In this document: piece by piece, positions 1 through 64,000 of the stretch
How the letters are laid out: each line of letters starts with the position of its first letter
Numbering within the stretch: position 1 is the first letter of the stretch
Assembly (NCBI RefSeq): GCF_017313765.1
Contig: NZ_JAFLNC010000005.1
Span: 372,001 to 436,000 of the forward strand
Reading direction: 5' to 3'
DNA: 64,000 nucleotides
DNA from: Sneathiella sedimenti
Lineage (GTDB): Bacteria; Pseudomonadota; Alphaproteobacteria; Sneathiellales; Sneathiellaceae
Notes under the pieces: model-generated
Databases searched by the model: none
Told to the model about the DNA's origin: nothing
What the model saw: the letters and a program-made list of their open reading frames with translations, nothing else
Program-made: the position numbers and the translations under genes

Positions 1-2
1 AC

Positions 3-893
3 CGGCGTCTTTCCGAGGCCCTGGCCCCCTCTCCCGCTGCTGACTCCGACCAGGAAAGCGAGCAAGAGGAAGTGGAGATAAACGCGACCCTCACCGCCTC
101 GGATAATGAACTCCTGCAGTCCAAGGACTTCGAAAGCATGAGCAGGGAAGAAATGGAGGAAGCCAAAAAGGTCATGGCCACCATGCGTATGCCGATCATG
201 GAAGTAAAAACGCGCCGCCATCAGGCGGATTTTCATGGTGGTGTGATCGATATGCGCCGAACCATGCGCGCGAGCCTTCGAAGCGGTGGGGCCAGCATTC
301 CGCTGCGCTTCAAATCCCGCGTGACGCGGCATCCTCCCCTGATCATCCTCTGCGATATTTCGGGATCCATGGCGCAGTACAGCCGGATGCTGCTGCATTT
401 CATGCACGCACTCACCAACGACCGCGATCGCGTCCATACATTTGTATTTGGTACGCGGCTGACTAATATAACAAGATACATGCGCTATCGGGATGTGGAT
501 GCGGCACTAGATGCGGTCAGCGAAAAAGTGGAGGACTGGTCCGGCGGCACCCGTATCGGCGCAACGGTGAAGGAATTCAACAAGTTCTGGTCGCGCCGTG
601 TTCTTGGACAGGGGGCGGTGGTGCTCCTCATTTCCGACGGGCTCGACCGGGACGCAGGAGAAGGATTAGGCGTTGAGATGGAACGGCTGCATAAATCCTG
701 CAGACAACTGATCTGGCTGAACCCCCTGCTCCGCTATCAGGGGTTTGAGCCACGCTCCAAGGGCGTCAAGGCGATCCTGCCCCATGTCGATCAGTTTCGG
801 ACGGTCCATAATCTCAACAGCCTGCGGGACCTCGCTGATATCCTGTCAAATCCTTTGGGCGCGCAACCTGAGAAGAGGAGTTTTGCAGCATGA
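3..893 (+). CDS. coxE: CoxE-like VWA-domain protein (5' end outside window)
   Basis: The reading frame is open from the left edge, so the true start lies upstream; the GTG at 72 is only the first internal start-like codon. The visible part carries a von Willebrand A domain with a MIDAS motif (DISGSMAQYS) followed by GGTRIG and the ISDGLDR strand, as in the CoxE family. CoxE proteins work with the AAA+ ATPase CoxD in maturing the molybdenum-copper active site of CO dehydrogenase and related hydroxylases in the cytoplasm. The next genes (XdhC halves and a MocA-like protein) fit that role. The stop overlaps the next ATG (ATGA), indicating translational coupling. Family assignment is firm; which molybdoenzyme is served cannot be seen because the structural genes are not in the window. 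Confidence 0.85.
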   Translation, partial: RRLSEALAPSPAADSDQESEQEEVEINATLTASDNELLQSKDFESMSREEMEEAKKVMATMRMPIMEVKTRRHQADFHGGVIDMRRTMRASLRSGGASIPLRFKSRVTRHPPLIILCDISGSMAQYSRMLLHFMHALTNDRDRVHTFVFGTRLTNITRYMRYRDVDAALDAVSEKVEDWSGGTRIGATVKEFNKFWSRRVLGQGAVVLLISDGLDRDAGEGLGVEMERLHKSCRQLIWLNPLLRYQGFEPRSKGVKAILPHVDQFRTVHNLNSLRDLADILSNPLGAQPEKRSFAA

Positions 894-1228
894 CCAACCC
901 CACAACGACCCTGCCCGAAGACGACATTCTGGCCCAGGCGCTCAACTGGAAGAAAGACGGGCGGAAGGTCGCCCTCGCGACCGTTATCAGCACTTGGGGA
1001 TCCGCGCCCCGTCCGGCGGGAAGCCAGCTCGCCATCGATGAAACCGGCCAGATGGCCGGCTCGGTCAGTGGTGGCTGCGTGGAGGGGGCGGTCATTCAGG
1101 AAGCGCTTGAGATCATCAAGAGTGGCGCACCGAAGACCCTGGAATTTGGCGTTAGTAACGACGAGGCCTGGGAAGTCGGCCTTGCCTGTGGTGGTAAGAT
1201 CAATGTCTTTGTCGAGAAACTGGACTAA
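890..1228 (+). CDS. XdhC/CoxI-family protein, N-terminal-domain type
   Basis: This 112-residue protein corresponds to the N-terminal XdhC/CoxI domain only. It shows the typical TVISTWGSAPRPAGSQLAI segment and the glycine-rich SGGCVEGAV motif, followed by a CGGKI motif near the end. XdhC proteins bind molybdenum cofactor, protect it and help insert it into xanthine-dehydrogenase or CO-dehydrogenase type enzymes. The Rossmann half that usually follows in one polypeptide is encoded separately 9 nt downstream. The start codon overlaps the CoxE stop. Assignment to the family is confident; its specific client enzyme is inferred from the operon. Confidence 0.85.
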   Translation: MTNPTTTLPEDDILAQALNWKKDGRKVALATVISTWGSAPRPAGSQLAIDETGQMAGSVSGGCVEGAVIQEALEIIKSGAPKTLEFGVSNDEAWEVGLACGGKINVFVEKLD

Positions 1229-1237
1229 GGCGGCGCG

Positions 1238-1927
1238 ATGAAAACGGCTCTCCTTGAAGAACTGCAACAGGCCCGCACGGAAAAGCGTCAGGTCGTCCTC
1301 GCGACTAATTTAAAGTCCGGTGATCAGAAACTATTATATCCCTTTGAAACTGAATATAGTTCTGATCTGTCAGAAGCGGCAAGAAATGCGCTTCGGAGCG
1401 ACAAACCGGCCACATTTGAGGCGGAGGACGGCCCGGTTTTCCTGAATATATTCAATCCGCCGCTCCGCCTTTTTATCGTCGGCGCGGTCCATATTGCGCA
1501 GGCTCTCGTCCCCATGGCGGCAGCTGCGGATTATGAGGTGACCGTCATCGATCCGCGCCGGAGTTTCGGTTCCAGTTTTCGCTTCCCCAATGTCACCCTT
1601 GATAATCGCTGGCCCGATGAAGCATTTGAGTCGTTATCTCCCGACCGACGCTCGGCCATCGTGACACTAACCCATGATGCAAAACTGGATGACCCAGCCC
1701 TGCAATTTGCCCTGAAATCCGACGCTTTTTACATTGGTGCCCTCGGCAGCGGAAGAACCCATGCAAAAAGACAGCAACGGTTAATCTCCGCCGGCTTTAC
1801 CGAAACGGATTTCAGTCGCATACATGGCCCGATCGGTCTTGACATCGGCGCCAAGTCGCCAGCGGAAATTGCCATTTCCATCATGGCGGAGATTATCGCC
1901 GTTCTCCGCCGGAAGGAGGTCAAATGA
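1238..1927 (+). CDS. XdhC-family protein, Rossmann (C-terminal) domain type
   Basis: This 229-residue protein is the XdhC C-terminal domain: a Rossmann-like fold with FIVGAVHIAQALVPMA near residue 85, the VIDPRRSFGSSFRFPN stretch, a DAKLDDPAL segment and the conserved YIGALGSGRTHAKRQQRL motif, ending with IHGPIGLDIGAKSPAEIAISI. It should act with the preceding small protein in molybdenum-cofactor sulfuration or insertion. The final ATGA overlap with the next gene supports a single transcript. The N-terminal 80 residues are less conserved. A frameshift splitting one ancestral xdhC is possible but unlikely, since each ORF has its own start and the spacing is short and clean. Confidence 0.85.
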   Translation: MKTALLEELQQARTEKRQVVLATNLKSGDQKLLYPFETEYSSDLSEAARNALRSDKPATFEAEDGPVFLNIFNPPLRLFIVGAVHIAQALVPMAAAADYEVTVIDPRRSFGSSFRFPNVTLDNRWPDEAFESLSPDRRSAIVTLTHDAKLDDPALQFALKSDAFYIGALGSGRTHAKRQQRLISAGFTETDFSRIHGPIGLDIGAKSPAEIAISIMAEIIAVLRRKEVK

Positions 1928-3549
1928 ACTTCGGCCGTCTAGCAGTAGAAAACGCGGAAGGGATTGTACTTGCCCATGCGGTGGAGGTTGCACCGGGCAA
2001 GCTGTTGAAGAAGGGTCATGTCCTCACCAAGGCGGACATAGATTCTATTAAAAACAATGGCATACAGACCATTCTTGGTGCGAGAATTGATGAAACCGAT
2101 ATGTCGGAGGACACCGCCGCGGCGACGGTCGCCGCCCCTCTCGCGGGTGCCAATGTGACCGTCAAGCCCCCGTTCACCGGCCGCGCCAACCTGTTTGCTG
2201 CAAAGCGCGGGATAGCCGTCATCAACGAGGCGCAAATAAAGACGCTCAACCACATTGACGAGACAATTACCATCGCAACGGTGAAGGGATATGAGTTGGT
2301 AGAGGCCAACCAGATGCTGGCAACCGTGAAGATCATCCCCTTCGCGGCCCCAAAGAACAAGGTGGAGAAAGTCCTGTCCTGCATGGAGAGTGCCGCGCAA
2401 CCAATTGTTTCCATTCATCCTTTCGTCAAGAAAAGGATCGGCGTGATCTCGACGATGCTGCCGAATACAAAGGAAAAGGTGATTGCAAAGTCGGAACGGA
2501 TCATGGCCGACCGTCTGGAACGATGTGACAACCAAATTGATGTCAGTCGACGCTGCGATCATCATGAGACAGCTCTTGCCGAGGCCATATCGGCGCTCGA
2601 TAAGGAAGGATGCGATTTTATCCTGATTTTCGGCGCCTCCGCCATTACGGACCGGAATGACGTCATTCCTGCGGCCCTGAAGCAGGTGGGCGGCGAGATC
2701 GATCATTTCGGCATGCCGGTTGACCCGGGCAACCTTCTCCTCCTTGGTCATCTTCGGGAAAAGCTTGTTATCGGCCTGCCCGGCTGCACCCGTTCCCCGA
2801 AACTGAACGGGTTTGACTTTGTCCTCGATCGTCTACTTGCGGATATCCCGGTCACGGCATCGGATATCATGGATATGGGTGCCGGGGGCCTGCTAAAGGA
2901 AATCCCGAGCCGGCCGCAACCGCGCAATCAGGAAAGAAAGACGACAGCGGCGCAAGGGAAGTCGGTTGCCGTCCTTATCCTCGCAGCGGGGCAGTCCCGG
3001 CGTATGGGCAGGAAAAACAAGCTGCTGGCGGAAATCGACGGCAAGGCCATGCTGAGCCATACGGCGGAAACAGCCCTCAAATCAAAGGCGGCAGGCGTAT
3101 TTGGCGTGACCGGTCATGAAAAACAGCAGGTTGAAGCCCTCTTTAACGATCTCGGGATCACGTCATTTCACAACCCAGACTATGCCCAGGGCCTGAGCAG
3201 CAGCCTCAAAACCGGGTTTCGCGCCCTCGCCGATGATTTCGACGGCGTCCTGATTTGCCTCGGCGACATGCCTCTCGTGAGTACAAGCCTGTTCAACGCC
3301 CTGATCGACGCCTTCGATGTGGAGGAAGGACGGGCGATAATCGTCCCTACTTTCCAGGGCAAACGGGGCAATCCCGTTCTCATCGGCAGCCAGTACAAAA
3401 GCGATATTCTCACCCTGACAGGCGATATCGGGGCAAAAGCCCTGATTGCGGAGAATGAATCCTATGTCTTCAATGTCGAGGCCGATAAGGACAGCATCTT
3501 CACCGACATCGATACACCAGAGGCCCTAATCGCCCTCCAGCAAGCGTGA
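1924..3549 (+). CDS. Molybdopterin-binding / MocA-like nucleotidyltransferase fusion
   Basis: Two modules are visible in 541 residues. Residues 1 to about 330 look like a molybdopterin-binding (MoeA/MogA-like) region, with GASAITDRNDVIPAAL and LVIGLPGCTRSPKLNGFD motifs. Residues about 345 to 541 form a MobA/MocA-type nucleotidyltransferase, with the signature LILAAGQSRRMG followed by NKLL, a CLGDMPLVS metal-binding motif and a QGKRGNPVLIG motif. The enzyme probably attaches CMP (or GMP) to molybdopterin, making the dinucleotide cofactor used by CO-dehydrogenase-family hydroxylases. It is the fourth gene of the maturation operon and is translationally coupled to xdhC. CTP specificity is inferred from the neighbours. 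Confidence 0.85.
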   Translation: MNFGRLAVENAEGIVLAHAVEVAPGKLLKKGHVLTKADIDSIKNNGIQTILGARIDETDMSEDTAAATVAAPLAGANVTVKPPFTGRANLFAAKRGIAVINEAQIKTLNHIDETITIATVKGYELVEANQMLATVKIIPFAAPKNKVEKVLSCMESAAQPIVSIHPFVKKRIGVISTMLPNTKEKVIAKSERIMADRLERCDNQIDVSRRCDHHETALAEAISALDKEGCDFILIFGASAITDRNDVIPAALKQVGGEIDHFGMPVDPGNLLLLGHLREKLVIGLPGCTRSPKLNGFDFVLDRLLADIPVTASDIMDMGAGGLLKEIPSRPQPRNQERKTTAAQGKSVAVLILAAGQSRRMGRKNKLLAEIDGKAMLSHTAETALKSKAAGVFGVTGHEKQQVEALFNDLGITSFHNPDYAQGLSSSLKTGFRALADDFDGVLICLGDMPLVSTSLFNALIDAFDVEEGRAIIVPTFQGKRGNPVLIGSQYKSDILTLTGDIGAKALIAENESYVFNVEADKDSIFTDIDTPEALIALQQA

Positions 3550-3558
3550 GTAAAGAAC

Positions 3559-3990
3559 GTGATCGATGAGCTTTATCAGAAGAATTTGCTGCGGCTTGCC
3601 GCCAACGCCACTGGCGACGGAACGCTTGACAACCCGGATGCGGAAGAAACGCTGGATAACCCCACCTGCGGCGACCGTATTACCATCCAGATCCGGCTAA
3701 AAGAGAATGAAATTAGAGAGTTAAACCACCAAAATCGTTCCTGCATGCTGTGTCAGGCGTCCGCGTCCCTGATTGGCAAACATGCCATCGGCAAAAACCT
3801 CGAGGATATTCTGGAAACACGCCACAATCTGCAATCCATGTTGCATGGAGCGCCTCTTCAGGATACATCGGAGTGGAAAGAACTTGAATATTTCAATGTT
3901 GTCGCGCTTCACAAGAGCCGGCATCATTGTGTCCTCCTTCCCTTCGACGCCCTGATCCGGGCGTTGGAGACTGCGAACAAGAAAGTCTGA
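3559..3990 (+). CDS. U-type iron-sulfur cluster assembly scaffold (SufU/NifU-like)
   Basis: The 143-residue protein matches the IscU/SufU scaffold family: an N-terminal LDNPTCGDRI motif with the first ligand Cys, a CMLCQASASL segment with the second, and a late RHHCVLLPFDAL segment with the third. Such scaffolds assemble or transfer Fe-S clusters. Molybdenum hydroxylases need two [2Fe-2S] clusters, so a scaffold at the end of their maturation operon makes sense. The start is a GTG 9 nt after the previous stop. Membership in the family is clear; whether it is a general or a dedicated scaffold is not. Confidence 0.8.
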   Translation: MIDELYQKNLLRLAANATGDGTLDNPDAEETLDNPTCGDRITIQIRLKENEIRELNHQNRSCMLCQASASLIGKHAIGKNLEDILETRHNLQSMLHGAPLQDTSEWKELEYFNVVALHKSRHHCVLLPFDALIRALETANKKV

Positions 3991-3991
3991 G

Positions 3992-4213
3992 ATGCGCCGT
4001 AAAAATCCAAAAATAAAAAACCTGCCGGACCTTCCTTCCCCCTGTACCGGAATTTGCAGCATGGATACGCAAAACCTCTATTGCCGGGGATGCTTCCGCA
4101 CAAGAAATGAAATCGGCGGCTGGGTTTTGATGACCAATGTAGAGAAAATGGATGTTCTGAAGGAAATACGCCAGCGGCGTCGGGAATCCCGTCTTTCAGA
4201 AAAACTGCCATAA
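3992..4213 (+). CDS. DUF1289 small cysteine-rich protein
   Basis: A 73-residue protein with the DUF1289 pattern: PSPCTGICSMD, then YCRGCFRTRNEIGGW. The four Cys could bind a metal or an Fe-S cluster. It begins 1 nt after the scaffold gene stop and is the last gene of the operon. Function of the family is not established; association with an Fe-S scaffold is suggestive only. Confidence 0.8.
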   Translation: MRRKNPKIKNLPDLPSPCTGICSMDTQNLYCRGCFRTRNEIGGWVLMTNVEKMDVLKEIRQRRRESRLSEKLP

Positions 4214-4235
4214 TTTTGCCTACTTCCGCCCGCTT

Positions 4236-4272
4236 AATGCAAGCGTCGTTAATAACAATGTAAGCTTGCATT
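4236..4272. promoter_or_regulatory. Inverted repeat ahead of the cell-wall hydrolase gene
   Basis: AATGCAAGC at 4236-4244 is mirrored exactly by GCTTGCATT at 4264-4272 with a 19-nt centre. There is no T-run, so it is a weak terminator candidate and may instead be an operator for the gene starting at 4291. Confidence 0.35.
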
Positions 4273-4290
4273 CAAGTAATGGGGGCACAA

Positions 4291-4785
4291 ATGTATTTGA
4301 AAACCCTGAGCATTTTGACAGTTTCCTTTCTGTCCTTGCTGTTTCTTGTAATGGCGACATTCATGCCTGCCGCAACGACTCTCGTCGCCTCTTCCGATAA
4401 TGACCCCGAGACCAAATGCCTGGCTCAGGCAGTTTATTTCGAGGCGCGCGGTGAACCTTTCAGCGGGCAGGTCGCGGTAGCTCAGGTCGTCCATAACCGT
4501 GTCGCGGCAAAGGGCACATCCTATTGCAAGGTGGTATTTGAAGGCAGCTCGCGCCGTAATGCCTGCCAGTTCTCCTTTGCCTGCGACGGTAAATCAGACA
4601 CCGCAACAGACCAGGTTTCCTGGCAACGGGCGCTGATGGTGGCCAGCCTGGTCAGAGGCGGCAATATGCGGGACCTTTCCGGCGATGCGACCTTCTACCA
4701 CGCGAATTATGTCTCCCCGACCTGGTCGAAGAGCCTGAAAGTAACCGCCAATATCGGCAATCATATTTTCTACCGTCAAATGTAG
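4291..4785 (+). CDS. SleB-type cell wall hydrolase, secreted
   Basis: About 164 residues. The N-terminus (YLKTLSILTVSFLSLLFLVMATF) is a signal peptide or anchor. The domain that follows is a Hydrolase_2/SleB domain: CLAQAVYFEARGEP with the catalytic Glu, then GQVAVAQVVHNRV, a CQFSFACDG motif and a closing ATFYHANYVSPTW segment. The enzyme would cleave peptidoglycan in the periplasm. I prefer ATG 4291 over ATG 4279 because a GGGGG run sits 6-7 nt before it and the signal peptide then begins directly. It is monocistronic, with a terminator downstream. Confidence 0.8.
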   Translation: MYLKTLSILTVSFLSLLFLVMATFMPAATTLVASSDNDPETKCLAQAVYFEARGEPFSGQVAVAQVVHNRVAAKGTSYCKVVFEGSSRRNACQFSFACDGKSDTATDQVSWQRALMVASLVRGGNMRDLSGDATFYHANYVSPTWSKSLKVTANIGNHIFYRQM

Positions 4786-4817
4786 GCCCAACCTCGCGAT
4801 TTCAGGATAAACTGGAG

Positions 4818-4842
4818 AAAGCGGCCGCAGGTCGCTTTTTTA
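4818..4842 (+). terminator. Rho-independent terminator after the cell wall hydrolase
   Basis: A 9-bp stem (AAAGCGGCC with GGTCGCTTT, one G-U pair), a 3-nt loop and a run of T residues. Confidence 0.7.
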
Positions 4843-4962
4843 ATGCAATCCTCCCGCTTGCACACCCGGATATACGGCATTCACGAAATGTTTATTCTCC
4901 GTGACCCCGATCACATGCAGCAATCAAAAATTAATCTATATTTAAATTTGAAATTATATCAG

Positions 4963-5004
4963 TTCGATATATACTCGTTCGAAATATCGAAAATCTATTT
5001 TCGA
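4963..5004. promoter_or_regulatory. Nested inverted repeats in the padR-RND promoter region
   Basis: TTCGATAT (4963-4970) pairs with ATATCGAA (4984-4991). Overlapping it, TCGAAAAT (4987-4994) pairs perfectly with ATTTTCGA (4997-5004). The array sits 50-90 bp before the padR start and is a reasonable autoregulatory operator for the dimeric PadR protein. Confidence 0.5.
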
Positions 5005-5053
5005 GTGATAACGTGGGCGCGTTTCTCGACATTATACAGACTAAGTGGAATTA

Positions 5054-5590
5054 ATGGATATTCGCACTTTATGCCTTGGCATCCTCACAATGGGGGATGC
5101 GAGCGGCTATGAGATTAAAAAGACCTTTGAAGATCGACTGGGCCTGATATTCCACGCCAGTTTCGGGTCAATTTATCCCGCGCTTAACAAGCTGACGGAC
5201 GAAGGTCTTGTCTCCTGTCGGGAATTCAGCCAGGAAAAGCGGCCTGACAAGAAAATTTATTCCATTACCGCGAACGGTCGCTATCAGTTTTTCGACGCCA
5301 TCATGAAAAAACCGGCGGCAGATCGATTCCGGTCGGAATTCCTGGCGACCTTGATGTTTTCCCATCTTCTGCCGGCATCGGTGATCTCAGAACTTATCGA
5401 CGACAGAATTAAGGATCGCGCCCAGAAAATCGAGTCATTGTACGACGATTGTCAAACCAAGATGACGGACAGGGACCGGTTTCTATGCAATTTCGGTCTA
5501 AAAATGTATCAGGCGGAAATAGATTACCTGCAAGAGAATAGACACTTGCTGGAAGCGGATGCGTTAATGGGCAATCGCGCCGCCGAATGA
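5054..5590 (+). CDS. PadR-family transcriptional regulator
   Basis: About 178 residues. The N-terminal winged helix is typical of PadR (LGILTMGDASGYEIKKTFED, FGSIYPALNKLTDEGLV, then KKIYSITANGR). A C-terminal helical region (about residues 100-175) should mediate dimerisation. It precedes an RND pump gene pair by 38 nt on the same strand, and is thus probably a ligand-responsive repressor of that pump and of itself. ATG 5054 has a purine-rich stretch upstream; an in-frame GTG at 5045 is an alternative. Confidence 0.85.
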   Translation: MDIRTLCLGILTMGDASGYEIKKTFEDRLGLIFHASFGSIYPALNKLTDEGLVSCREFSQEKRPDKKIYSITANGRYQFFDAIMKKPAADRFRSEFLATLMFSHLLPASVISELIDDRIKDRAQKIESLYDDCQTKMTDRDRFLCNFGLKMYQAEIDYLQENRHLLEADALMGNRAAE

Positions 5591-5628
5591 AGCAACTTTA
5601 AACATACTCGACAAAAAGAGGTACCACT

Positions 5629-6756
5629 GTGAACCGCTCAATCATCATCGCAATAATTATCGCCGTAGGCGTTACGGCCTGGATTGCGTCCGGACAGATC
5701 GACATGGGCAATGACAGTGAAAGTGGCTCCGGTGATGCTGTTGCGGCAACCAAGGCGGAAAGTACTACCGCGGAAACCGCCGAAACGGAAAAAAACCAGC
5801 CCAAGATCATGGGGGTACGTTATGCCATTTCGACGGCCCAGCCGCGGGAGCAGGAAATCATCGTTCATGGAAGAACGGAAGCAAACCGGGTCGTTGATCT
5901 AAAAGCCGAAATTTCAGGCCGGGTGAAGAAGATACATGTGGATGAAGGAGATCGGGTCAAGGCAGGCGATCGCATCGTCAGCTTTGACGTCAAGGATAAC
6001 CAGGCGCGTCTGCAGGAAGCACAGGCACTTGTCCGACAGCGTGAAATCGAGTTTAACGCGGCAAAAAAACTGAATAAGAAGGGTTTCAGTTCCGATACAA
6101 CATTCGCAAGTGCCCAGGCCCAGCTCGACAGTGCGAATGCCCAGGTCACCGCCATGAAAATCCGCCTGAATGATCTGGTAATCACGGCGCCCTTCGATGG
6201 GTATATCGAAGCGCGGGCAGCAGAGGTCGGCGATTTCGTCAAGGACGGGAATAGCATTGCCACAATCGTGGAAAGCGATCCTTTATTGATCACGGGACAG
6301 ATATCCGAACTCCAGGTCGGAAAAATAGAAGTGGGCGGCGAAGGCTCGGCCAAGCTGGTGACCGGGGAAACGGTAAAGGGCAAGGTCAAGTTCATCGGGA
6401 GGGTCGCGGAACCTGAAACACGGACCTTTCGCGTGGAACTGGAGGTGCCCAATGATGGCTATAAGCTCCGGAGCGGCGTAACGGCGGAAATCACCTTCAA
6501 GACGAGCTCGGTTGCGGCGCATTTCCTCTCCCCGGCGTACCTGACGCTGAATGACGCCGGCGTTCTTGGCCTTCGAACGGTTGGGGAGAACGATATTGTC
6601 GAGTTTCACCCGGTCCGGATCCTCTCGGACACACCGGAAGGCATTTGGGTCCAGGGACTGCCGGAAACTGTTCGCCTGATCGTCGTCGGACAGGATTTTG
6701 TGCGGGCGGGCGACAAGGTGAAACCTGACCTCTTTGTTGCCGAGGCATCCCAATGA
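5629..6756 (+). CDS. RND efflux periplasmic adaptor (membrane fusion protein)
   Basis: 375 residues with an N-terminal signal anchor (SIIIAIIIAVGVTAWIA), an acidic linker, a lipoyl half-domain with GRVKKIHVDEGDRVKAGD, a short coiled-coil hairpin (about residues 125-185), the second lipoyl half (ITAPFDGYIEARAAEVGDFV) and a beta-barrel domain. It bridges the inner-membrane pump and an outer-membrane channel. The start is GTG with an AAAGAGGT ribosome site. The stop overlaps the pump start. No outer-membrane channel gene is nearby, so a general TolC-type protein must be shared. Confidence 0.9.
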   Translation: MNRSIIIAIIIAVGVTAWIASGQIDMGNDSESGSGDAVAATKAESTTAETAETEKNQPKIMGVRYAISTAQPREQEIIVHGRTEANRVVDLKAEISGRVKKIHVDEGDRVKAGDRIVSFDVKDNQARLQEAQALVRQREIEFNAAKKLNKKGFSSDTTFASAQAQLDSANAQVTAMKIRLNDLVITAPFDGYIEARAAEVGDFVKDGNSIATIVESDPLLITGQISELQVGKIEVGGEGSAKLVTGETVKGKVKFIGRVAEPETRTFRVELEVPNDGYKLRSGVTAEITFKTSSVAAHFLSPAYLTLNDAGVLGLRTVGENDIVEFHPVRILSDTPEGIWVQGLPETVRLIVVGQDFVRAGDKVKPDLFVAEASQ

Positions 6757-9700
6757 ACGCACTTATTGACGCCGCCATCAACCGTTCCAGAACGGTTATA
6801 TCGGCACTCCTGCTGATATTGGTGGCCGGCGCTTACGCCTATATTGACATTGCGAAAGAATCCGATCCGGACATCAATATCCCGATAATTTACGTGTCCA
6901 TGACCCACGAGGGCATCTCGCCGGAAGATGGGGAGCGGCTGCTGATCCGGCCGATGGAGCTGGAGCTGCGCTCAATCGAGGGCGTCAAGGAAATGACGGC
7001 AAGTGCCTCGGAAGGCCATGCCTCCGTTACGCTTGAATTCGATGCAGGCTTCGACGTCGACAAGGCTCTGCAGGACGTGCGTGAAAAAGTCGATATCGCC
7101 AAGAATGAACTGCCGCAGGAAACGGACGATCCAACCGTAAACGAGGTTAATTTCGCGCTTTTCCCGGTCATTGTTGTGACCCTTTCGGGCGATGTGCCGC
7201 TCCGGGCGCTGATCAAGCTGGCGAAGAATCTTGAGGACCGCGTAGAAGGCCTGCCGGGCGTGCTCGAAGCTGACATCGGTGGTGACCGCGAAGAAGTGCT
7301 GGAAGTGATCATCGATCCTGTAAAGCTCGAAAGCTACAAGATATCAAATGCCGAGCTTGCCAGTGCGGTTGTCTCGAACAACAAGCTGGTTGCCGCCGGC
7401 TCCATGGATACAGGCAAGGGCCGGTTTGCGATCAAGGTTCCGGGCCTGTACAAGACAGCCTCGGATGTTCTGGACATTCCCGTGAAGGTGAATAACGAAG
7501 GCGTTGTCACGCTTCGCGATGTAACCGAAGTACGACGCACCTTCAAGGACGCCGATAGCTATGCCCGGCTAAACGGCCGACCGGCCGTCGCCCTGGAAAT
7601 CAAGAAGCGCGTCGGTGAAAATATCATTGAGACGATTGAATCCGTCAAACAGGCCGTCGCCGATGAGCAGAAATACTGGCCCGAGAATGTGGTCGTAACC
7701 TATTCACAGGATCGGTCCGAAGATATCCGCAATATGCTGCTGGACCTGCAGAACAATATTATAAGCGCCATCATTCTGGTCATGATCGTGGTGATTAGTG
7801 CGCTGGGCGTCCGCACAGCCGGTCTTGTCGGGCTGTCTATCCCCGGCTCTTTCCTCATCGGCATCCTGTATATGTATCTGTTCGGGCTAACCATTAATAT
7901 TGTCGTGCTCTTCGGGCTCATCCTTGCTGTCGGCATGCTGGTGGACGGGGCGATTGTGGTGACGGAGTTCGCCGATCGGAAAATGGCGGAAGGCATAGAT
8001 AAGCGAGACGCCTATGCGCTCGCTGCCAAACGCATGGCCTGGCCGATTATCGCCTCAACCGCAACGACACTCGCCGTTTTCATGCCACTGATGTTCTGGC
8101 CGGGCGTGGTCGGAGAATTCATGAAGTACCTCCCCCTCACGCTGATCACGACGCTGACCGGTTCGCTGCTGATGGCGCTTATTTTCGTGCCGACCTTGGG
8201 ATCCGTATTCGGCAAGGCAGGAACGACCAATTCGAAAACCCTTGCGGCGCTGGCCGCTGCGGAGAGCGGCGACATTCGAAGCCTGGGCGGGTTTACGGGC
8301 CGTTACGTGCGTTTCCTTGCGATGTGCATTAGGCATCCTGCGAAGATCGTCTTTGTTGGTCTTGTAGCCCTGGTCGGGGTGCAGGGCTATTACGCGACAC
8401 ATGGCAATGGCGTCGAATTTTTCCCGGACGTCGAACCGGAAATGGCGCTGATCTATGTGCATGCGCGCGGAAATATGTCAACGGACGAGAAAGACCAGCT
8501 TGTCAGGGAAGTCGAAGCAGAGATTCTGAAACTTGACGATTTTGAGGGCCTTTATTCCCGCTCAGGGTCCACCGGCGGCGGTCAAAATGTTTCTGAAGAC
8601 GTAATTGGCGTCATTCAAATGGAGTTCAAGGACTGGCAGGAGCGCCGTCCGGTCGACGAAATCTTTGCTGATATCCGCGAAAGAACGGCCCACCTCACCG
8701 GCATTATCGTGGAAGCACGTAAACCGGATAATGGCCCGCCAACGGGTAAACATGTCCAGATCCAGCTTTCTTCGCGCAATCCGGATCTCCTGCCGAAGGA
8801 AGTTGAGAAAATCCGGAATCATCTTGAAACCAATGTCAGTGACCTGATTGACCTTGAAGATAGCCGCCCTATTCCCGGCATTGAGTGGCAGGTCACGGTC
8901 GATCGTGCCCAGGCAGGGCGTTTCGGTGCGGATATACAGTCGGTCGGCAAAACGATCCAGCTCGTTACCAATGGCATCAAGGCGGACGAGTATCGCCCGA
9001 ATGATGCCGATGACGAGATTGATATCCGTCTTCGCTTTCCCGACGACAAACGCAGTATCGACCAGCTGGACAACCTGCGTGTGATGACCAACAACGGCAT
9101 GGTCCCTATTTCCAACTTCGTCAAGCGCGAAGCTCGCCAGAAAGTCGGTACCATCAGCCGGTCAGATTCCGAACGGATTATGACGGTCAAGGCCAATGTC
9201 GCCGCCGGCGTGCTGGTCGATGACAAGGTCAAGGAAATTCAGGCATGGATGGAGAATGAGGCGAACATCGACCCCGAAGTATCCTATGTATTCAAGGGTC
9301 AGGACGAAGAACAGAAGAAGGCCGGGGAGTTCCTTGGCAAGGCGTTTGCGGTCGCCCTCTTTATCATGGCGATTATTCTGGTGACCCAGTTTAACAGCTT
9401 CTATCACGCCTTTCTGATCCTGACGGCGGTAATCATGTCGACGATCGGTGTGTTCGTGGGTCTGATTATTACGGGGCAACCTTTCGGCATTGTCATGACG
9501 GGCGTCGGGGTCATCGCCCTTGCAGGTATCGTGGTGAACAACAATATCGTTCTGATCGATACCTATGCGCATTTACGCAAGCAGGGCATGGAGGCAATGG
9601 AAGCAGTTCTCAGGACTGGGGCGCAGCGTCTGCGTCCTGTGATGCTGACGACCGTTACGACGATTTTCGGCCTGCTGCCCATGACGCTGCAAATCAATAT

Positions 9701-9929
9701 TGATTTCGTCTCCCGTGAAGTCGTGACCGGGGCGCCCTCCTCTCAATGGTGGGTACAGCTCTCGACGGCGGTGGCGTTCGGTCTCACCTTCGCAACGCTC
9801 CTCACCCTTGTGATGACACCGGCATTATTGATGCTGGGAGCAAATGTCAGCAGCGCGCTGGAAAAGCGCCGTGATCGTAAGGCGGCGAAGAAGACGCTGA
9901 AAAATCGTCATCCTGAACCGGCGGAATAG
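6753..9929 (+). CDS. RND efflux transporter permease
   Basis: 1058 residues with the AcrB-like layout: TM1 at the N-terminus, a large periplasmic loop, six TM helices around residues 335-490, a second loop, and six TM helices near residues 870-1035. TM4 carries GMLVDGAIVVTEFADRK, where only one of the two adjacent Asp residues of AcrB-type pumps is present (VDG, as in metal-type RND pumps). It exports substrates across the envelope using proton motive force. The substrate is unknown; PadR control suggests a small aromatic or amphiphilic inducer. It is the last gene of the padR-MFP-RND unit. Confidence 0.9.
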   Translation: MNALIDAAINRSRTVISALLLILVAGAYAYIDIAKESDPDINIPIIYVSMTHEGISPEDGERLLIRPMELELRSIEGVKEMTASASEGHASVTLEFDAGFDVDKALQDVREKVDIAKNELPQETDDPTVNEVNFALFPVIVVTLSGDVPLRALIKLAKNLEDRVEGLPGVLEADIGGDREEVLEVIIDPVKLESYKISNAELASAVVSNNKLVAAGSMDTGKGRFAIKVPGLYKTASDVLDIPVKVNNEGVVTLRDVTEVRRTFKDADSYARLNGRPAVALEIKKRVGENIIETIESVKQAVADEQKYWPENVVVTYSQDRSEDIRNMLLDLQNNIISAIILVMIVVISALGVRTAGLVGLSIPGSFLIGILYMYLFGLTINIVVLFGLILAVGMLVDGAIVVTEFADRKMAEGIDKRDAYALAAKRMAWPIIASTATTLAVFMPLMFWPGVVGEFMKYLPLTLITTLTGSLLMALIFVPTLGSVFGKAGTTNSKTLAALAAAESGDIRSLGGFTGRYVRFLAMCIRHPAKIVFVGLVALVGVQGYYATHGNGVEFFPDVEPEMALIYVHARGNMSTDEKDQLVREVEAEILKLDDFEGLYSRSGSTGGGQNVSEDVIGVIQMEFKDWQERRPVDEIFADIRERTAHLTGIIVEARKPDNGPPTGKHVQIQLSSRNPDLLPKEVEKIRNHLETNVSDLIDLEDSRPIPGIEWQVTVDRAQAGRFGADIQSVGKTIQLVTNGIKADEYRPNDADDEIDIRLRFPDDKRSIDQLDNLRVMTNNGMVPISNFVKREARQKVGTISRSDSERIMTVKANVAAGVLVDDKVKEIQAWMENEANIDPEVSYVFKGQDEEQKKAGEFLGKAFAVALFIMAIILVTQFNSFYHAFLILTAVIMSTIGVFVGLIITGQPFGIVMTGVGVIALAGIVVNNNIVLIDTYAHLRKQGMEAMEAVLRTGAQRLRPVMLTTVTTIFGLLPMTLQINIDFVSREVVTGAPSSQWWVQLSTAVAFGLTFATLLTLVMTPALLMLGANVSSALEKRRDRKAAKKTLKNRHPEPAE

Positions 9930-9972
9930 GCAGTCCTCTGCCCGTCCCGTTCAATATCTATGTGACCGATCG

Positions 9973-10003
9973 AAAAGGCTTGAGATGTCTCAAGCCTTTT
10001 TTT
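9973..10003. terminator. Bidirectional terminator between RND permease and pssA
   Basis: AAAAGGCTTGAGA pairs with TCTCAAGCCTTTT around a tiny loop, with T-rich tails on both strands. It ends both converging transcripts. The stem contains the last codons and stop of pssA on the - strand. Confidence 0.85.
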
Positions 10004-10814
10004 CTTCCTCGTCCGCGTCGTCGGTGTTCCCATCGGGATCTTCCGCATCATTATTTTTCTGAGTGTCCTGCTCCAGCAGCCGGCGATGGCTGAGGATGGA
10101 AAAGGGGATGGTCGCCATATAAATTATCGCGATCAGGGACAGCAATTGCCAGGGATAGCTCGCCAGCACCGCGGCCAACCCACCAACCAATAGCAGGACC
10201 GGCATAATAAAACGCCGTGCGATGCGAATGCGCTTGATGGAGAAGGTGGGAATACGACTGGCCATCATAAAGGCCATGAACAGCATCCAGGCAGCATTCA
10301 GGACGGCCGAGCGGAAAAAATCGCTCTCCGTATAGAAGTGCATTACCATGAACAGCAGCGAAATCGAGGCACCCGCCGGTGCCGCAATCCCGGTGAAATA
10401 ACGGTTGGCCCAGACGGGTTGTTTCTGGTCCATCATGGAATTGAACCGTGCCAGGCGAAGCGCGCAAGAGATAGTAAAAATCAGCGCAATAATCCAGCCG
10501 ACACCGCCGAGACCGCTTTCCAGCGTCCATAGGAACAGCACCAAACCCGGAGCGACGCCAAAACTTACGAAATCGGACAGGGAATCAAGCTCCGCCCCGA
10601 ATTTCGAGGTACTTTTGAGCAACCGAGCCATGCGTCCGTCGAGCCCATCCAGTACACCGGCCGCCAAGATCGCAATAACCGCCATCTCCCATTTCCCGTC
10701 GAGTGAGAAGCGCACGGACGTCAGTCCGGCACACAGGGCCAGCAGGGTTAACATGTTCGGTATCAGAGAGTTAAGCGACATAAACCGCAAGCGGCGGCGC
10801 TGTTGAAAGGTCAT
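9990..10814 (-). CDS. pssA: CDP-diacylglycerol-serine O-phosphatidyltransferase
   Basis: 274 residues, membrane-embedded. The CDP-alcohol phosphotransferase signature is plain: DGLDGRMARLL, then GAELDSLSDFVSFG at about residues 55-85. Six or more TM segments follow. It makes phosphatidylserine from CDP-diacylglycerol and serine at the inner membrane, and the adjacent psd converts that to phosphatidylethanolamine. The start is directly adjacent to the psd stop. The C-terminus is a charged, acidic tail whose last codons lie in the terminator stem. Confidence 0.93.
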   Translation of the reverse strand: MTFQQRRRLRFMSLNSLIPNMLTLLALCAGLTSVRFSLDGKWEMAVIAILAAGVLDGLDGRMARLLKSTSKFGAELDSLSDFVSFGVAPGLVLFLWTLESGLGGVGWIIALIFTISCALRLARFNSMMDQKQPVWANRYFTGIAAPAGASISLLFMVMHFYTESDFFRSAVLNAAWMLFMAFMMASRIPTFSIKRIRIARRFIMPVLLLVGGLAAVLASYPWQLLSLIAIIYMATIPFSILSHRRLLEQDTQKNNDAEDPDGNTDDADEEEKKA

Positions 10815-11513
10815 TTAACGAACCTCCAGCGCCATTGGCGCCTCATTCTTTCCCTTCAAATCGGCAATGATCGTCTCACCACCTACCATCGATTGTCCGA
10901 CGCCGACCAGCGGCTCCACGCCATCGGGAAGATAAATATCGGTGCGACTGCCGAAGCGGATAAGGCCAAATCTTTCACCCGTCCGTACTTCCTGATTGTC
11001 GGCAAGATAACAAACGATCCGTCGCGCCACGAGGCCGGCAATCTGCACGAACACGATGTCATTGCCATCATTGTCGCGAAGATGAACCGCATGACGTTCA
11101 TTCTCTTCCGACGCCTTGTCCAGTGCGGCATTGAGAAACTTGCCGGGGCGATAAACCTGCCGAACAATGGTTCCGCCAAGCGGGATGCGATTAACATGTA
11201 CGTTAAAAACATTCAGGAAAACACTGATGCGAAGACGTGCATCTGACCCCATGCCTAATTCTTCCGGCGGGACGGCGCGCTCGATCAACTGGACAACCCC
11301 GTCGGCCGGGCTGACAATCAGGCCTTCTCGCGTAGGCACATGGCGATCAGGATCACGAAAGAAATAGACGCACCAGAGCGTCAAGATCACACCGATCCAG
11401 CCGAGCAGCGGCCAGGTAAACAGGAACAGGGCAACGGTTATCGCGGCAAATATGGCGATAAACCGATGGCCTTCCTGATTTATCGGCACCAGAACTGATT
11501 TTAGCGTATCCAT
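10815..11513 (-). CDS. psd: Phosphatidylserine decarboxylase (short type)
   Basis: 232 residues; the short form of the decarboxylase, with one or two N-terminal membrane helices, [20 protein letters not shown], and the self-cleavage region [11 protein letters not shown] near residue 190, where the Ser becomes the pyruvoyl group. It generates phosphatidylethanolamine from the product of PssA. The psd-pssA order with no gap indicates one operon. The 110-bp region upstream (11514-11623) presumably holds the promoter. Confidence 0.92.
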
Positions 11514-11623
11514 TATATCTTCCCTTCGGCATACGACCTGTTACTCAACCTAGGTCATACCGCATGTCACCGTCAAAAAGAACAAAAAGATGAATTTCCG
11601 ACATTCGGGAACGATGTTATCTT

Positions 11624-13456
11624 CTAATCAAGGACCTGCTCAAGTTTCTCCTGATAGGTTGCCGCTTCCTGCTGACGCGTCCACATGGCGGCATATTTCC
11701 CGTCCATTGCTAGAAGCTCATGATGGCGGCCGCGTTCCTGAATACTGCCATTCTCGAGAACAATAATTTCATCTGCCTCCACCACCGTGGAAAGACGATG
11801 GGCAATCACCAGCGTTGTTCGGTTTTTCGAGACTTCGGCCAGGCTCGCCTGTATTTCCTTCTCCGTATGAGAATCAAGCGCAGAAGTCGCCTCGTCGAAA
11901 AGGAGAATTCGCGGCTGTTTCAGGATCGCCCGCGCAATCGCAACGCGCTGCTTCTCCCCGCCGGAAAGCTTTAGGCCCCGCTCCCCGACCATGGTCTTGA
12001 ACCCATCGGGCAATTTCTCAATGAACTTGTCGATGCTGGCGAGCCGTGCCGCCTCTTCTATTTCCGCGTCACTTGCACCGGGGCGCCCATAGGCGATGTT
12101 ATAGCGAATCGTATCATTAAAGAGCACCGTGTCCTGCGGTACGATCCCGATCGCGGCACGCAAGGAATCCTGGGTGACATCGTTAATTTTTTGACCATCG
12201 ATGGTAACGTCGCCCTGATCGACATCGTAGAAGCGGAACAAGATACGCGATATGGTCGACTTTCCGGCGCCGGACGGGCCGACAATGGCCGTTGTCTTGC
12301 CGGAAGGCACCTTGAAGGAGACATCATGCAGGATCTGCCGGTTGGCGTCATAACCGAAATTAACATGATGAAACTCGACCTCCCCACCTCCCTCGGCGAG
12401 CGGTATTGCGCCCGGCGCATCATCGATTTCGCGTGATACGGTCAGTAGCTCGAACATCTTCTCCATATCGACCAGGCTTTGCTTGATTTCACGATAGACG
12501 AAGCCAAGAAAGTTAAGGGGCTGGACAAGCAGCATCATAAAGCCATGGATCGCCACGAAATCACCGACGGTATATATCCCTTCAACCACCCCGCGGGCGG
12601 AGAGGATGAGAACCGCGATTAGGCCGATGCTGATAATGACGCCCTGCCCAATATTCAGGTACGCAAGGGTCGTATTGCTCCTGACGGCCGCGGTCTCATA
12701 GGACGCGAGTGCCTTGTCAAACCGGCGTGCTTCATGGGCTTCATTGCCAAAATACTTTACCGTCTCGAAATTCAGCAGGCTATCAATGGCCTTGGTGTTC
12801 GCCTCGCTGTCCTTCTCATTCATGGTGCGGCGGAATTGCAGCCGCCATTCCGTGATTGTCAGCGTAAAATAGATATAGCTGACCAGCGTAACCAGGGTTA
12901 TCAGCGACATCAGCCAGCCATACTGAACCAGCAAAATCCCGCAAATAAACAGGATTTTGAGCAAGGTCGGGGCAATGTTGAACAGCATAAAGCGGAGCAG
13001 GAAATCTATTCCCTTGGTTCCCCGCTCGATAACCCGGCTCAAGCCGCCTGTCTGACGATCCAGATGAAACCGCAAGGAAAGACGATGCAAATGCTGAAAG
13101 GTATTTAGCGCTACCTTCCGGATCGCGTTCTGACCGACTTTCGCAAACACCGCATCACGCAGTTCGGCAAAGGTCTGGGTCAGGACCCGCGCGACGCCGA
13201 AAGCAACAATCAGGCCCGCCGGCATGACAATGAGCGGATTAACATCCCCTGTCATGTCGTCAACGATATATTTCAGGAGATAGGGCGTATAGACGGAAGC
13301 CACCTCTGCCATTACCAGCAGGATAACCGCAATCACGACACGGATCTTCAAATCCCGCCGCCCGCCAACCCAAAGATATTCACCGAGGGTGCGCAACGTT
13401 GCGAAATGGCTACGTGTCCCGGACTGGCTGTGACTGTCGAATGTCTGATTGCTCAT
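11624..13456 (-). CDS. Atm1-type ABC exporter (fused permease and ATPase)
   Basis: 610 residues. An N-terminal six-helix transmembrane domain (about residues 35-330, with the NFETVKYFGNE motif typical of Atm1/HMT1 half-transporters) precedes an ATPase domain with Walker A GPSGAGKST, signature LSGGEKQR and Walker B ILLFDEATSALD. Bacterial Atm1-like exporters move glutathione-linked sulfur or metal conjugates and support Fe-S homeostasis or metal resistance. It works as a homodimer in the inner membrane. No obvious operon partners; the flanking genes are separated by about 110-120 bp. Confidence 0.88.
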   Translation of the reverse strand: MSNQTFDSHSQSGTRSHFATLRTLGEYLWVGGRRDLKIRVVIAVILLVMAEVASVYTPYLLKYIVDDMTGDVNPLIVMPAGLIVAFGVARVLTQTFAELRDAVFAKVGQNAIRKVALNTFQHLHRLSLRFHLDRQTGGLSRVIERGTKGIDFLLRFMLFNIAPTLLKILFICGILLVQYGWLMSLITLVTLVSYIYFTLTITEWRLQFRRTMNEKDSEANTKAIDSLLNFETVKYFGNEAHEARRFDKALASYETAAVRSNTTLAYLNIGQGVIISIGLIAVLILSARGVVEGIYTVGDFVAIHGFMMLLVQPLNFLGFVYREIKQSLVDMEKMFELLTVSREIDDAPGAIPLAEGGGEVEFHHVNFGYDANRQILHDVSFKVPSGKTTAIVGPSGAGKSTISRILFRFYDVDQGDVTIDGQKINDVTQDSLRAAIGIVPQDTVLFNDTIRYNIAYGRPGASDAEIEEAARLASIDKFIEKLPDGFKTMVGERGLKLSGGEKQRVAIARAILKQPRILLFDEATSALDSHTEKEIQASLAEVSKNRTTLVIAHRLSTVVEADEIIVLENGSIQERGRHHELLAMDGKYAAMWTRQQEAATYQEKLEQVLD

Positions 13457-13577
13457 GATTTATCCGCATAGACCCAAGTTATAGTAACATAGCGCAACGC
13501 CCGGCAATTTCGCCCGAGAAATTTCCCGCAGCAGCTTTTTTGTGATGGTCACTACAAGGTTGATAAGGGGTCTCGCC

Positions 13578-14693
13578 CTATTCTTGCTTGGGCAGGGTAA
13601 AAATCTGCCCCGGATAAATAAGATCGGGATCGCGGATCTGGTCCTGATTTGCCTGATAGATCACGGTATATTCCATGCCCTCTCCATAAACCCGCCTGGC
13701 GATGCGCCAGAGACTGTTTCCAGGTTGGACAATGGCGCTGAGGCTCCCGCTGGTCTGCGCGAGAACTACATCGCTTGCCGGGGCTTTCTGGAAGGGTAGT
13801 TCAACCCGCGAGATGACCTTGCCGGTCTCATCATGCTGGTCAATCCGGAGGGTGTGATTGCCGGCCGGGATAGAGTGATCCGGGACAAGTGACCAGTTCC
13901 CGTCGTCATCGACTTCCGTCGAGCCAACAGGCTTATTGTTTACATACACCGTAATCCGGTTGCCCGGCTTGCCCCTCCCTGAGAGAGAAAGTGTTCCCTC
14001 GTCATCATAATTAACGGCACCTAGAGAGAGGTCCCGTGCGGCAGAAACATCCCCTTTCGCGTCAGGCACCTGCAAAAGTTTCACCGACGATCCGTTGGCC
14101 GTTCCCTGTACGCGCTCCTTCGGAATCAGCATGGCAATAGCGGGCACCCGGTCATCCGCCGGAATTGTGCAGTCTGGTACATTCATGACAACGAGGCTGC
14201 CTGACTCCAGTTCCTGACCATCCGGATTAAGGGCAGTCAAATTCACGGTTTGCGATCCAGACGGCAAGGGCTTGCTCGAGGTAAAAACCCACTCCCCGCT
14301 GGCGGAGGCTGTCGCTTCACCGGTTTTATCATCTCCAACAAAAATTGAGATAACGGCCTTTGGCTCCGCCCGTCCGGCGGCCACCAAATCGCAGTTCTGA
14401 TCAATTCGAATAATATCAAAGCTTGGCCGGGCGAGCGCCATGCGCTTGCCTTCCTCACCGGATGTATCATCGAGGTTTTTCTCGATGACCTTGGCCGCCG
14501 AGACGGTTGCCTGCTCCGTATCCGGCGCCTTATTGACGTCATCTGCTGTGGGGGTGGCAGTATCGGTGCTTGCCTGCTCGGCGGTTTCAACCGGACCCTG
14601 AGGTTCCGAGCCGAAAAACATGTCACTGCGGTGATAGAGAAACAGAGCTGCTACTAAAAGCAGCAAAATCGCCAGGATACCAAATACGCGCAC
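13578..14693 (-). CDS. Membrane-anchored LysM protein
   Basis: 371 residues: an N-terminal TM anchor (VFGILAILLLLVAALFLY), a Thr/Ala-rich linker, repeated Ig-like segments (for example GASASGEWVFTS-like and DDDGNWSLVPDH regions, each with a tryptophan in the same pattern) and a C-terminal LysM domain (VQPGNSLWRIARRVYG ... IYPGQIFTLP). LysM binds peptidoglycan, so the protein probably spans from the inner membrane to the wall. The exact role is unknown. Confidence 0.85.
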   Translation of the reverse strand: MRVFGILAILLLLVAALFLYHRSDMFFGSEPQGPVETAEQASTDTATPTADDVNKAPDTEQATVSAAKVIEKNLDDTSGEEGKRMALARPSFDIIRIDQNCDLVAAGRAEPKAVISIFVGDDKTGEATASASGEWVFTSSKPLPSGSQTVNLTALNPDGQELESGSLVVMNVPDCTIPADDRVPAIAMLIPKERVQGTANGSSVKLLQVPDAKGDVSAARDLSLGAVNYDDEGTLSLSGRGKPGNRITVYVNNKPVGSTEVDDDGNWSLVPDHSIPAGNHTLRIDQHDETGKVISRVELPFQKAPASDVVLAQTSGSLSAIVQPGNSLWRIARRVYGEGMEYTVIYQANQDQIRDPDLIYPGQIFTLPKQE

Positions 14694-14790
14694 CAGAGCC
14701 TCACTCGATTAACTATATATGTCGCTATTATGAACCCCTGCGGCAATTCACGCAATCTTTAGTAAAATTTGGGTTATGTGGCGTTCTGGA

Positions 14791-15714
14791 TTACTGAATC
14801 TTGTTATTAATCGGTGGAATGCTCTTTAAGTAAGCGGCGATTGCGGCGAGATCATCCTCGGTCAGTTTTGACAGGCTATGGTCGATCACTTCCTCCATAC
14901 TGCCTTGGACATTATCGAAATCAGGCATCATGCCATCCTTCATGAAGCTGACGAGGTCAGCTTCCGACCAGTCGCCGATCCCCGTCGCGTCATCCGGCGT
15001 GATATTAGGGACTTTCTCTCCCTCCCCGCCCGCAGCGGCACCTGCGAGATACAGGCTGCTGTCCGTTCCGCCAAGGAAGTTGCGCGGCGTGTGGCATTCC
15101 CCGCAATGGGTCAGGGCCTCGACCAGGTACCCCCCCCGGGCAACTGGGTCACTGGCGGTCACAGGCGGTACATATGGGCCATCCTTGAAAAAGAGGAGCC
15201 GCCATCCCCACTGCAGCCAACGCCACGAAAACGGGGCGGACACATCATGTGCGCGGTTCTCCTGCGCGACGGGTGCCAATGACATCAGATAGGATTTGAT
15301 CGCGAGCGCATCCTCATCGGTCATCTTGGTGTAGGAGGTATAGGGAAAAGCCGGGAAATAGTAATGCCCGGATGGTGAAACCCCGTCTTTAAGGGCAGCC
15401 AGAAATTCTTCATCTGTCCAGGAGCCGATGCCGGTTTCCGGATCGGGCGTGATGTTGGGCGTATAGAAGACGCCGAACGGCGTTTCAAGCGGACGCCCCC
15501 CCGCAAAGGGAACGCCCTTGTTCTTGATATCCGTATGACAGCCGTAACAACCGCCAGCCGCGGTGAGATAGGCGCCCTTATCGGTAACCTCTTGTGCCTG
15601 CAGCGCGCCGATACCGAGTGCCGACGTGAGTAAAAAAGCCCCCATTTGCAGAAAGGCGGCCCTTAAATGAAAAAGCCGCCTTCTTCTTCGTAACATGATC
15701 GCGATCGCTCTCAT
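14791..15714 (-). CDS. Diheme c-type cytochrome, secreted
   Basis: 307 residues with a positively charged signal sequence and two haem sites, GCYGCH (about residue 54) and CGECH (about residue 205), each in its own cytochrome c domain; GVFYTPNITPDPETGIG and VPNITPDDATGIGDWS are the matching distal regions. This resembles the cytochrome subunits that accept electrons from periplasmic dehydrogenases. It lies 8 nt after the cytochrome c' gene. The partner dehydrogenase is not next to it; the GMC-type enzyme at 60.3 kb is too far away to link. The start could also be the ATG at 15696. Confidence 0.88.
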   Translation of the reverse strand: MRAIAIMLRRRRRLFHLRAAFLQMGAFLLTSALGIGALQAQEVTDKGAYLTAAGGCYGCHTDIKNKGVPFAGGRPLETPFGVFYTPNITPDPETGIGSWTDEEFLAALKDGVSPSGHYYFPAFPYTSYTKMTDEDALAIKSYLMSLAPVAQENRAHDVSAPFSWRWLQWGWRLLFFKDGPYVPPVTASDPVARGGYLVEALTHCGECHTPRNFLGGTDSSLYLAGAAAGGEGEKVPNITPDDATGIGDWSEADLVSFMKDGMMPDFDNVQGSMEEVIDHSLSKLTEDDLAAIAAYLKSIPPINNKIQ

Positions 15715-15722
15715 GCGTTGTA

Positions 15723-16190
15723 TTAGTCTTTCGGTTTACGGAACTGTTTATGGCAAGCCCCGCAGGTACCGCCCGTTTCCTTGAGCGCCGCACCGATCAT
15801 TGCCTGATCACCCGTTTGCACAGCCGCAACCAATTGCGTCGCCGCTGCCTGTAAATCTTCTATATCCTTCTGGAATACATCTTTCTCTACCCAGATTTCC
15901 GGCTTTGCGCGGGACGCCTCGACACCCGATCCTTCGGGGAAAAGCTTGGGCATGTTTGCCGCAATCTCGGCAATCTGCGCGGCGTTGTCATTCAACGAGT
16001 CGCTGTAGGCTACCTCTCCTTTGGCGACCTTTGCAATGGCGCCCATGTTCATACCGAGTTTCTTCATTTCGGCAATTCTGAAGTCCGCTTCTGCGTTCCC
16101 CGTAGATTCTGAATGGGCGCTGGCCATGCCCCCAAACAAGGCCCCGCCGATTAATATGGCCATAACGGGTTTCGTGAACATTTTTTTCAT
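15723..16190 (-). CDS. Cytochrome c' (class II)
   Basis: 155 residues with a signal peptide ending near ASA and a C-terminal haem site, GGTCGACHKQFRK, as in four-helix-bundle cytochromes c'. The N-terminal helix contains R..EMKKLGMNMGAIAKVAKGE. These periplasmic proteins bind NO or CO and can buffer nitrosative stress. It is the first gene of a pair with the diheme cytochrome. Confidence 0.92.
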   Translation of the reverse strand: MKKMFTKPVMAILIGGALFGGMASAHSESTGNAEADFRIAEMKKLGMNMGAIAKVAKGEVAYSDSLNDNAAQIAEIAANMPKLFPEGSGVEASRAKPEIWVEKDVFQKDIEDLQAAATQLVAAVQTGDQAMIGAALKETGGTCGACHKQFRKPKD

Positions 16191-16268
16191 TTTAAAACTC
16201 CCAAGCTAGATAAACCTAATACCAAATTGCCCGTGCCTTTTGTCTCATGTAGAAATAAAACACTAAGT

Positions 16269-16637
16269 TCATTGGGGGATAATGACAACTACTTCTGCGC
16301 CCCCAACTCCATGAACCTTGTCATGGGCACGGATACGAACCTTTTTTACCTGCATCGGCAGGGATAATGTCTTGGATCTTGTGAAGGGTTGCTCATCCTC
16401 ATGGGGATGCATCAGGACCCGGCTCCCGAGATTATTGCCATCCATGTCCAGTATATCCCACCGATCCGCGTAATGGTCCCACCCCTCATCCGTATGACGG
16501 ACAGTCACACTGAAACGGTAGACATCCGCATCGACCTTCACGACCTTGACGTCAATGACATCCGCCTCACCGGCCAAAAGGGGGCTTGACGGCATGAGCA
16601 GGAAGCCGCACATAACAAGGGTAAAGATGCTTCTCAT
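16269..16637 (-). CDS. Small secreted protein of unknown function
   Basis: 122 residues with a clear signal peptide (FTLVMCGFLLMPSSPLLAGEA) and a mature part rich in beta strands and in His and Asp (DVYRFSVTVRHTDEGWDHYADRW, VLMHPHEDEQPF). It may be a small Ig-like periplasmic domain, perhaps metal-binding. I do not recognise the family. The start has a GGTGGGAT ribosome site. It is divergent from the LOG-family gene with only 30 bp between start codons. Confidence 0.75.
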   Translation of the reverse strand: MRSIFTLVMCGFLLMPSSPLLAGEADVIDVKVVKVDADVYRFSVTVRHTDEGWDHYADRWDILDMDGNNLGSRVLMHPHEDEQPFTRSKTLSLPMQVKKVRIRAHDKVHGVGGAEVVVIIPQ

Positions 16638-16667
16638 ATCCCACCTTTTACCAGTATAGTTCGTGCC

Positions 16668-17252
16668 ATGACCAAAATCTCTTCACTTTGCGTTTATTGC
16701 GGCTCCCGGATACCCAAGGACCCGTCTCATATTGACGCCGCCAAATCCCTCGGCAAAGACCTTGCCGAGAACGGAATCCGGCTTGTCTATGGTGGCGGGC
16801 ATGTCGGCCTGATGGGCGTCATCGCGGACGCCACACTGGACTCTGGAGGTCAGGTTACCGGTATTATCCCCGGCCATCTACATGATATTGAAGTCAGTCA
16901 CGAGAAATTGACGGAACTCCACATTGTGGACAGCATGCACACCCGAAAAGAGAAGATGTTCCAGGTATCGGATGCCTTCGCCGTGCTTCCCGGTGGTCTT
17001 GGCACTCTCGACGAGACGTTTGAAATGGTCACCTGGCGGCAGCTCCGCCTGCATGACAAGCCGATCATTCTGGTCAATCATAAAGATTACTGGCGCCCGC
17101 TCCTGGATTTGCTGGATCACATGATAAAAGCGGGATTCGTGGAAAAGGAGGCTCTTGGCTATTTCACGGTGGTTGAAGAGCTAAAGGACATCATTCCCGC
17201 CCTTGTGAAAGCACCGGATGCGGAAATTAAGGCCGATATCTCAAAATTTTAG
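16668..17252 (+). CDS. LOG-family protein (TIGR00730; nucleoside monophosphate phosphoribohydrolase)
   Basis: 194 residues with the LOG signature PGGLGTLDETFEMVTWRQL and an N-terminal Rossmann-like start (CVYCGSR..., LVYGGGHVGLMG). Enzymes of this family release the base from nucleoside 5'-monophosphates and can activate cytokinins; bacterial members often act on AMP or on unusual nucleotides. Single gene followed by icd after about 100 bp. Confidence 0.88.
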   Translation: MTKISSLCVYCGSRIPKDPSHIDAAKSLGKDLAENGIRLVYGGGHVGLMGVIADATLDSGGQVTGIIPGHLHDIEVSHEKLTELHIVDSMHTRKEKMFQVSDAFAVLPGGLGTLDETFEMVTWRQLRLHDKPIILVNHKDYWRPLLDLLDHMIKAGFVEKEALGYFTVVEELKDIIPALVKAPDAEIKADISKF

Positions 17253-17355
17253 AGGGAATTCGCTGTTTTTTTGTCGGATCAGCTTGCACAGATCGTCGGC
17301 AATGATATTTTGCTGCCGCAGAACAACTAACCCATAGGCTAAGAAGGACGTCGAT

Positions 17356-18570
17356 ATGCCAAAAATTCAAGTCAAAAATCCAGTCGTTGAACTGGACGGC
17401 GACGAAATGACCCGGATTATCTGGGAGTTCATCAAGAATAAACTCATTCTTCCCTATTTGGATATCGATCTGAAGTATTACGACCTCGGGATCGAAGCTC
17501 GTGATAAAACTGACGACCAGATCACCGTCGATGCGGCCAATGCCATCATCAAGTACGGCGTCGGCGTAAAATGCGCCACTATCACGCCGGATGAAGAACG
17601 GGTTGAGGAATTCGGCCTGAAGCGCATGTACCGCTCCCCTAACGGCACAATCCGTAATATTCTGGGCGGCACCGTTTTCCGGGAACCCATCATCTGCACA
17701 AATGTTCCCCGGCTAGTTCCGGGTTGGACAGATCCAATCGTCATCGGCCGTCATGCCTTTGGAGACCAGTACCGTGCAACGGACATGGTTGTGAAAGGCC
17801 CTGGCAAACTCACCATGAAGTTCGAGCCGGCCGATGGGGGCGAAGCCCAGGAATTCGAAGTATTTGATTTCCCCTCCGGCGGTGTCGCCATGAGCATGTA
17901 TAACCTTGACGACTCCATCCGTGGTTTCGCACGCGCCTGCATGAACTACGGCCTGAACCGCGGCTGGCCTGTGTATCTCTCCACCAAGAACACGATCCTG
18001 AAGGCCTATGACGGACGCTTCAAGGACCTGTTTGAAGAGGTGTACAACAATGAGTTCAAGGCCAAGTTCGACAAGCTGGGCCTGACCTATGAACATCGCC
18101 TGATCGACGACATGGTCGCCTGCGCAATGAAATGGTCCGGTAAATATGTCTGGGCCTGCAAAAACTATGACGGCGACGTGCAATCCGACACGGTGGCGCA
18201 AGGATTTGGGTCCCTCGGGCTGATGACCTCGGTGCTGATGACTCCGGACGGGGACACGGTTGAGGCAGAAGCCGCTCATGGCACCGTGACCCGCCATTAC
18301 CGGATGCACCAGCGGGGCGAGGAAACCTCGACCAACCCGATTGCTTCCATTTTCGCCTGGACCCGTGGTCTGATGCACCGCGCCAAGCTGGACGGCAATG
18401 ACGAGTTGAGGAAGTTCGCAGAGTCCCTTGAGAAAGTCTGTATTGCTACCGTTGAAGGCGGCGAGATGACGAAGGACCTTGCCCTTCTGGTCGGTCCCGA
18501 TCAGCCGTGGCTGACCACCAACCAGTTCCTGGATGCGCTGGATTCAAACCTGCAAAAAGAAATGGCCTGA
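17356..18570 (+). CDS. icd: NADP-dependent isocitrate dehydrogenase (dimeric type)
   Basis: 404 residues of the eukaryote-like dimeric IDH. Visible motifs are [35 protein letters not shown] (substrate loop), [12 protein letters not shown], the metal site YDGDVQSD, and [12 protein letters not shown] for NADP binding. It converts isocitrate to 2-oxoglutarate in the citric-acid cycle and supplies NADPH. The ribosome site AAGGACG precedes the ATG. The gene is monocistronic, and converges with recA on a shared terminator. Confidence 0.96.
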
Positions 18571-18595
18571 TCCACGTCCACAATCACGATCCCAA

Positions 18596-18631
18596 AGAAA
18601 AAGCCGACCCAACCGGGTCGGCTTTTTTATC
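18596..18631. terminator. Bidirectional terminator between icd and recA
   Basis: AAAAAGCCGACCC and GGGTCGGCTTTTTT form a strong stem with an AACC loop. A-runs and T-runs on the two sides let it serve both convergent genes. Confidence 0.9.
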
Positions 18632-18648
18632 GCTCTCATCTGTCGATG

Positions 18649-19734
18649 TTAATCGTCTGATGCCATCGCGTCCTGTTCGGTTCCGCTATCCGGTCCACCT
18701 TGCAGGATTTCAGAAATAACCCCCGCATTGGCGAGAATTTTCTGCTCTATATCTTTCGCGATCTCGGGGTTCTCCTTCAGGAAGGCTTTCGCCTGTTCCC
18801 GCCCCTGACCAATACGCTGGCTGTCGTAGGAGTACCAGGAGCCGGATTTTTCAACAATCTCCGCCTTCACGCCAAGGTCAAGAATTTCCCCGGTCTTTGA
18901 TATCCCTTCGCCATACATGATATCGAATTCAATTACCTTGAAGGGCGGTGCCACCTTGTTCTTGACGACCTTGACGCGGGTCTGGTTCCCAACAATCTCG
19001 TCCTTCGCTTTGATCTGGCCGATACGGCGAATATCAAGCCGCACGGAGGCATAGAATTTCAGCGCATTGCCACCGCTGGTCGTTTCCGGACTGCCGAACA
19101 TCACACCGATTTTCATCCGGATCTGATTGATGAAAATCACCATGCAATTAGAGCGTGAAATGGATCCGGTCAGCTTGCGCAGGGCCTGGCTCATCAGCCG
19201 TGCCTGAAGCCCGACATGGGTATCGCCCATCTCCCCTTCCAGTTCGGCCTGGGGAACAAGGGCGGCCACACTGTCAACCACCAGTACATCAATTGCGCCG
19301 GAGCGTACCAGCGTATCGGTAATCTCGAGCGACTGCTCGCCCGTATCCGGTTGGGAAATCAATAGCTCATCGATATTCACCCCGAGCTTGCGGGCATATA
19401 CCGGGTCCAGCGCATGCTCCACATCGATAAAGGCGCAGGTGCCGCCCTGTTTCTGCGCCTCGGCGACCACATGCAGGGCCAGTGTCGTTTTACCGGAGCT
19501 TTCCGGGCCATAAATCTCGATCACCCGGCCTTTGGGCAGCCCTCCAATGCCAAGACCGATATCCAAGCCAAGCGATCCCGTGGGGATCGCGGCAACGTCC
19601 AGGGCCTCCTGCTGGCCAAGGCGCATCACCGACCCCTTACCAAAGGCCCGATCGATCTGGCTCAGAGCCGCTTCCAACGCTTTTTTCTTATCCATACCAC
19701 CTGCTTCAACGAGCTTTAAAGCTGTATTTACCAT
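18649..19734 (-). CDS. recA: Recombinase A
   Basis: 361 residues, standard RecA length. Walker [10 protein letters not shown] near residue 75, then the [12 protein letters not shown] region, the [10 protein letters not shown] strand, the loop [10 protein letters not shown] and the [14 protein letters not shown] motif. The C-terminus is acidic (MASDD). It drives homologous recombination and LexA self-cleavage. A likely SOS operator sits about 50 bp upstream of the start. Confidence 0.98.
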
Positions 19735-20134
19735 CGATCTCCCCTTATTTCATAGGTCCGTCCCGGATGCAACTGTCATCAGTTGTACATGTTTTGTTCT
19801 TATTTGCAAGAAAATTTTATCGCTTTGTAAACACTGGATTATTCCTGCCGCGTTTTTAGTTTGTTCTCGATTTTCCATGATGGAATGAAAATATCATTAT
19901 AACGGCCATAATCCGGCGAAACGGAATCAGCGTTTCTGCGACATCGCGCCTGCCGAGGGCGCATCAATTTTTTGGGGACCGCGCCATCGCATGCCGGCAA
20001 TCTCGGCGTGACCGGTCAAAGAAACAACCTCGCGCCATCCGCCCTATCCTCATTAGCGTTGACGCATTTCGATGGATAGTATTTCCCAGATGATAGCGGG
20101 CCGGCTGACACCTGACGTCACTAGCTCATTGAAT
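19735..20134. other. Intergenic region between recA start and cckA end
   Basis: 400 bp without a supportable gene. It holds the candidate LexA box, an AT-rich recA promoter zone at about 19795-19910, and a short perfect palindrome TGACCGGTCA at 20009-20018 of unknown role. No convincing hairpin with a T-run is visible for cckA termination. Confidence 0.5.
19785..19799. promoter_or_regulatory. Candidate LexA (SOS) box upstream of recA
   Basis: GTAC-N7-GTTC, one base off the GTTC-N7-GTTC alphaproteobacterial LexA box read on this strand (GAAC-N7-GAAC on the other). It lies 51 bp before the recA start, where a repressor should bind. Confidence 0.5.
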
Positions 20135-22636
20135 TCAGTCGTTTTCACGAACCAGGACTTCCTTTACCTTGGTGGCAATCTCTTTCAGCGAGAAAGGCTT
20201 GGGCAGGAAGTCAATCTTGCTGACATCGAAGTCGAGATCTTTACGGAACGCATCTTCCGCATAGCCTGAGATAAAAATGACTTTAAGATCCGGCGTCTCG
20301 CTGAGGATGTTCTTCACCAGAGTCGGTCCGTCCATCACCGGCATGACAACATCGGTTATCAACAGATCAATCGTGCCCTCATGGTCATGCACGACCTCAA
20401 GCGCTGTCTCGCCGCAGTCGGCCTGCAGGACCGTATAACCCTTATTCTCCAGGGCCCGTGCCGCGAACAACCGGACCGGGTCCTCATCCTCCACCAACAG
20501 GATCGTTCCCTTTCCGGTCAGGTCCCGATGGGTCGGTTTCTCCAGCATATCCGATGCATCGGCTTTCTTGAGGTCCTCCAGGTAACGCGGCAGGAAAATG
20601 CTGAAGGTGGTGCCGCGATCTTCATTATTTTCGGTAAAGATGAAACCACCGGTCTGCTTGATAATACCATAAACCGTACTGAGGCCGAGGCCGGTGCCCT
20701 CCCCGACCTTCTTCGTTGTAAAGAAGGGATCGAATATTTTCTCGATAACATGGTCGGGAATGCCGGTACCCGTGTCTGAGACCTTGACAAGGATGTAGTC
20801 GCCGGGCGGGATCAGGTCATTAAAGTCCCGTTGTCCGGGCGCAATGGTGAGGTTTTGGGTCTCAAAGGTGAGAAGACCGTCACCAGACATGGCATCCCGC
20901 GCATTTACCGCCAGGTTCATGATCACCTGTTCGAATTGCCCACGGTCCACCTTGACCAGCCAGAGATCGCGGGCATGACTGATCTTGAGCTGTATTGCCT
21001 CACCAATCAGCCGCCTGAGCAGGTTGGAGAGTTCCGCCAGAACATCCGTAAGGTCCGTTACCTCGGGCCGCAGGGTTTGCTGACGTGAGAACGCCAGGAG
21101 CTGCCGGACGAGGCCAGCCGCCCGGTTAGCATTCTGTTTGATCTGGTTGATGTCGGAATAGGATGGATCGCCCACCTGATGGCGCAGCAGTAGCAGGTCG
21201 CAAAAGCCGATCATCGCGGTCAGGAGATTGTTGAAGTCATGGGCGATACCGCCCGCCAGCTGACCGACGGCCTGCATTTTCTGGCTTTGCGCAAACTGAA
21301 CCTCGAGGCTTCTCTGAACGGAAGTATCAATTACATGGACAAGAAGACGTCCTGAGTTCGAATCCTCTCCGGCCAAGGCATTAATATAAAAGTTGGCGGC
21401 CCGCTCCGTCGCACCGACAAGCTTTACTTCCGCCGATGGCGCAGCCGCTTTACTCGCCACTGCCTCAACCAGCTTTTCCTGCAGCGTCGCCCGATCCGCC
21501 TCTTCCACCAGTTCAGTGACATGGCTGCCGACGGCCTTGTTGATCACGGTGCCGGTCAGCGCCCGGAAGGCAGGATTGGATTCAATCACGACACCATTCG
21601 CGTCGAGCAGCAGAATACCGATTGGCGCAGCCTCGAAGAACCGGCGGAAATGCAGTTCGGCATTCGCGACCCGTTCCCGCCACTCCTGTTCCTGCAGCAA
21701 CTCCCGCACTACCGAGCGAGAGCCCATCAACTCGCTATTTTCACCTCGTATGACTGTCTGGGTCACATGAACCGGTAACAGGGTCCCGTCACGGCGGCGC
21801 AACGTGATCTTGCCCTCATAAAGCGGCCCGTCAGCGGAGAAAATCTCCATCAGGTCGAGCTGGTCCTCATTCGACTTGACGACAAGGTTGGAGAAGGCGA
21901 AGTTTCCGTCGCTCAGCTCTTTCTGCTGATACCCCAACCAGTCGGCAAATATCCTGTTTGCAAACTGAATCTTGCCGTCCCCCCCGAGGGAGTAGAACCC
22001 CACCGGCGCATTGTTGAAATATTCGGAAAGTTTTTCACGGGCAACCCGCTCCTCTTCTTCCAGCCGATGCTGGCGCGTCGTCTCGGTCACGTACCAGACA
22101 ATGTTATCGGGCATGACGTCTATGGCATGGGCAAGGATAGAGAGCCACCGCCCGGTTTTTGTCTCGATATCAATTCGGCCACCCGTCGTACCATCATAGA
22201 CGGCTGCTTTCAGGAGCCGGTCAATCTCCGCCCGCACCTCGCTATCGTCAGCAAAATAATCACTGAGCGTTTGCCCCGCGTCGTTCGCCGGCAGTTCAAG
22301 AAGGTTGCAATAGGCGTCATTGGCATAGACAAACCGTCCGTCCTTTGTCGTCAGCAATCGCCCTTCCGGACTGGAGGAAACCACGTCAGAGAGGAGGTCG
22401 AGGTTCCCGGTTGCGGCCTGACGCAACCCGTGGAAAATGAGGTACCACAGGCCAAGTCCCATTGCGGCCACGACCATGGCGCTCAGGATAATAATATTGA
22501 TCAGCCCGAGTTCCCGTCCAAGCAGGGCGGAGATGACGATAAGAGCGGCGACCAGGAAAAAGGCGGCCGCCAGCTGGCGGGCGTCTACACCCATGAAAAA
22601 CTTCGGATTTCGCCGTCTACTCCGCTTTCGCACCAT
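20135..22636 (-). CDS. cckA: Hybrid sensor histidine kinase CckA
   Basis: 833 residues. Two N-terminal TM helices (about residues 20-68), PAS domains between about 80 and 440, a HisKA domain with [15 protein letters not shown] (the phospho-accepting His), a HATPase domain ([31 protein letters not shown]) and a C-terminal receiver with [10 protein letters not shown]. This order, and the sequence [19 protein letters not shown], match CckA, which phosphorylates ChpT and in turn CtrA and CpdR in the alphaproteobacterial cell-cycle pathway. The gene is 9 nt downstream of flhB, so it ends the flagellar operon. CtrA-type boxes occur in front of nearby flagellar genes. Confidence 0.92.
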
Positions 22637-22645
22637 CTGGACCTG

Positions 22646-23722
22646 CTAGTTCTTCTTTTTCATTTTATTGAGCCGCATGACGTAGCCGATGATCTCGGCA
22701 ACCGCCTTGAAATGCTCATAGGGGATTTCATCATCCAGATCGCATGCTTTATGCAGAGCCCGCGCAAGCGGCGGGTTTTCGACGATCGGAATGTCATTCT
22801 CAGTCGCGAGTTCCCGGATTTTCGCTGCGATATTGTCCATTCCCTTGGCAACGACCACCGGCGCGCGCTCTTCCTCGGGCTTATATTGCAAGGCAACGGC
22901 GAAATGCGTCGGGTTCGTAATCACAACATCCGCCTCCGGCACCGACTGCATCATGCGCTGGCGGGATCGTTCTGCCCGCAAGGCCCGAAGACGGGCACGG
23001 ATCATCGGGTCGCCTTCAGTCTGCTTGTATTCATCCTTGATCTCCTGCTTGGTCATGCGGAGTTCTTTATGATGATTGTAGCGCTGATACATGAAATCGA
23101 GCCCGGCGATGACGCTCATCACCGCAACCACACCGGCGAGCAATAGCAACGCCTGATCCTGTATCAGCTCAAGCACCTGCGGCACATCATAGGAGACAAC
23201 GACCGGGAGTTGATCCATGGACGGCAGCACGAACAGAATGGCAATCGATCCGACAAGGGTGATCTTGAACAGCCCCTTTAGAAACTCAACGATTGATTTC
23301 AGGGAAAATAGGCGTTTGGCTCCCTTCAGAAGGGATAGTTTCTCCAGTTTCGGCTTGATCCGCTCCGTTGAGAAGACAGGCCGGTGCTGCACCAGGTTTC
23401 CGAGCAAGCCAGCGATCATCAGGGTCCCAAGCGCAGGAGCCACGACCCAGACAACGGCCCAGCCAAGATCGCCGAACACAAGGCCGAGATGAAAACGGTC
23501 TGTCGCGATCGCATGGGGCTGTTCGATAAATTTCAGGAGATCATAAGTCAGGCCATTGCCGAGTCCGGCGATAAAAATCATAACGACCAGTGTAATCCCG
23601 ATGGTCATGAACCAGTGGCTTACCTCCTGCGACTTCGGCACCTGCCCTTTCTTGAAGGCATCTTCAAGTTTCTTCGCGGTCGGCTCTTCGGTTTTTTGGG
23701 CATCATCTGTATCGTCAGCCAC
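22646..23722 (-). CDS. flhB: Flagellar export apparatus protein FlhB
   Basis: 358 residues with four TM helices and a cytoplasmic C-terminal domain containing the self-cleavage site NPTHFAVAL at about residue 270. FlhB switches export from rod/hook to filament substrates. N-terminal EEPTAKKLEDAFKKGQVPKS is the standard FlhB start. It lies between fliR (6-nt spacing) and cckA in the same transcript. Confidence 0.96.
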   Translation of the reverse strand: MADDTDDAQKTEEPTAKKLEDAFKKGQVPKSQEVSHWFMTIGITLVVMIFIAGLGNGLTYDLLKFIEQPHAIATDRFHLGLVFGDLGWAVVWVVAPALGTLMIAGLLGNLVQHRPVFSTERIKPKLEKLSLLKGAKRLFSLKSIVEFLKGLFKITLVGSIAILFVLPSMDQLPVVVSYDVPQVLELIQDQALLLLAGVVAVMSVIAGLDFMYQRYNHHKELRMTKQEIKDEYKQTEGDPMIRARLRALRAERSRQRMMQSVPEADVVITNPTHFAVALQYKPEEERAPVVVAKGMDNIAAKIRELATENDIPIVENPPLARALHKACDLDDEIPYEHFKAVAEIIGYVMRLNKMKKKN

Positions 23723-23728
23723 CTGCCC

Positions 23729-24490
23729 TTACTCCCCGAGAAAGCGGATCAGCGCTTCCTCGTAATAACTGATAAACCACATCATACTGGCGCCAATTGT
23801 AATCGCCAGAATGGCAAAGGAAAGGATAATTTGCAGCGGCATTGCGACGAAGAAGATCTGCACCTGCGGCATCAGGCGGTTGATGAGGCCGATCCCCATA
23901 TAAAATGTGATCCCGAATACCAGGAACGGCGCGGACATCTGGAACCCGAGCAGGAAGGATTGCTGAACGAAATCCGTGATTAACATGCTGATACTACCGA
24001 AATCCGGTACCTGGGCGACTGGAAAAAGACGATAAGTCGCAAAGGTTCCCTCGATAAACAGATGATGCATATCGGTCACGAAAATCATCGTCAGCCCCAT
24101 CAGGGTCATGAAGGTACTTGTAATCGCGCCCTGAGTCATCTGCGCCGGGTCAAAGAACTGTGCGGCCGCAAGGCCTGATTGCTGGGCGATGATCGTTCCA
24201 GCAATATGCAGGCTGCTGAGCAGGAGCCGGAGAACGCCGCCCATTACAAGCCCGATTACCATCTCGCCAACGATCAGTAGCAATAGCTCGATGGGTGTCG
24301 AGGGTTCCGGCGGCAGCTGACCGGCGGCAAAGGGCATGACGATAAAGCTGACGCCGAGCGCAATCGACAGCCGTACGCGAGGCGGAATAAACGCCTCCCC
24401 AAAGCCGGGCACCACCATAAAGGCTGCCCCAATACGGATAAACACCAATAGAAAGGCAAAGATATTAACGCTGAGAAACTCGTCCAGCAT
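23729..24490 (-). CDS. fliR: Flagellar export protein FliR
   Basis: 253 residues, about six hydrophobic helices, with the PGFGEAFIPPRVRLSIALG and QQSGLAAAQFFDP motifs of FliR. It joins FliP and FliQ in the export gate in the flagellar basal body. Sits in the order fliQ-fliR-flhB. Confidence 0.96.
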   Translation of the reverse strand: MLDEFLSVNIFAFLLVFIRIGAAFMVVPGFGEAFIPPRVRLSIALGVSFIVMPFAAGQLPPEPSTPIELLLLIVGEMVIGLVMGGVLRLLLSSLHIAGTIIAQQSGLAAAQFFDPAQMTQGAITSTFMTLMGLTMIFVTDMHHLFIEGTFATYRLFPVAQVPDFGSISMLITDFVQQSFLLGFQMSAPFLVFGITFYMGIGLINRLMPQVQIFFVAMPLQIILSFAILAITIGASMMWFISYYEEALIRFLGE

Positions 24491-24507
24491 CTATCTTTCC
24501 CCGGCGA

Positions 24508-24771
24508 TCATACGCCTGAAATACGCTGGGCTATTTGTTCCATCAGCCCGATCATCGAGGAGATCATGAACGGCATGAAAATGATCAGGGACAGAAAGAT
24601 CGCCAGGATCTTCGGGACGAATACCAGCGTCATTTCCTGAACCTGGGTCAACGCTTGTATGAGGGCGATCACGAGGCCAACCCCCAAGGCAACCAGCATG
24701 ACTGGCGCGGCGACAGCGAGCAGGACCCAGATCGCCTCGCGGACTACGTCAACGACATCGGTTGGGGTCAT
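24508..24771 (-). CDS. fliQ: Flagellar export protein FliQ
   Basis: 87 residues, two TM helices, with the FliQ pattern LVIALIQALTQVQEMTLVFVPKI. A small subunit of the export gate. The ATG follows the fliE stop by about 40 bp in the operon. Confidence 0.95.
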   Translation of the reverse strand: MTPTDVVDVVREAIWVLLAVAAPVMLVALGVGLVIALIQALTQVQEMTLVFVPKILAIFLSLIIFMPFMISSMIGLMEQIAQRISGV

Positions 24772-24809
24772 GTTGCATCAATCCTTAAGCTGTAAGTAAC
24801 CGTTACAGC

Positions 24810-25130
24810 CTAGATTGGCATTTTTATGATGTCTTGATAAGCCTGAATTACACGATCGCGTACGGCAACCACCGTTTCAAGGGTTGCCTCTGCGTTACTG
24901 ACCGCCGTCACGATATCAGCGAGGCCGGTATTGCCGGTGATTGCCTCCAGGCTGATCTGCTCCGCGTTGACGCCGGTTTCAATGGCATCGGTTCCGGCGT
25001 GGGACAGCATCTCCGCAAAGCTCGGCCCGTCGACGGCTTCCTGGGATACCGCTTCAGGCTTGGCACCCAGACTGTTGTTAATTGCTTTTGAATAGGCTTG
25101 TGTTGCCGCTAAGGCGCTTGTATCAGCCAT
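24810..25130 (-). CDS. fliE: Flagellar hook-basal body protein FliE
   Basis: 106 residues with the typical FliE C-terminus TAVSNAEATLETVVAVRDRVIQAYQDIIKMPI. It connects the MS ring to the rod. It follows flgC by 20 bp. Confidence 0.95.
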   Translation of the reverse strand: MADTSALAATQAYSKAINNSLGAKPEAVSQEAVDGPSFAEMLSHAGTDAIETGVNAEQISLEAITGNTGLADIVTAVSNAEATLETVVAVRDRVIQAYQDIIKMPI

Positions 25131-25150
25131 CGTCTATTCTCCACTCGTCC

Positions 25151-25561
25151 CTATTGCTTCAGGATGTCCAGCGTCCGCATGATCATCTTCTTGGATGCCT
25201 CGATCACACCCAGGTTGGCCTGATAGGACCGCTGGGTTTCCTTCATATCCATGATTTCGACCAATGAGTTGACATTCGGCATCTTAACGTAGCCATCCGC
25301 GTTGGCGGCGGGGTGGCTTGGATTGAACTTAAGGTCAAAATCTGATTTGTCTTCACCGATACGGCCGACCTTGACCTTGGTGACATTCTCTTCGCGATCG
25401 AGCACATTCCGGAAGGAGATAATTTTCCGCCGATAGGGATCTTCATCAGGCGTCTTGCCCATGCTGTCCTTGTTGGCCAGGTTTTCAGAGATAACCCGCA
25501 TCCGTTTTCCCTGGGCATCCATACCCGAGGCAGAGATGGACATTGTTTTCAAAAGATCCAT
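25151..25561 (-). CDS. flgC: Flagellar proximal rod protein FlgC
   Basis: 136 residues with the rod N-terminal motif MSISASGMDAQGKRMRVISENLANKDS and the C-terminal MPNVNSLVEIMDMKETQRSYQANLGVIEASK motif. Builds the proximal rod in the periplasm. Second gene of the operon, after flgB. Confidence 0.96.
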   Translation of the reverse strand: MDLLKTMSISASGMDAQGKRMRVISENLANKDSMGKTPDEDPYRRKIISFRNVLDREENVTKVKVGRIGEDKSDFDLKFNPSHPAANADGYVKMPNVNSLVEIMDMKETQRSYQANLGVIEASKKMIMRTLDILKQ

Positions 25562-25587
25562 GTTACCGGTTTCCTTTCATGACCCGA

Positions 25588-25989
25588 CTAGCGGCGACCA
25601 AGGGCTGTTTTCAACATCCCCAGATTTTTCCTGTAAAGAGATGTTGTCAATTCATACTGAATTTGCGTTTCCGCGACTTTCATCATCTCTTCTTCGAGAA
25701 GCACAGCGTTTCCGGTGGGCGTTATTTCGCTCACGTCCCGGTTTATCTGCGTCTCATAACTCGTTATTTCGTCGACATAAATATGCTTTTTATTCGTCCT
25801 GTTAATATGCACGCTCTTGTCTTCAGGTGACTCAATCATCTGGCGAAACTCCAGCGGCTTAAGATCCCGCGCGCGGTAGTTCGGCGTATCAGAGTTGGCA
25901 ATATTCTGCGCCAGCACCTTTTGCCGGGCTGTCAGCCATTTCATTTTCTCCGTCAGCGCGGCGAAGAGCGGAATTTTTTCCAAATTCAT
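25588..25989 (-). CDS. flgB: Flagellar proximal rod protein FlgB
   Basis: 133 residues with the FlgB motif RQKVLAQNIANSDTPNYRARDL near the N-terminus. First gene of the flgB-flgC-fliE-fliQ-fliR-flhB-cckA operon. A near-consensus CtrA box lies 55 bp upstream. Confidence 0.95.
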   Translation of the reverse strand: MNLEKIPLFAALTEKMKWLTARQKVLAQNIANSDTPNYRARDLKPLEFRQMIESPEDKSVHINRTNKKHIYVDEITSYETQINRDVSEITPTGNAVLLEEEMMKVAETQIQYELTTSLYRKNLGMLKTALGRR

Positions 25990-26043
25990 ATCGGGATCGC
26001 TTCTGTTCGCGGTTTTTCCTGATCCTACAATAGGCGAGAAACC

Positions 26044-26058
26044 TTAACAGACTGTGAA
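26044..26058. promoter_or_regulatory. Near-consensus CtrA box upstream of flgB
   Basis: TTAA-N7-TGAA, one base from TTAA-N7-TTAA, 55 bp upstream of the flgB start. Supported by perfect boxes in front of two other flagellar genes here. Confidence 0.4.
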
Positions 26059-26085
26059 TTTCGGTAATGTTCTCGAGGGCAGCAC

Positions 26086-26115
26086 AAAAAAAACGCCCCG
26101 AAATCGGGACGTTTT
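26086..26115 (-). terminator. Rho-independent terminator after the DJ-1/PfpI-like gene
   Basis: On the - strand, AAAACGTCCCG and CGGGGCGTTTT pair (one mismatch) and a run of eight T residues follows. Confidence 0.85.
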
Positions 26116-26140
26116 CATCAGTTCAGGTGCCGCAGGATGT

Positions 26141-26710
26141 TTAGGCGGCTTCCCAGGCTTCCGGTTCATAATTCTGGATGCAACCGGCAAATTTCTCAAC
26201 CAGCGTATCGTCAGCGAACTTACCGGTAACCAGCATGTCGTCTACATGGATGTCCGCCTCGACAACCTTCGCGCCTTTTTCCTGAAGGACCTCATTGATC
26301 GCTTCTGTGGAAATCACGCTGCGTTCGCCCAGCAATTCCGCCTCTGCAAGAACTTTCGGCGCCTCTTCAATCAGGGCGACGGGTTTGTTATCTTCCATAA
26401 ACCCGCGCATGAAACGGGCTGTCTGCGGATCGGAGATAAGGCGGTTCACATGGCGTGTGCCGCCAGGAATGATGACCGCATCAAAGTGATGAGACATTGA
26501 GGTTGCAAGATGCGCATTTGCCGGGAAGAAATGTCCCCAGCCATTGCCGTGCCAGCTGTTAACGACGCCTTTTTCCGGCGATACGATTTTAACCTCCGCG
26601 CCGGTCAGCACGAGGGCCTTATGCAGGCTTGTCATATGGGATTCTTCAAAACCGTTGGCTACAAGAATGGCAACAGACTTGCCATTTAACGCATTTTCCA
26701 AGTCACTCAT
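26141..26710 (-). CDS. DJ-1/PfpI-like protein lacking the usual cysteine
   Basis: About 189 residues with the DJ-1/PfpI fold: VAILVANGFEESHMTSLHKALVLTGAEVKIVSP at the start, and DAVIIPGGTRHVNRL in the middle. The nucleophile elbow that normally reads A-x-C-H/G is PVALIEEAPKVL here, so the catalytic Cys is missing. Members with the Cys act as glyoxalases, deglycases or amidases; this one may be non-enzymatic. ATG 26710 is chosen because AAAGGAG lies 10 nt before it; the upstream ATG 26719 overlaps that site. Single gene with its own terminator. Confidence 0.85.
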   Translation of the reverse strand: MSDLENALNGKSVAILVANGFEESHMTSLHKALVLTGAEVKIVSPEKGVVNSWHGNGWGHFFPANAHLATSMSHHFDAVIIPGGTRHVNRLISDPQTARFMRGFMEDNKPVALIEEAPKVLAEAELLGERSVISTEAINEVLQEKGAKVVEADIHVDDMLVTGKFADDTLVEKFAGCIQNYEPEAWEAA

Positions 26711-27070
26711 ATAATCCATACTCCTTTAGTCTGTGGCATCCACCGCGCGTTTTCAATTTCATTGAACGACGGGAGCATTCAATATTACATGGCAATTCTC
26801 TACCGGAATGGCCAACGTGTCATAATGACATTTGTTCAATTTCTTTTGTGCAAATCGGAGCCATCGCTCCTGTCAGTGTCGCTGCACAGTGCCGTTAGCA
26901 ATAAGTAAAGGCGATGTCGCCATTGCCCGGCGAGGCGGAACATAGTCGTTCCCAAACAGAGTTGCAAGAAAGAAGTTACCTCCTGCGGCAATTCCACGCA
27001 CTGGTTAAGTAATATTTAAGCGCATTTGACTATCTTCGGCGACGAAGGTCACTTTCGGCCGGAGATATAG
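26711..27070. other. Divergent intergenic region with operator-like repeats
   Basis: 360 bp between the DJ-1-like gene and the flagellar + strand block. It includes the inverted repeat TTCAAT-TTC-ATTGAA at 26752-26766, about 42 bp upstream of the DJ-1-like start, and a perfect CtrA box at 27005-27019. No gene is supportable. Confidence 0.5.
27005..27019. promoter_or_regulatory. Perfect CtrA box upstream of the FlhB-like gene
   Basis: TTAA-GTAATAT-TTAA, an exact TTAA-N7-TTAA match, 51 bp before the ATG at 27071. The CtrA phosphorelay kinase CckA is encoded nearby. Confidence 0.6.
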
Positions 27071-27358
27071 ATGTCACAAAACGAAAATAACGCACCGCAG
27101 AACACCGATGACGCCATCGCTGTTGCCTTGAGTTATGACGAGACTCCGGCATCGCTTGCCAGGGTAACGGCAAGCGGCAGAGGCGAAGTTGCCGAACAAA
27201 TCTTGCAATTGGCGTTCGCTCGTGGTGTAAAGGTGCGCACCGATTCTGATTTGGCGCAAATTTTGTCGGAAATTGAGGTAGATTGCCCAATCCCTCTTGA
27301 GGCTTTCGCCGCAGTTTCGGAAATTCTGTCTTATCTGTACAAGTGTCAGAGTAAATAG
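27071..27358 (+). CDS. FlhB C-terminal-domain-like small protein (FhlB/FlhX type)
   Basis: 95 residues resembling the cytoplasmic C-terminal part of FlhB only: EIDGKVRT-like region (ARGVKVRTDSDLAQILSEIEVDCPIPLEAFAAVSEILSYLY). The part holding the NPTH cleavage site is not present; the residues AVALSYDETPASLARVTASGRGEVAEQIL align with what follows that site. Such proteins can substitute for cleaved FlhB in export switching. First gene of the + strand flagellar block. Confidence 0.8.
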   Translation: MSQNENNAPQNTDDAIAVALSYDETPASLARVTASGRGEVAEQILQLAFARGVKVRTDSDLAQILSEIEVDCPIPLEAFAAVSEILSYLYKCQSK

Positions 27359-27381
27359 TCAGTTTTATTAGCAAGCCTCTA

Positions 27382-27675
27382 ATGGAAAATTTCGCAACGA
27401 TAAATGCCGATATATCCGATTTGATGAATGATATCTCGGATTATCTGGACCAGACACAGCGCGGTATCATGATCGATATGAGTACGCTGCCCGAGAAGAT
27501 TATTCGTATCCAGGGCCGGGTCCAGAACGCGCCGAAAGACGACCGGCAGGAACTGACCAAATTCATGGACCAGGTTATGCAGTCCCTGAATACCCTGTCG
27601 AACGAGATCCAGCTCCGATATGATTCACTCACCCGTGATATTGGCACTCTCGAAAACAACTCCCACAAAGAATAG
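27382..27675 (+). CDS. Helical protein in the flagellar block, function unknown
   Basis: 97 residues, almost entirely predicted helix, with heptad-like spacing of hydrophobic residues (ISDLMNDISDYLDQTQ, QLTKFMDQVMQSLNTLSNEIQLRYDSLTRDIGTLEN-like). No Cys, no TM. Position 23 nt after the FlhB-like gene and before fliO suggests a small cytoplasmic flagellar chaperone (FliT-like size and shape) or regulator. I cannot name the family. Confidence 0.7.
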   Translation: MENFATINADISDLMNDISDYLDQTQRGIMIDMSTLPEKIIRIQGRVQNAPKDDRQELTKFMDQVMQSLNTLSNEIQLRYDSLTRDIGTLENNSHKE

Positions 27676-27754
27676 TTTTCAAATACACCAAGGCCCGCTA
27701 CTGTATGTCCGAAACGCACTATAATGTTGGGACAGATATTTTGATGGCAGGCCA

Positions 27755-28057
27755 ATGGAACCCGTACAATACCTGAAATATATTGTCGGCCTGCTGATTG
27801 TTCTGGGGCTTATTGCGCTCATTGCTCTGCTTGCCCGGCGTTTTGGAATGGTCCCCCGGGTAACGCGAGACCCCTCCGCCCCCAGGCGCCTTTCCATAAC
27901 CGATGTCCTTTCCATCGACGCCAAACGACGACTTGTCCTTATAAAGCGGGACGATCGGGAGCATCTTCTGCTGCTCGGGCCGGAACGGGATGTTGTCGTC
28001 GAGCGGAATATTTCCGTCAATGAAAACACCGAACAGGGCGATGAGAAAAACGCATGA
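27755..28057 (+). CDS. fliO: Flagellar biosynthesis protein FliO
   Basis: 100 residues: one TM helix (YIVGLLIVLGLIALIALLARRF), then the short beta-rich cytoplasmic domain typical of FliO (RRLSITDVLSIDAKRRLVLIKRDDREHLLLLG). It helps FliP assemble. Start of fliP overlaps its stop. Confidence 0.9.
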   Translation: MEPVQYLKYIVGLLIVLGLIALIALLARRFGMVPRVTRDPSAPRRLSITDVLSIDAKRRLVLIKRDDREHLLLLGPERDVVVERNISVNENTEQGDEKNA

Positions 28058-28845
28058 TGAAGTACCGCAGCCTCGGCCGACTTTGCGCCTCCAAACTGTC
28101 CAACGGTAATCTTGCCGCCCTCGCGGTCGCCGTCATAATCATGGCGCTCCCGCTTGATGTTCTGGCGCAGTCCATTTCCCTGGATCTAGGCGAGGATGCG
28201 GGTCCATTGACCGGCCGAATTGTCCAGCTCGTGGTCCTGATGACCGTGCTTAGCCTGGCGCCGGCCATCCTGATCGTCACCACGTCTTTCACGCGGCTGA
28301 TCGTTGTCCTGTCTCTTCTGCGCAGCGCGCTCGGTGTGCAGTCGACCCCGCCGAACGTTGTGATTATCTCCCTTGCGCTGTTCCTGACAGCCTTTATCAT
28401 GGCGCCAACCTTCGAGGCCGCTTATGAAAACGGCATTGTCCCGCTGATTGACAATGAGATTACCGAAACCGAAGCCATTGACCGGACGGTTACCCCGTTC
28501 AAGACCTTCATGCTGCAGCATGCGCGGGAGAAGGACATCCTTCTGTTCATGGATTTGAGCGCAACGCCCACGACAGAGACACCGGAGGAAGTGCCGCTCA
28601 AGGTGCTGGTGCCGGCCTTCATGATCAGCGAACTCAAGCGCGCATTTGAAATCGGCTTCCTGCTGTTCGTCCCCTTCATCGTGATTGATATGGTGGTCGC
28701 GTCCATTCTGATGTCGATGGGTATGATGATGTTGCCGCCGGTCATGATATCCCTCCCCTTCAAGCTGATCTTCTTTGTCCTGGTGGACGGATGGAACCTG
28801 GTGGCGAAAAGCCTTGTCGAGAGTTTCGTCAATGGGCCGGGGTAA
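28054..28845 (+). CDS. fliP: Flagellar export protein FliP
   Basis: 263 residues. Signal sequence, four TM helices, LVVLMTVLSLAPAILIVTTSFTRLIVVLSLLRSALG and ELKRAFEIGFLLFVPFIVIDMVVASILMSMGMMMLPP are classic FliP. A central periplasmic loop lies between about residues 115 and 195. It forms the core of the export gate. The next gene begins before its stop. Confidence 0.97.
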   Translation: MMKYRSLGRLCASKLSNGNLAALAVAVIIMALPLDVLAQSISLDLGEDAGPLTGRIVQLVVLMTVLSLAPAILIVTTSFTRLIVVLSLLRSALGVQSTPPNVVIISLALFLTAFIMAPTFEAAYENGIVPLIDNEITETEAIDRTVTPFKTFMLQHAREKDILLFMDLSATPTTETPEEVPLKVLVPAFMISELKRAFEIGFLLFVPFIVIDMVVASILMSMGMMMLPPVMISLPFKLIFFVLVDGWNLVAKSLVESFVNGPG

Positions 28846-29380
28846 CGGGATCCCCTCATTTATTGGAATGTCGCCATTTCGAAAGGCGGGGCTTGCCGTC
28901 GCGCTTCTTGCCTGTCTCGCCCTTCTCTATATCGTTGTTCCCCTTGTTGCCAGTGACGTTCCTGCCCGCAGCTCCTGGTCCGATACGACACCATCCCTCA
29001 ACCTCACCCATATATTCGATGGAGAGATTAACCGGCATGGCAAACCGGTCGGCTTTCATGTGGCACCCAAAGACCCAATGGGAGCTAAATCGCGCATCAA
29101 ACAAATCCTTTCAGGTCCGAACCGCGCCGGGATCTATACTGCCATTGTTGAGATTTATGATCCCGCCACCGGACGCTGGAAAGAGAAATTCTCCAGCTTC
29201 TATCCCGACGATTTTTCCCGGCAGCAGATCATCGACAGCATATTGTTTGCCCACTCGAACAACCGTTTACCGGAAGGATCGCGGTGGCGCGGACCGTCAG
29301 GCCATGGGTTCCTTATTGAAGGGTATCGCTTCGGCAATGGCGATATAAACACGGCATACCCCTTGTATGTCGCGAATTAG
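28832..29380 (+). CDS. Membrane-anchored or secreted EndoU-family nuclease
   Basis: About 182 residues. A hydrophobic N-terminal segment (KAGLAVALLACLALLYIVVPLVA) targets it to the membrane or periplasm. The rest is a bacterial EndoU domain: LTHIFDGEINRHGKPVGFHVAP, then GIYTAIVEIYDPATGRW, KEKFSSFYPDDFS and HGFLIEGYRFGNGDINTAYPLY. The two His (in THIF and GFH) and the Lys before FSSFYP fit the EndoU His-His-Lys catalytic set. Bacterial EndoU domains are RNases, often tRNA-directed toxins at the ends of polymorphic toxins. Here the domain is stand-alone with an export signal, overlaps the end of fliP by 14 bp, and is followed by a YacL-like gene. ATG 28868 is an alternative start that places the hydrophobic stretch nearer the N-terminus. 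Confidence 0.82.
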   Translation: MGRGNGIPSFIGMSPFRKAGLAVALLACLALLYIVVPLVASDVPARSSWSDTTPSLNLTHIFDGEINRHGKPVGFHVAPKDPMGAKSRIKQILSGPNRAGIYTAIVEIYDPATGRWKEKFSSFYPDDFSRQQIIDSILFAHSNNRLPEGSRWRGPSGHGFLIEGYRFGNGDINTAYPLYVAN

Positions 29381-29391
29381 GGACCGTCCGA

Positions 29392-29724
29392 ATGGAAGAA
29401 ATCTTTCTCACAAGAGATACAGAGAGTGGCCTGATAGACGTAAAAATAACGCCTGAAAACAAGCTATTGAAAGAGTTCTTTGAAACTGAAATTCAGGATG
29501 ATATGGCGCTCATTGATTATCTGGTGACAAAAGCAACCCATCAAGAGGGGAAGGATTTTGAAATCACCGGCAATGCCTTCTCGCTCACGCTCACCCCGGA
29601 TCGCTACAGTATCACACCTCTCTACGAGGACAGGCGGTCACCGCAAGGTGGCCCGCGCCGTGATTTCTTTCTCCTTCTCGACTATTGGCGGCAGTTCCTG
29701 GAAAATGAACATCACAAGAATTAA
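29392..29724 (+). CDS. YacL/UPF0231-like protein, candidate EndoU immunity protein
   Basis: 110 residues. The pattern IFLTRDTESGLIDVKI ... FFETEIQDDMALIDYL ... ITGNAFSLTLTPDRYSI resembles, from memory, E. coli YacL (FLRDITGVVKVRM, FNEEVKENLALLD, RAGHEYTLW). It ends with an aromatic helix DFFLLLDYWRQFLEN. It starts 11 nt after the EndoU stop, on the same strand, acidic overall, as expected for an immunity protein that binds a basic nuclease. The function is inferred; if the fold is confirmed this would be the antidote that protects the cell from its neighbour gene product. Confidence 0.65.
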   Translation: MEEIFLTRDTESGLIDVKITPENKLLKEFFETEIQDDMALIDYLVTKATHQEGKDFEITGNAFSLTLTPDRYSITPLYEDRRSPQGGPRRDFFLLLDYWRQFLENEHHKN

Positions 29725-29735
29725 CGGTTTGTTAA
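29721..29735. promoter_or_regulatory. Perfect CtrA box upstream of the FlgC-like gene
   Basis: TTAA-CGGTTTG-TTAA, exact TTAA-N7-TTAA. It overlaps the stop of the preceding gene and lies 82 bp before the ATG at 29818. Confidence 0.6.
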
Positions 29736-29817
29736 TGAATTTGCCCCTATAACGTGTCTATTAGAAAAATAGTATTCGTATAAATATTATTTAAAATTGT
29801 ATTGATTGGAGACAATC

Positions 29818-30210
29818 ATGACATCAATTCTGGGCTCTGCGATTAGTGGCATGGCCGCCGCAACCAAGCGGGTCGAAGTATCCGCACAGAATCTGGCCAA
29901 CGCAAACAGTGTGGGTACTCCCGGCGCAAAGGACGACACCGCCTCCTACAAGGCCGTAGATCCCGTTCAAACGACGGATGAAACCGGTGCGCCAACTGTA
30001 AAGATACGCGAAAAAGATCCGGCGACCGTCCATGTGCACGCGCCCCAACATCCGCTTGCCAATGAAGAAGGGCTCGTTGAAAGCCCGAATGTGGATATTG
30101 CCGAAGAGATTGTGAACCAGAATGTCGCCCTGCACAGCTACCGCGCCAATGTCAAAATGTTCGAGGTATGGAGCGAACTACAAAAAGTGACCCTCGACAT
30201 CAAGAGCTGA
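29818..30210 (+). CDS. FlgC-like flagellar rod protein
   Basis: 131 residues. N-terminal rod motif SAISGMAAATKRVEVSAQNLANANS and C-terminal VESPNVDIAEEIVNQNVALHSYRANVKMFEVWSELQKVTLDI are those of FlgB/FlgC-family rod proteins. It is separate from, and less typical than, the flgC in the - strand operon. It has its own CtrA box. ATG 29818 has a GGAGA ribosome site; the upstream TTG at 29806 is not needed. Probably an accessory rod or hook-base component. Confidence 0.82.
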   Translation: MTSILGSAISGMAAATKRVEVSAQNLANANSVGTPGAKDDTASYKAVDPVQTTDETGAPTVKIREKDPATVHVHAPQHPLANEEGLVESPNVDIAEEIVNQNVALHSYRANVKMFEVWSELQKVTLDIKS

Positions 30211-30233
30211 TCGGTTTGCGAACCTGCGGCGTT

Positions 30234-30929
30234 CTAGTCGATATCTGCCAAGGATTTGATGGCAAGGATGGGTTCAAATAACCCGGCGACGCTGCACGCC
30301 CCGGCAAATCTAGTGAACTCAACCGGAGCCAGGCTTGCCTTTGGCTCGTCAGGCTTGCGGTAAGCAAACGGGCGTCCCGCCTCTATCGCGACATCTATAT
30401 GCCGCGGGTCGAGCGCCAGCCCCTCTCCCGTGACCTTCATGCGCGCCTCCTTCGCCGTCCAGAGCCAGAAGAACAGTTCCCGGCGATCGCTGGCCTCCCG
30501 AAGACGGGCAAGCGCCCCCTGCTCTGCCGCCGTATAGTAATGCCGGCTCAGATCATCAATTTCCACCTTGCGGTCAAACATCTCCACATCTACACCGATC
30601 TCTCCGCTTCGGGTCACCGCGAAAACGGCCGTATCCGCCGAATGGGACATATTGAAGTAGATATCATGTGACGGGATGAAGGGCTTTCCCCGGTCCCCGG
30701 TTTGCAAACCGATCTCCGACGGCGCAACATCCATATAGGCCGCGAGGATGTGCCGTACCTGCCCATGGGCCCGCACATACCGGTTCCGGTGTAGGTCGAA
30801 ACGGAACCGTTCTGCCCGCGCCTGCTCGGCCGGAGTCAGCACCTGCCAACATTTCGCATAATCAATCGGGCTCGTTTCACTGATATCAGCGTGGTAGATA
30901 TGTGTATTTTCGTTCTCAAACGCGATCAT
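30234..30929 (-). CDS. 4'-phosphopantetheinyl transferase (Sfp type)
   Basis: About 231 residues with the Sfp/AcpT pattern: KPFIPSHDIYFNMSHSADTAVFAV, then the metal-binding motif GVDVEMFDRK and WLWTAKEARMKVTGEGLAL. It transfers phosphopantetheine from CoA to a carrier-protein Ser. I chose the ATG at 30929, which has AGGTGG before it and begins right at the conserved region, over the longer ORF start. An Sfp-type enzyme usually serves NRPS, PKS or similar carriers; the ligase-carrier fusion at 52.7 kb is a candidate substrate. Confidence 0.88.
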   Translation of the reverse strand: MIAFENENTHIYHADISETSPIDYAKCWQVLTPAEQARAERFRFDLHRNRYVRAHGQVRHILAAYMDVAPSEIGLQTGDRGKPFIPSHDIYFNMSHSADTAVFAVTRSGEIGVDVEMFDRKVEIDDLSRHYYTAAEQGALARLREASDRRELFFWLWTAKEARMKVTGEGLALDPRHIDVAIEAGRPFAYRKPDEPKASLAPVEFTRFAGACSVAGLFEPILAIKSLADID

Positions 30930-31124
30930 GACCACCTGTGCCTGTTCTGGTTTTCCGGCTGTATACCGACCTTCCCATGATAACGACAGAATCCATATTT
31001 CGACAGGGCCAAATGCCAAGTCCGGCCTTCTCTTCAAGCAGAAATCATCTGTTGATCGCGATCAATGCTACTTCGCCCCTGTAGGGTATAGTGCCTGTTA
31101 CTTCAAAAAACGCAGGAAGGATGC

Positions 31125-31676
31125 ATGTCGGAGGTTATTGCAAAGCTTCAGGAAGATCACCGGCGTATGGAAGTCATTCTGGGAGTGCTGGACCGGAAAA
31201 TAGCAAACCTCACCGAGGGAAATAACCTGAACTTGTTCATGATCAGGACGATCCTCGATTATATCGTGAATTTCCCACAGAAGTGTCATCACCCGATTGA
31301 AAACTTTCTCCTGAGAAGCCTGACCCGCCGCAATCCACAAGCCGGGGCAATTTCGGCGGAAATCCTGAATGAACATGAAATGCTGGCAAACATTGTAACC
31401 CGTTTCGTACACGACGTTGAGTGTATCGAGCCGGGAGCACCAATTTTGAAGGACGAACTTGTTGCGACGCTGAACGCCTATGAAGATCTTCTTGTGCAGC
31501 ATATGCAAAAGGAAGAGGAATTTTTCTTTCCGGCAGCAGAGGAATATCTAATTCAGGCTGACTGGGACGTTATCGAGACGCGGATGCGCGACAAGGGCGA
31601 CCCAGTGTTCGGCCGGGAGGCTGATCGCGAATACCGGGCCCTGCATAAGGTTATCATTGAATGGGGCGGGAAATAG
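31125..31676 (+). CDS. Hemerythrin-domain protein
   Basis: 183 residues of hemerythrin HHE type: QEDHRRMEVILGVLDRKI, KCHHPIENFLL, NEHEMLANIV, and LLVQHMQKEEEFFFPAAEEYL supply the His and Glu of a diiron site. Such cytoplasmic proteins sense or bind O2 or NO, or handle iron. It is monocistronic, converging on the phosphonate transporter. Confidence 0.88.
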   Translation: MSEVIAKLQEDHRRMEVILGVLDRKIANLTEGNNLNLFMIRTILDYIVNFPQKCHHPIENFLLRSLTRRNPQAGAISAEILNEHEMLANIVTRFVHDVECIEPGAPILKDELVATLNAYEDLLVQHMQKEEEFFFPAAEEYLIQADWDVIETRMRDKGDPVFGREADREYRALHKVIIEWGGK

Positions 31677-31710
31677 GTCCTCGACAGGCCCACATTTTGC
31701 CCCTGACCTC

Positions 31711-33726
31711 CTAGCGCGATCGCCATGCCTGCGTTCGTTTCAGAATGCCTTTCGACACGGCCAAATGTAAAATACGGGCAGCGGCGTTCGTATAGAAGAT
31801 CATCATACCCATCGCTGCGGCCGGCGCGATATCTCCCGCGTCATCCATGTTCAGAACTGCGATCGAGGCCAGTGCGGTATCCGTCGAGTAAAGAAAGACA
31901 ACCGCCGAGACAGTCGTCATCGCATTCACGAAGAGATAGATGGCGATGTCCAGTATCGCGGGCATGCAAACCGGAACTGTCACGCGCGCGAACAACTTGT
32001 AGAAAGGTTGCTTCAGCGAAGCGGCAACAGATTCAAACTCGCCATCCATCTGCTTGAGCGCCGTGACCGCTGTCAAATGCGATACCGTATAGAAATGGGT
32101 AATGGTGACAATCACCAGGATCGCCATCGTGCCGTATATCGCATTCAGGGGATTATCGGGGTCGTTGAAAAAGAAGATGTAGGCAAGGCCCAGCACCATG
32201 CCCGGGATCGCCATAGGCAGCATCGCGAGAAACTGGAAAAGACCGCGGCCGACACGAAAACTTCTTGTCTTGTCCACCATATAGGCACCGATGAAGACCA
32301 CGATGGTGCCAAAAAACGCGGTCAACAGCCCCAGTTTGATGGAATTGCCATAGGCCTCCCATCCGCCGCCATCCATCACATCGAAATTGTAGTTTTTCAG
32401 GCTGAGGGAAAGATCATAGGGCCAGAACTTTACCAGAGCCGCAAACTGGCAAACCCCGAGTATCCCGAGAATGAAAATCGCGATCAGGGTGCAATAGATA
32501 AAGCAAATGCGGTCAAATTTCCGGTCGGGCTTGGGCTCGAACACGACGGACCGGGCGGAGAGCAAGGCTACCTGCTTCTTCTGCACTTGCCGGTCAACAG
32601 CGAACGCGACGAAGGCCGGCATCAGCAAGACGACCGAAACCACGGCGCCCATCTCGAAATTCTGCTGGCCGATCACCTGCTTATAGATGTCAACGGCCAG
32701 CATATTATACTGTCCGCCAATCACCTTTGGCAGCCCAAAATCCGTAATCACGAGGTTGAAAACAACAAACGCCGCCGAAATCAGGCCGTACCGGGCCCCC
32801 GGAATCGTGACCGTCCAGAAGGTCTTCCAGGCGCTTGCCCTAAGCGAGATCGCCGCCTCGTAAAGCCGCGCATCCGAGATGGCGAGTGCCGTCGTGATAA
32901 TGATGAAGGCATGCGGGAAGGTGAAGAAGATGGACCCCAGCATGATTCCATAAGGCCCATAGATGGATTCCCCCATCATCACCTCTTTCAGCATCCCCTG
33001 ATTGCCGAATAGATACACGAGGGCGATCCCCGGCAAGAGCGACGGCACCAGGATCGGGGCCATAGCCACCAGGCGGAACAATCCCTTGAACCGCATACAG
33101 CTTCGGCTCAGGGCATAGGCGAAGGCGAAGGCGAGACTGACAGTGACGATAGTGCTGACCGTCGAGATAAAGAGTGAATTCTCAATGGATCGAAAGAGAG
33201 AGGGCGTCGAGAAATAGGTCGTGAAGTTACTCAGCCCGACTGACTGGACCGGACGTAGGACAACCCGGCGGAAGGTATTGGAATCAAGCTCATGCCAGTC
33301 GGTCCCGGTTATCCTGTCAGACCCGATCAGGTAAACCGTATCCGCTGTCGTACCGCGAATTTTATAGAGAACAGGACTTCTAAAACTGAAATCAGGAAAC
33401 AACGGTGTCAGGCTCAATCGGCCATCATTGCTGGTCGCCATCTCGTCTTCAGGAATAGCGCCGAGTTGCGCGTTAAGCGCTTCCGCAGACAGGATCGTAC
33501 CATCGAAATTCCCGTCCTGGTCGCTCACCTGCAGTTCAACTTGCGAGAGATCGAACTGGAATGTCGAGAATGCCTTCGACAACATGGCGTATAGCGGAAA
33601 TGCGAGCGTTATGATGAGGTATAACGCGATGACGAGAATGAACCCGCGCATCATCAGGTCGTCCCGCCCGAGCTTCAGGGTCAGCGGACGTCCCTTCGGA
33701 AGGTTGTCAGACGTTGTTACGCTCAT
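31711..33726 (-). CDS. 2-aminoethylphosphonate-type ABC permease (two fused permease halves)
   Basis: 671 residues with two permease domains, each with the ABC coupling-type motif (EAAISLRASAWKTFWTVTIPGARYG and ESVAASLKQPFYKLFARVTVPVCMPA). Two-halves fusions are typical of iron- and aminoethylphosphonate-type importers. After TM1 it has an insertion of over 100 residues predicted to be periplasmic. Together with the ATPase (2 nt upstream) and binding protein it forms a phosphonate importer next to the phnW-phnA-phnY genes, so 2-aminoethylphosphonate is the likely substrate. Confidence 0.85.
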   Translation of the reverse strand: MSVTTSDNLPKGRPLTLKLGRDDLMMRGFILVIALYLIITLAFPLYAMLSKAFSTFQFDLSQVELQVSDQDGNFDGTILSAEALNAQLGAIPEDEMATSNDGRLSLTPLFPDFSFRSPVLYKIRGTTADTVYLIGSDRITGTDWHELDSNTFRRVVLRPVQSVGLSNFTTYFSTPSLFRSIENSLFISTVSTIVTVSLAFAFAYALSRSCMRFKGLFRLVAMAPILVPSLLPGIALVYLFGNQGMLKEVMMGESIYGPYGIMLGSIFFTFPHAFIIITTALAISDARLYEAAISLRASAWKTFWTVTIPGARYGLISAAFVVFNLVITDFGLPKVIGGQYNMLAVDIYKQVIGQQNFEMGAVVSVVLLMPAFVAFAVDRQVQKKQVALLSARSVVFEPKPDRKFDRICFIYCTLIAIFILGILGVCQFAALVKFWPYDLSLSLKNYNFDVMDGGGWEAYGNSIKLGLLTAFFGTIVVFIGAYMVDKTRSFRVGRGLFQFLAMLPMAIPGMVLGLAYIFFFNDPDNPLNAIYGTMAILVIVTITHFYTVSHLTAVTALKQMDGEFESVAASLKQPFYKLFARVTVPVCMPAILDIAIYLFVNAMTTVSAVVFLYSTDTALASIAVLNMDDAGDIAPAAAMGMMIFYTNAAARILHLAVSKGILKRTQAWRSR

Positions 33727-33728
33727 CC

Positions 33729-34874
33729 CTACTCACCCGCTGGTCGTGCAAAGACTTTTAACCGGTTACTTGGTATCTCAATCACGAGTTCCTTTTCCGC
33801 CGCAAGTTCCAGCCGTCGCACAGCGTTAATGGAAAAATCCGCGATCAGCTCATGCTCACCTAGCGCCTCACATTTAAGTCGGCACCGCCAGAAAGAGCCA
33901 AGAAACTCCATTTCGGTAATCCGGCAGGTGATGGAATTGTCAGGCTCTTCCATGGGTTCGGTTACAACGTCCCCATGCGGAATAATATCCTCCGGTCGCA
34001 CGGCGGCAATCACTTCTTTGCCCGGCGGGATTTCGCCGCCCGCAGATTTAAACGCCTTACGGCCAATCGTAACGGTCTTGGCCTCACCGGAGACCGCCGG
34101 GAGCTTGTTCATTTCGCCTATAAAATCCGCAACAAATAGCGTGGCCGGCTCCCGATAGATATCTGTCGGTGAGCCAATCTGCTCGATCACGCCATGATTC
34201 ATCACGACAATCCGGTCCGCCATGGAAAGCGCCTCTTCCTGATCATGGGTCACCATGATCGTTGTAACGCCAAGCTTGCGTTGCAGGTCTTTCACCTCAT
34301 GACGCAAATGCACGCGCACCTTTGCGTCGAGCGCGGATAACGGCTCATCCAGCAGGAGTAGTCCCGGCGACATGGCGATCGCACGCGCAAGAGCAATACG
34401 TTGCTGCTGTCCGCCCGAAAGCTGGGCCGGATACTTCTTGCCCTGATCCGGCAACCCGACAAGGTCGAGCAGTTCCGTCACCCGGGCGTTGATTGCACTC
34501 TTCGACAGTCCGGCATTCTCCAGACCAAAGGAAATATTCTTTTCAATCGTTAGATTAGGAAAAAGGGCGTAGGACTGGAAAACAATACCAAAATCCCGTT
34601 CTGCAGGTGGCAGGTTGGAAATATCCTTCCCCGCCTGTTCAACTGTTCCCCGGGTTTGGATGTCAAGTCCCGCAATGGCGCGCAACAATGTTGTTTTTCC
34701 GCAGCCCGACGGTCCCAGAAAGCAGACAAACTCTCCTTCTGAAATACGCATGGAGATATCTTTAAGCGCGATAAATTCACCAAATGCCTTCCACAGGCTG
34801 TCTATCCGGAGATAGGCGTCCCCTTGAGCATGCGCCTTACCATTACCAATTTCGCGCGTTGACTCCGTCAGCAT
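33729..34874 (-). CDS. 2-aminoethylphosphonate-type ABC transporter ATPase
   Basis: 381 residues. Walker A GPSGCGKTT, Q-loop, signature LSGGQQQRIALARA, Walker B LLLDEPLSALDAK and a C-terminal TOBE-like regulatory domain. It energises phosphonate import with the fused permease. A hairpin with T-run separates it from the binding-protein gene, suggesting that less ATPase than binding protein is made. Confidence 0.9.
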   Translation of the reverse strand: MLTESTREIGNGKAHAQGDAYLRIDSLWKAFGEFIALKDISMRISEGEFVCFLGPSGCGKTTLLRAIAGLDIQTRGTVEQAGKDISNLPPAERDFGIVFQSYALFPNLTIEKNISFGLENAGLSKSAINARVTELLDLVGLPDQGKKYPAQLSGGQQQRIALARAIAMSPGLLLLDEPLSALDAKVRVHLRHEVKDLQRKLGVTTIMVTHDQEEALSMADRIVVMNHGVIEQIGSPTDIYREPATLFVADFIGEMNKLPAVSGEAKTVTIGRKAFKSAGGEIPPGKEVIAAVRPEDIIPHGDVVTEPMEEPDNSITCRITEMEFLGSFWRCRLKCEALGEHELIADFSINAVRRLELAAEKELVIEIPSNRLKVFARPAGE

Positions 34875-34911
34875 GTTCCCCCGTCCCTAAATACCTTTAC
34901 TCGTCCAGGAT

Positions 34912-34942
34912 AAAAAAAGGCATCGCAAATGCGATGCCTTCT
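34912..34942 (-). terminator. Hairpin after the binding-protein gene (attenuator/terminator)
   Basis: GGCATCGCA and TGCGATGCC (34919-34938) form a perfect 9-bp stem, followed on the - strand by a run of seven T residues. It lies within the ABC operon, so partial read-through into the ATPase gene is expected. Confidence 0.8.
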
Positions 34943-34956
34943 TTCTTGTTTTTTGG

Positions 34957-35976
34957 TTAGCTCTTGGCCTCTGATTTCGAATCGTAGCGTTTCTGCCACT
35001 CTTCCAGAATTGCCTTGCGGTTATTCGCGGCATATTCAAAATCATTGTCGATCATCTTCTCCAGGAGATTTTCCGGGAAGAACTCAACCGGCTTAGCAAC
35101 ACCCGGATAGGCAACAACGGCATACCCGGTATTATACATCTCGTTGGCTTCCTTCGTGACAGTCCAGTCTACGAGGGTTTTGGCCGCTTCAAGATTGGAT
35201 GTGCCAGCAACGATAGCCGTTGCTTCCATATCCCAGCCTACACCTTCTTCCGGCACGATAATGTCGAGCGGGGCACCGTCAGCCTTGGATTTTGCACCCC
35301 GGAAGGCGAAGGAGATACCGATCGGAATTTCACCGGCAGCCGCCAGTTTACAGGGCTTGGAACCGGAATGGGTGTAACGCGCGATGTTCTCATGCAGCGC
35401 GTCCATATATGCCCAGCCGCCCTCTTCACCGAACATCTGCAGCCAGCTGGATACGTCAAGGAAGCCAGTACCGGATGAATTCGGGTTCGGCATGATGACA
35501 TGGCCCTTATATTCGGGCTTGGTCAGGTCTTTCCAGCTTTTTGGCGCCGTCAGGCCCAGCTTTTCAGCTTCCACCGTGTTAAAGCAGACTGAGGCAACCC
35601 AGGCATCCATGCCTGTCCAGGTTGGCGGATTGCTTTTATCGACGAATTTTTTGTCGAGCTTTTCAACACCCTTCGGCGCATAAGGCTCGAGCATGCCTTC
35701 GGATTTCATCAGCAACAGGGACGTTGCGGCCAGGCCCCAGATAACGTCAGCCTGGGGATTGTTCTTCTCGGCGAGCAGTTTCGCCGTGATAATGCCCGTG
35801 GAATCGCGCACCCAGTTAATTTTGATGTCAGGATGAGCCTTGTTGAATTCCTCAGCATAACGCTTCAGATCTTCCGCTTCGACTGCCGTATATACGGTCA
35901 GCTCCGCCGCCATCACGCTGTTCGCAACGAACAGGCCCGCAATAGCTGTCAAAGCCAATTTCTTCAATTGTAACAT
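34957..35976 (-). CDS. 2-aminoethylphosphonate-type ABC substrate-binding protein
   Basis: About 339 residues. Signal peptide MLQLKKLALTAIAGLFVANSVMA, then the FbpA-like start AELTVYTAVEAEDLKRYAEEFNKAHPDIKINWVRDSTG. It captures substrate in the periplasm for the downstream permease. ATG 35976 is preceded by GGGAGGGA; the 63 codons above it are not coding-like. Genomic neighbours (phnW, phnA, phnY) identify 2-aminoethylphosphonate or a related phosphonate as the likely ligand. Confidence 0.9.
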   Translation of the reverse strand: MLQLKKLALTAIAGLFVANSVMAAELTVYTAVEAEDLKRYAEEFNKAHPDIKINWVRDSTGIITAKLLAEKNNPQADVIWGLAATSLLLMKSEGMLEPYAPKGVEKLDKKFVDKSNPPTWTGMDAWVASVCFNTVEAEKLGLTAPKSWKDLTKPEYKGHVIMPNPNSSGTGFLDVSSWLQMFGEEGGWAYMDALHENIARYTHSGSKPCKLAAAGEIPIGISFAFRGAKSKADGAPLDIIVPEEGVGWDMEATAIVAGTSNLEAAKTLVDWTVTKEANEMYNTGYAVVAYPGVAKPVEFFPENLLEKMIDNDFEYAANNRKAILEEWQKRYDSKSEAKS

Positions 35977-36030
35977 TTTGTCCCTCCCCCTTTTTAAGAG
36001 ATTAGTTGAGATTAAAATTAGATCATACCC

Positions 36031-36050
36031 ACAAAGATCCACAAAGATCC
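36031..36050. repeat. Tandem 10-bp duplication in the transporter promoter
   Basis: ACAAAGATCC occurs twice without a gap, about 55 bp upstream of the binding-protein start. It may be a small slippage duplication or a doubled regulator half-site. Confidence 0.5.
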
Positions 36051-36133
36051 AAGTTTGAAACACAATCAATTGATACTCACTGCAATACTGGCGTAATGTG
36101 ACAAATAGAAGAAATCTATTATATTTATGTTTG

Positions 36134-36152
36134 TATAACTTAAATCGATACA
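36134..36152. promoter_or_regulatory. Shared phn promoter motif, copy 1
   Basis: TATAACTTAAATCGATACA, matching 18 of 19 bases of the copy at 40268-40286 and located 158 bp upstream of the transporter binding-protein gene. It is a candidate site for the LysR regulator encoded at 40343. Confidence 0.55.
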
Positions 36153-36203
36153 ATGATAAAGACAACCGCTCCCTGACAGGTGCATGTTTCTGCGAACCCG
36201 GCT

Positions 36204-37676
36204 CTAATTTTGCGGCCAGGGCAAGGAATAGGTCTTTACGTTGGTGAAAAATTTCATTGCCTCAAGTACGCCTTCCTTAACACCGTTTCCTGAATCCTTG
36301 ATTCCGCCAAAGGGCGACATCTCGATTCGATAGCCCGGCTGTTCCCAGATGTTCACTGTCCCAACGTCGAGCCCATCGATAAAACACGTGATGCGGTCAA
36401 GCCGGTTGGTACAGACCCCCGCAGAAAGACCGAAGGGTGTCGAGTTCGAGATTTTGATCAAGGCCTCATCGTCATTCGGCACCCGGACTATCGGTATGAT
36501 CGGGCCAAAGGTTTCATCGAACACAAGTTCGCTGTCATGCGGCACATGGTCGATAACAATCGGCGGCAGAAGCGCCCCTTCCCGGCCAGGATGATAAAGT
36601 ATTTTCGCACCTTGTTTCTCCGCCAGGAATACCCTCTTTTCAAAGGTCTCTGCCGCCTGTTCATGGATGACACAGCCGAGCTGCGTCTCCGGGTCCTCTG
36701 GATCCCCAAACTTAATTTTCTTTGCAATTTCAAGGATATGCGGAACAATCTTGTCGGCGACATTTTCCTGGACAAGGATTCGCTTGATTGCCGTGCAGCG
36801 CTGTCCTGAATTACCCGTCGCGCCCGCAACCGCAATTTCGGCCGCCTTGATCAACTCCGCGTCACTCAGATCATCCAGAACGATCAGCGGATCATTGCCG
36901 CCGAGTTCCAGCGCGAGACGCTTGTAACCCGCTTTCTCGGCAATCATCTTGCCGACCGGCACACCGCCCGTGAAGGTAACGATATCCGCATGTTTGTTGA
37001 CGATCATTTCTTCGCCAATATCCTGCGGCCAGCCCGTCACAACCTGGAACATCTGGTGCGGCAGCCCCGCCTCATAGAGAATATCGGCCAAGGCGATCGC
37101 GGTGAGCGGTGTCTGTTCTGTCGGTTTGCAGACGACGCAGTTATTTGTCGCGATCGCCGGTGCGATTTTGTGCGACACCATATTGAGCGGATGGTTAAAC
37201 GGCGTGATTGCAGAAATCACATTGACTGGTTCGCGCTTGGTGTAGATTTTCCGCGCCTTGCCATGGGGCGTGAGATCGCAGGAAAAAATCTGCCCGTCAT
37301 CGAGAATGGCCAGCTGACCCGCGAGCATGAAGACATCATAAGCCCGGCCCGTCTCATAGAGCGCGTGCTGGTGACAGATTCCAAGCTCTAGTGTGATGAC
37401 TTTCGCAAGCTGTTCACGTCGTGCCCGGATAAGCTCCGCCGCCTTGAACAGGATCTGCTGCCGTTCGTAACGCGTCAGCGTCGCGCGGTAGTTCGCCGCA
37501 ATCTCGAACGCCTCACGCGCATGTTCCGCATTTCCGGCGGGCACGGTGCCAATCACTTCGTTGGTATAGGGGTAACGAACCTCGACCACGTCCTTGGTCG
37601 ATACCTTCTTTCCGCCGATACGCATCGCCTCAACAATAACCGGCCGAGCGGATTTTGATGCTGTCATCTTGTTCAT
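36204..37676 (-). CDS. phnY: Phosphonoacetaldehyde dehydrogenase
   Basis: 490 residues of the aldehyde-dehydrogenase superfamily: [24 protein letters not shown], the [13 protein letters not shown] glutamate region and the catalytic Cys in [13 protein letters not shown]. Between phnA and the transporter genes, it should oxidise phosphonoacetaldehyde, made by PhnW, to phosphonoacetate with NAD. Start overlaps the phnA stop by 4 nt. Enzyme specificity is taken from operon context. Confidence 0.88.
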
Positions 37677-38938
37677 TTCGCGGAAACGAGCGCCGCAGCG
37701 CGCGTTGCATAGTAGTAAGCGTCGAAATTACGGAGCGTCGGTTTTTCCGGCAAGTCCGGCATGGCGACATTCACGATAAAGGGCACGACCTGCTCGCTGA
37801 TCCCGCCATGGGAACGAAGCGGCACCTCAAGGCCGGAAAGGTCATGACGGTCCGCTGAAGTCCCGAGTACCTGGTTCTCTCCGGACACAATCACAATATC
37901 TCCAATCCGGTCCGGCGGAAGCTGGAACCGTTCGGCAGCGGCCGCCTTGTCGAGAACGAGTTCAATGCCCTTTGTTGCCTCAAGCTTGGCAATCACGGCC
38001 GCCTGGTCAACGTCCGGCGTGAGATAGGCTGTCGCGAAGGAACCGAGTGCGCCATGATGCACGACATAGGGATCGGTGATCGGCAGGATCACGCGGCTCG
38101 CCCCGTTTCCGATTTCCTTATCCAGCAGGTCCTGCAGGTAAATCACATCCGGCGTACCATCGGCTTTATGCTTGGGTTTCATGCCGTGATCCGCAGTGAC
38201 GACAATCGCCGCGCCGAGTGCATCAAGCTGACCAAGGTAGGAATCAAACATTTCATAGAAGGCATTGGCGTCCTTCGTTCCCGGCGCGGCCTTATGCTGC
38301 ACATAATCGGTTGTTGTCAGATACATCAGATCCGGCTTGAAGGAAGTCATCAACTTCACGCCGGCATTGAAGACATATTCGGAAAGTTCCGCCGAATAGA
38401 CAGACGGCACCGGAATATCAAGGCTCTCGGATGCATTGTCGATGCCATGTTCAGCCAGGGTGGTCGTATCGGATTTCTCTGTCGAGAAACAGAGCGCCCG
38501 CCCCTCGTCGAACTTGAGCCCATGACCGAGCAATGCCCGGAGCTTGTCCTTTGCTGTGACGATGGCGATGCGCGCACCTGTATCATAGAAACTCTTGAAG
38601 ATCGTCGGCACCCGAAGGAAGCGCGTGTCGTTCATCATCACTTCCTCCCCGGTTTCCGGATCCAGGAGGAAGTTACCGCAAATTCCATGGACGGCGGGGG
38701 GCTGTCCCGTCGCAATCGACATATTATTCGGGTTGGTAAAACTCGGGATCACGCAATGAGCCAGATTCATGGTCCCGGTCTCACGTATACGCTTCATCGT
38801 CGGCATTACGCCAGCGTCAATCGCGGCATCTATATAGGCCGGTTCGCAGCCATCAAGGCAGATTACCACTGCTGTCCGGTTCGGGAAAGGATACGTCCGG
38901 TCGTTCACAGTAACACCGCTCAGGGACATTTTATTCAT
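37673..38938 (-). CDS. phnA: Phosphonoacetate hydrolase
   Basis: 421 residues in the alkaline-phosphatase superfamily. The metal site begins in [15 protein letters not shown]; the nucleophile Thr is in [12 protein letters not shown]; the second metal-binding part is [17 protein letters not shown]. It splits the C-P bond of phosphonoacetate, giving acetate and phosphate. Follows phnW and precedes phnY, completing the phosphonoacetate route. Confidence 0.92.
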
Positions 38939-38967
38939 CGTATTTTCTAAACTCCAATTCAGATATT

Positions 38968-40170
38968 TCAGGCCGCCAGACGGGCACGTTCTTTCAGCGC
39001 GGCTTCAGGCGGGCTTGCGCTATCGACATTCATTTCTTCTAGGGATTCGCGCGCCGCCGTCACAACACGGTGCATCACCTGTTCATCAAGCCGACCAATA
39101 CAGCCAATCCGGAAACTGTCCACCACCGTCAGCTTACCAGGATAAATGATAAAGCCCCGGGCCTTCATCAAGTCGTAAAAGCGGGGAAAGCTGAAATTGG
39201 CATGCGCTGGATTAAAAAAGGTAACGATAATCGGCGAAAGCCAGCGGTCCTTCAGCAAGGTTTCAAAACCAAGGTCGCGCATGCCTGCCACCATAACGTC
39301 CCTGTTGCGTTCATATCGCGCAAGCCGGGCCGGTGCGCCGCCTTCGGCCTCGTGCAATTCCAGTGCCTTCATAAAGGCCGCAACAGTGTGGGTTGGCGGC
39401 GTAAAGCGCCACTGCCCTGTTTTCTTGAAATTAACCCATTGGGCATGCGCATCCAGGCTGAGGGAATGGCTATTACCTTTCGCGGTTTCCAGCTCGGATT
39501 TGCGGGCAATGATAAAGCCGAACCCCGGTACGCCCTCTATGCATTTGTTGGCGGAGGAGACCATTGCTTCATACTTGATCTCCCGGACATCAAGCGGGAG
39601 CGCGCCAAAAGCACTCATCGAATCAATCAGAAGCTTGCGTCCTGCGGCTTCAACAACCTCGGAAATTTCCTGCACCGGATTAAGGATACCGGAACTTGTC
39701 TCACAATGGACAAGGACAACATGCGTTATCGTCGGATCTCCGGTCAGGGCTGCGGCCACTTCATCTCCACGCGGCGGCATATAGTCCCCTTTATCAATAA
39801 CCGCGTGTTCCCGGCCAAGATAGGAGAGCGTTTCAACAATCCGCTTCCCATAGGCGCCATTGACCAGCACCAGCGTCTTGCTGTCCGGTCCCAAAAAGGA
39901 CCCCAGCATTGCCTCAACAGCGAAGGTGCCACTCCCTTGCATGGGAACACAGTCAAAGTCACCGCTCTCATTACCGGCAATGGCAAGCAGCTTTTCACAA
40001 AGCGCCGCTGTCATCGCCCGGAAATCGCCATCCCATGACCCCCAATCCTTCAGCATCGCCTGCTTGACATCAAAGGACGTGGTTAATGGACCCGGGGTGA
40101 GCAGATAAGGCTCGCCCATATGGGGTGGCGGAAACGCTGCACCTGACTGCAATTCCTGATCCATTTTCAT
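38968..40170 (-). CDS. phnW: 2-Aminoethylphosphonate-pyruvate transaminase
   Basis: About 400 residues, PLP class V. Start [20 protein letters not shown] is the usual PhnW opening, and the PLP-binding Lys is in [15 protein letters not shown]. It converts 2-aminoethylphosphonate and pyruvate to phosphonoacetaldehyde and alanine. I place the start at ATG 40170, with GAGGG upstream; the ORF continues further 5' without coding character. First gene of the phn operon and divergent from the LysR gene. Confidence 0.92.
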
Positions 40171-40267
40171 CGCGTCAAACCCTCGCCGTAAAAAAAGAAT
40201 TAACCAATAGTGATCCAAAATCTAATTAACAACGTAATATATGTAAAATCGTTATTTAAAATCGTTC

Positions 40268-40286
40268 TATAATTTAAATCGATACA
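40268..40286. promoter_or_regulatory. Shared phn promoter motif, copy 2
   Basis: TATAATTTAAATCGATACA, centred between the phnW and LysR start codons (57 bp from lysR). It contains ATCGAT and TTTAAA palindromes. It is the best candidate operator for the LysR regulator, controlling both its own gene and phnW. Confidence 0.6.
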
Positions 40287-40342
40287 TATGGCCTTCAATC
40301 CTTGTCTAAGCTATACTGTCGGTACACTGGATTGGAAAAAAT

Positions 40343-41221
40343 ATGCGGTATGTACAGCTTCGTGCTTTTCACTACGTCGCCACTCAAGGGGGCTTTTCGC
40401 GTGCGGCCGAAGCACTATCCTTGACCCAGCCGGCCATATCGGATCAGGTGCGTAAACTAGAGACTGAGTATGACGTTTTGTTGTTTAATCGACAAAAGAA
40501 ACAGGTCAGTCTAACAGATTTTGGCAAGAAACTTCTCGAAATTACCCATCGGATGTTCGATATTGAGCATCAGGCCCACGAACTATTATCGGAATCACGG
40601 GCATTGGGGTCTGCAAAGCTGAGGATAATTGCCGATTCAGTGCAGCATCTTCATCCTGTACTGGGCCCCTTCCGCCAGCAGTTTCCGGAGGTGTTTATCT
40701 CCGTCAGCACCGGCAATACCCCGGAAATTATTGAAAAACTCTGCAGTTATGAGGCAGATGTAGGTGTATTGGGAGAAATTCCGGAATCGCGCGATTTCGA
40801 TATTGTAAAACTGAGTTCGACTCCGATTATTGCCTTTGCCTCGAAAAGGAGTTCTGCGGGTAAACTTAAATCCATTTCCTTGGAGGAACTGGTGACCAAG
40901 CCCCTTGTACTTCGGGAAAAGGGATCAAAAACCCGTCAGAAACTTGAGCAGATTGCTGCCGCTGCGGGCCTCACTCTTAAACCCTCGATTGAGGCGGTGG
41001 GTCGGGAAGCTATCCGTGAAATCGTCGCGAGCGGCGCCGGCATCGGAATCGTTTCAGAGGCCGAATTCGGCTATGACGAGCGGCTTTGCAAGATCCCGAT
41101 TTCAGGATGCAAACCGCTGATGGATGAAGCGCTGATCTGCTTGAAGGAACGCAGCAAGGGCAATTTGGTGAGCGCATTCATGGAAATGGCGCATGATCGT
41201 ATTTCGCTGAAGAGAGCTTAA
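40343..41221 (+). CDS. LysR-family regulator of the phosphonate genes
   Basis: 292 residues. N-terminal helix-turn-helix (FHYVATQGGFSRAAEALSLTQPAISDQVRKLE) and a C-terminal ligand-binding domain with periplasmic-binding-protein fold (residues 90-290). It sits between the two phosphonate arms, divergent to phnW. It probably senses 2-aminoethylphosphonate or an intermediate and activates the phn genes. It converges with the HD gene with only 7 bp between stops. Confidence 0.9.
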   Translation: MRYVQLRAFHYVATQGGFSRAAEALSLTQPAISDQVRKLETEYDVLLFNRQKKQVSLTDFGKKLLEITHRMFDIEHQAHELLSESRALGSAKLRIIADSVQHLHPVLGPFRQQFPEVFISVSTGNTPEIIEKLCSYEADVGVLGEIPESRDFDIVKLSSTPIIAFASKRSSAGKLKSISLEELVTKPLVLREKGSKTRQKLEQIAAAAGLTLKPSIEAVGREAIREIVASGAGIGIVSEAEFGYDERLCKIPISGCKPLMDEALICLKERSKGNLVSAFMEMAHDRISLKRA

Positions 41222-41228
41222 GCGAAAC

Positions 41229-43002
<1,774 letters not shown>

Positions 43003-43005
43003 TCA

Positions 43006-45459
43006 TCACGATTTAATCTTCTTCATCCCTGGGTCGTAAAGCGGTTCCAGATGCACCTGACACGGTACGCGGGTTAGCGCCACATCCAGCTCATACCTGC
43101 CATCGAGCACGAACTCCGCGTCCACGCCCTCCGGATTGCGAACATATCCATAGCCAATGGATTTTGCAATTGTATGACCATAGCCTCCACTGGAAAGCCA
43201 ACCGACACGCTTGCCATTTCGGTAGATTGTCTCCCGTCCGAGCAGGACAACATCCGGGTCATCAACCGTAAAGCAGGCGAGCATTTTCTTGACGCCCGCC
43301 GCCTTCTGCGTCTCGATTGCCGCACGCCCCTTGAAATCGCGGCCTGATTTCAGTTTCACGGCCCAGCCAAGCCCGGCCTCAATCGGGGTGTGATCCGGGC
43401 CGATATCCGCCCCCCAGGCGCGATAACCCTTTTCCAGGCGGCAGCTTTCGATCGTCCGATATCCTGCATTCGAAAGACCGGAAGGCGCCCCGGCCGTCAT
43501 CAGGGCATCATATACGGCAGCTGCGTGACCAACAGGCATATGAAGCTCCCAGCCGAGTTCCCCCATATAGGTCAGGCGGAGGGCCATAACGGGATGGCCC
43601 GCGATCTCGATCATTCTGCCGGTCGCAAAGGGGAAGCCTTCATGGGAAATATCATCATTCGTGACCTGCGACAGAATTTCCCGCGATAATGGCCCCATCA
43701 GCGAGAGGACGGATCGCTTCTCGGTAATATCGCTCAAGGCGATCGTCATATTCGGCGGAATATTTCTCAAGATCCAGTTGTAATCATGGGTCGCGAAACC
43801 GGTTCCCGTCACGATATAGAATTCATTCTGGTCAAGGCGTGTCACGGTCAGGTCGCATTCAATCCCGCCCCGGTCATTCAGCATCTGGGTATAGATAACA
43901 GACCCGGGCGGCCGCAGCACGTTGCCTGCCGCGATCCAGTCCAATGCAGCGGCGGCATGCGGTCCGGTAAGATGAAATTTCGCGAAGGATGTCTGGTCAA
44001 TCAGAACCGCGGCCTCCCGCGTCGCCTTATGCTCCCGCGCGACGGCCTTGAACCAGTTTTGCCGGCTGAAGCTGTAGGTATCCTCCGGCGTCTCTCCCGC
44101 TTCTACATCCGCAAACCAGTTCGGCCGTTCCCACCCGAGCTTCTCACCGAAACAAGCACCAGCGGCTTTCAGTTTGTCGTAGAGTGGCGAGGTTCGAAAC
44201 GGCCGGCCGCTTTGATGCTCCTCATGCGGCCAGGCCATGGTGTAATGCTTGCCATAGGCCTCAACGGTGCGTTTTTTGATCCAGTCGGCGTCGAAATGCG
44301 GCTTGCCGAAACGGCGGATATCGACAGCCCAAAGGTCATAGGGAGGCTCTCCTTTCGCCACCCACTCGGCGAGGACCATCCCCGCGCCGCCGCCCGAGGC
44401 GATACCAAAAGCATTAAAACCGGCACCGACAAAGAAGTTTTTAAGTTCCGGCGCTTCCCCCAGGATAAAATTTCCATCCGGTGTAAAGCTTTCCGGCCCA
44501 TTGACCAGTTCCTTGATCCCGGTAGTCTCCAGCGCCGGGACGCGGCCAAGAGCGAGTTCCATCATCGGCTCAAAATGGTCAAAGTCGGATTGCAGCAGGG
44601 TAAAATGGAAATCTTCCGGAATGCCGGCTTCCGCCCACAGCACGGGGTTGGGCTCATACCCGCCCATGACCAGGCCGCCGACCTCCTCTTTATAATAGGT
44701 CAGCCGGTCGGGATCGCGCAGCGTTGGCAAGTTACGTGGCATATCCTTGATCGGTTCGGTTATCAGATATTGATGCTGGACCGGGACCAACGGCACATTT
44801 ACGCCGAAACGGCCGGCGAATTCCCGCGTCCATTGCCCAGCGCAACAGATTACGACCTCACATTCAATAAATCCTTTATCCGTCTGTACACCCTTGATTT
44901 TCCCGCGCTCTATCCGGATGTCCGTTACAGCCGTATCCTCAAATATCGTCGCACCGGCCATCCGTGCACCCTTCGCAAGTGCTTGCGTGATATCGGACGG
45001 ATTGGCCTGCCCGTCGGTCGGGAGGAACGCGGCCCCGACAACATCCTCCACCGTCATGATGGGCCAGAGTTCCCTCGCCTCCGCTGGTGTTAAGAGCTGC
45101 ATATCCAGGCCAAAGGACTGGGCGGTGGTTGCCTGACGCTTGACTTCTTCCCAGCGCGCATCGTTACAGGCAAGACGGAGGCCGCCGTTCATCTTCCATC
45201 CCGTGGCGAGCCCGGTTTCCTCTTCCAACCGGTTGTAGAGATCAACAGAGTAACCCAGAAGTTCCGTGATATTGGCGTTGGACCGAAGCTGACCCACCAG
45301 CCCCGCGGCATGGAAGGTCGTTCCCGAGGTGAGTTTTTTCCGCTCCAGCAGGACCGTATCCGTCCAGCCGAGCTTCGCCAGATGATAGGCCGTGGAACAG
45401 CCGACAATTCCGCCACCAATCACAACCGCCCGCGCCGTCGTCGGTAAATCTTTCGCCAT
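43006..45459 (-). CDS. FAD dehydrogenase with GcvT-like domain (dimethylglycine/sarcosine dehydrogenase-like)
   Basis: 817 residues: FAD-binding start AVVIGGGIVGCSTAYHLAKLG; TSGTTFHAAG, where the His is the covalent FAD site in dimethylglycine dehydrogenase; then FVGAGFNAFGIASGGGAG near residue 345; and a folate-binding GcvT domain (residues about 430-810, RSVLSLMGPLSREIL, LTYMGELGWELHMP). It should demethylate a secondary or tertiary amine, passing one-carbon units to tetrahydrofolate. In this operon an N-methylated phosphonate, or a betaine/dimethylglycine product of it, is a plausible substrate. Confidence 0.88.
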   Translation of the reverse strand: MAKDLPTTARAVVIGGGIVGCSTAYHLAKLGWTDTVLLERKKLTSGTTFHAAGLVGQLRSNANITELLGYSVDLYNRLEEETGLATGWKMNGGLRLACNDARWEEVKRQATTAQSFGLDMQLLTPAEARELWPIMTVEDVVGAAFLPTDGQANPSDITQALAKGARMAGATIFEDTAVTDIRIERGKIKGVQTDKGFIECEVVICCAGQWTREFAGRFGVNVPLVPVQHQYLITEPIKDMPRNLPTLRDPDRLTYYKEEVGGLVMGGYEPNPVLWAEAGIPEDFHFTLLQSDFDHFEPMMELALGRVPALETTGIKELVNGPESFTPDGNFILGEAPELKNFFVGAGFNAFGIASGGGAGMVLAEWVAKGEPPYDLWAVDIRRFGKPHFDADWIKKRTVEAYGKHYTMAWPHEEHQSGRPFRTSPLYDKLKAAGACFGEKLGWERPNWFADVEAGETPEDTYSFSRQNWFKAVAREHKATREAAVLIDQTSFAKFHLTGPHAAAALDWIAAGNVLRPPGSVIYTQMLNDRGGIECDLTVTRLDQNEFYIVTGTGFATHDYNWILRNIPPNMTIALSDITEKRSVLSLMGPLSREILSQVTNDDISHEGFPFATGRMIEIAGHPVMALRLTYMGELGWELHMPVGHAAAVYDALMTAGAPSGLSNAGYRTIESCRLEKGYRAWGADIGPDHTPIEAGLGWAVKLKSGRDFKGRAAIETQKAAGVKKMLACFTVDDPDVVLLGRETIYRNGKRVGWLSSGGYGHTIAKSIGYGYVRNPEGVDAEFVLDGRYELDVALTRVPCQVHLEPLYDPGMKKIKS

Positions 45460-46341
45460 TCAGAGATTGTCCTTCTTATAACTTTCGTACGCCGGCTCGA
45501 ACCGTTCAAGACAGCTCTGAGTATAGTGTCCATAGTCGAAATCAAGCTCGGAATAAATTTCCGATACCATGCTCCACATCACTTCCCGAAGAAGAGACGC
45601 AATCTTCATCGCCTGATACCGCCCCCAGAGGTCATCGTTGAGCGGTGCCTCGAAATAGCGTTCCAGCATCGATCTTTGCGAGCTTTCCGTGAAATCATTG
45701 TTGGACGCCAGCCCGGCAAGATCAAAAAGCGGTGTGTTAAAGCCCGCATACTCCCAGTCGATCAACCAGAGACGGTCACCGTCATCTATGAAATTGGCCG
45801 CCAGCAAGTCATTATGGCCAAAGACGATATCGTGGGGGCCGGACCGCGCCTCTGTCTCCGCCGTAGTTCTAAGATACTCGGTAATGCGGTTCTTATGGGG
45901 ACTATCGCTGTTGGTTATAAGGCGGGCATACTCCCGCAGCGTATGAAAGACCCAGAAAATCGGTGCAGGTCCGTGCAGGAATGCCGGAATGTCCCGGTGA
46001 CTGCGTCGGATCAGGCGGATCGCCCGATCACGCAAATCGTCATCGCGCAGATCCTCCGGAGCGAGTGTCCTCCCCACTATATACTCGAGAACCAGAACGC
46101 CCGGCTCACTATAAACAACCGCCGGCGAGATGCCCGCTGCCTGCGCGGCCTTGCTTGCCGCCAGCTCATGGGTGCGTGCAATATGATGGAACGGGATATC
46201 CTCCCCCAGACGAACGACATAGCGGCGTTCCCCCTCCGTCACGAGGAAGTTCGCATTCGTCATACCACCATCCAGCGGTTCAATGGACGGTGTCACTCGC
46301 CATAGAGAAAGCCCCGAAATTTTCTCATATGCCCATGTCAT
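45460..46341 (-). CDS. Choline/ethanolamine kinase-like phosphotransferase
   Basis: 293 residues of the protein-kinase-like/APH fold. N-terminal loop ..LDGGMTNANFLVTEGERRYVVRLGED.., catalytic motif VFGHNDLLAANFIDDGDRLWLIDWEYAG. Family members phosphorylate choline or ethanolamine, and some aminoglycosides. It directly precedes the flavoprotein gene (stop adjacent to start), heading the second phosphonate operon. It could phosphorylate choline or a related amino alcohol produced or imported with this pathway. Substrate not known. Confidence 0.82.
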   Translation of the reverse strand: MTWAYEKISGLSLWRVTPSIEPLDGGMTNANFLVTEGERRYVVRLGEDIPFHHIARTHELAASKAAQAAGISPAVVYSEPGVLVLEYIVGRTLAPEDLRDDDLRDRAIRLIRRSHRDIPAFLHGPAPIFWVFHTLREYARLITNSDSPHKNRITEYLRTTAETEARSGPHDIVFGHNDLLAANFIDDGDRLWLIDWEYAGFNTPLFDLAGLASNNDFTESSQRSMLERYFEAPLNDDLWGRYQAMKIASLLREVMWSMVSEIYSELDFDYGHYTQSCLERFEPAYESYKKDNL

Positions 46342-46778
46342 GCCACCATCCGTTACTATTATCAGGGTATCATATGACTACTATCGATTTGATACTAGGT
46401 GATTATGGCCCTTTCTACCTATCAAAGAATCACGCTTCGGCAAAGCTATCGATTGCTAGCTGAAAATTTCCGGCTGCAGTCAAGGAAAACCACATATCAG
46501 AAGATTACCGGCCTTTCCTGACACCTAAAATGGCATTGTCAAAAGACCCCAGCCCCGCGCAGCTGACGGGCTGTGGGCACTGATCTTGCCGGGGATAAAT
46601 TTATCGCCAGTGGATATCACGTAAGATTACCATGGAGTTGGTGACCAATTTCTCAGCCAGTTGAGAAACCATCTCAGTTTAGGAAACATTGGCCGCCAAA
46701 ATATCGCGGCTCTCTGCTCGAGATTCAGGCTCTCTTCCCTGCAGAAAGCCGTGTCATTTCGGTCATTTAGCGTCCCTG
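46342..46778. other. Upstream region of the second phosphonate operon
   Basis: 437 bp with no supportable gene. TATCGATTTGATA at 46382-46394 is 40 bp upstream of the choline-kinase-like start, and TATCGATTGC at 46447-46456 is a second partial copy. Both share TATCGATT with the reverse complement of the 19-bp phn motif. A GC-rich repeat (CAGCCC...GGGCTG) at about 46549-46572 has no T-run. The region also has to accommodate the end of the dehydrogenase transcript. Confidence 0.5.
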
Positions 46779-47741
46779 CTATAACGTGTCGGTTGGAGTT
46801 TTTCCTGCAAAGAAGGCATCCAGGTTATCGAGTGCCCGCGCGCCCATCGCATCACGTGTCTGCACCGTCGCGCTGCCGATATGGGGCAGCATGAAAACAT
46901 TCTCGAAGGCCGAGAAAGCCGGATTGCCCCCCGGCTCCGTTATGAAACAGTCTAGGCCAGCCGCAAAGATCTTGCCCGACGTCAGGGCTTTAATTAGTGC
47001 TGGTTCATCAACGAGCGCACCGCGCGCGGTATTCACAATAACCGCGCCATCTGGAAGCCGGGCAATACGCTCCGCATTAATCATTCCCGTCGTTTCCGGC
47101 GTCGCGGGGCAATGAAGGGACAGAAAATCAGCAACGGCTAGCAGGCTGTCGATGTCCTCGTGAAATTGCGCGCCTTGTTCTCGCTCCTTTGGCAGTCGCC
47201 GCCTGTTGAAGTAATGGACCTCCATATCGAAGCCGCGCGCTTTTCTGGCCATGGCCTGACCGACGCGACCCATTCCAATGATGCCAAGGCGTTGACCGGT
47301 AACCTGTTTGCCGACCATGAAGGACGGGCTCCAGAAATTCCACGCCCCTGACCGCACAATCCGGTCACCTTCAACCGCCCGCCGCGCCGCGCCGAGCATA
47401 AGCAGAAAGGCCGTTTCCGCCGTCGCATCGGAAAGAACATCCGGGGTATTCGTCACAACAATACCGCGCGCTTTCAGGGCATCGAGATTGCAATGATCAA
47501 CGCCAACGGAATGGTTCGCAATAATTTTAACACGGGGATCAAGTCTCGCTGCCACATCGGCCGTAAAAAGCTCCGAATGGCAGGGAAGGATCGCATCGAC
47601 CTTGGCGCTCATCTCAACAATTTCGTCAGCGCTATGCAGCCCGTCTTCGTAATTGATGATGGCGTCATAGTCTTTCGCCGCCCGTTCAAGTGATTTATCG
47701 GAAAGCTTACGCGTAATCCAAAGAACTTTCTCTGCCGCCAT
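46779..47741 (-). CDS. D-2-hydroxyacid dehydrogenase
   Basis: About 320 residues. NAD-binding motif LGIIGMGRVGQAMARKARG, the catalytic Arg region NTARGALVDEPAL, and the His segment MLPHIGSATVQTRDAMG. It reduces a 2-oxoacid to a D-2-hydroxyacid or the reverse (glyoxylate/hydroxypyruvate type by similarity). ATG 47741 lies 4 bp from the stop of the small membrane protein gene, suggesting one operon. Confidence 0.88.
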   Translation of the reverse strand: MAAEKVLWITRKLSDKSLERAAKDYDAIINYEDGLHSADEIVEMSAKVDAILPCHSELFTADVAARLDPRVKIIANHSVGVDHCNLDALKARGIVVTNTPDVLSDATAETAFLLMLGAARRAVEGDRIVRSGAWNFWSPSFMVGKQVTGQRLGIIGMGRVGQAMARKARGFDMEVHYFNRRRLPKEREQGAQFHEDIDSLLAVADFLSLHCPATPETTGMINAERIARLPDGAVIVNTARGALVDEPALIKALTSGKIFAAGLDCFITEPGGNPAFSAFENVFMLPHIGSATVQTRDAMGARALDNLDAFFAGKTPTDTL

Positions 47742-47745
47742 GGTG

Positions 47746-47943
47746 TCACTTCTTCCGCAGTGTTTCTTCCCAGTAATTATAGACGGCCATGGAGAGAACA
47801 AAAAGTGAGACGATCCAGAACGGCAGTCCTCCCCAGAAACCGGCAAAGCCGCTGGAGATGCTGAAGGCGAGGCCAAGAACGAAGGTCGCCACCAATGCTA
47901 TGCCGATGAATCCTAGGATTTTTTTGCTTATATCCGACAGCAT
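47746..47943 (-). CDS. Small two-helix membrane protein
   Basis: 65 residues with two hydrophobic helices (FIGIALVATFVLGLAF and FWGGLPFWIVSLFVLSMAVYNYW) and charged ends. Unknown function. Lies between amidase and hydroxyacid dehydrogenase genes with short gaps, so it is part of the same unit. It may be an accessory membrane peptide. Confidence 0.7.
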   Translation of the reverse strand: MLSDISKKILGFIGIALVATFVLGLAFSISSGFAGFWGGLPFWIVSLFVLSMAVYNYWEETLRKK

Positions 47944-47960
47944 TCCTTTTCTCCCTATCC

Positions 47961-49313
47961 TTACGCCTGCTGCGCTTTCAATTTATTCTGTATCCAGTTG
48001 GCGGTCCTGAACAAGCGATCATCCTGCTCTGTCCGCGCAACTAACTGCACACCAATCGGAAGGCCGGTTTCGCCAACCAGAAGGGGCAGGCTTACTGAGG
48101 GCAAGCCGCACAATGTCCAGATGGTTGAGAAAACGGGGTCTCCCGTGCCTTCCACAAATTCTGATGCTTCACCCGGTGCGCTTGCCGTGAGAACGGCATC
48201 ATAGTCATGGAAGAATACGTCAAAATACTCGTTTGCAGAGACCATAAATTGAACCGCGTCCTCATATTGGGCCGCGCTGATGGTCCGTCCATGTTCAACA
48301 ATCTGCTGCAGCGCGGGACTGATTTTCTCCCAGTATCCGCTAAATGTTTCCTGCAGATGCTGACAGATTTCAAATTCATGGATAACCCGTTGTGCCTCGA
48401 TGAACCCGTCAAAGGAAGCCGGAACTGAAACTTTGTCCACCCTGTCACCAAGCAAGGCCATGATTTCTTCCAGCCCCTCCCGCGCTGCCGGCGTCAGTCG
48501 GTTATTAAAGGGCAGCTCTAGCCAGACAAATTCGGGGTCCACCGGGGGATCGGCACGACATCCTTCTAGCATTAGCGGCCTGGGCCTGGCATAGCTCGAG
48601 TGATCCGCCGGATCATATCCTTTAATAACGTCTGATAATGCCGCCACATCTTCCAGCGTCCTGCCAAATACCCCCACCTGATCGAGAGATTTTGAAGTCT
48701 GCAAGATGCCGCGACGCGAGATCATGCCACGCGTCGGCTTGAACCCATATGTTCCGCAGAAAGAGGCCGGACGAATGACCGACCCATTGGTCTGGGTGCC
48801 GATCGCCAGCGGAACCTGGAAAGCGGCAACGGCGGCAGCGGATCCGCTCGATGACCCTCCCGGGGAATGAGCAACGTTATGCGGATTCCTTGTTTCAACT
48901 GCCTGCACAAAAGCAAGCTCGGTCGTTACGGTTTTCCCTAGGATGATCGCTCCCTGATCTCTAAGTCGTTCGACGATCGCGGCATCTTCCGCAGGTTGCC
49001 TTCCGGCAAAAATCGGCGTTCCCCGCTCAGTGAGAAAATCCCGGGTATCAACAATATCCTTGAGACCAACGGGAATGCCATGCAGCGTCCCGAGGGGCCT
49101 GCCAGCGCGGCGAATACTGTCCATTTCCGCTGCCTGGGCAAAGGCATAATCCGGGTCCAGCTGGGCCCAGGCCTTGATCTGCCCGTCGGTTTCCTCAATC
49201 CTGTTGAGACAAGCCCTTACCAGCTCCACCGACGTCAACCGTCCGTCACGTATCTGGCGGACCGCGTCCAAGGCGGGCAGGACATTCGGCATTGATTGGT
49301 CAACAACTGTCAT
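47961..49313 (-). CDS. Amidase-signature-family hydrolase
   Basis: About 450 residues. The amidase core is clear: PVGLKDIVDT, then GGSSSGSAAAVAAFQVPLAIGTQTNGSVIRPA, with the Ser-Ser-Lys catalytic set. It would hydrolyse an amide taken up by the TRAP transporter encoded just upstream in the transcript. The ATG at 49313 overlaps the DctM stop (ATGA), which decides the start against the longer ORF. Confidence 0.88.
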   Translation of the reverse strand: MTVVDQSMPNVLPALDAVRQIRDGRLTSVELVRACLNRIEETDGQIKAWAQLDPDYAFAQAAEMDSIRRAGRPLGTLHGIPVGLKDIVDTRDFLTERGTPIFAGRQPAEDAAIVERLRDQGAIILGKTVTTELAFVQAVETRNPHNVAHSPGGSSSGSAAAVAAFQVPLAIGTQTNGSVIRPASFCGTYGFKPTRGMISRRGILQTSKSLDQVGVFGRTLEDVAALSDVIKGYDPADHSSYARPRPLMLEGCRADPPVDPEFVWLELPFNNRLTPAAREGLEEIMALLGDRVDKVSVPASFDGFIEAQRVIHEFEICQHLQETFSGYWEKISPALQQIVEHGRTISAAQYEDAVQFMVSANEYFDVFFHDYDAVLTASAPGEASEFVEGTGDPVFSTIWTLCGLPSVSLPLLVGETGLPIGVQLVARTEQDDRLFRTANWIQNKLKAQQA

Positions 49314-50677
49314 CAAGGGATATACTTCCCGAAAAGATAGTCCGGCAGCCACAAGGCAATGCCAGGGAATTGATACATGAGAACCATGCAAAGGATAACA
49401 ATGCCGAGATAGGGAATAATACCCCTGAAAATCTCAACAAGCTGGATGGCGTTGCGCAACACCCCTTTAAGATAATACGCCGACATCGCCATCGGCGGGG
49501 TCAGGAAGGAGGTCTGCAAATTCAGCGCAACCAGCATCGCAAAAAAGTACGGATTGACGCCAAAGGTATCAAGCATCGGCAAGAAAATCGGCACAAAAAT
49601 AATCAGGATTTCGGACCACTCAAGCGGCCAACCCAGCAGGAAAATGATTACCTGCGCCAGAACCAGAAACTGCCAGGGTTCAAGGTTCAAGCCGACGACC
49701 CAGGCACTTATGAGATCATGTCCGCCGAGATAAGAGAAAACCGACGCAAAGGTCCATGATCCGACAAACAGCCAGCATACCATCGCCGTGGCCTTCGCCG
49801 TCAGAAACACACTTTCCTTGACCTTTTTCCAGGTCAGGGAACGGTAAAGGACCGCGAGCACAAGCCCACCCAAAGCCCCCATTGCCGCGGCCTCAGCAGG
49901 CGTGGCAAGTCCGCCCAGAATGGATCCCAGCACCAGCATGATAAGGGCTGTCAGCGGTACAAAAGATACAAGAAGGTCCATGTAAATCTTGATGGGCGGG
50001 GGGATATCTTCCTGACGTGGCTTTGGCGCAATCGACGGCTTTATCAGGACACGGATAATGACGTAAGCCATATAAAGCCCGGCGAGGATCAGGCCGGGAA
50101 ATACGGCCGCAGCATATAACCGCAAAGGGGATAATTCGGCAATTGCCGCATAGACAATCAACATGATGGAAGGCGGTATCAGGATGCCAAGCGTGCCGCC
50201 GGCACAAATAACCCCCGCGGCAAACTCCTTTTGGTAGTTGGCCTTGGCCATCGCCGGATAGGCAAGCAGTCCCATCAGGGTGACGACCGCGCCAACGATA
50301 CCCGAGGCTGTCGAAAAGACCGCGCATGTGATCAGCGCGGCAATCGCCATGGAACCGGGCAGGTTTCGCGCCGCCATCTGCAAGGAGAAAAAAAGCCGAT
50401 CAACAATATTCGCCCGCTCGACGACGTACCCCATAAAAAGAAACAGCGGGATCGCAACCAGCGTATCATTCTCCATTACCGAGTAGGTATTCTGATTCAG
50501 CAGATAAAAGATATTGTTGCTGAACAGGTCGGCAAAGCTTTCGATCCCGCCCTGGAAATAGGCGTAGTAGCCGAACGCTACGCCCATTGCCAAAAGTGTG
50601 AAGGCGATTGGAAAGCCCAGCAACACCAGCAGGATAAACAAACAAAGCATGAAAATGGCGACTTCAGGGTTTGTCAT
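49313..50677 (-). CDS. TRAP transporter large permease (DctM type)
   Basis: 454 residues, about 12 TM helices, with the DctM features FPIAFTLLAMG, FLFMGYVVERANIVDR, and SPLRLYAAAVFPGL. It forms the sodium-coupled translocation unit with the small permease. In the order dctP-dctQ-dctM-amidase. Confidence 0.93.
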   Translation of the reverse strand: MTNPEVAIFMLCLFILLVLLGFPIAFTLLAMGVAFGYYAYFQGGIESFADLFSNNIFYLLNQNTYSVMENDTLVAIPLFLFMGYVVERANIVDRLFFSLQMAARNLPGSMAIAALITCAVFSTASGIVGAVVTLMGLLAYPAMAKANYQKEFAAGVICAGGTLGILIPPSIMLIVYAAIAELSPLRLYAAAVFPGLILAGLYMAYVIIRVLIKPSIAPKPRQEDIPPPIKIYMDLLVSFVPLTALIMLVLGSILGGLATPAEAAAMGALGGLVLAVLYRSLTWKKVKESVFLTAKATAMVCWLFVGSWTFASVFSYLGGHDLISAWVVGLNLEPWQFLVLAQVIIFLLGWPLEWSEILIIFVPIFLPMLDTFGVNPYFFAMLVALNLQTSFLTPPMAMSAYYLKGVLRNAIQLVEIFRGIIPYLGIVILCMVLMYQFPGIALWLPDYLFGKYIP

Positions 50678-50716
50678 GGGCGTCTCTCAAAATAAAAGCG
50701 AAGGAAACGGCTGAAA

Positions 50717-51289
50717 TCATGGTTTGTGTATCTCGGACTTATGCATCAGCATGTCTTCGGTCTCATGCACATCTTCCAGCCGATCCATCCATACTCCTTG
50801 CTTGATTGCTTTCCAGCAGCGCACCATTTCCGCTATGCCCTGTAAAATCAGCAGGAAGCCGGCCACGGGAATAAGTGTTTTGAAAAAATAGACCTGGATG
50901 CGGGCTGGACTGTTCCAGCTTACTTCTTTATATCGCCAACTGTCGGCGGCAATTTCCGCGCCATACCAGAACAGGGCGAGTATTCCGGGAAAGAAAAACA
51001 GAATATACAGCACGAAGTCTATTCGGGCCTGCCAGCGTATGGGAAACAGGCGGTAAAGCACATCGCCGCGAACATGTGAATCCTGCGCGAGGGCATAAGG
51101 TCCTGCCATCAGGAACAACGCACCATACATCTGAACCATTACATCAAATGCCCAGACCGTCGGAGAGTTCAACACATAACGGACGAAAACCTCATAGGAT
51201 ACCGAAAAGGTCAGTATCATAATGCACCAGCCAAATGCCCTGCCTACCCAGAGGTTTAGCCCCTCAATCGTATAGACGAATTTTGTCAT
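50717..51289 (-). CDS. TRAP transporter small permease (DctQ type)
   Basis: 190 residues with four TM helices (VGRAFGWCIMILTFSVSYEVFVRYVLN, then GALFLMAGPYALAQDSHVRGDVLY). It partners the large permease. Spacing 39 bp to the next gene, with a hairpin between it and dctP. Confidence 0.92.
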   Translation of the reverse strand: MTKFVYTIEGLNLWVGRAFGWCIMILTFSVSYEVFVRYVLNSPTVWAFDVMVQMYGALFLMAGPYALAQDSHVRGDVLYRLFPIRWQARIDFVLYILFFFPGILALFWYGAEIAADSWRYKEVSWNSPARIQVYFFKTLIPVAGFLLILQGIAEMVRCWKAIKQGVWMDRLEDVHETEDMLMHKSEIHKP

Positions 51290-51319
51290 CGCACCCTATC
51301 CGCAAACTCCTAAGCAAAA

Positions 51320-51344
51320 CCGGGGACTAACTTGTAGTCCCCGG
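51320..51344 (-). terminator. Hairpin between dctP and dctQ
   Basis: CCGGGGACTA and TAGTCCCCGG form a perfect 10-bp stem with a 5-nt loop, followed on the - strand by TTTTGCTTA. It probably trims or partly terminates the transcript, giving more binding protein than permease. Confidence 0.75.
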
Positions 51345-51366
51345 AGCGTATTACATTTACTCGTGG

Positions 51367-52476
51367 TCACGAGCCAAAGTAATGATTATAGGCCAGCTTG
51401 TAGTCCGGTTGGTTCAGGTTCAAATAGCCCATGACATTCTTGGCATAAGCCATTTGCGAGTCGACTACCTTTGCAAAGAACGGATCTTCGGAGCTTATCC
51501 GCTTGATAACAACATCCCAGGCCGCGAGTTGAGCCGCCATGACGTTATCCGGTGTCCGGTAAACATTTACGCCCTGCTCGTCCCGGAGTTTGTTGAGATC
51601 GTCTGCATAGCGTTTGGTATTATTCCAGTAAAAGTTGGAGTTTTCCGCCTCAGACGCATATTTCAATACTGCCTGTAACTCTGCGGGAAGGCCTTCATAT
51701 TTCTTCTTGTTAAATGTAATCTCGAAGAATTCCTGAGACTGGTGGAAGGAAGCAAGATGATAGAATTTCGAAACATCCTGCATACCGAAATCGCGGTCCG
51801 ACGTCGGATTGTTAAACTCCGCCGCATCAATCAAACCGGCCTTCATCGCTGGCTGGATTTCACCGCCCGGTAGCTGTACGACCGACATGCCCATTTCGAG
51901 GAGGACATCGGCAGCAAGACCAACGGTTCTGTATTTCAGCCCGTTTAGCTGGGAGACGTCCGTGATTTCCTGTTTAAACCATCCCAGCGGTTGTGCCGGC
52001 ATTGGGCTGTTGAAGAACGAGACAACATTCAGGCCAAGATTACCCATCAACTCGTTGAATAGTTCCTGTCCGCCACCATAATTAACCCATCCGAGTACTT
52101 CCTGCGACGACCAGCCGAAACACGGGCCGGTGCCGAACAACGACGCCGTCGGGGATTTAGAGTACCAGTAGGCAGGCACATAATGGGCTGCGTCGAGCAC
52201 TCCGCGATGCACCGCGTCTTGCATCTGACTGGTCTTTACTACCGAATCAACGGGCAAAAGGTCGATTTTGATGTCCTTGCCTGCCATGGCATGAACCCGG
52301 TCAACATATGATTGTGCATTTTCAAGAAAAATGCCGCCGCCCCACGCTGCCTGCATTTTCAATGTAACAGGTTCGGCCCGCGCTATTGCAGGTGCTGCAA
52401 AGCTTCCAGCGGTTGCGGCGGCCGCAAGCGCGCTGCCTTTCAGAAATTTTCTGCGATCCATAGTCTTCTCAGTCAT
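51367..52476 (-). CDS. TRAP transporter substrate-binding protein (DctP type)
   Basis: About 369 residues. Tat signal MDRRKFLKGSALAAAATAGSFAAPAIARA, then periplasmic binding domain of the DctP family (MQDAVHRGVLDAAHYVPAYWYSKSP, LNGLKYRTVGLAADVLLEMGMSVVQLPGGEIQPAMKAGLIDAAEF). Twin-arginine secretion implies that the protein folds before export. ATG 52476 is preceded by GGGAGGTG. The ligand is probably an organic acid or an amide metabolised by the downstream enzymes. Confidence 0.93.
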   Translation of the reverse strand: MTEKTMDRRKFLKGSALAAAATAGSFAAPAIARAEPVTLKMQAAWGGGIFLENAQSYVDRVHAMAGKDIKIDLLPVDSVVKTSQMQDAVHRGVLDAAHYVPAYWYSKSPTASLFGTGPCFGWSSQEVLGWVNYGGGQELFNELMGNLGLNVVSFFNSPMPAQPLGWFKQEITDVSQLNGLKYRTVGLAADVLLEMGMSVVQLPGGEIQPAMKAGLIDAAEFNNPTSDRDFGMQDVSKFYHLASFHQSQEFFEITFNKKKYEGLPAELQAVLKYASEAENSNFYWNNTKRYADDLNKLRDEQGVNVYRTPDNVMAAQLAAWDVVIKRISSEDPFFAKVVDSQMAYAKNVMGYLNLNQPDYKLAYNHYFGS

Positions 52477-52720
52477 TTTCACCTCCCATGAAAACATTTT
52501 TACTTTCGTTTATTCTAATATAAAATAAACCACCAATCACGATAGAATGCAAGCAACCAAGCTGGTGCTATATTCCACTACATGGAAAATGCTGATTTTG
52601 TCACATCAACCGCTTGGTAAAGCCGGGATTGGATCAGTCATTCCAGATGAAAGTGATATCTTCTCACGGAATTTTCAGACGAGTTCGAGCTGGTTTGAGC
52701 TATTCAACAGAATTGCCGGC

Positions 52721-54547
52721 CTAGTTATCTAGAACCCCTTGAATGAATTCCATGGCGTCGCCGAGGGACGCAATCGAGGCTATTTCAGCAGCGGAGAATT
52801 GCATGTCGAAGGTTAGCTCGAGTTCCTCGATAAGGGTCATATGCGCTAATGAATCCCAGCCATCCGTATTGAACGGCGTGGAGTCCGCCGACAACCCGGT
52901 GGCGTCGACATTGAAGCAAGTCGCCGCGACCGCGCAGACTTTTTCCTCCAGAGTTCCACTCCCCTCCTCGGAAGGAGCAATATCCTGTGCTACTGTGGCC
53001 ACGTTTGAGGAAGCCATGGCCGTCAACTCGGCCATCAGGACCTTGCCCGCGGCGCTACGCGGGAGCGATGTCATAATATAAAAGTCGGTTGGCGTCCGCT
53101 CTGCCGAGAGATGCTGCCGGCAGAAGGCAAAGGCATCGGCAGCGGTAAGCTCCTGACCTGGCTGCGGTACAACTGCTGCAACCAGCTTCTCGCCGCGCGC
53201 TGCATCGGGAACGCCAAAAGCGACAGCCTCCGCTATACCTGGCATGGTGGAGAGAACGATCGTCACGGTTTCCGGGTGGATTGTCGCCCCGGCGGATACT
53301 ATTGCCGTTTTCTTGCGCCCCACGAAATCGTAAAGTCCGTCCGGTCCGACGCGCACATAGTCGCCCGTATGAAAGGCACCGTTACGCAATACATTTGCGG
53401 TAATGTCCGGCGCTTGGAAATAGCCCCGCATCACTGTCGGCCCTGACAACACCAGCTCGCCAACCTCGCCCTGGGGAACGGGACGGAAATCGTCATCCAA
53501 AACATCTGCTATGCAGCCATAGGGCCGCCCGAGTGACCCAATCCGGCGGGTAGCCTTGTCCGGCCCGGCAAAAAGGGCATCGCAGACCACTTCGCTCAAC
53601 CCATAGGCGTTGACCACAGGCACCTTGAAGCTCTCCTCGACATCGGTCCAGAGTTGGACGTCAAGAAGATCGGCGCTGCACAAAATAAACCGGAAGTCAG
53701 GCCCACAAAAAGCGTCTCTTTGATCACTGCCGAGACGCGCCATGATCCGGAGCATAGCGGGCACCGTGATAAAATGGGTAATCTTCTTTTCTGAGAATTT
53801 ATTCAGAATTGTCGGCACATTCTGCACTGAAAAGGGCGTCTCTCGATAAAGATACCCACCGAACCAAAGCGCCACGAGTGGCCCGCGGATCAGCCCGTCC
53901 ACATGATGGAGCGGTAGCAGGTTAAGCAAACGCGTAGCGCTGTCAAAGCCGTAGACCGTTTCAAAAATGGCAAGTTGCGCGATCAGGTTTTCAAAAGTCA
54001 GTTCAACAGCCTTGGGCGTCGAAGTTGTGCCGGACGTCAACACGAGAAGTGCCACTTCTGGTTTGGTTTCGATGGCACGCCAAGTGCCGGGATCGCGACT
54101 GGTCGACAAAGTTTCATGAACGTCGCGGATCGGAACAATCCGGCTTTGGGGCAGCCTGCCGCCCAAATCGGCATTGTCCAGCATGACCTCATCCCCATAG
54201 AGCGCGGCGGGATCGCATACCTCCAGCAACTCGCTCAGTTCGGGGCCGGTAATATCTGAATCCCCGATTACCGGTGTCATCCCGGCACGAAGCAACGCGA
54301 GAAAAAGTTTTATGGTTGCATCCTCATCCTTCGAGGCGACAAGCACCCGATCCCCGGCAACAAGCCCCGTCCGGGCGAACGCTGCAGCAAGGCAGCGCAT
54401 ATCGCGTGCCAAGTCTTCATAGGAAACAGACCCGGCTGGGAGGTCAGCGAATTCTTGCGACGACTTCTCGACGAGCATTCCGTCGAGATGATGGCAAAAG
54501 TGATCGAAAGCATGAAGGCCCGGCTTGATCGGCAATTCAAACATCAA
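52721..54547 (-). CDS. Adenylate-forming ligase with a C-terminal carrier-protein domain
   Basis: 608 residues. The AMP-binding domain spans about 1-520: P-loop VLTSGTTSTPKAVELT, GLSEVVCDALF, FHTGDYVRVGPDGLYDFVGRKKTAIVSAG and the final Lys region PRSAAGKVLMAEL. Residues about 530-605 are an acyl-carrier domain, with DGWDSLAHMTLIEELE (phosphopantetheine Ser in GWDSL). The enzyme would activate a carboxylic or amino acid and load its own carrier. It overlaps the thioesterase gene by 11 nt. The nature of the acid cannot be read from the sequence. Confidence 0.87.
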   Translation of the reverse strand: MMFELPIKPGLHAFDHFCHHLDGMLVEKSSQEFADLPAGSVSYEDLARDMRCLAAAFARTGLVAGDRVLVASKDEDATIKLFLALLRAGMTPVIGDSDITGPELSELLEVCDPAALYGDEVMLDNADLGGRLPQSRIVPIRDVHETLSTSRDPGTWRAIETKPEVALLVLTSGTTSTPKAVELTFENLIAQLAIFETVYGFDSATRLLNLLPLHHVDGLIRGPLVALWFGGYLYRETPFSVQNVPTILNKFSEKKITHFITVPAMLRIMARLGSDQRDAFCGPDFRFILCSADLLDVQLWTDVEESFKVPVVNAYGLSEVVCDALFAGPDKATRRIGSLGRPYGCIADVLDDDFRPVPQGEVGELVLSGPTVMRGYFQAPDITANVLRNGAFHTGDYVRVGPDGLYDFVGRKKTAIVSAGATIHPETVTIVLSTMPGIAEAVAFGVPDAARGEKLVAAVVPQPGQELTAADAFAFCRQHLSAERTPTDFYIMTSLPRSAAGKVLMAELTAMASSNVATVAQDIAPSEEGSGTLEEKVCAVAATCFNVDATGLSADSTPFNTDGWDSLAHMTLIEELELTFDMQFSAAEIASIASLGDAMEFIQGVLDN

Positions 54548-55361
54548 CTTGCTCCTTATCTACAGCCTCCAGCCGAAGGCGCAATTTTTCTGCAAGCACC
54601 GCAGCGTTTTCCGCGTTGCGCAGCATCGAAAGATGGTTGCCCGGCACATTCACAAATGAGAGCGGACCTCTAATCAGACGGCCCCATCCAAGGTCATCCA
54701 GGAAGAAGCCCCACGGAATCTCCTCGGCACGAAAAATGGTGGCGGAGCCTGTCCAGGGACGCGGATGATACTCTGCCATCTTGCCGTACAATTGGCGTAT
54801 GATCGTCCGGTGAGCTTCGGCATGATTGCCAAGATCCATACGGATTTGTCCGTATCGATGGAGGATCAATTGGTCGTCCGCGCGTGAAAGAAGAGAGCGC
54901 CAGTTTTTGATAAAAAAGCGTACAGCGTAGAGGGATTCCTGTATCGGGTTGTGCAGGAAACGCGCAAACATGGAACGTGGTCGCATGCGGGTATCCAGAA
55001 TGAGGAGCTCCCCCGTTTCCTGTTCCAGTGTCGAAAGATGTCGGGCCACCTCGAAGGCCAGAAAACCGGCGAATGAAAAACCGCAGATATGGATTGGGCG
55101 GGGGATATCCGTCTGGTGAATATCAACTGCGAAACGCTCTGCAATATCGATCAAGCTGAGACTGTCGAGAGCCTCCACCATATCTGGCGCAAGGCGCGCA
55201 CCAAAGCATGAATATTCCTTAGACAGGAATTTCTGTATCGGCTGGGCATAAATGACATTGCCGCCGAAATCCGGAAGAAAAACAATGCTACCGCCGGTGT
55301 CCAGACTATTCATTCGCATCAGGGTGCGGGGTAAGGTACGATGTGACATCTGCATATTCAT
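54537..55361 (-). CDS. Type II-like thioesterase (alpha/beta hydrolase)
   Basis: 274 residues of thioesterase family: IVFLPDFGGNVIYAQPIQKFL near the start, nucleophile GFSFAGFLAFEVARHLS, and a C-terminal His in VPGNHLSMLR. It likely releases or edits the acyl group held on the carrier domain encoded downstream. Overlaps the preceding and the following gene, so expression is coupled. Confidence 0.83.
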   Translation of the reverse strand: MNMQMSHRTLPRTLMRMNSLDTGGSIVFLPDFGGNVIYAQPIQKFLSKEYSCFGARLAPDMVEALDSLSLIDIAERFAVDIHQTDIPRPIHICGFSFAGFLAFEVARHLSTLEQETGELLILDTRMRPRSMFARFLHNPIQESLYAVRFFIKNWRSLLSRADDQLILHRYGQIRMDLGNHAEAHRTIIRQLYGKMAEYHPRPWTGSATIFRAEEIPWGFFLDDLGWGRLIRGPLSFVNVPGNHLSMLRNAENAAVLAEKLRLRLEAVDKEQVDV

Positions 55362-56527
55362 TCCCCGCCTCCCCCGGCAACGGTCATTTTATAGGGCAAG
55401 CGGGAGGTTTCTATTGCGCGCTCTTTCTCGGCGGCGGCCCGTTTACGCTTTAATCCCATTTCAGAAATTTCCCGAAAATCTTCTGAGCGAAACCACAGGC
55501 TGTGATACGCCGGTTCCATGCCGATGCCGCGCTCGGCCTTATACTGCCCGGTCGTACCAAAATTGATGGCGGGTATTCCCAGCCTGATCGCGGATTCAAT
55601 CGTTTGATAGGTACCCAGCTCAAATAGCAGAAACCGGATGTCGGCCGATTGTCCCCAGTGCTGGGCAAACAACATATCCTCACCAAGAAAACTGAGCTGC
55701 ATGGCGACCGGGTCGCCTCCTTGATAGGCGAATGTGATATCCAGCGCCTCTGGCATTGACCGGAAAATATGCTCGAAATAAGCGCGATTATGCCACAGTT
55801 CCGTTTCATTGCGATGATAGGTTGCCGCATATAAATCGTAAAATGGTGCCACCAGTTCCGCCGTAATATTGGCTCCGGTAAATTGCTTGTAGGTCAGACC
55901 TTCAGATGCGACTTTTTTCCGCTCCCGTCGTACCTTGACGCGTCCCCGCTTGTGCATCGATGCCAGAACGTCCTCAAAATTCTCATTGCCCGAATTACGC
56001 CAGATATAGGCGTTGCCCTCTGTTTTTAGAAATCCAGCAGCGTCTGTAGCTTCCCACTCCGGCGCGGTCATATAGGTGACCTGTACGGAAGACGCGCCGT
56101 CCTTCTTCGCCTGTTGCCGAAGTGCCACCAGTAAGGCACCTCGGGCCTCGTCTTCATCGACCGCCGCATGCACCAACAAGCGCGGCCCGGAAATCGGCGT
56201 CATCGGGACTTCGACCTGGAGTTTTGGATAATAGGATCCCGCCACGCGGCTATGCGCCATGGCAAGGCCAAGATCGATGCCAAGCTCACCCTCTGAATGA
56301 TCCTTGAGGTAGGCGGGAGCTGCGGCAACGGCCTTGTTTTTCCGATCGCGCATTAGGATATGTCGCGGGTGAAAACCGTTTTCCGGGCTGGCAATACCGC
56401 TTTCTTCCAGCGCAAGCAGATGGCAGTGGCGGACATAAGGATTGTCCATGCCGGCGCAACGATCCCAATCCTCCGGCGAAATGTCGGCAATGTTGGTATG
56501 GACGGAAACAGTCCAGCTATCAGTCAT
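55358..56527 (-). CDS. DUF482/COG3146-type acyltransferase (GNAT-like fold)
   Basis: About 389 residues with two GNAT-like halves. Motifs: NSGNENFEDVLASMHKRGRVKVRRERKKV, then LYAATYHRNETELWHNRAYFEHIFRSMP, and INFGTTGQYKAERGIGMEPAYHSLWF. The family was called peptidogalycan biosynthesis protein but has no settled function. Next to a carrier-protein ligase it could transfer the activated acyl or aminoacyl group to an amine acceptor. Translational overlap with the thioesterase gene. ATG 56527 is chosen over a longer ORF that overlaps the gamma-glutamyltransferase gene. Confidence 0.82.
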   Translation of the reverse strand: MTDSWTVSVHTNIADISPEDWDRCAGMDNPYVRHCHLLALEESGIASPENGFHPRHILMRDRKNKAVAAAPAYLKDHSEGELGIDLGLAMAHSRVAGSYYPKLQVEVPMTPISGPRLLVHAAVDEDEARGALLVALRQQAKKDGASSVQVTYMTAPEWEATDAAGFLKTEGNAYIWRNSGNENFEDVLASMHKRGRVKVRRERKKVASEGLTYKQFTGANITAELVAPFYDLYAATYHRNETELWHNRAYFEHIFRSMPEALDITFAYQGGDPVAMQLSFLGEDMLFAQHWGQSADIRFLLFELGTYQTIESAIRLGIPAINFGTTGQYKAERGIGMEPAYHSLWFRSEDFREISEMGLKRKRAAAEKERAIETSRLPYKMTVAGGGGE

Positions 56528-56538
56528 AAGAGAACAGC

Positions 56539-58293
56539 TCAAGATGCCCCCTTTCCGGAATGCGGGTTCTGCTTGATGCGTTGACCGCTGGCACGACGCG
56601 GGTCCCCCACCGCTTCCATCTCCTGATCTGGATGACCGGCAACAAGACAAATGGAGGGCTGGGCAATGCCACCGACCTTGCCAAGGGAGGCTTTATGTCC
56701 AAGCGCAGAAAGCCCCGTCATCATTGCTTCGGGAGCGGTCTCCTCAATAACGACTTTTCCGGCAAATGAAAGATGGGGTTCGGTGGAAGCCGGGATGCCA
56801 TGGGTGAAGACGCGTGGCGCATTTAAAGCCTCGCTCAGGCTGAGGTTATGAGCAAGATGATGTATCAGGGTTTGCGCCATGGCCTGAAGCTGCAAGTCTG
56901 CGCCGGGACCACCGCCCGCTATATGGCGACCGTTCCCCTCCCTGAAAATAAGGGGGTAGGCACTGACGCGGGGACGTTTTCCGGCCTGAAGGCATGCCGG
57001 GTGGCCCGCATCGGTATAGCTTTGCGCCCCGCGGGTCGAGATGACAAAACCAAGCTCTGGCACCACCGGGCCGTCGAAGGACGGATCGCTGGGCGTGGAC
57101 ACAAAGATATTTCCGCCGCCGTCGATAATTGCCGCGATAGAGGTATCAAGTGTCACGGCATTCTCGCCCGTGTTATTTGGAGTAACTCGCCTGGGAATTG
57201 GTTTTTCCGGTATTTGGCCAGCGGCCGGCAAAGGATGTATTGCAGACTCCATCTGGATCATGGCAGCCCGGCTCGCGGCATACGCAGGCGAGAGCAATAT
57301 ATCGAGAGGCACATCCACAAAATCCGGATCGCCATAAAAGGCTTCCCGGTCCACCAGCGCCAGCTTCAGCGCCTCTATCATCATATGGCAAGCGTCGACG
57401 GATTGATGACCGTGTCGCGCGATACCGCCCGCCTCCAGGATTTGTAACGCCTGTGAAAGAGCCGGACCCTGTGTCCAGCTTCCCGGCGTAAAAAGACTTC
57501 CTCCGAAAACGCGTGCCCGGGTGGCCTCAACTACCGGCGTGTGATGAGCGGCGAGGTCAGCATGCGTGAGCCAGCCGTCATAGGTCTTTACATGTCGGAT
57601 CATAGCGTCGGCAATTTCGCCTTTGTAGAAGGCATCGCGCACCGCTTCTAGTCCGCGCGCGCGCCCTGCTTTTGAAGCGGCTTTCTTTTCTGCATCGATC
57701 AGGATGCTGATTGTATTTGCAAGATCAGGCAGGCGGAACTTCTGTCCTGGTTTAACAGGGGCGTCGTTCGGCAACCAGATGCGGGCATTATCATCGCTGA
57801 TACGTCGGTAATGGCGCTCAAACTGGGCGGAACAGGAGACGAGATCCTCATGCGCGGAAAAGCCTTCGGCGGCAAGAACTTGTGCAGGCCCTGCGAGATC
57901 GGCAAAGCTCATGGTCCCGAACCTTGACAGTGCCGTCACCCAGGCGTCTGGTGCGGCCGGAACAACGGTTCTCAAAATACCTTGCGGAATTCGGCCCCGG
58001 TGCTTTTCCTCGAAAAATCCTGGATTGGCACTCGCAGGCCAGCGTCCGGCCCCCTCAATAGAAAAGTACCGGTTCTCATCGGCAATATAGAGAAGGATAG
58101 GCGCAACGCCGCCAAACTGTACCTGCTCTGAATGCAGGACGGTGAGCGCAATGGATGCAGCTACTCCGGCGTCTATGGCATTTCCTCCCGCCTCAAGCAC
58201 ATCTGCGGCGATCCCGGCGGCGACGTCATGCCCCACGGAAACTGCATAGCTACTATTTAGAGTGGTGCCCTGAACTCCGCTTACATGTCCCAT
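56539..58293 (-). CDS. Gamma-glutamyltransferase-family protein
   Basis: 584 residues, Ntn-hydrolase superfamily. Conserved blocks: AADVLEAGGNAIDAGVAASIALTVLHS, GGVAPILLYIADENRYFSIEGAGRWP, and the predicted autoprocessing site before the Thr in TLDTSIAAIIDGGGN at about residue 385, where the mature small subunit begins. No clear signal peptide, so it may act in the cytoplasm. It lies at the head of the ligase-thioesterase-transferase operon and could cleave or transfer gamma-glutamyl groups on the product. Confidence 0.82.
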   Translation of the reverse strand: MGHVSGVQGTTLNSSYAVSVGHDVAAGIAADVLEAGGNAIDAGVAASIALTVLHSEQVQFGGVAPILLYIADENRYFSIEGAGRWPASANPGFFEEKHRGRIPQGILRTVVPAAPDAWVTALSRFGTMSFADLAGPAQVLAAEGFSAHEDLVSCSAQFERHYRRISDDNARIWLPNDAPVKPGQKFRLPDLANTISILIDAEKKAASKAGRARGLEAVRDAFYKGEIADAMIRHVKTYDGWLTHADLAAHHTPVVEATRARVFGGSLFTPGSWTQGPALSQALQILEAGGIARHGHQSVDACHMMIEALKLALVDREAFYGDPDFVDVPLDILLSPAYAASRAAMIQMESAIHPLPAAGQIPEKPIPRRVTPNNTGENAVTLDTSIAAIIDGGGNIFVSTPSDPSFDGPVVPELGFVISTRGAQSYTDAGHPACLQAGKRPRVSAYPLIFREGNGRHIAGGGPGADLQLQAMAQTLIHHLAHNLSLSEALNAPRVFTHGIPASTEPHLSFAGKVVIEETAPEAMMTGLSALGHKASLGKVGGIAQPSICLVAGHPDQEMEAVGDPRRASGQRIKQNPHSGKGAS

Positions 58294-58642
58294 TAAACTT
58301 TATCAAGCCTTGTATTATTCCAGCTATTTCCCCGCTAAAAATAAGGTTATGCACCAGATACAGTTAATTTTCCCTTTAATATGTAAAACTTTAGGCGTCA
58401 CCATTGGATACTTAAAGCGTGTCAGTCTAGCACGGATTCTCAGTTTTCTTACAGCAAAAAGTTGTTCTCACCAGGCATGCGAAAACCCGCCTGGCGACTG
58501 TAGGGCGAAGGCGAATTCGCCTCACTGAGGTGCCGGATATAATAAAAAAATACTACTATGGCGTGTCAGGCTGTTGCAGCCAGACTGTTACGGCATTTCT
58601 TTGAAGTTTGTATGCACGCGACTAGTTAAAAGCCGTAATATT
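58294..58642. other. Intergenic region upstream of the gamma-glutamyltransferase operon
   Basis: 349 bp without a supportable gene. AT-rich near the operon start (promoter zone). It contains the perfect palindrome GGCGAATTCGCC at 58510-58521, which has no T-run and may be an operator or a chance repeat. Confidence 0.5.
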
Positions 58643-60031
58643 TTACAACCATTCCGCCTTGTCCGCGCCAAGGGCCGGAGATGGCCAACCCCAGCCGGGC
58701 TTGCTTTCAGAGAAGCGGATAACGGGCCCGAGGTGGCGAACCTGCCCATATGTTGTCTCACTGTCCATTTGCAGCGACCGTGCCTCCTCGGCCGAGATGC
58801 CCATTCCTTCCCGCGGATAGTCAACCCGTCCCTGATCCTGCAGGAACATTGCGGATCGACATAGCGATACCTTGACGTGGTAGCTGCCGCCCTCAACCGC
58901 GCGGCGGGCAAGCGCCAGCAGAGTGCCATAGGCGCCGAGATATCCTGTGCTATAGTCACAGAAATAAACCGGCAGAAGCTCGGGCGGATTGCCGACCTCA
59001 TGGCTGATTCCCGTCACGGTCTGGGCAATCTGTTCCCATCCGCCCCGGTTGCTGTAAGGCCCACCCTCGCCATAGCAATTGATTGAGGTATAGATCAGTC
59101 CCGGGCGTTCTTTCGCCAACTCCTCGGGGCCAAAACCACGCGCATCAAGGACGCCGGGCCGGTATCCTTGCGAAAACACATCCGCGCCCCGCACAAGTTC
59201 TTTCAATCGGGCGGATTCTTCCGCTGTATTAAGGTCCAGGAAACAGCTTCGTTTACCATGAGACAGTTCAAGAACAAATTTCTTGATCTGCGGGACATGG
59301 CTTGCCCCAACCATCAGGACATCGGCCCCATGCTCGGCCATCGTCCGCGCAGCAACAGGCCCGGCAAGAATTCGTGTCAGGTCAAGAACCCGTACTCCCT
59401 GAAGCGCCGGCCCGTCCTCAGGAAAGGGCTCTGGCTCGCTCTCGCCAATCTTCTCGATCTCAACAACCGCCTGAGCGCCAAGAACCTGCCCATGAGGATG
59501 ATTGCGCCATTCCTCTTCCGTGCGGACAATTCCGCCGCAGGCATTGGCGGCAGCAATTCTCTGGTCGATCTCTTCGGCATCCCATTTTGCAACCGCCTTG
59601 GCGATGCTTTCCTGCGTCTGCTCGCAGTCAAGAATGCCGAGCACTTTTTCCTTCAATTGCTTCATCCCGAAATGCGGCATGAACCAGCGTCCGTCCTTGG
59701 TGGGATAGGCCCGAATGGTGTCATAGGCCGCCTGTGCCAGGGGTGAGTCCCCGTAGACTTTGTACTCTCCATCGGATTGCCGGATCATCAAATGGGCAAC
59801 ACTGTTAAGCGCCATCGCCGCATGGCGGACATCTACAGATACTTTTTGAGACCGCCCGGTTTTCATTTCCCAGATATCAGAGATTGCGACCCCTGTGGCC
59901 GCCAGTATGGCCGCGCCCGTTTCCGCAACCTTGAACCGGGTGGAATATACCGGATCATTTCCCGTGATCTCCACTGACGGCATGTCGTCACGACTTCTAA
60001 TTTTCAGCAGATCCTGTAAAGCGGCGTTCAT
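58643..60031 (-). CDS. Class III CoA-transferase (CaiB/BaiF family)
   Basis: 462 residues. The family pattern RVLDLTRILAGPVAARTMAEHGADVLMV is at about residue 215, with KRSCFLDLNTAEESARLKELVRGADVFSQGYRPGVLDARGFGPEEL after it, giving the Asp nucleophile region. The N-terminal part (about 1-200) resembles the second half of another CoA-transferase unit. It transfers CoA between carboxylic acids. An inverted repeat lies 50 bp upstream. Its acid substrate is unknown. Confidence 0.85.
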   Translation of the reverse strand: MNAALQDLLKIRSRDDMPSVEITGNDPVYSTRFKVAETGAAILAATGVAISDIWEMKTGRSQKVSVDVRHAAMALNSVAHLMIRQSDGEYKVYGDSPLAQAAYDTIRAYPTKDGRWFMPHFGMKQLKEKVLGILDCEQTQESIAKAVAKWDAEEIDQRIAAANACGGIVRTEEEWRNHPHGQVLGAQAVVEIEKIGESEPEPFPEDGPALQGVRVLDLTRILAGPVAARTMAEHGADVLMVGASHVPQIKKFVLELSHGKRSCFLDLNTAEESARLKELVRGADVFSQGYRPGVLDARGFGPEELAKERPGLIYTSINCYGEGGPYSNRGGWEQIAQTVTGISHEVGNPPELLPVYFCDYSTGYLGAYGTLLALARRAVEGGSYHVKVSLCRSAMFLQDQGRVDYPREGMGISAEEARSLQMDSETTYGQVRHLGPVIRFSESKPGWGWPSPALGADKAEWL

Positions 60032-60080
60032 CTTTCTGTTCTCCAGAGTTTTTTGTTCTTTTCCGACCGTGTTATCACAT

Positions 60081-60108
60081 TATTCGGTTAATTGGCTAAT
60101 ACCGAATA
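60081..60108. promoter_or_regulatory. Inverted repeat upstream of the CoA-transferase gene
   Basis: TATTCGGT and ACCGAATA form an exact 8-bp inverted repeat with a 12-bp centre, 50 bp before the start at 60031. No matching regulator gene lies next to it in this window. Confidence 0.55.
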
Positions 60109-60311
60109 TGGGTTGCCTTAAAGATGCCTAAAGGTATGTAAACGCGGCAGGTCCAAATTTGCCCCTCCTGAACGCGCCAGGATTAAAAAATTGTCCTGCT
60201 GATGCGTGCCGCATCTTCGCAACATCATTCCAAAAAAAGCCCCCGCATAAGAAATGCCGGAAGACGTCGCCTGTTGAAATAATTTCGGGAAGGATGTTCC
60301 CGTTTCCACCG

Positions 60312-61931
60312 TTATCGGGACGACATCATCAGGTCTGCGGCCTTTTCCGCTATCATGGTAACGGGAGCATGGGTGTTGCCCGATGTAATTGTTGGCATGA
60401 TGGACGCATCGACAATACGCAATCCGCCAATCCCGTGAACGCGAAGCTGGTCATCGACAACAGCGTACTCGTCACTTCCCATCTTGGCGGTCCCGACGGG
60501 ATGGAAGATGGTCGTCGCGATATCTCCCGCTGCTTTCGCAAGTGAGTCAGGCTCCGAGATATCTGCCCCTGGCTTGAGTTCTATCGGGGAAAACGCCGAC
60601 ATTCTCTTGGTGGCCATTAATTTCCGGGCATGCAGGATACTATCCGCCGCAACATTACGATCTGTTAGTGTTGACAGGTAGTTGGGCTTGATAGCGGGAT
60701 AATCGCGCGGATCGTTGCTTTTGATATGACAGGAGCCACGGCTTTCCGGGCGCAAGTTGCAGACGGAAACCGTAATCGCGGGAAATTTATGCAATGGTTC
60801 CCCAAAGGCATCCAGTGACAGTGGCTGAACGTGATACTCAATATTCGTCGTTTCATATTCGGCGGATGATTTCGTGAAAATACCCAGCTGGCTCGGCGCC
60901 ATCGCCATGGGGCCGGACCGCTTCAGAAAATACTCTGCGGCAATCGACAACTTGCCAAAAAGACTATTGGAGCGTTCATTCAGCGTGGCGGCCCCTTCAA
61001 TCCCGAAAATAGTCCGGATCTGCAAATGATCCTGCAAATTCTCGCCAACACCTTTGAGTTCGTGAACGACCGGGATAGACTTATCCTTCAAAATCTCCGA
61101 CGGCCCAATGCCAGATAACTGCAGGATTTGCGGGGTTCCGATTGAACCCGCTGAGAGAACCACCTCTTTTCGGGCGGTGATCTTCCCGACCCTATTGTTA
61201 CGACGCACTTCCAGCCCGATGACGCGCTTGCCGTCAAATAGCAGGCGTTCCACCTGGGCATTCTTCAGGATTGTGAGGTTACTGCGGTTTTGGACCGGGT
61301 CCAGAAAGGCTTTTCGCGCATTCCAGCGGATGCCCTTTTTCTGGGTCACCGGAAAATAGCCGGAGCCTTCATTATCACCCGCATTGAAGTCATCCGTTGG
61401 TGCAATACCCAACTCTTCGGCGGCGTCACGCACTGCATCCAGTACCGGCCAGGACAAGCGCTGCTCTTCAACCAGCAATTCCCCATCCGTGCCATGAAAT
61501 TCGCCTGCGTCACCATAATGATGCTCGGACTTCTTGAAGTAGGGCAACAGGTCGTCCCACCCCCAACCGACATTCCCGAGTTGACGCCAGTGATCATAGT
61601 CGCGCGCCTGCCCGCGCATATAAATCATCCCGTTGATGGAGGAACAACCGCCCAGCAGTTTGCCGCGAGGATAGGCAAGAGATCGCCCATTCAGCCCGGC
61701 TTCCGGTTCGGTCTTGTAGCACCAGTCCGTTTTCGGGTTCCCCATGCAATATAGATATCCGACCGGGACATGTACCCAGAAGCGGTTATCGCTGCCGCCG
61801 GCCTCAATCAGCAACACACGGGTGGCGGCGTCAGTACTCAGCCTATTCGCGAGCACACAGCCCGCCGAACCGGCCCCGACGATGACAACATCAAACTCCC
61901 CAAAATCTTGAGTGGCTTTTGAGTCCTGCAT
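60312..61931 (-). CDS. GMC-family oxidoreductase (choline-dehydrogenase-like)
   Basis: About 539 residues, FAD-binding: FDVVIVGAGSAGCVLANRLS, then PRGKLLGGCSSINGMIYMRGQ (GMC signature 1), GSIGTPQILQLSGIGPSEIL (signature 2) and FHPVGTAKMG and GNTHAPVTMIAEKAADL at the end. It oxidises an alcohol to an aldehyde or similar. Fused in order after the truncated FAH gene. ATG 61931 starts 8 bp past that gene's stop; the ATG at 61985 overlaps it and has a better purine tract, so the start is uncertain. Confidence 0.88.
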   Translation of the reverse strand: MQDSKATQDFGEFDVVIVGAGSAGCVLANRLSTDAATRVLLIEAGGSDNRFWVHVPVGYLYCMGNPKTDWCYKTEPEAGLNGRSLAYPRGKLLGGCSSINGMIYMRGQARDYDHWRQLGNVGWGWDDLLPYFKKSEHHYGDAGEFHGTDGELLVEEQRLSWPVLDAVRDAAEELGIAPTDDFNAGDNEGSGYFPVTQKKGIRWNARKAFLDPVQNRSNLTILKNAQVERLLFDGKRVIGLEVRRNNRVGKITARKEVVLSAGSIGTPQILQLSGIGPSEILKDKSIPVVHELKGVGENLQDHLQIRTIFGIEGAATLNERSNSLFGKLSIAAEYFLKRSGPMAMAPSQLGIFTKSSAEYETTNIEYHVQPLSLDAFGEPLHKFPAITVSVCNLRPESRGSCHIKSNDPRDYPAIKPNYLSTLTDRNVAADSILHARKLMATKRMSAFSPIELKPGADISEPDSLAKAAGDIATTIFHPVGTAKMGSDEYAVVDDQLRVHGIGGLRIVDASIMPTITSGNTHAPVTMIAEKAADLMMSSR

Positions 61932-61938
61932 GATGGCG

Positions 61939-62568
61939 CTAATCTGCTTTTCTGACGACAAGCTGTTGCTGGTGGCCGAGGCCATTAATTTCCAGATGCA
62001 TGCGGTCTCCTTCTTTCAAGTAAAGCGGAGGTTTCATCCCCAACCCAACGCCCGGAGGCGTCCCGGTCGAGATGATATCACCTGGCTCCAGGGTCATGAA
62101 GCCACTAATATAGCTTAACACTTCCGCGACCCCAAAAATCATTGTTTTTGTGGAACCGTCCTGTCGCGTCTCGTCATTTACTTTCAGGAGAAGATTCAGG
62201 TCACCGGGATCGGCAACTTCATCGGCCGTCACAAACCAGGGGCCCAGCGGGGCAAAGGTGTCATGGCTTTTCCCTTTGGTCCACTGGCCTTCGCGCTCCG
62301 CCTGCCAGTCCCTCTCGGAGAGTTCATTGACAATGAAATATCCGGCGACATGGTCGAGGGCATCTGCTTCCGACACATTCTTCGCGCGCTTTCCGATGGC
62401 GAAACCGAGCTCAACCTCCCAGTCCAGCTTCGTGGACGACGCCGGCAGTTCCACATCGTCATAGGGACCGTTTATGGCCGTCGTCGCCTTCATAAAAATG
62501 ATAGGCTCTTTCGGGATTGGAAGGTTCGCCTCCTTGGCATTGTTTATTGATGCGGCCGACAGCTCGAC
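61939..62568 (-). pseudogene. 5'-truncated fumarylacetoacetate-hydrolase-family gene
   Basis: From the ATG at 62493 the ORF is 184 residues, but the family needs a longer N-terminus. Upstream of it in frame, the codons read ...NNAKEANLPIPKEPIIF then M, which is part of the conserved catalytic core, until an in-frame stop at 62569-62571. Normal members would have about 90 more residues before this. Metal ligands Glu-Glu are kept in KLDWEVELGF, but the third ligand region reads VNELSERD instead of the usual NDxSxRD. The upstream part has been replaced by the SGNH-protein gene. A shortened product could still be made but is probably inactive. Confidence 0.75.
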
Positions 62569-63827
62569 TTAACATCTTCCAGGATTAGACGGGCGAATTT
62601 TTCTGATCCTGATGGAGAAAAGTGACCTATGTCAGAAAAATCTGCATCATTAAATTCATTAACATCGACTGAAATATATGGAACATTTCTGTGACGTGCG
62701 ATTCCTTCCAGAATATTATTGAAATGCTCCTGAAGGGGCCAGACATCCTTTTCCATTGTCAGAGCCATCCACTCATTTGTCTTGTCGGAAACGAGTTGCG
62801 ACCGGTTCAAAATTTGCCCGATAAAAATCGGTATTGTCCCATCCACGGAATTTAGCGCAATCAGGCTTTCAACGTTCCGTTTGAAAATTTCTTCCAGTTT
62901 TTGATCAGAACCCCGTTGCGGACCGATTTTAATTTCGGCTGGCTGTGGAACTGTATCAATTACCGTCCCCAATAGTCTCGACCCAATAAGTATAAGCGGT
63001 GAAAACGCGGCGCCACTGGTTGACCGTACCTCCAAGGCATCGACCTGGAAGATCATGTGATAATTGGCGTATCCGTCATCAAGGTTGGGCAGATGGGCCG
63101 AATGAATATCGTTCCACCCGATATAATAAACCGCACAGGTCACAGGATAATTGAGTTTATTACGGTAAAATGCTGTTTGAATAACATGCTCTGCCGTTGA
63201 ATAACCATCCATACCGTGGTTGGCGACAACAAAGCCATTTCCCAAAAGGCCGTCAAGTAATTCTGGCCAGGTCTTTCCGTCACCAACCGTTAGATCATAA
63301 GTCGTCGAGCCACCATAAACACTTATCAACGTATCGCCTGGACTGAATTCCAGTTCCGGCCCACGCAAGCCATGGGAATTATGCGAATACTCCTGCCCCT
63401 CTCGGGTTTTGTAGTGATACCCTTTTACTGGCACACCAGCCAGCAGCGGATGATATTTAAATCTTCCTTTGTTAAAGTCCCCCCAGTTGTTTGGAAACAA
63501 TGAATTCGCAAGATAATTTTTGCGGTATCCGATTTCTGAAATTGTCGCCAATGAAAACTCGAGCACACCGACGAACAAAATAATCAGGGAAACCCCTGGG
63601 AACCTGACCATCGCAATAGATAAAACAAACAACACGAGCAAATATATTATAAATGATACATTAAACTTGTACCCCAAGGTTCCTTCCGCAAGCAAAAATG
63701 CAGCCAGACAAATTGTAAGAAACACAAAGAAGGCACTTAGTAAAACGAGGATCGCCCTATTAAAATTGTAGGGACGGACAAATCCGAAATAGGCAAGAAT
63801 TTTAGTCGAATTCATATTTGGTCTCAT
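62544..63827 (-). CDS. Membrane protein with SGNH/GDSL-hydrolase domain
   Basis: 427 residues. N-terminal hydrophobic helices (residues 20-115) and a C-terminal SGNH-type domain: ISVYGGSTTYDLTVGD (Ser block), VANHGMDGYSTAEHV (Gly block), YIGWNDIHSA (Asn block) and DIGHFSPSGSEKFA (Asp-His block). Such proteins modify exported glycans, for example by acyl removal or transfer. The last codons overlap the remnant of the FAH gene. It follows the carbamoyltransferase gene with a 14-bp overlap. Confidence 0.82.
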   Translation of the reverse strand: MRPNMNSTKILAYFGFVRPYNFNRAILVLLSAFFVFLTICLAAFLLAEGTLGYKFNVSFIIYLLVLFVLSIAMVRFPGVSLIILFVGVLEFSLATISEIGYRKNYLANSLFPNNWGDFNKGRFKYHPLLAGVPVKGYHYKTREGQEYSHNSHGLRGPELEFSPGDTLISVYGGSTTYDLTVGDGKTWPELLDGLLGNGFVVANHGMDGYSTAEHVIQTAFYRNKLNYPVTCAVYYIGWNDIHSAHLPNLDDGYANYHMIFQVDALEVRSTSGAAFSPLILIGSRLLGTVIDTVPQPAEIKIGPQRGSDQKLEEIFKRNVESLIALNSVDGTIPIFIGQILNRSQLVSDKTNEWMALTMEKDVWPLQEHFNNILEGIARHRNVPYISVDVNEFNDADFSDIGHFSPSGSEKFARLILEDVKSSCRPHQ

Positions 63828-64000
63828 AATTTTCTTTAAGTGATGCGTTTTGATCTTCTTTTAAAAGCAACGTTTCTCCCACTATGAGCATATCTAGTTC
63901 TGTTCCCATGAAACATCGGAATGCGTCTTCTGCGGTACAAATAATGGGCTCTCCACGCACGTTAAATGACGTGTTCACCAAAACCGGACATCCCGTTAGC
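63814..64000 (-). CDS. Carbamoyltransferase C-terminus (5' part outside window)
   Basis: The frame reads CPVLVNTSFNVRGEPIIC, then TAEDAFRCFMGTELDMLIVGETLLL before a stop at 63814-63816. This is the conserved C-terminal end of NodU/CmcH-type carbamoyltransferases, which add carbamoyl groups to sugars or to antibiotic precursors. The gene begins beyond the right edge. Its stop overlaps the start of the SGNH gene, so the two are co-expressed. Together they indicate a polysaccharide or glycan modification cluster to the right. Confidence 0.85.

Follow-up and report, generated by a model that had tools for sequence, protein, structure and literature searches.

In butirosin biosynthesis (BtrJ/BtrI/BtrH/BtrG), a carrier-tethered acyl group is moved to an amine by a dedicated transferase. 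FemX and MprF are tRNA-dependent enzymes. The streptothricin-type proteins Sba18/Sbb17 are tRNA-dependent according to the titles of their structure entries. For the GNAT enzymes SbzI and SbzC, the acyl donor is a carrier that an adenylating enzyme has loaded (PMC6331615).

Here, we describe a cassette of four genes, all on the minus strand of the window (the whole 64,000-nucleotide stretch of Sneathiella sedimenti DNA that was analyzed), which encode a GGT-like Ntn-hydrolase, a Fem-fold transferase (FEM), a thioesterase (TE), and an adenylating enzyme fused to a carrier (LIG). An earlier note on this DNA proposed a compact carrier-based route without an NRPS or PKS. Such a route is supported by the conserved gene set and by the lack of any condensation domain in the four proteins (Pfam, E≤0.001), with amide formation itself being only probable. 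We give an even chance to the cassette being a self-contained amide synthase that works on a carrier, without a condensation domain, and has a tailoring hydrolase.

Cassette layout and conservation

The ORFs on the minus strand are 52721-54547, 54537-55361, 55358-56650 (longest reading), and 56539-58293, and their products match the Pfam families AMP-binding plus AMP-binding_C, Thioesterase, FemAB_like (PF04339, which we take to be the former DUF482), and G_glu_transpept. With the most likely starts, the features are as follows.

56539..58293, minus strand: GGT-like Ntn-hydrolase family protein, LmbA-like; 584 aa; PF01019, 295 bits
55358..56542, minus strand: FEM, FemAB_like (PF04339) Fem-fold transferase; 394 aa; TTG start; PF04339, 309.7 bits (curated cut-off, 27)
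54537..55361, minus strand: TE, alpha/beta-hydrolase thioesterase; 274 aa; S96-D123-H243; PF00975, 29.8 bits (cut-off, 26.4)
52721..54544, minus strand: LIG, adenylating enzyme with C-terminal carrier; 607 aa from ATG 54544; PF00501, 187 bits; PF13193, 48 bits
52745..52942, minus strand: carrier domain of LIG, residues 536-601 of the 608-aa reading; predicted S566 at 52850-52852; PF00550, 19.0 bits (just below the 20.8 cut-off)
30234..31037, minus strand: 4'-phosphopantetheinyl transferase, outside the cassette; PF01648, 52.6 bits; PF22624, 31.2 bits

Judged from the sequence, all three cassette junctions probably overlap. A FEM start at TTG 56542 gives a 4-bp overlap with the GGT stop, and GGAAAGGGGG lies 4 nt upstream of this codon. 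Since the 4-bp overlap and the 394-aa length recur in orthologous loci (L033, L034, and L036 with TTG; L035 with ATG), FEM is most likely 55358-56542; ATG 56527, 11 bp from the GGT gene, may be an alternative start. FEM also overlaps GGT by 4 bp in L053 and L054 (ATG), and the junction is a 1-bp overlap in L038 and an 11-bp gap in L037. Thus, of the earlier picture of three overlapping genes with a fourth 11 bp away, the overlaps stand, and the gap is probably an overlap too. For LIG, ATG 54544 is the most likely start, because L033 and L035 begin at the matching ATG; TTG 54547 is also possible, and L034 has TTGATG as in the window. The GC content is similar in the operon (0.56) and the window (0.54) and is uninformative on gene transfer.

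Among 24 Sneathiella genomes the cassette is all-or-none, present in 7 and absent from 17, some of the latter being incomplete; when only genomes with a completeness of 90% or more are counted, LIG is in 6 of 17. In the 17 cassette-free genomes, the best matches reach 31 to 34% identity for FEM (none in one genome), at most 33% for GGT (one genome without a match at E 1e-20), and at most 34% for TE, and LIG has no match at E 1e-100. A stand-alone DUF482 protein, a 31 to 34% copy, occurs in 22 of the 24 genomes (not G010 or G016), whether or not the operon is there, unlike FEM. The copy in the window's own genome (G000:C4:77391-78497) belongs to the same family as FEM, with the motif YYPKLQ...GPRLL and 34% identity.

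Variants of the cassette lie at six further alphaproteobacterial loci (L050 to L055). Across the 13 loci, FEM is present in 13, LIG in all 12 whose contig shows the region, TE in 12, and GGT in 10. The locus queries were TE and LIG, so LIG is present by construction in L050 to L055, while FEM, never a query, is the independent part of this count. The order GGT-FEM-TE-LIG is kept in L053, L054, and the seven Sneathiella loci, one of which ends with its contig inside TE; this bears out the conservation that the earlier note had put forward as a check. TE is missing between FEM and LIG in L050, and GGT is missing from the examined flanks of L051, L052, and L055. In L052, FEM and LIG are on opposite strands, and the FEM proteins of L052 and L055 group in the tree with the stand-alone DUF482 protein. 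No flanking gene was common to all 13 loci. A second AMP-binding enzyme is found near the cassette in 6 of the 13, and the cassette may therefore not act alone there. In the genome-contig scan, a single LIG protein gave 0 loci and the alignment-based search at least 10, a lower bound, because the latter used two 8-residue exact patterns. Four entries (L046 to L049) are the Sneathiella loci L033, L034, L035, and L037 and were counted once.

Several relatives were set aside. TE-matching proteins of ~880 aa are single A-T-TE proteins with a different pocket (the Asp is replaced by G or S, or by A in L045, whose ORF is uncertain), and tblastn found no FEM in the surrounding 18 to 20 kb. The LIG matches in G083, G219, and G311 form a sister group with no FEM, TE, or GGT in the surrounding 16 to 20 kb and do not enter the cassette counts. 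G102 has a TE match that was too weak to include (71.5 bits versus 507 to 515). For plasmid origin, with LIG as the sole query, one Sulfitobacter plasmid match at 28% was too distant.

The ligase-carrier and the Fem-fold transferase

The proposed fusion of an adenylating enzyme to a carrier was confirmed by the PF00501 and PF13193 matches and by PF00550 matches in 11 of 12 LIG orthologues at E≤0.01 (best, 3.6e-06). The serine of the carrier's WDS motif, the modifiable residue on which the earlier proposal depended, is invariant in all 12 copies. The Sfp-type enzyme noted at 30.2 kb is a real gene and could prime this carrier. The LIG model (pLDDT 83) overlays full-length on adenylation-carrier proteins, namely, the LgrA initiation module (TMq 0.77) and EntE-EntB (0.73).

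Eight LIG residues (D217, G218, R221, S291, A314, C322, D323, and K502) are identical in 12 of 12 copies. In the alignment with LgrA, D217 falls on the Asp of the FDGSALDIF motif, and it presumably corresponds to Asp 235 of alpha-amino-acid adenylation domains; other ligases have His (lig2_L033 and lig2_L050) or Asp (lig2_L034 and three sister ligases) there. Three of the invariant residues, D217, R221, and D323, lie at acid-pocket positions and point to a polar substrate, perhaps an amino-dicarboxylic acid. By sequence and Foldseek E-value, the best-scoring solved relatives are oxalate-CoA ligases (~26%), whose products are CoA thioesters; oxalate was considered for this reason and rejected, as those enzymes have His and Ala at the D217 and R221 positions. 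LIG matched no known Glu or Asp adenylation code, the His of DPRH-type codes being replaced by T, S, or A in the LIG proteins. McyE-type gamma-Glu codes carry the same Asp-plus-Arg pair. Section 12 of PMC12283262 gives DPRHLALLAK for "AMA," which we take from the section heading as alpha-aminoadipate, and assigns DPRHVSLLAK to domains that activate Asn; activation at a distal carboxylate is therefore not the only function that goes with this pair.

The TE gene was also borne out, with S96, D123, and H243 aligned in 11 of 11 complete copies in addition to the PF00975 match. FEM had been described as a GNAT-like transferase of unknown function; the predicted structure (AF2, pLDDT 92) sharpens this to a Fem-fold transferase. 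The model has the double-GNAT fold of FemABX, matching FemX 4ii9 with a Z of 22.2 (rmsd 4.4 over 300) and Sba18 with a Z of 20.4, against ~15 to 16 for tandem GNATs and N-myristoyltransferases.

The nearest structural relatives of FEM are FemX, Sba18/Sbb17, and MprF, and because tRNA dependence is described for most solved relatives with this fold (by entry title for Sba18/Sbb17, from general background for FemX and MprF), the FEM donor may be a tRNA. LIG would then load an amino acid, FEM would add a second aminoacyl group from aminoacyl-tRNA to its free amine, and TE would free a dipeptide-like product, much as for PacB in pacidamycin synthesis. D217 is consistent with an amino acid whose amine is free, and the releasing enzyme that this scheme requires is there in 12 of 13 loci, but in L050 the place between FEM and LIG holds no TE. 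We regard this alternative as possible, if tentative. Somewhat more doubtful is a narrower proposal: a DUF482 Fem-fold enzyme would have given up tRNA for an amino-dicarboxylic acid that sits on a carrier and whose distal carboxylate has been activated, so replacing a condensation domain. A GGT relative that no longer recognizes gamma-glutamate would then cut the conjugate, and the set would define a new class of one-carrier biosynthetic modules.

The GGT-like protein and the proposed route

The GGT-like protein has an Asp-Thr cleavage site (D383-T384; T384 codon at 57142-57144) in 10 of 10 operon copies and is predicted to autocleave there, with T384 as the nucleophile. The positions of E. 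coli Arg114 and Asp433, which we take to bind the gamma-glutamyl alpha-carboxylate and alpha-amine, are Ala or Val in all nine readable copies and Gln in 10 of 10, respectively. Of the paralogues in the same alignment, L069, a Sneathiella GGT, keeps both Arg and Asp, and L070 has S and G. The score of the cassette protein against TIGR00066 (227.5 bits) is below the 357.85 cut-off. Hence, the earlier label of a gamma-glutamyl enzyme was not upheld. A gamma-glutamyl-conjugated product, with the GGT-like protein adding or removing the gamma-glutamyl group, fits the Pfam family assignment and the likeness of the LIG Asp-plus-Arg pair to the "AMA" code (PMC12283262), but the lost anchors, retained in L069, and the TIGR00066 score make it unlikely. 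The nearest solved sequence, 6j3a (E 4e-62), has its site at D420-T421, the numbering given for LmbA-2991 in PMC5519988, and thus appears to be LmbA, a C-C-cleaving GGT homologue.

Also unlikely is a Dlt-like decoration of a surface polymer or lipid instead of a soluble amine by the carrier-borne acyl group, which is suggested by the three sister ligase-carriers of the class sample (two adjoin MBOAT acyltransferases, one a sulfotransferase) and by an AMP-binding, PP-binding, and Acyl_transf_3 protein and a glycosyltransferase in the L051 region, but in the ORF comparison the FEM loci shared neither an MBOAT nor a polymer gene family, and the sister ligase-carriers have Gln at the R221 position.

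In the preferred reading, a carrier-tethered amide synthase, the acid adenylated by LIG would be small and polar, most likely an amino acid; it may be dicarboxylic, with activation at the distal carboxylate. LIG would load this acid onto the phosphopantetheine of its own carrier. FEM would then replace a condensation domain, forming an amide from the acyl group of the carrier thioester and a soluble amine acceptor. TE may clear mis-loaded carrier or perform the final release. The GGT-like protein would cleave itself before T384 and work later as an Ntn-hydrolase; its target, in the product or in an intermediate, would be an amide or C-C bond rather than a gamma-glutamyl one.

If this reading is true, the cassette would be a compact, portable amide-forming module without condensation domains, and for that reason may escape mining rules built on them. 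It would also offer a tractable way into DUF482 family function, and a further GGT relative would have been recruited to chemistry outside glutathione metabolism. A switch of FEM to a carrier-bound donor would perhaps be the first biochemical role for the DUF482 family. The all-or-none presence within Sneathiella provides natural strain pairs for comparing metabolites.

Comparison with described systems

The literature gave no description of this four-gene set among the matches listed for FemAB plus carrier, butirosin, exosortase, and Sneathiella, an absence that is weak evidence with subscription literature partly outside reach; none was found pairing DUF482, FemAB, COG3146, and PF04339 terms, or for the exact LIG code strings. 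Butirosin resembles the cassette in its transfer logic but uses an ATP-grasp ligase, a free carrier, and a gamma-glutamyl cyclotransferase, families other than those of the cassette. FemX and Sba18/Sbb17 share the Fem fold with FEM (Z of 20 to 22) at 10 to 16% identity; they use aminoacyl-tRNA (by entry title or general background), whereas FEM belongs to PF04339. LmbA and Ant6 of lincomycin and anthramycin biosynthesis are, like the cassette protein, GGT family members with an Asp-Thr cleavage site, as given in the sections of PMC5519988 on these enzymes, but Pfam showed no alkylproline pathway genes among the cassette neighbors examined. By analogy, the cassette logic has precedent in altemicidin/SB-203208, where the modules SbzL-SbzG/K-SbzI and SbzB-SbzG/K-SbzC likewise combine an adenylating enzyme and a carrier with an acyltransferase of the GNAT superfamily that stands in for a condensation domain (PMC6331615). 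In the main text of that paper, the carriers are separate proteins rather than fused as in LIG, SbzC is likened to mycothiol acetyltransferase rather than to a DUF482/Fem protein, and no thioesterase is named, whereas the cassette includes TE.

Gene layout and conservation within Sneathiella

GGT, FEM, TE, and LIG all lie on the minus strand of the window, in a genome of 3.58 Mb. The earlier note had set FEM 11 bp from GGT. GGT stops at 56539, and a TTG at 56542, most likely the FEM start, gives a 4-bp overlap instead. This overlap recurs in L033, L034, L035, and L036 from Sneathiella and in L053 and L054 from outside the genus, the exceptions being L037 (an 11-bp gap) and L038 (a 1-bp overlap). 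The other reported gene overlaps held: 4 bp for FEM/TE and 8 or 11 bp for TE/LIG, set by the choice of LIG start. Upstream, 349 bp separate the operon from a CoA-transferase ending at 58643 and, downstream, 223 bp separate it from DctP starting at 52497. Thus, in the window the cassette seems to consist of just these four genes. In L033 (11265-13765), L035 (12667-15167), and L036 (6547-9110), the operon is immediately preceded by two genes, one for a 506- to 527-aa ligase and the other a 326-aa ORF (in L033, Pfam assigns them as AMP-binding and PanE-like); the window operon has no such pair directly upstream.

The GGT-FEM-TE-LIG order is kept in six further Sneathiella genomes (L033 to L038; the L036 contig ends inside TE), with proteins 47 to 79% identical to those of the window. 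Across 24 Sneathiella genomes, the operon is all-or-none, although some operon-free genomes are incomplete (down to 56%), so that individual absences are uncertain. At E ≤ 1e-100, LIG was found in 6 of the 24, the contig of the seventh operon genome stopping before LIG, and in 6 of the 17 that are at least 90% complete. The closest named relatives of the window LIG were Sneathiella records (L046 to L049). Operon FEM orthologues are 48 to 72% identical, versus 31 to 34% for the stand-alone DUF482 protein encoded elsewhere (present in 22 of the 24 genomes), and operon GGT proteins are 59 to 79% identical, versus 33% or less for other matches. For TE, searched in 60 genomes including these 24, the values were 51 to 76% versus 34% or less elsewhere, the 34% match being a 76-residue piece.

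Four Sneathiella genomes encode single A-T-TE proteins of about 875 to 884 aa (L039:8717-11344, L040:6441-9065, L041:9357-11984, and L042:8688-11342), each with an ORF of about 950 aa within 10 kb.

Distribution outside the genus

Gene content of six alphaproteobacterial loci outside Sneathiella
L050: GGT-FEM-LIG, without TE
L051: FEM-FEM-TE-LIG, without GGT
L052: FEM (opposite strand), LIG, and TE
L053: all four genes
L054: all four genes
L055: FEM-TE-LIG

The four genes first grouped from the window alone are therefore conserved together, in 7 of 24 Sneathiella genomes and in L053 and L054. Across 13 loci, FEM occurs in 13, LIG in all 12 where it is visible, TE in 12, and GGT in 10; the outside loci were found via LIG and the Sneathiella loci via TE, so only the FEM and GGT counts are search-independent throughout. 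By tblastn, 6 of the 13 loci (L033 to L036, L050, and L051) have another AMP-binding enzyme close to the cassette, and these enzymes represent more than one subfamily. Comparing the ORFs of the 13 loci, which dropped some overlapped ORFs (e.g., LIG of L050), gave no further group present in more than four loci.

When 385 genomes sampled evenly across the class were searched, the TE profile had three matches (two Sneathiella, one weak) and the LIG profile five (two Sneathiella and three sister ligase-carriers, with no FEM, TE, or GGT in the surrounding 16 to 20 kb). Within the class, the cassette is therefore rare, with a patchy distribution. The LIG tree puts the copies from Pseudorhodobacter and Solirhodobacter among those of Sneathiella at an unresolved fork, a placement compatible with transfer but not proof of it. 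In the FEM tree, L052 and L055 FEM cluster with the stand-alone DUF482 protein.

L051 (3758-9108, Solirhodobacter olei) carries FEM as a tandem pair of genes and encodes a fusion protein of 807 aa with AMP-binding, carrier, and Acyl_transf_3 domains. The sister ligase-carriers (L063:7667-11701, L064:9177-12888, and L062:8124-11053) adjoin MBOAT acyltransferases in two cases and a sulfotransferase in one, an arrangement resembling Dlt.

The GGT-like protein, FEM, and TE

The best solved match to GGT was 6j3a (E 4e-62, 213.5 bits), followed by its mutant 6j3i and then by two wild-type-like entries, 4y23 (184 bits) and 2e0w (179 bits). The database labels 6j3a just gamma-glutamyltranspeptidase; we take it to be LmbA because its D420-T421 match the cleavage site of LmbA-2991 (PMC5519988). 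This D-T, common to LmbA-2991 and the operon proteins, is present in 10/10 operon GGTs. The position of E. coli R114, which we equate with chain residue 90 of 2e0w by an offset of 24, holds Ala or Val in 9/9 operon GGTs (one more copy is cut off there), and the D433 position, located via 4y23, holds Gln in 10/10. With both equivalents replaced, a gamma-glutamyl reaction is unlikely, and the gamma-glutamyl enzyme first proposed is not supported. In the same alignment, a control Sneathiella paralogue (L069) had Arg and Asp at these anchor positions, with the nucleophile region gapped; a second paralogue (L070) had Ser and Gly, lacking both anchors. The GGT paralogues L071 and L072, which had Gln and Met and resemble LmbA at these two positions, come from operon-free Sneathiella genomes (G018 and G019).

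The FEM AF2 model (mean pLDDT 92) matched FemX best (Z 22.2, 300 aligned, rmsd 4.4; Foldseek, VIA-align), then FemA, Sba18/Sbb17, and MprF (Z about 18 to 21); tandem GNATs and N-myristoyltransferases scored near 15 to 16. By sequence, the FemX match is marginal (E 0.033). K335 and R338 are present in 15/15 sequences, including the stand-alone DUF482 protein; Fem enzymes need a Lys that presumably lies near this pair.

TE Ser96, Asp123, and His243 aligned in 11/11 complete copies, with poorly conserved surroundings of the His in L052. The closest solved relatives of TE were the NRPS AB3403 (4zxh) and Vlm2.

The LIG acid pocket and a possible reaction

LIG comprises AMP-binding, AMP-binding_C, and carrier domains. 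For its AF2 model (mean pLDDT 83, pTM 0.75), oxalyl-CoA synthetases gave the best Foldseek E-value, and the top query-length TM-scores among the 50 matches listed went to A-carrier modules, LgrA and EntF among them. The pocket reads D217, G218, R221, T/S/A261, L/I289, S291, A314, C322, D323, and K502. D217 aligned with the core Asp of LgrA by HMMER; the other positions were placed by hand on GrsA numbering and read from a MAFFT alignment that also held 13 other ligases.

D217, R221, C322, and D323 are identical in 12/12 cassette copies. The three sister ligase-carriers keep Asp at 217 but have Gln at 221 and E, N, or S at 323. Among the further AMP-binding enzymes, the 217/221 positions hold Asp and Gln in lig2_L034, His and Ala in lig2_L033 and lig2_L050, and Asn and Tyr in lig3_L033; in four A-T-TE proteins, Gly or Ser is paired with Ala. 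Arg is found at 221 in ATacyl_L051 and in the uncertain L045 ORF, with Phe or Ala replacing Asp. The Asp-Arg pair is confined to cassette LIGs among the aligned ligases, and either residue alone occurs elsewhere.

McyE and McyB codes carry the same pair; such codes were not found in the literature searched. In section 12 of PMC12283262, code DPRHLALLAK (Asp 235, Arg 239) is assigned to “AMA,” which we take from the section heading as alpha-aminoadipate. Asn-activating domains are listed there with DPRHVSLLAK (PMC12283262), and since this code has the same Asp-Arg pair, the case for a dicarboxylic substrate is weakened. From these residues, it is plausible that the LIG substrate bears both an amine and a second carboxylate.

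Because FEM and the ligase-carrier are the closest pair, FEM would most likely act on the group carried by LIG. Alternatively, a tRNA would be the donor and the carrier-bound residue of LIG the acceptor. No description of the cassette's set of families was found in the literature searched, in line with the earlier note, which knew of no pathway with this gene set. Nevertheless, the logic of the cassette is already known, and we do not claim a wholly unprecedented kind. In the altemicidin pathway, a GNAT-superfamily enzyme takes an acyl group directly from a ligase-loaded carrier (PMC6331615), a precedent for the direct carrier-to-GNAT acyl transfer that we propose for FEM and LIG.
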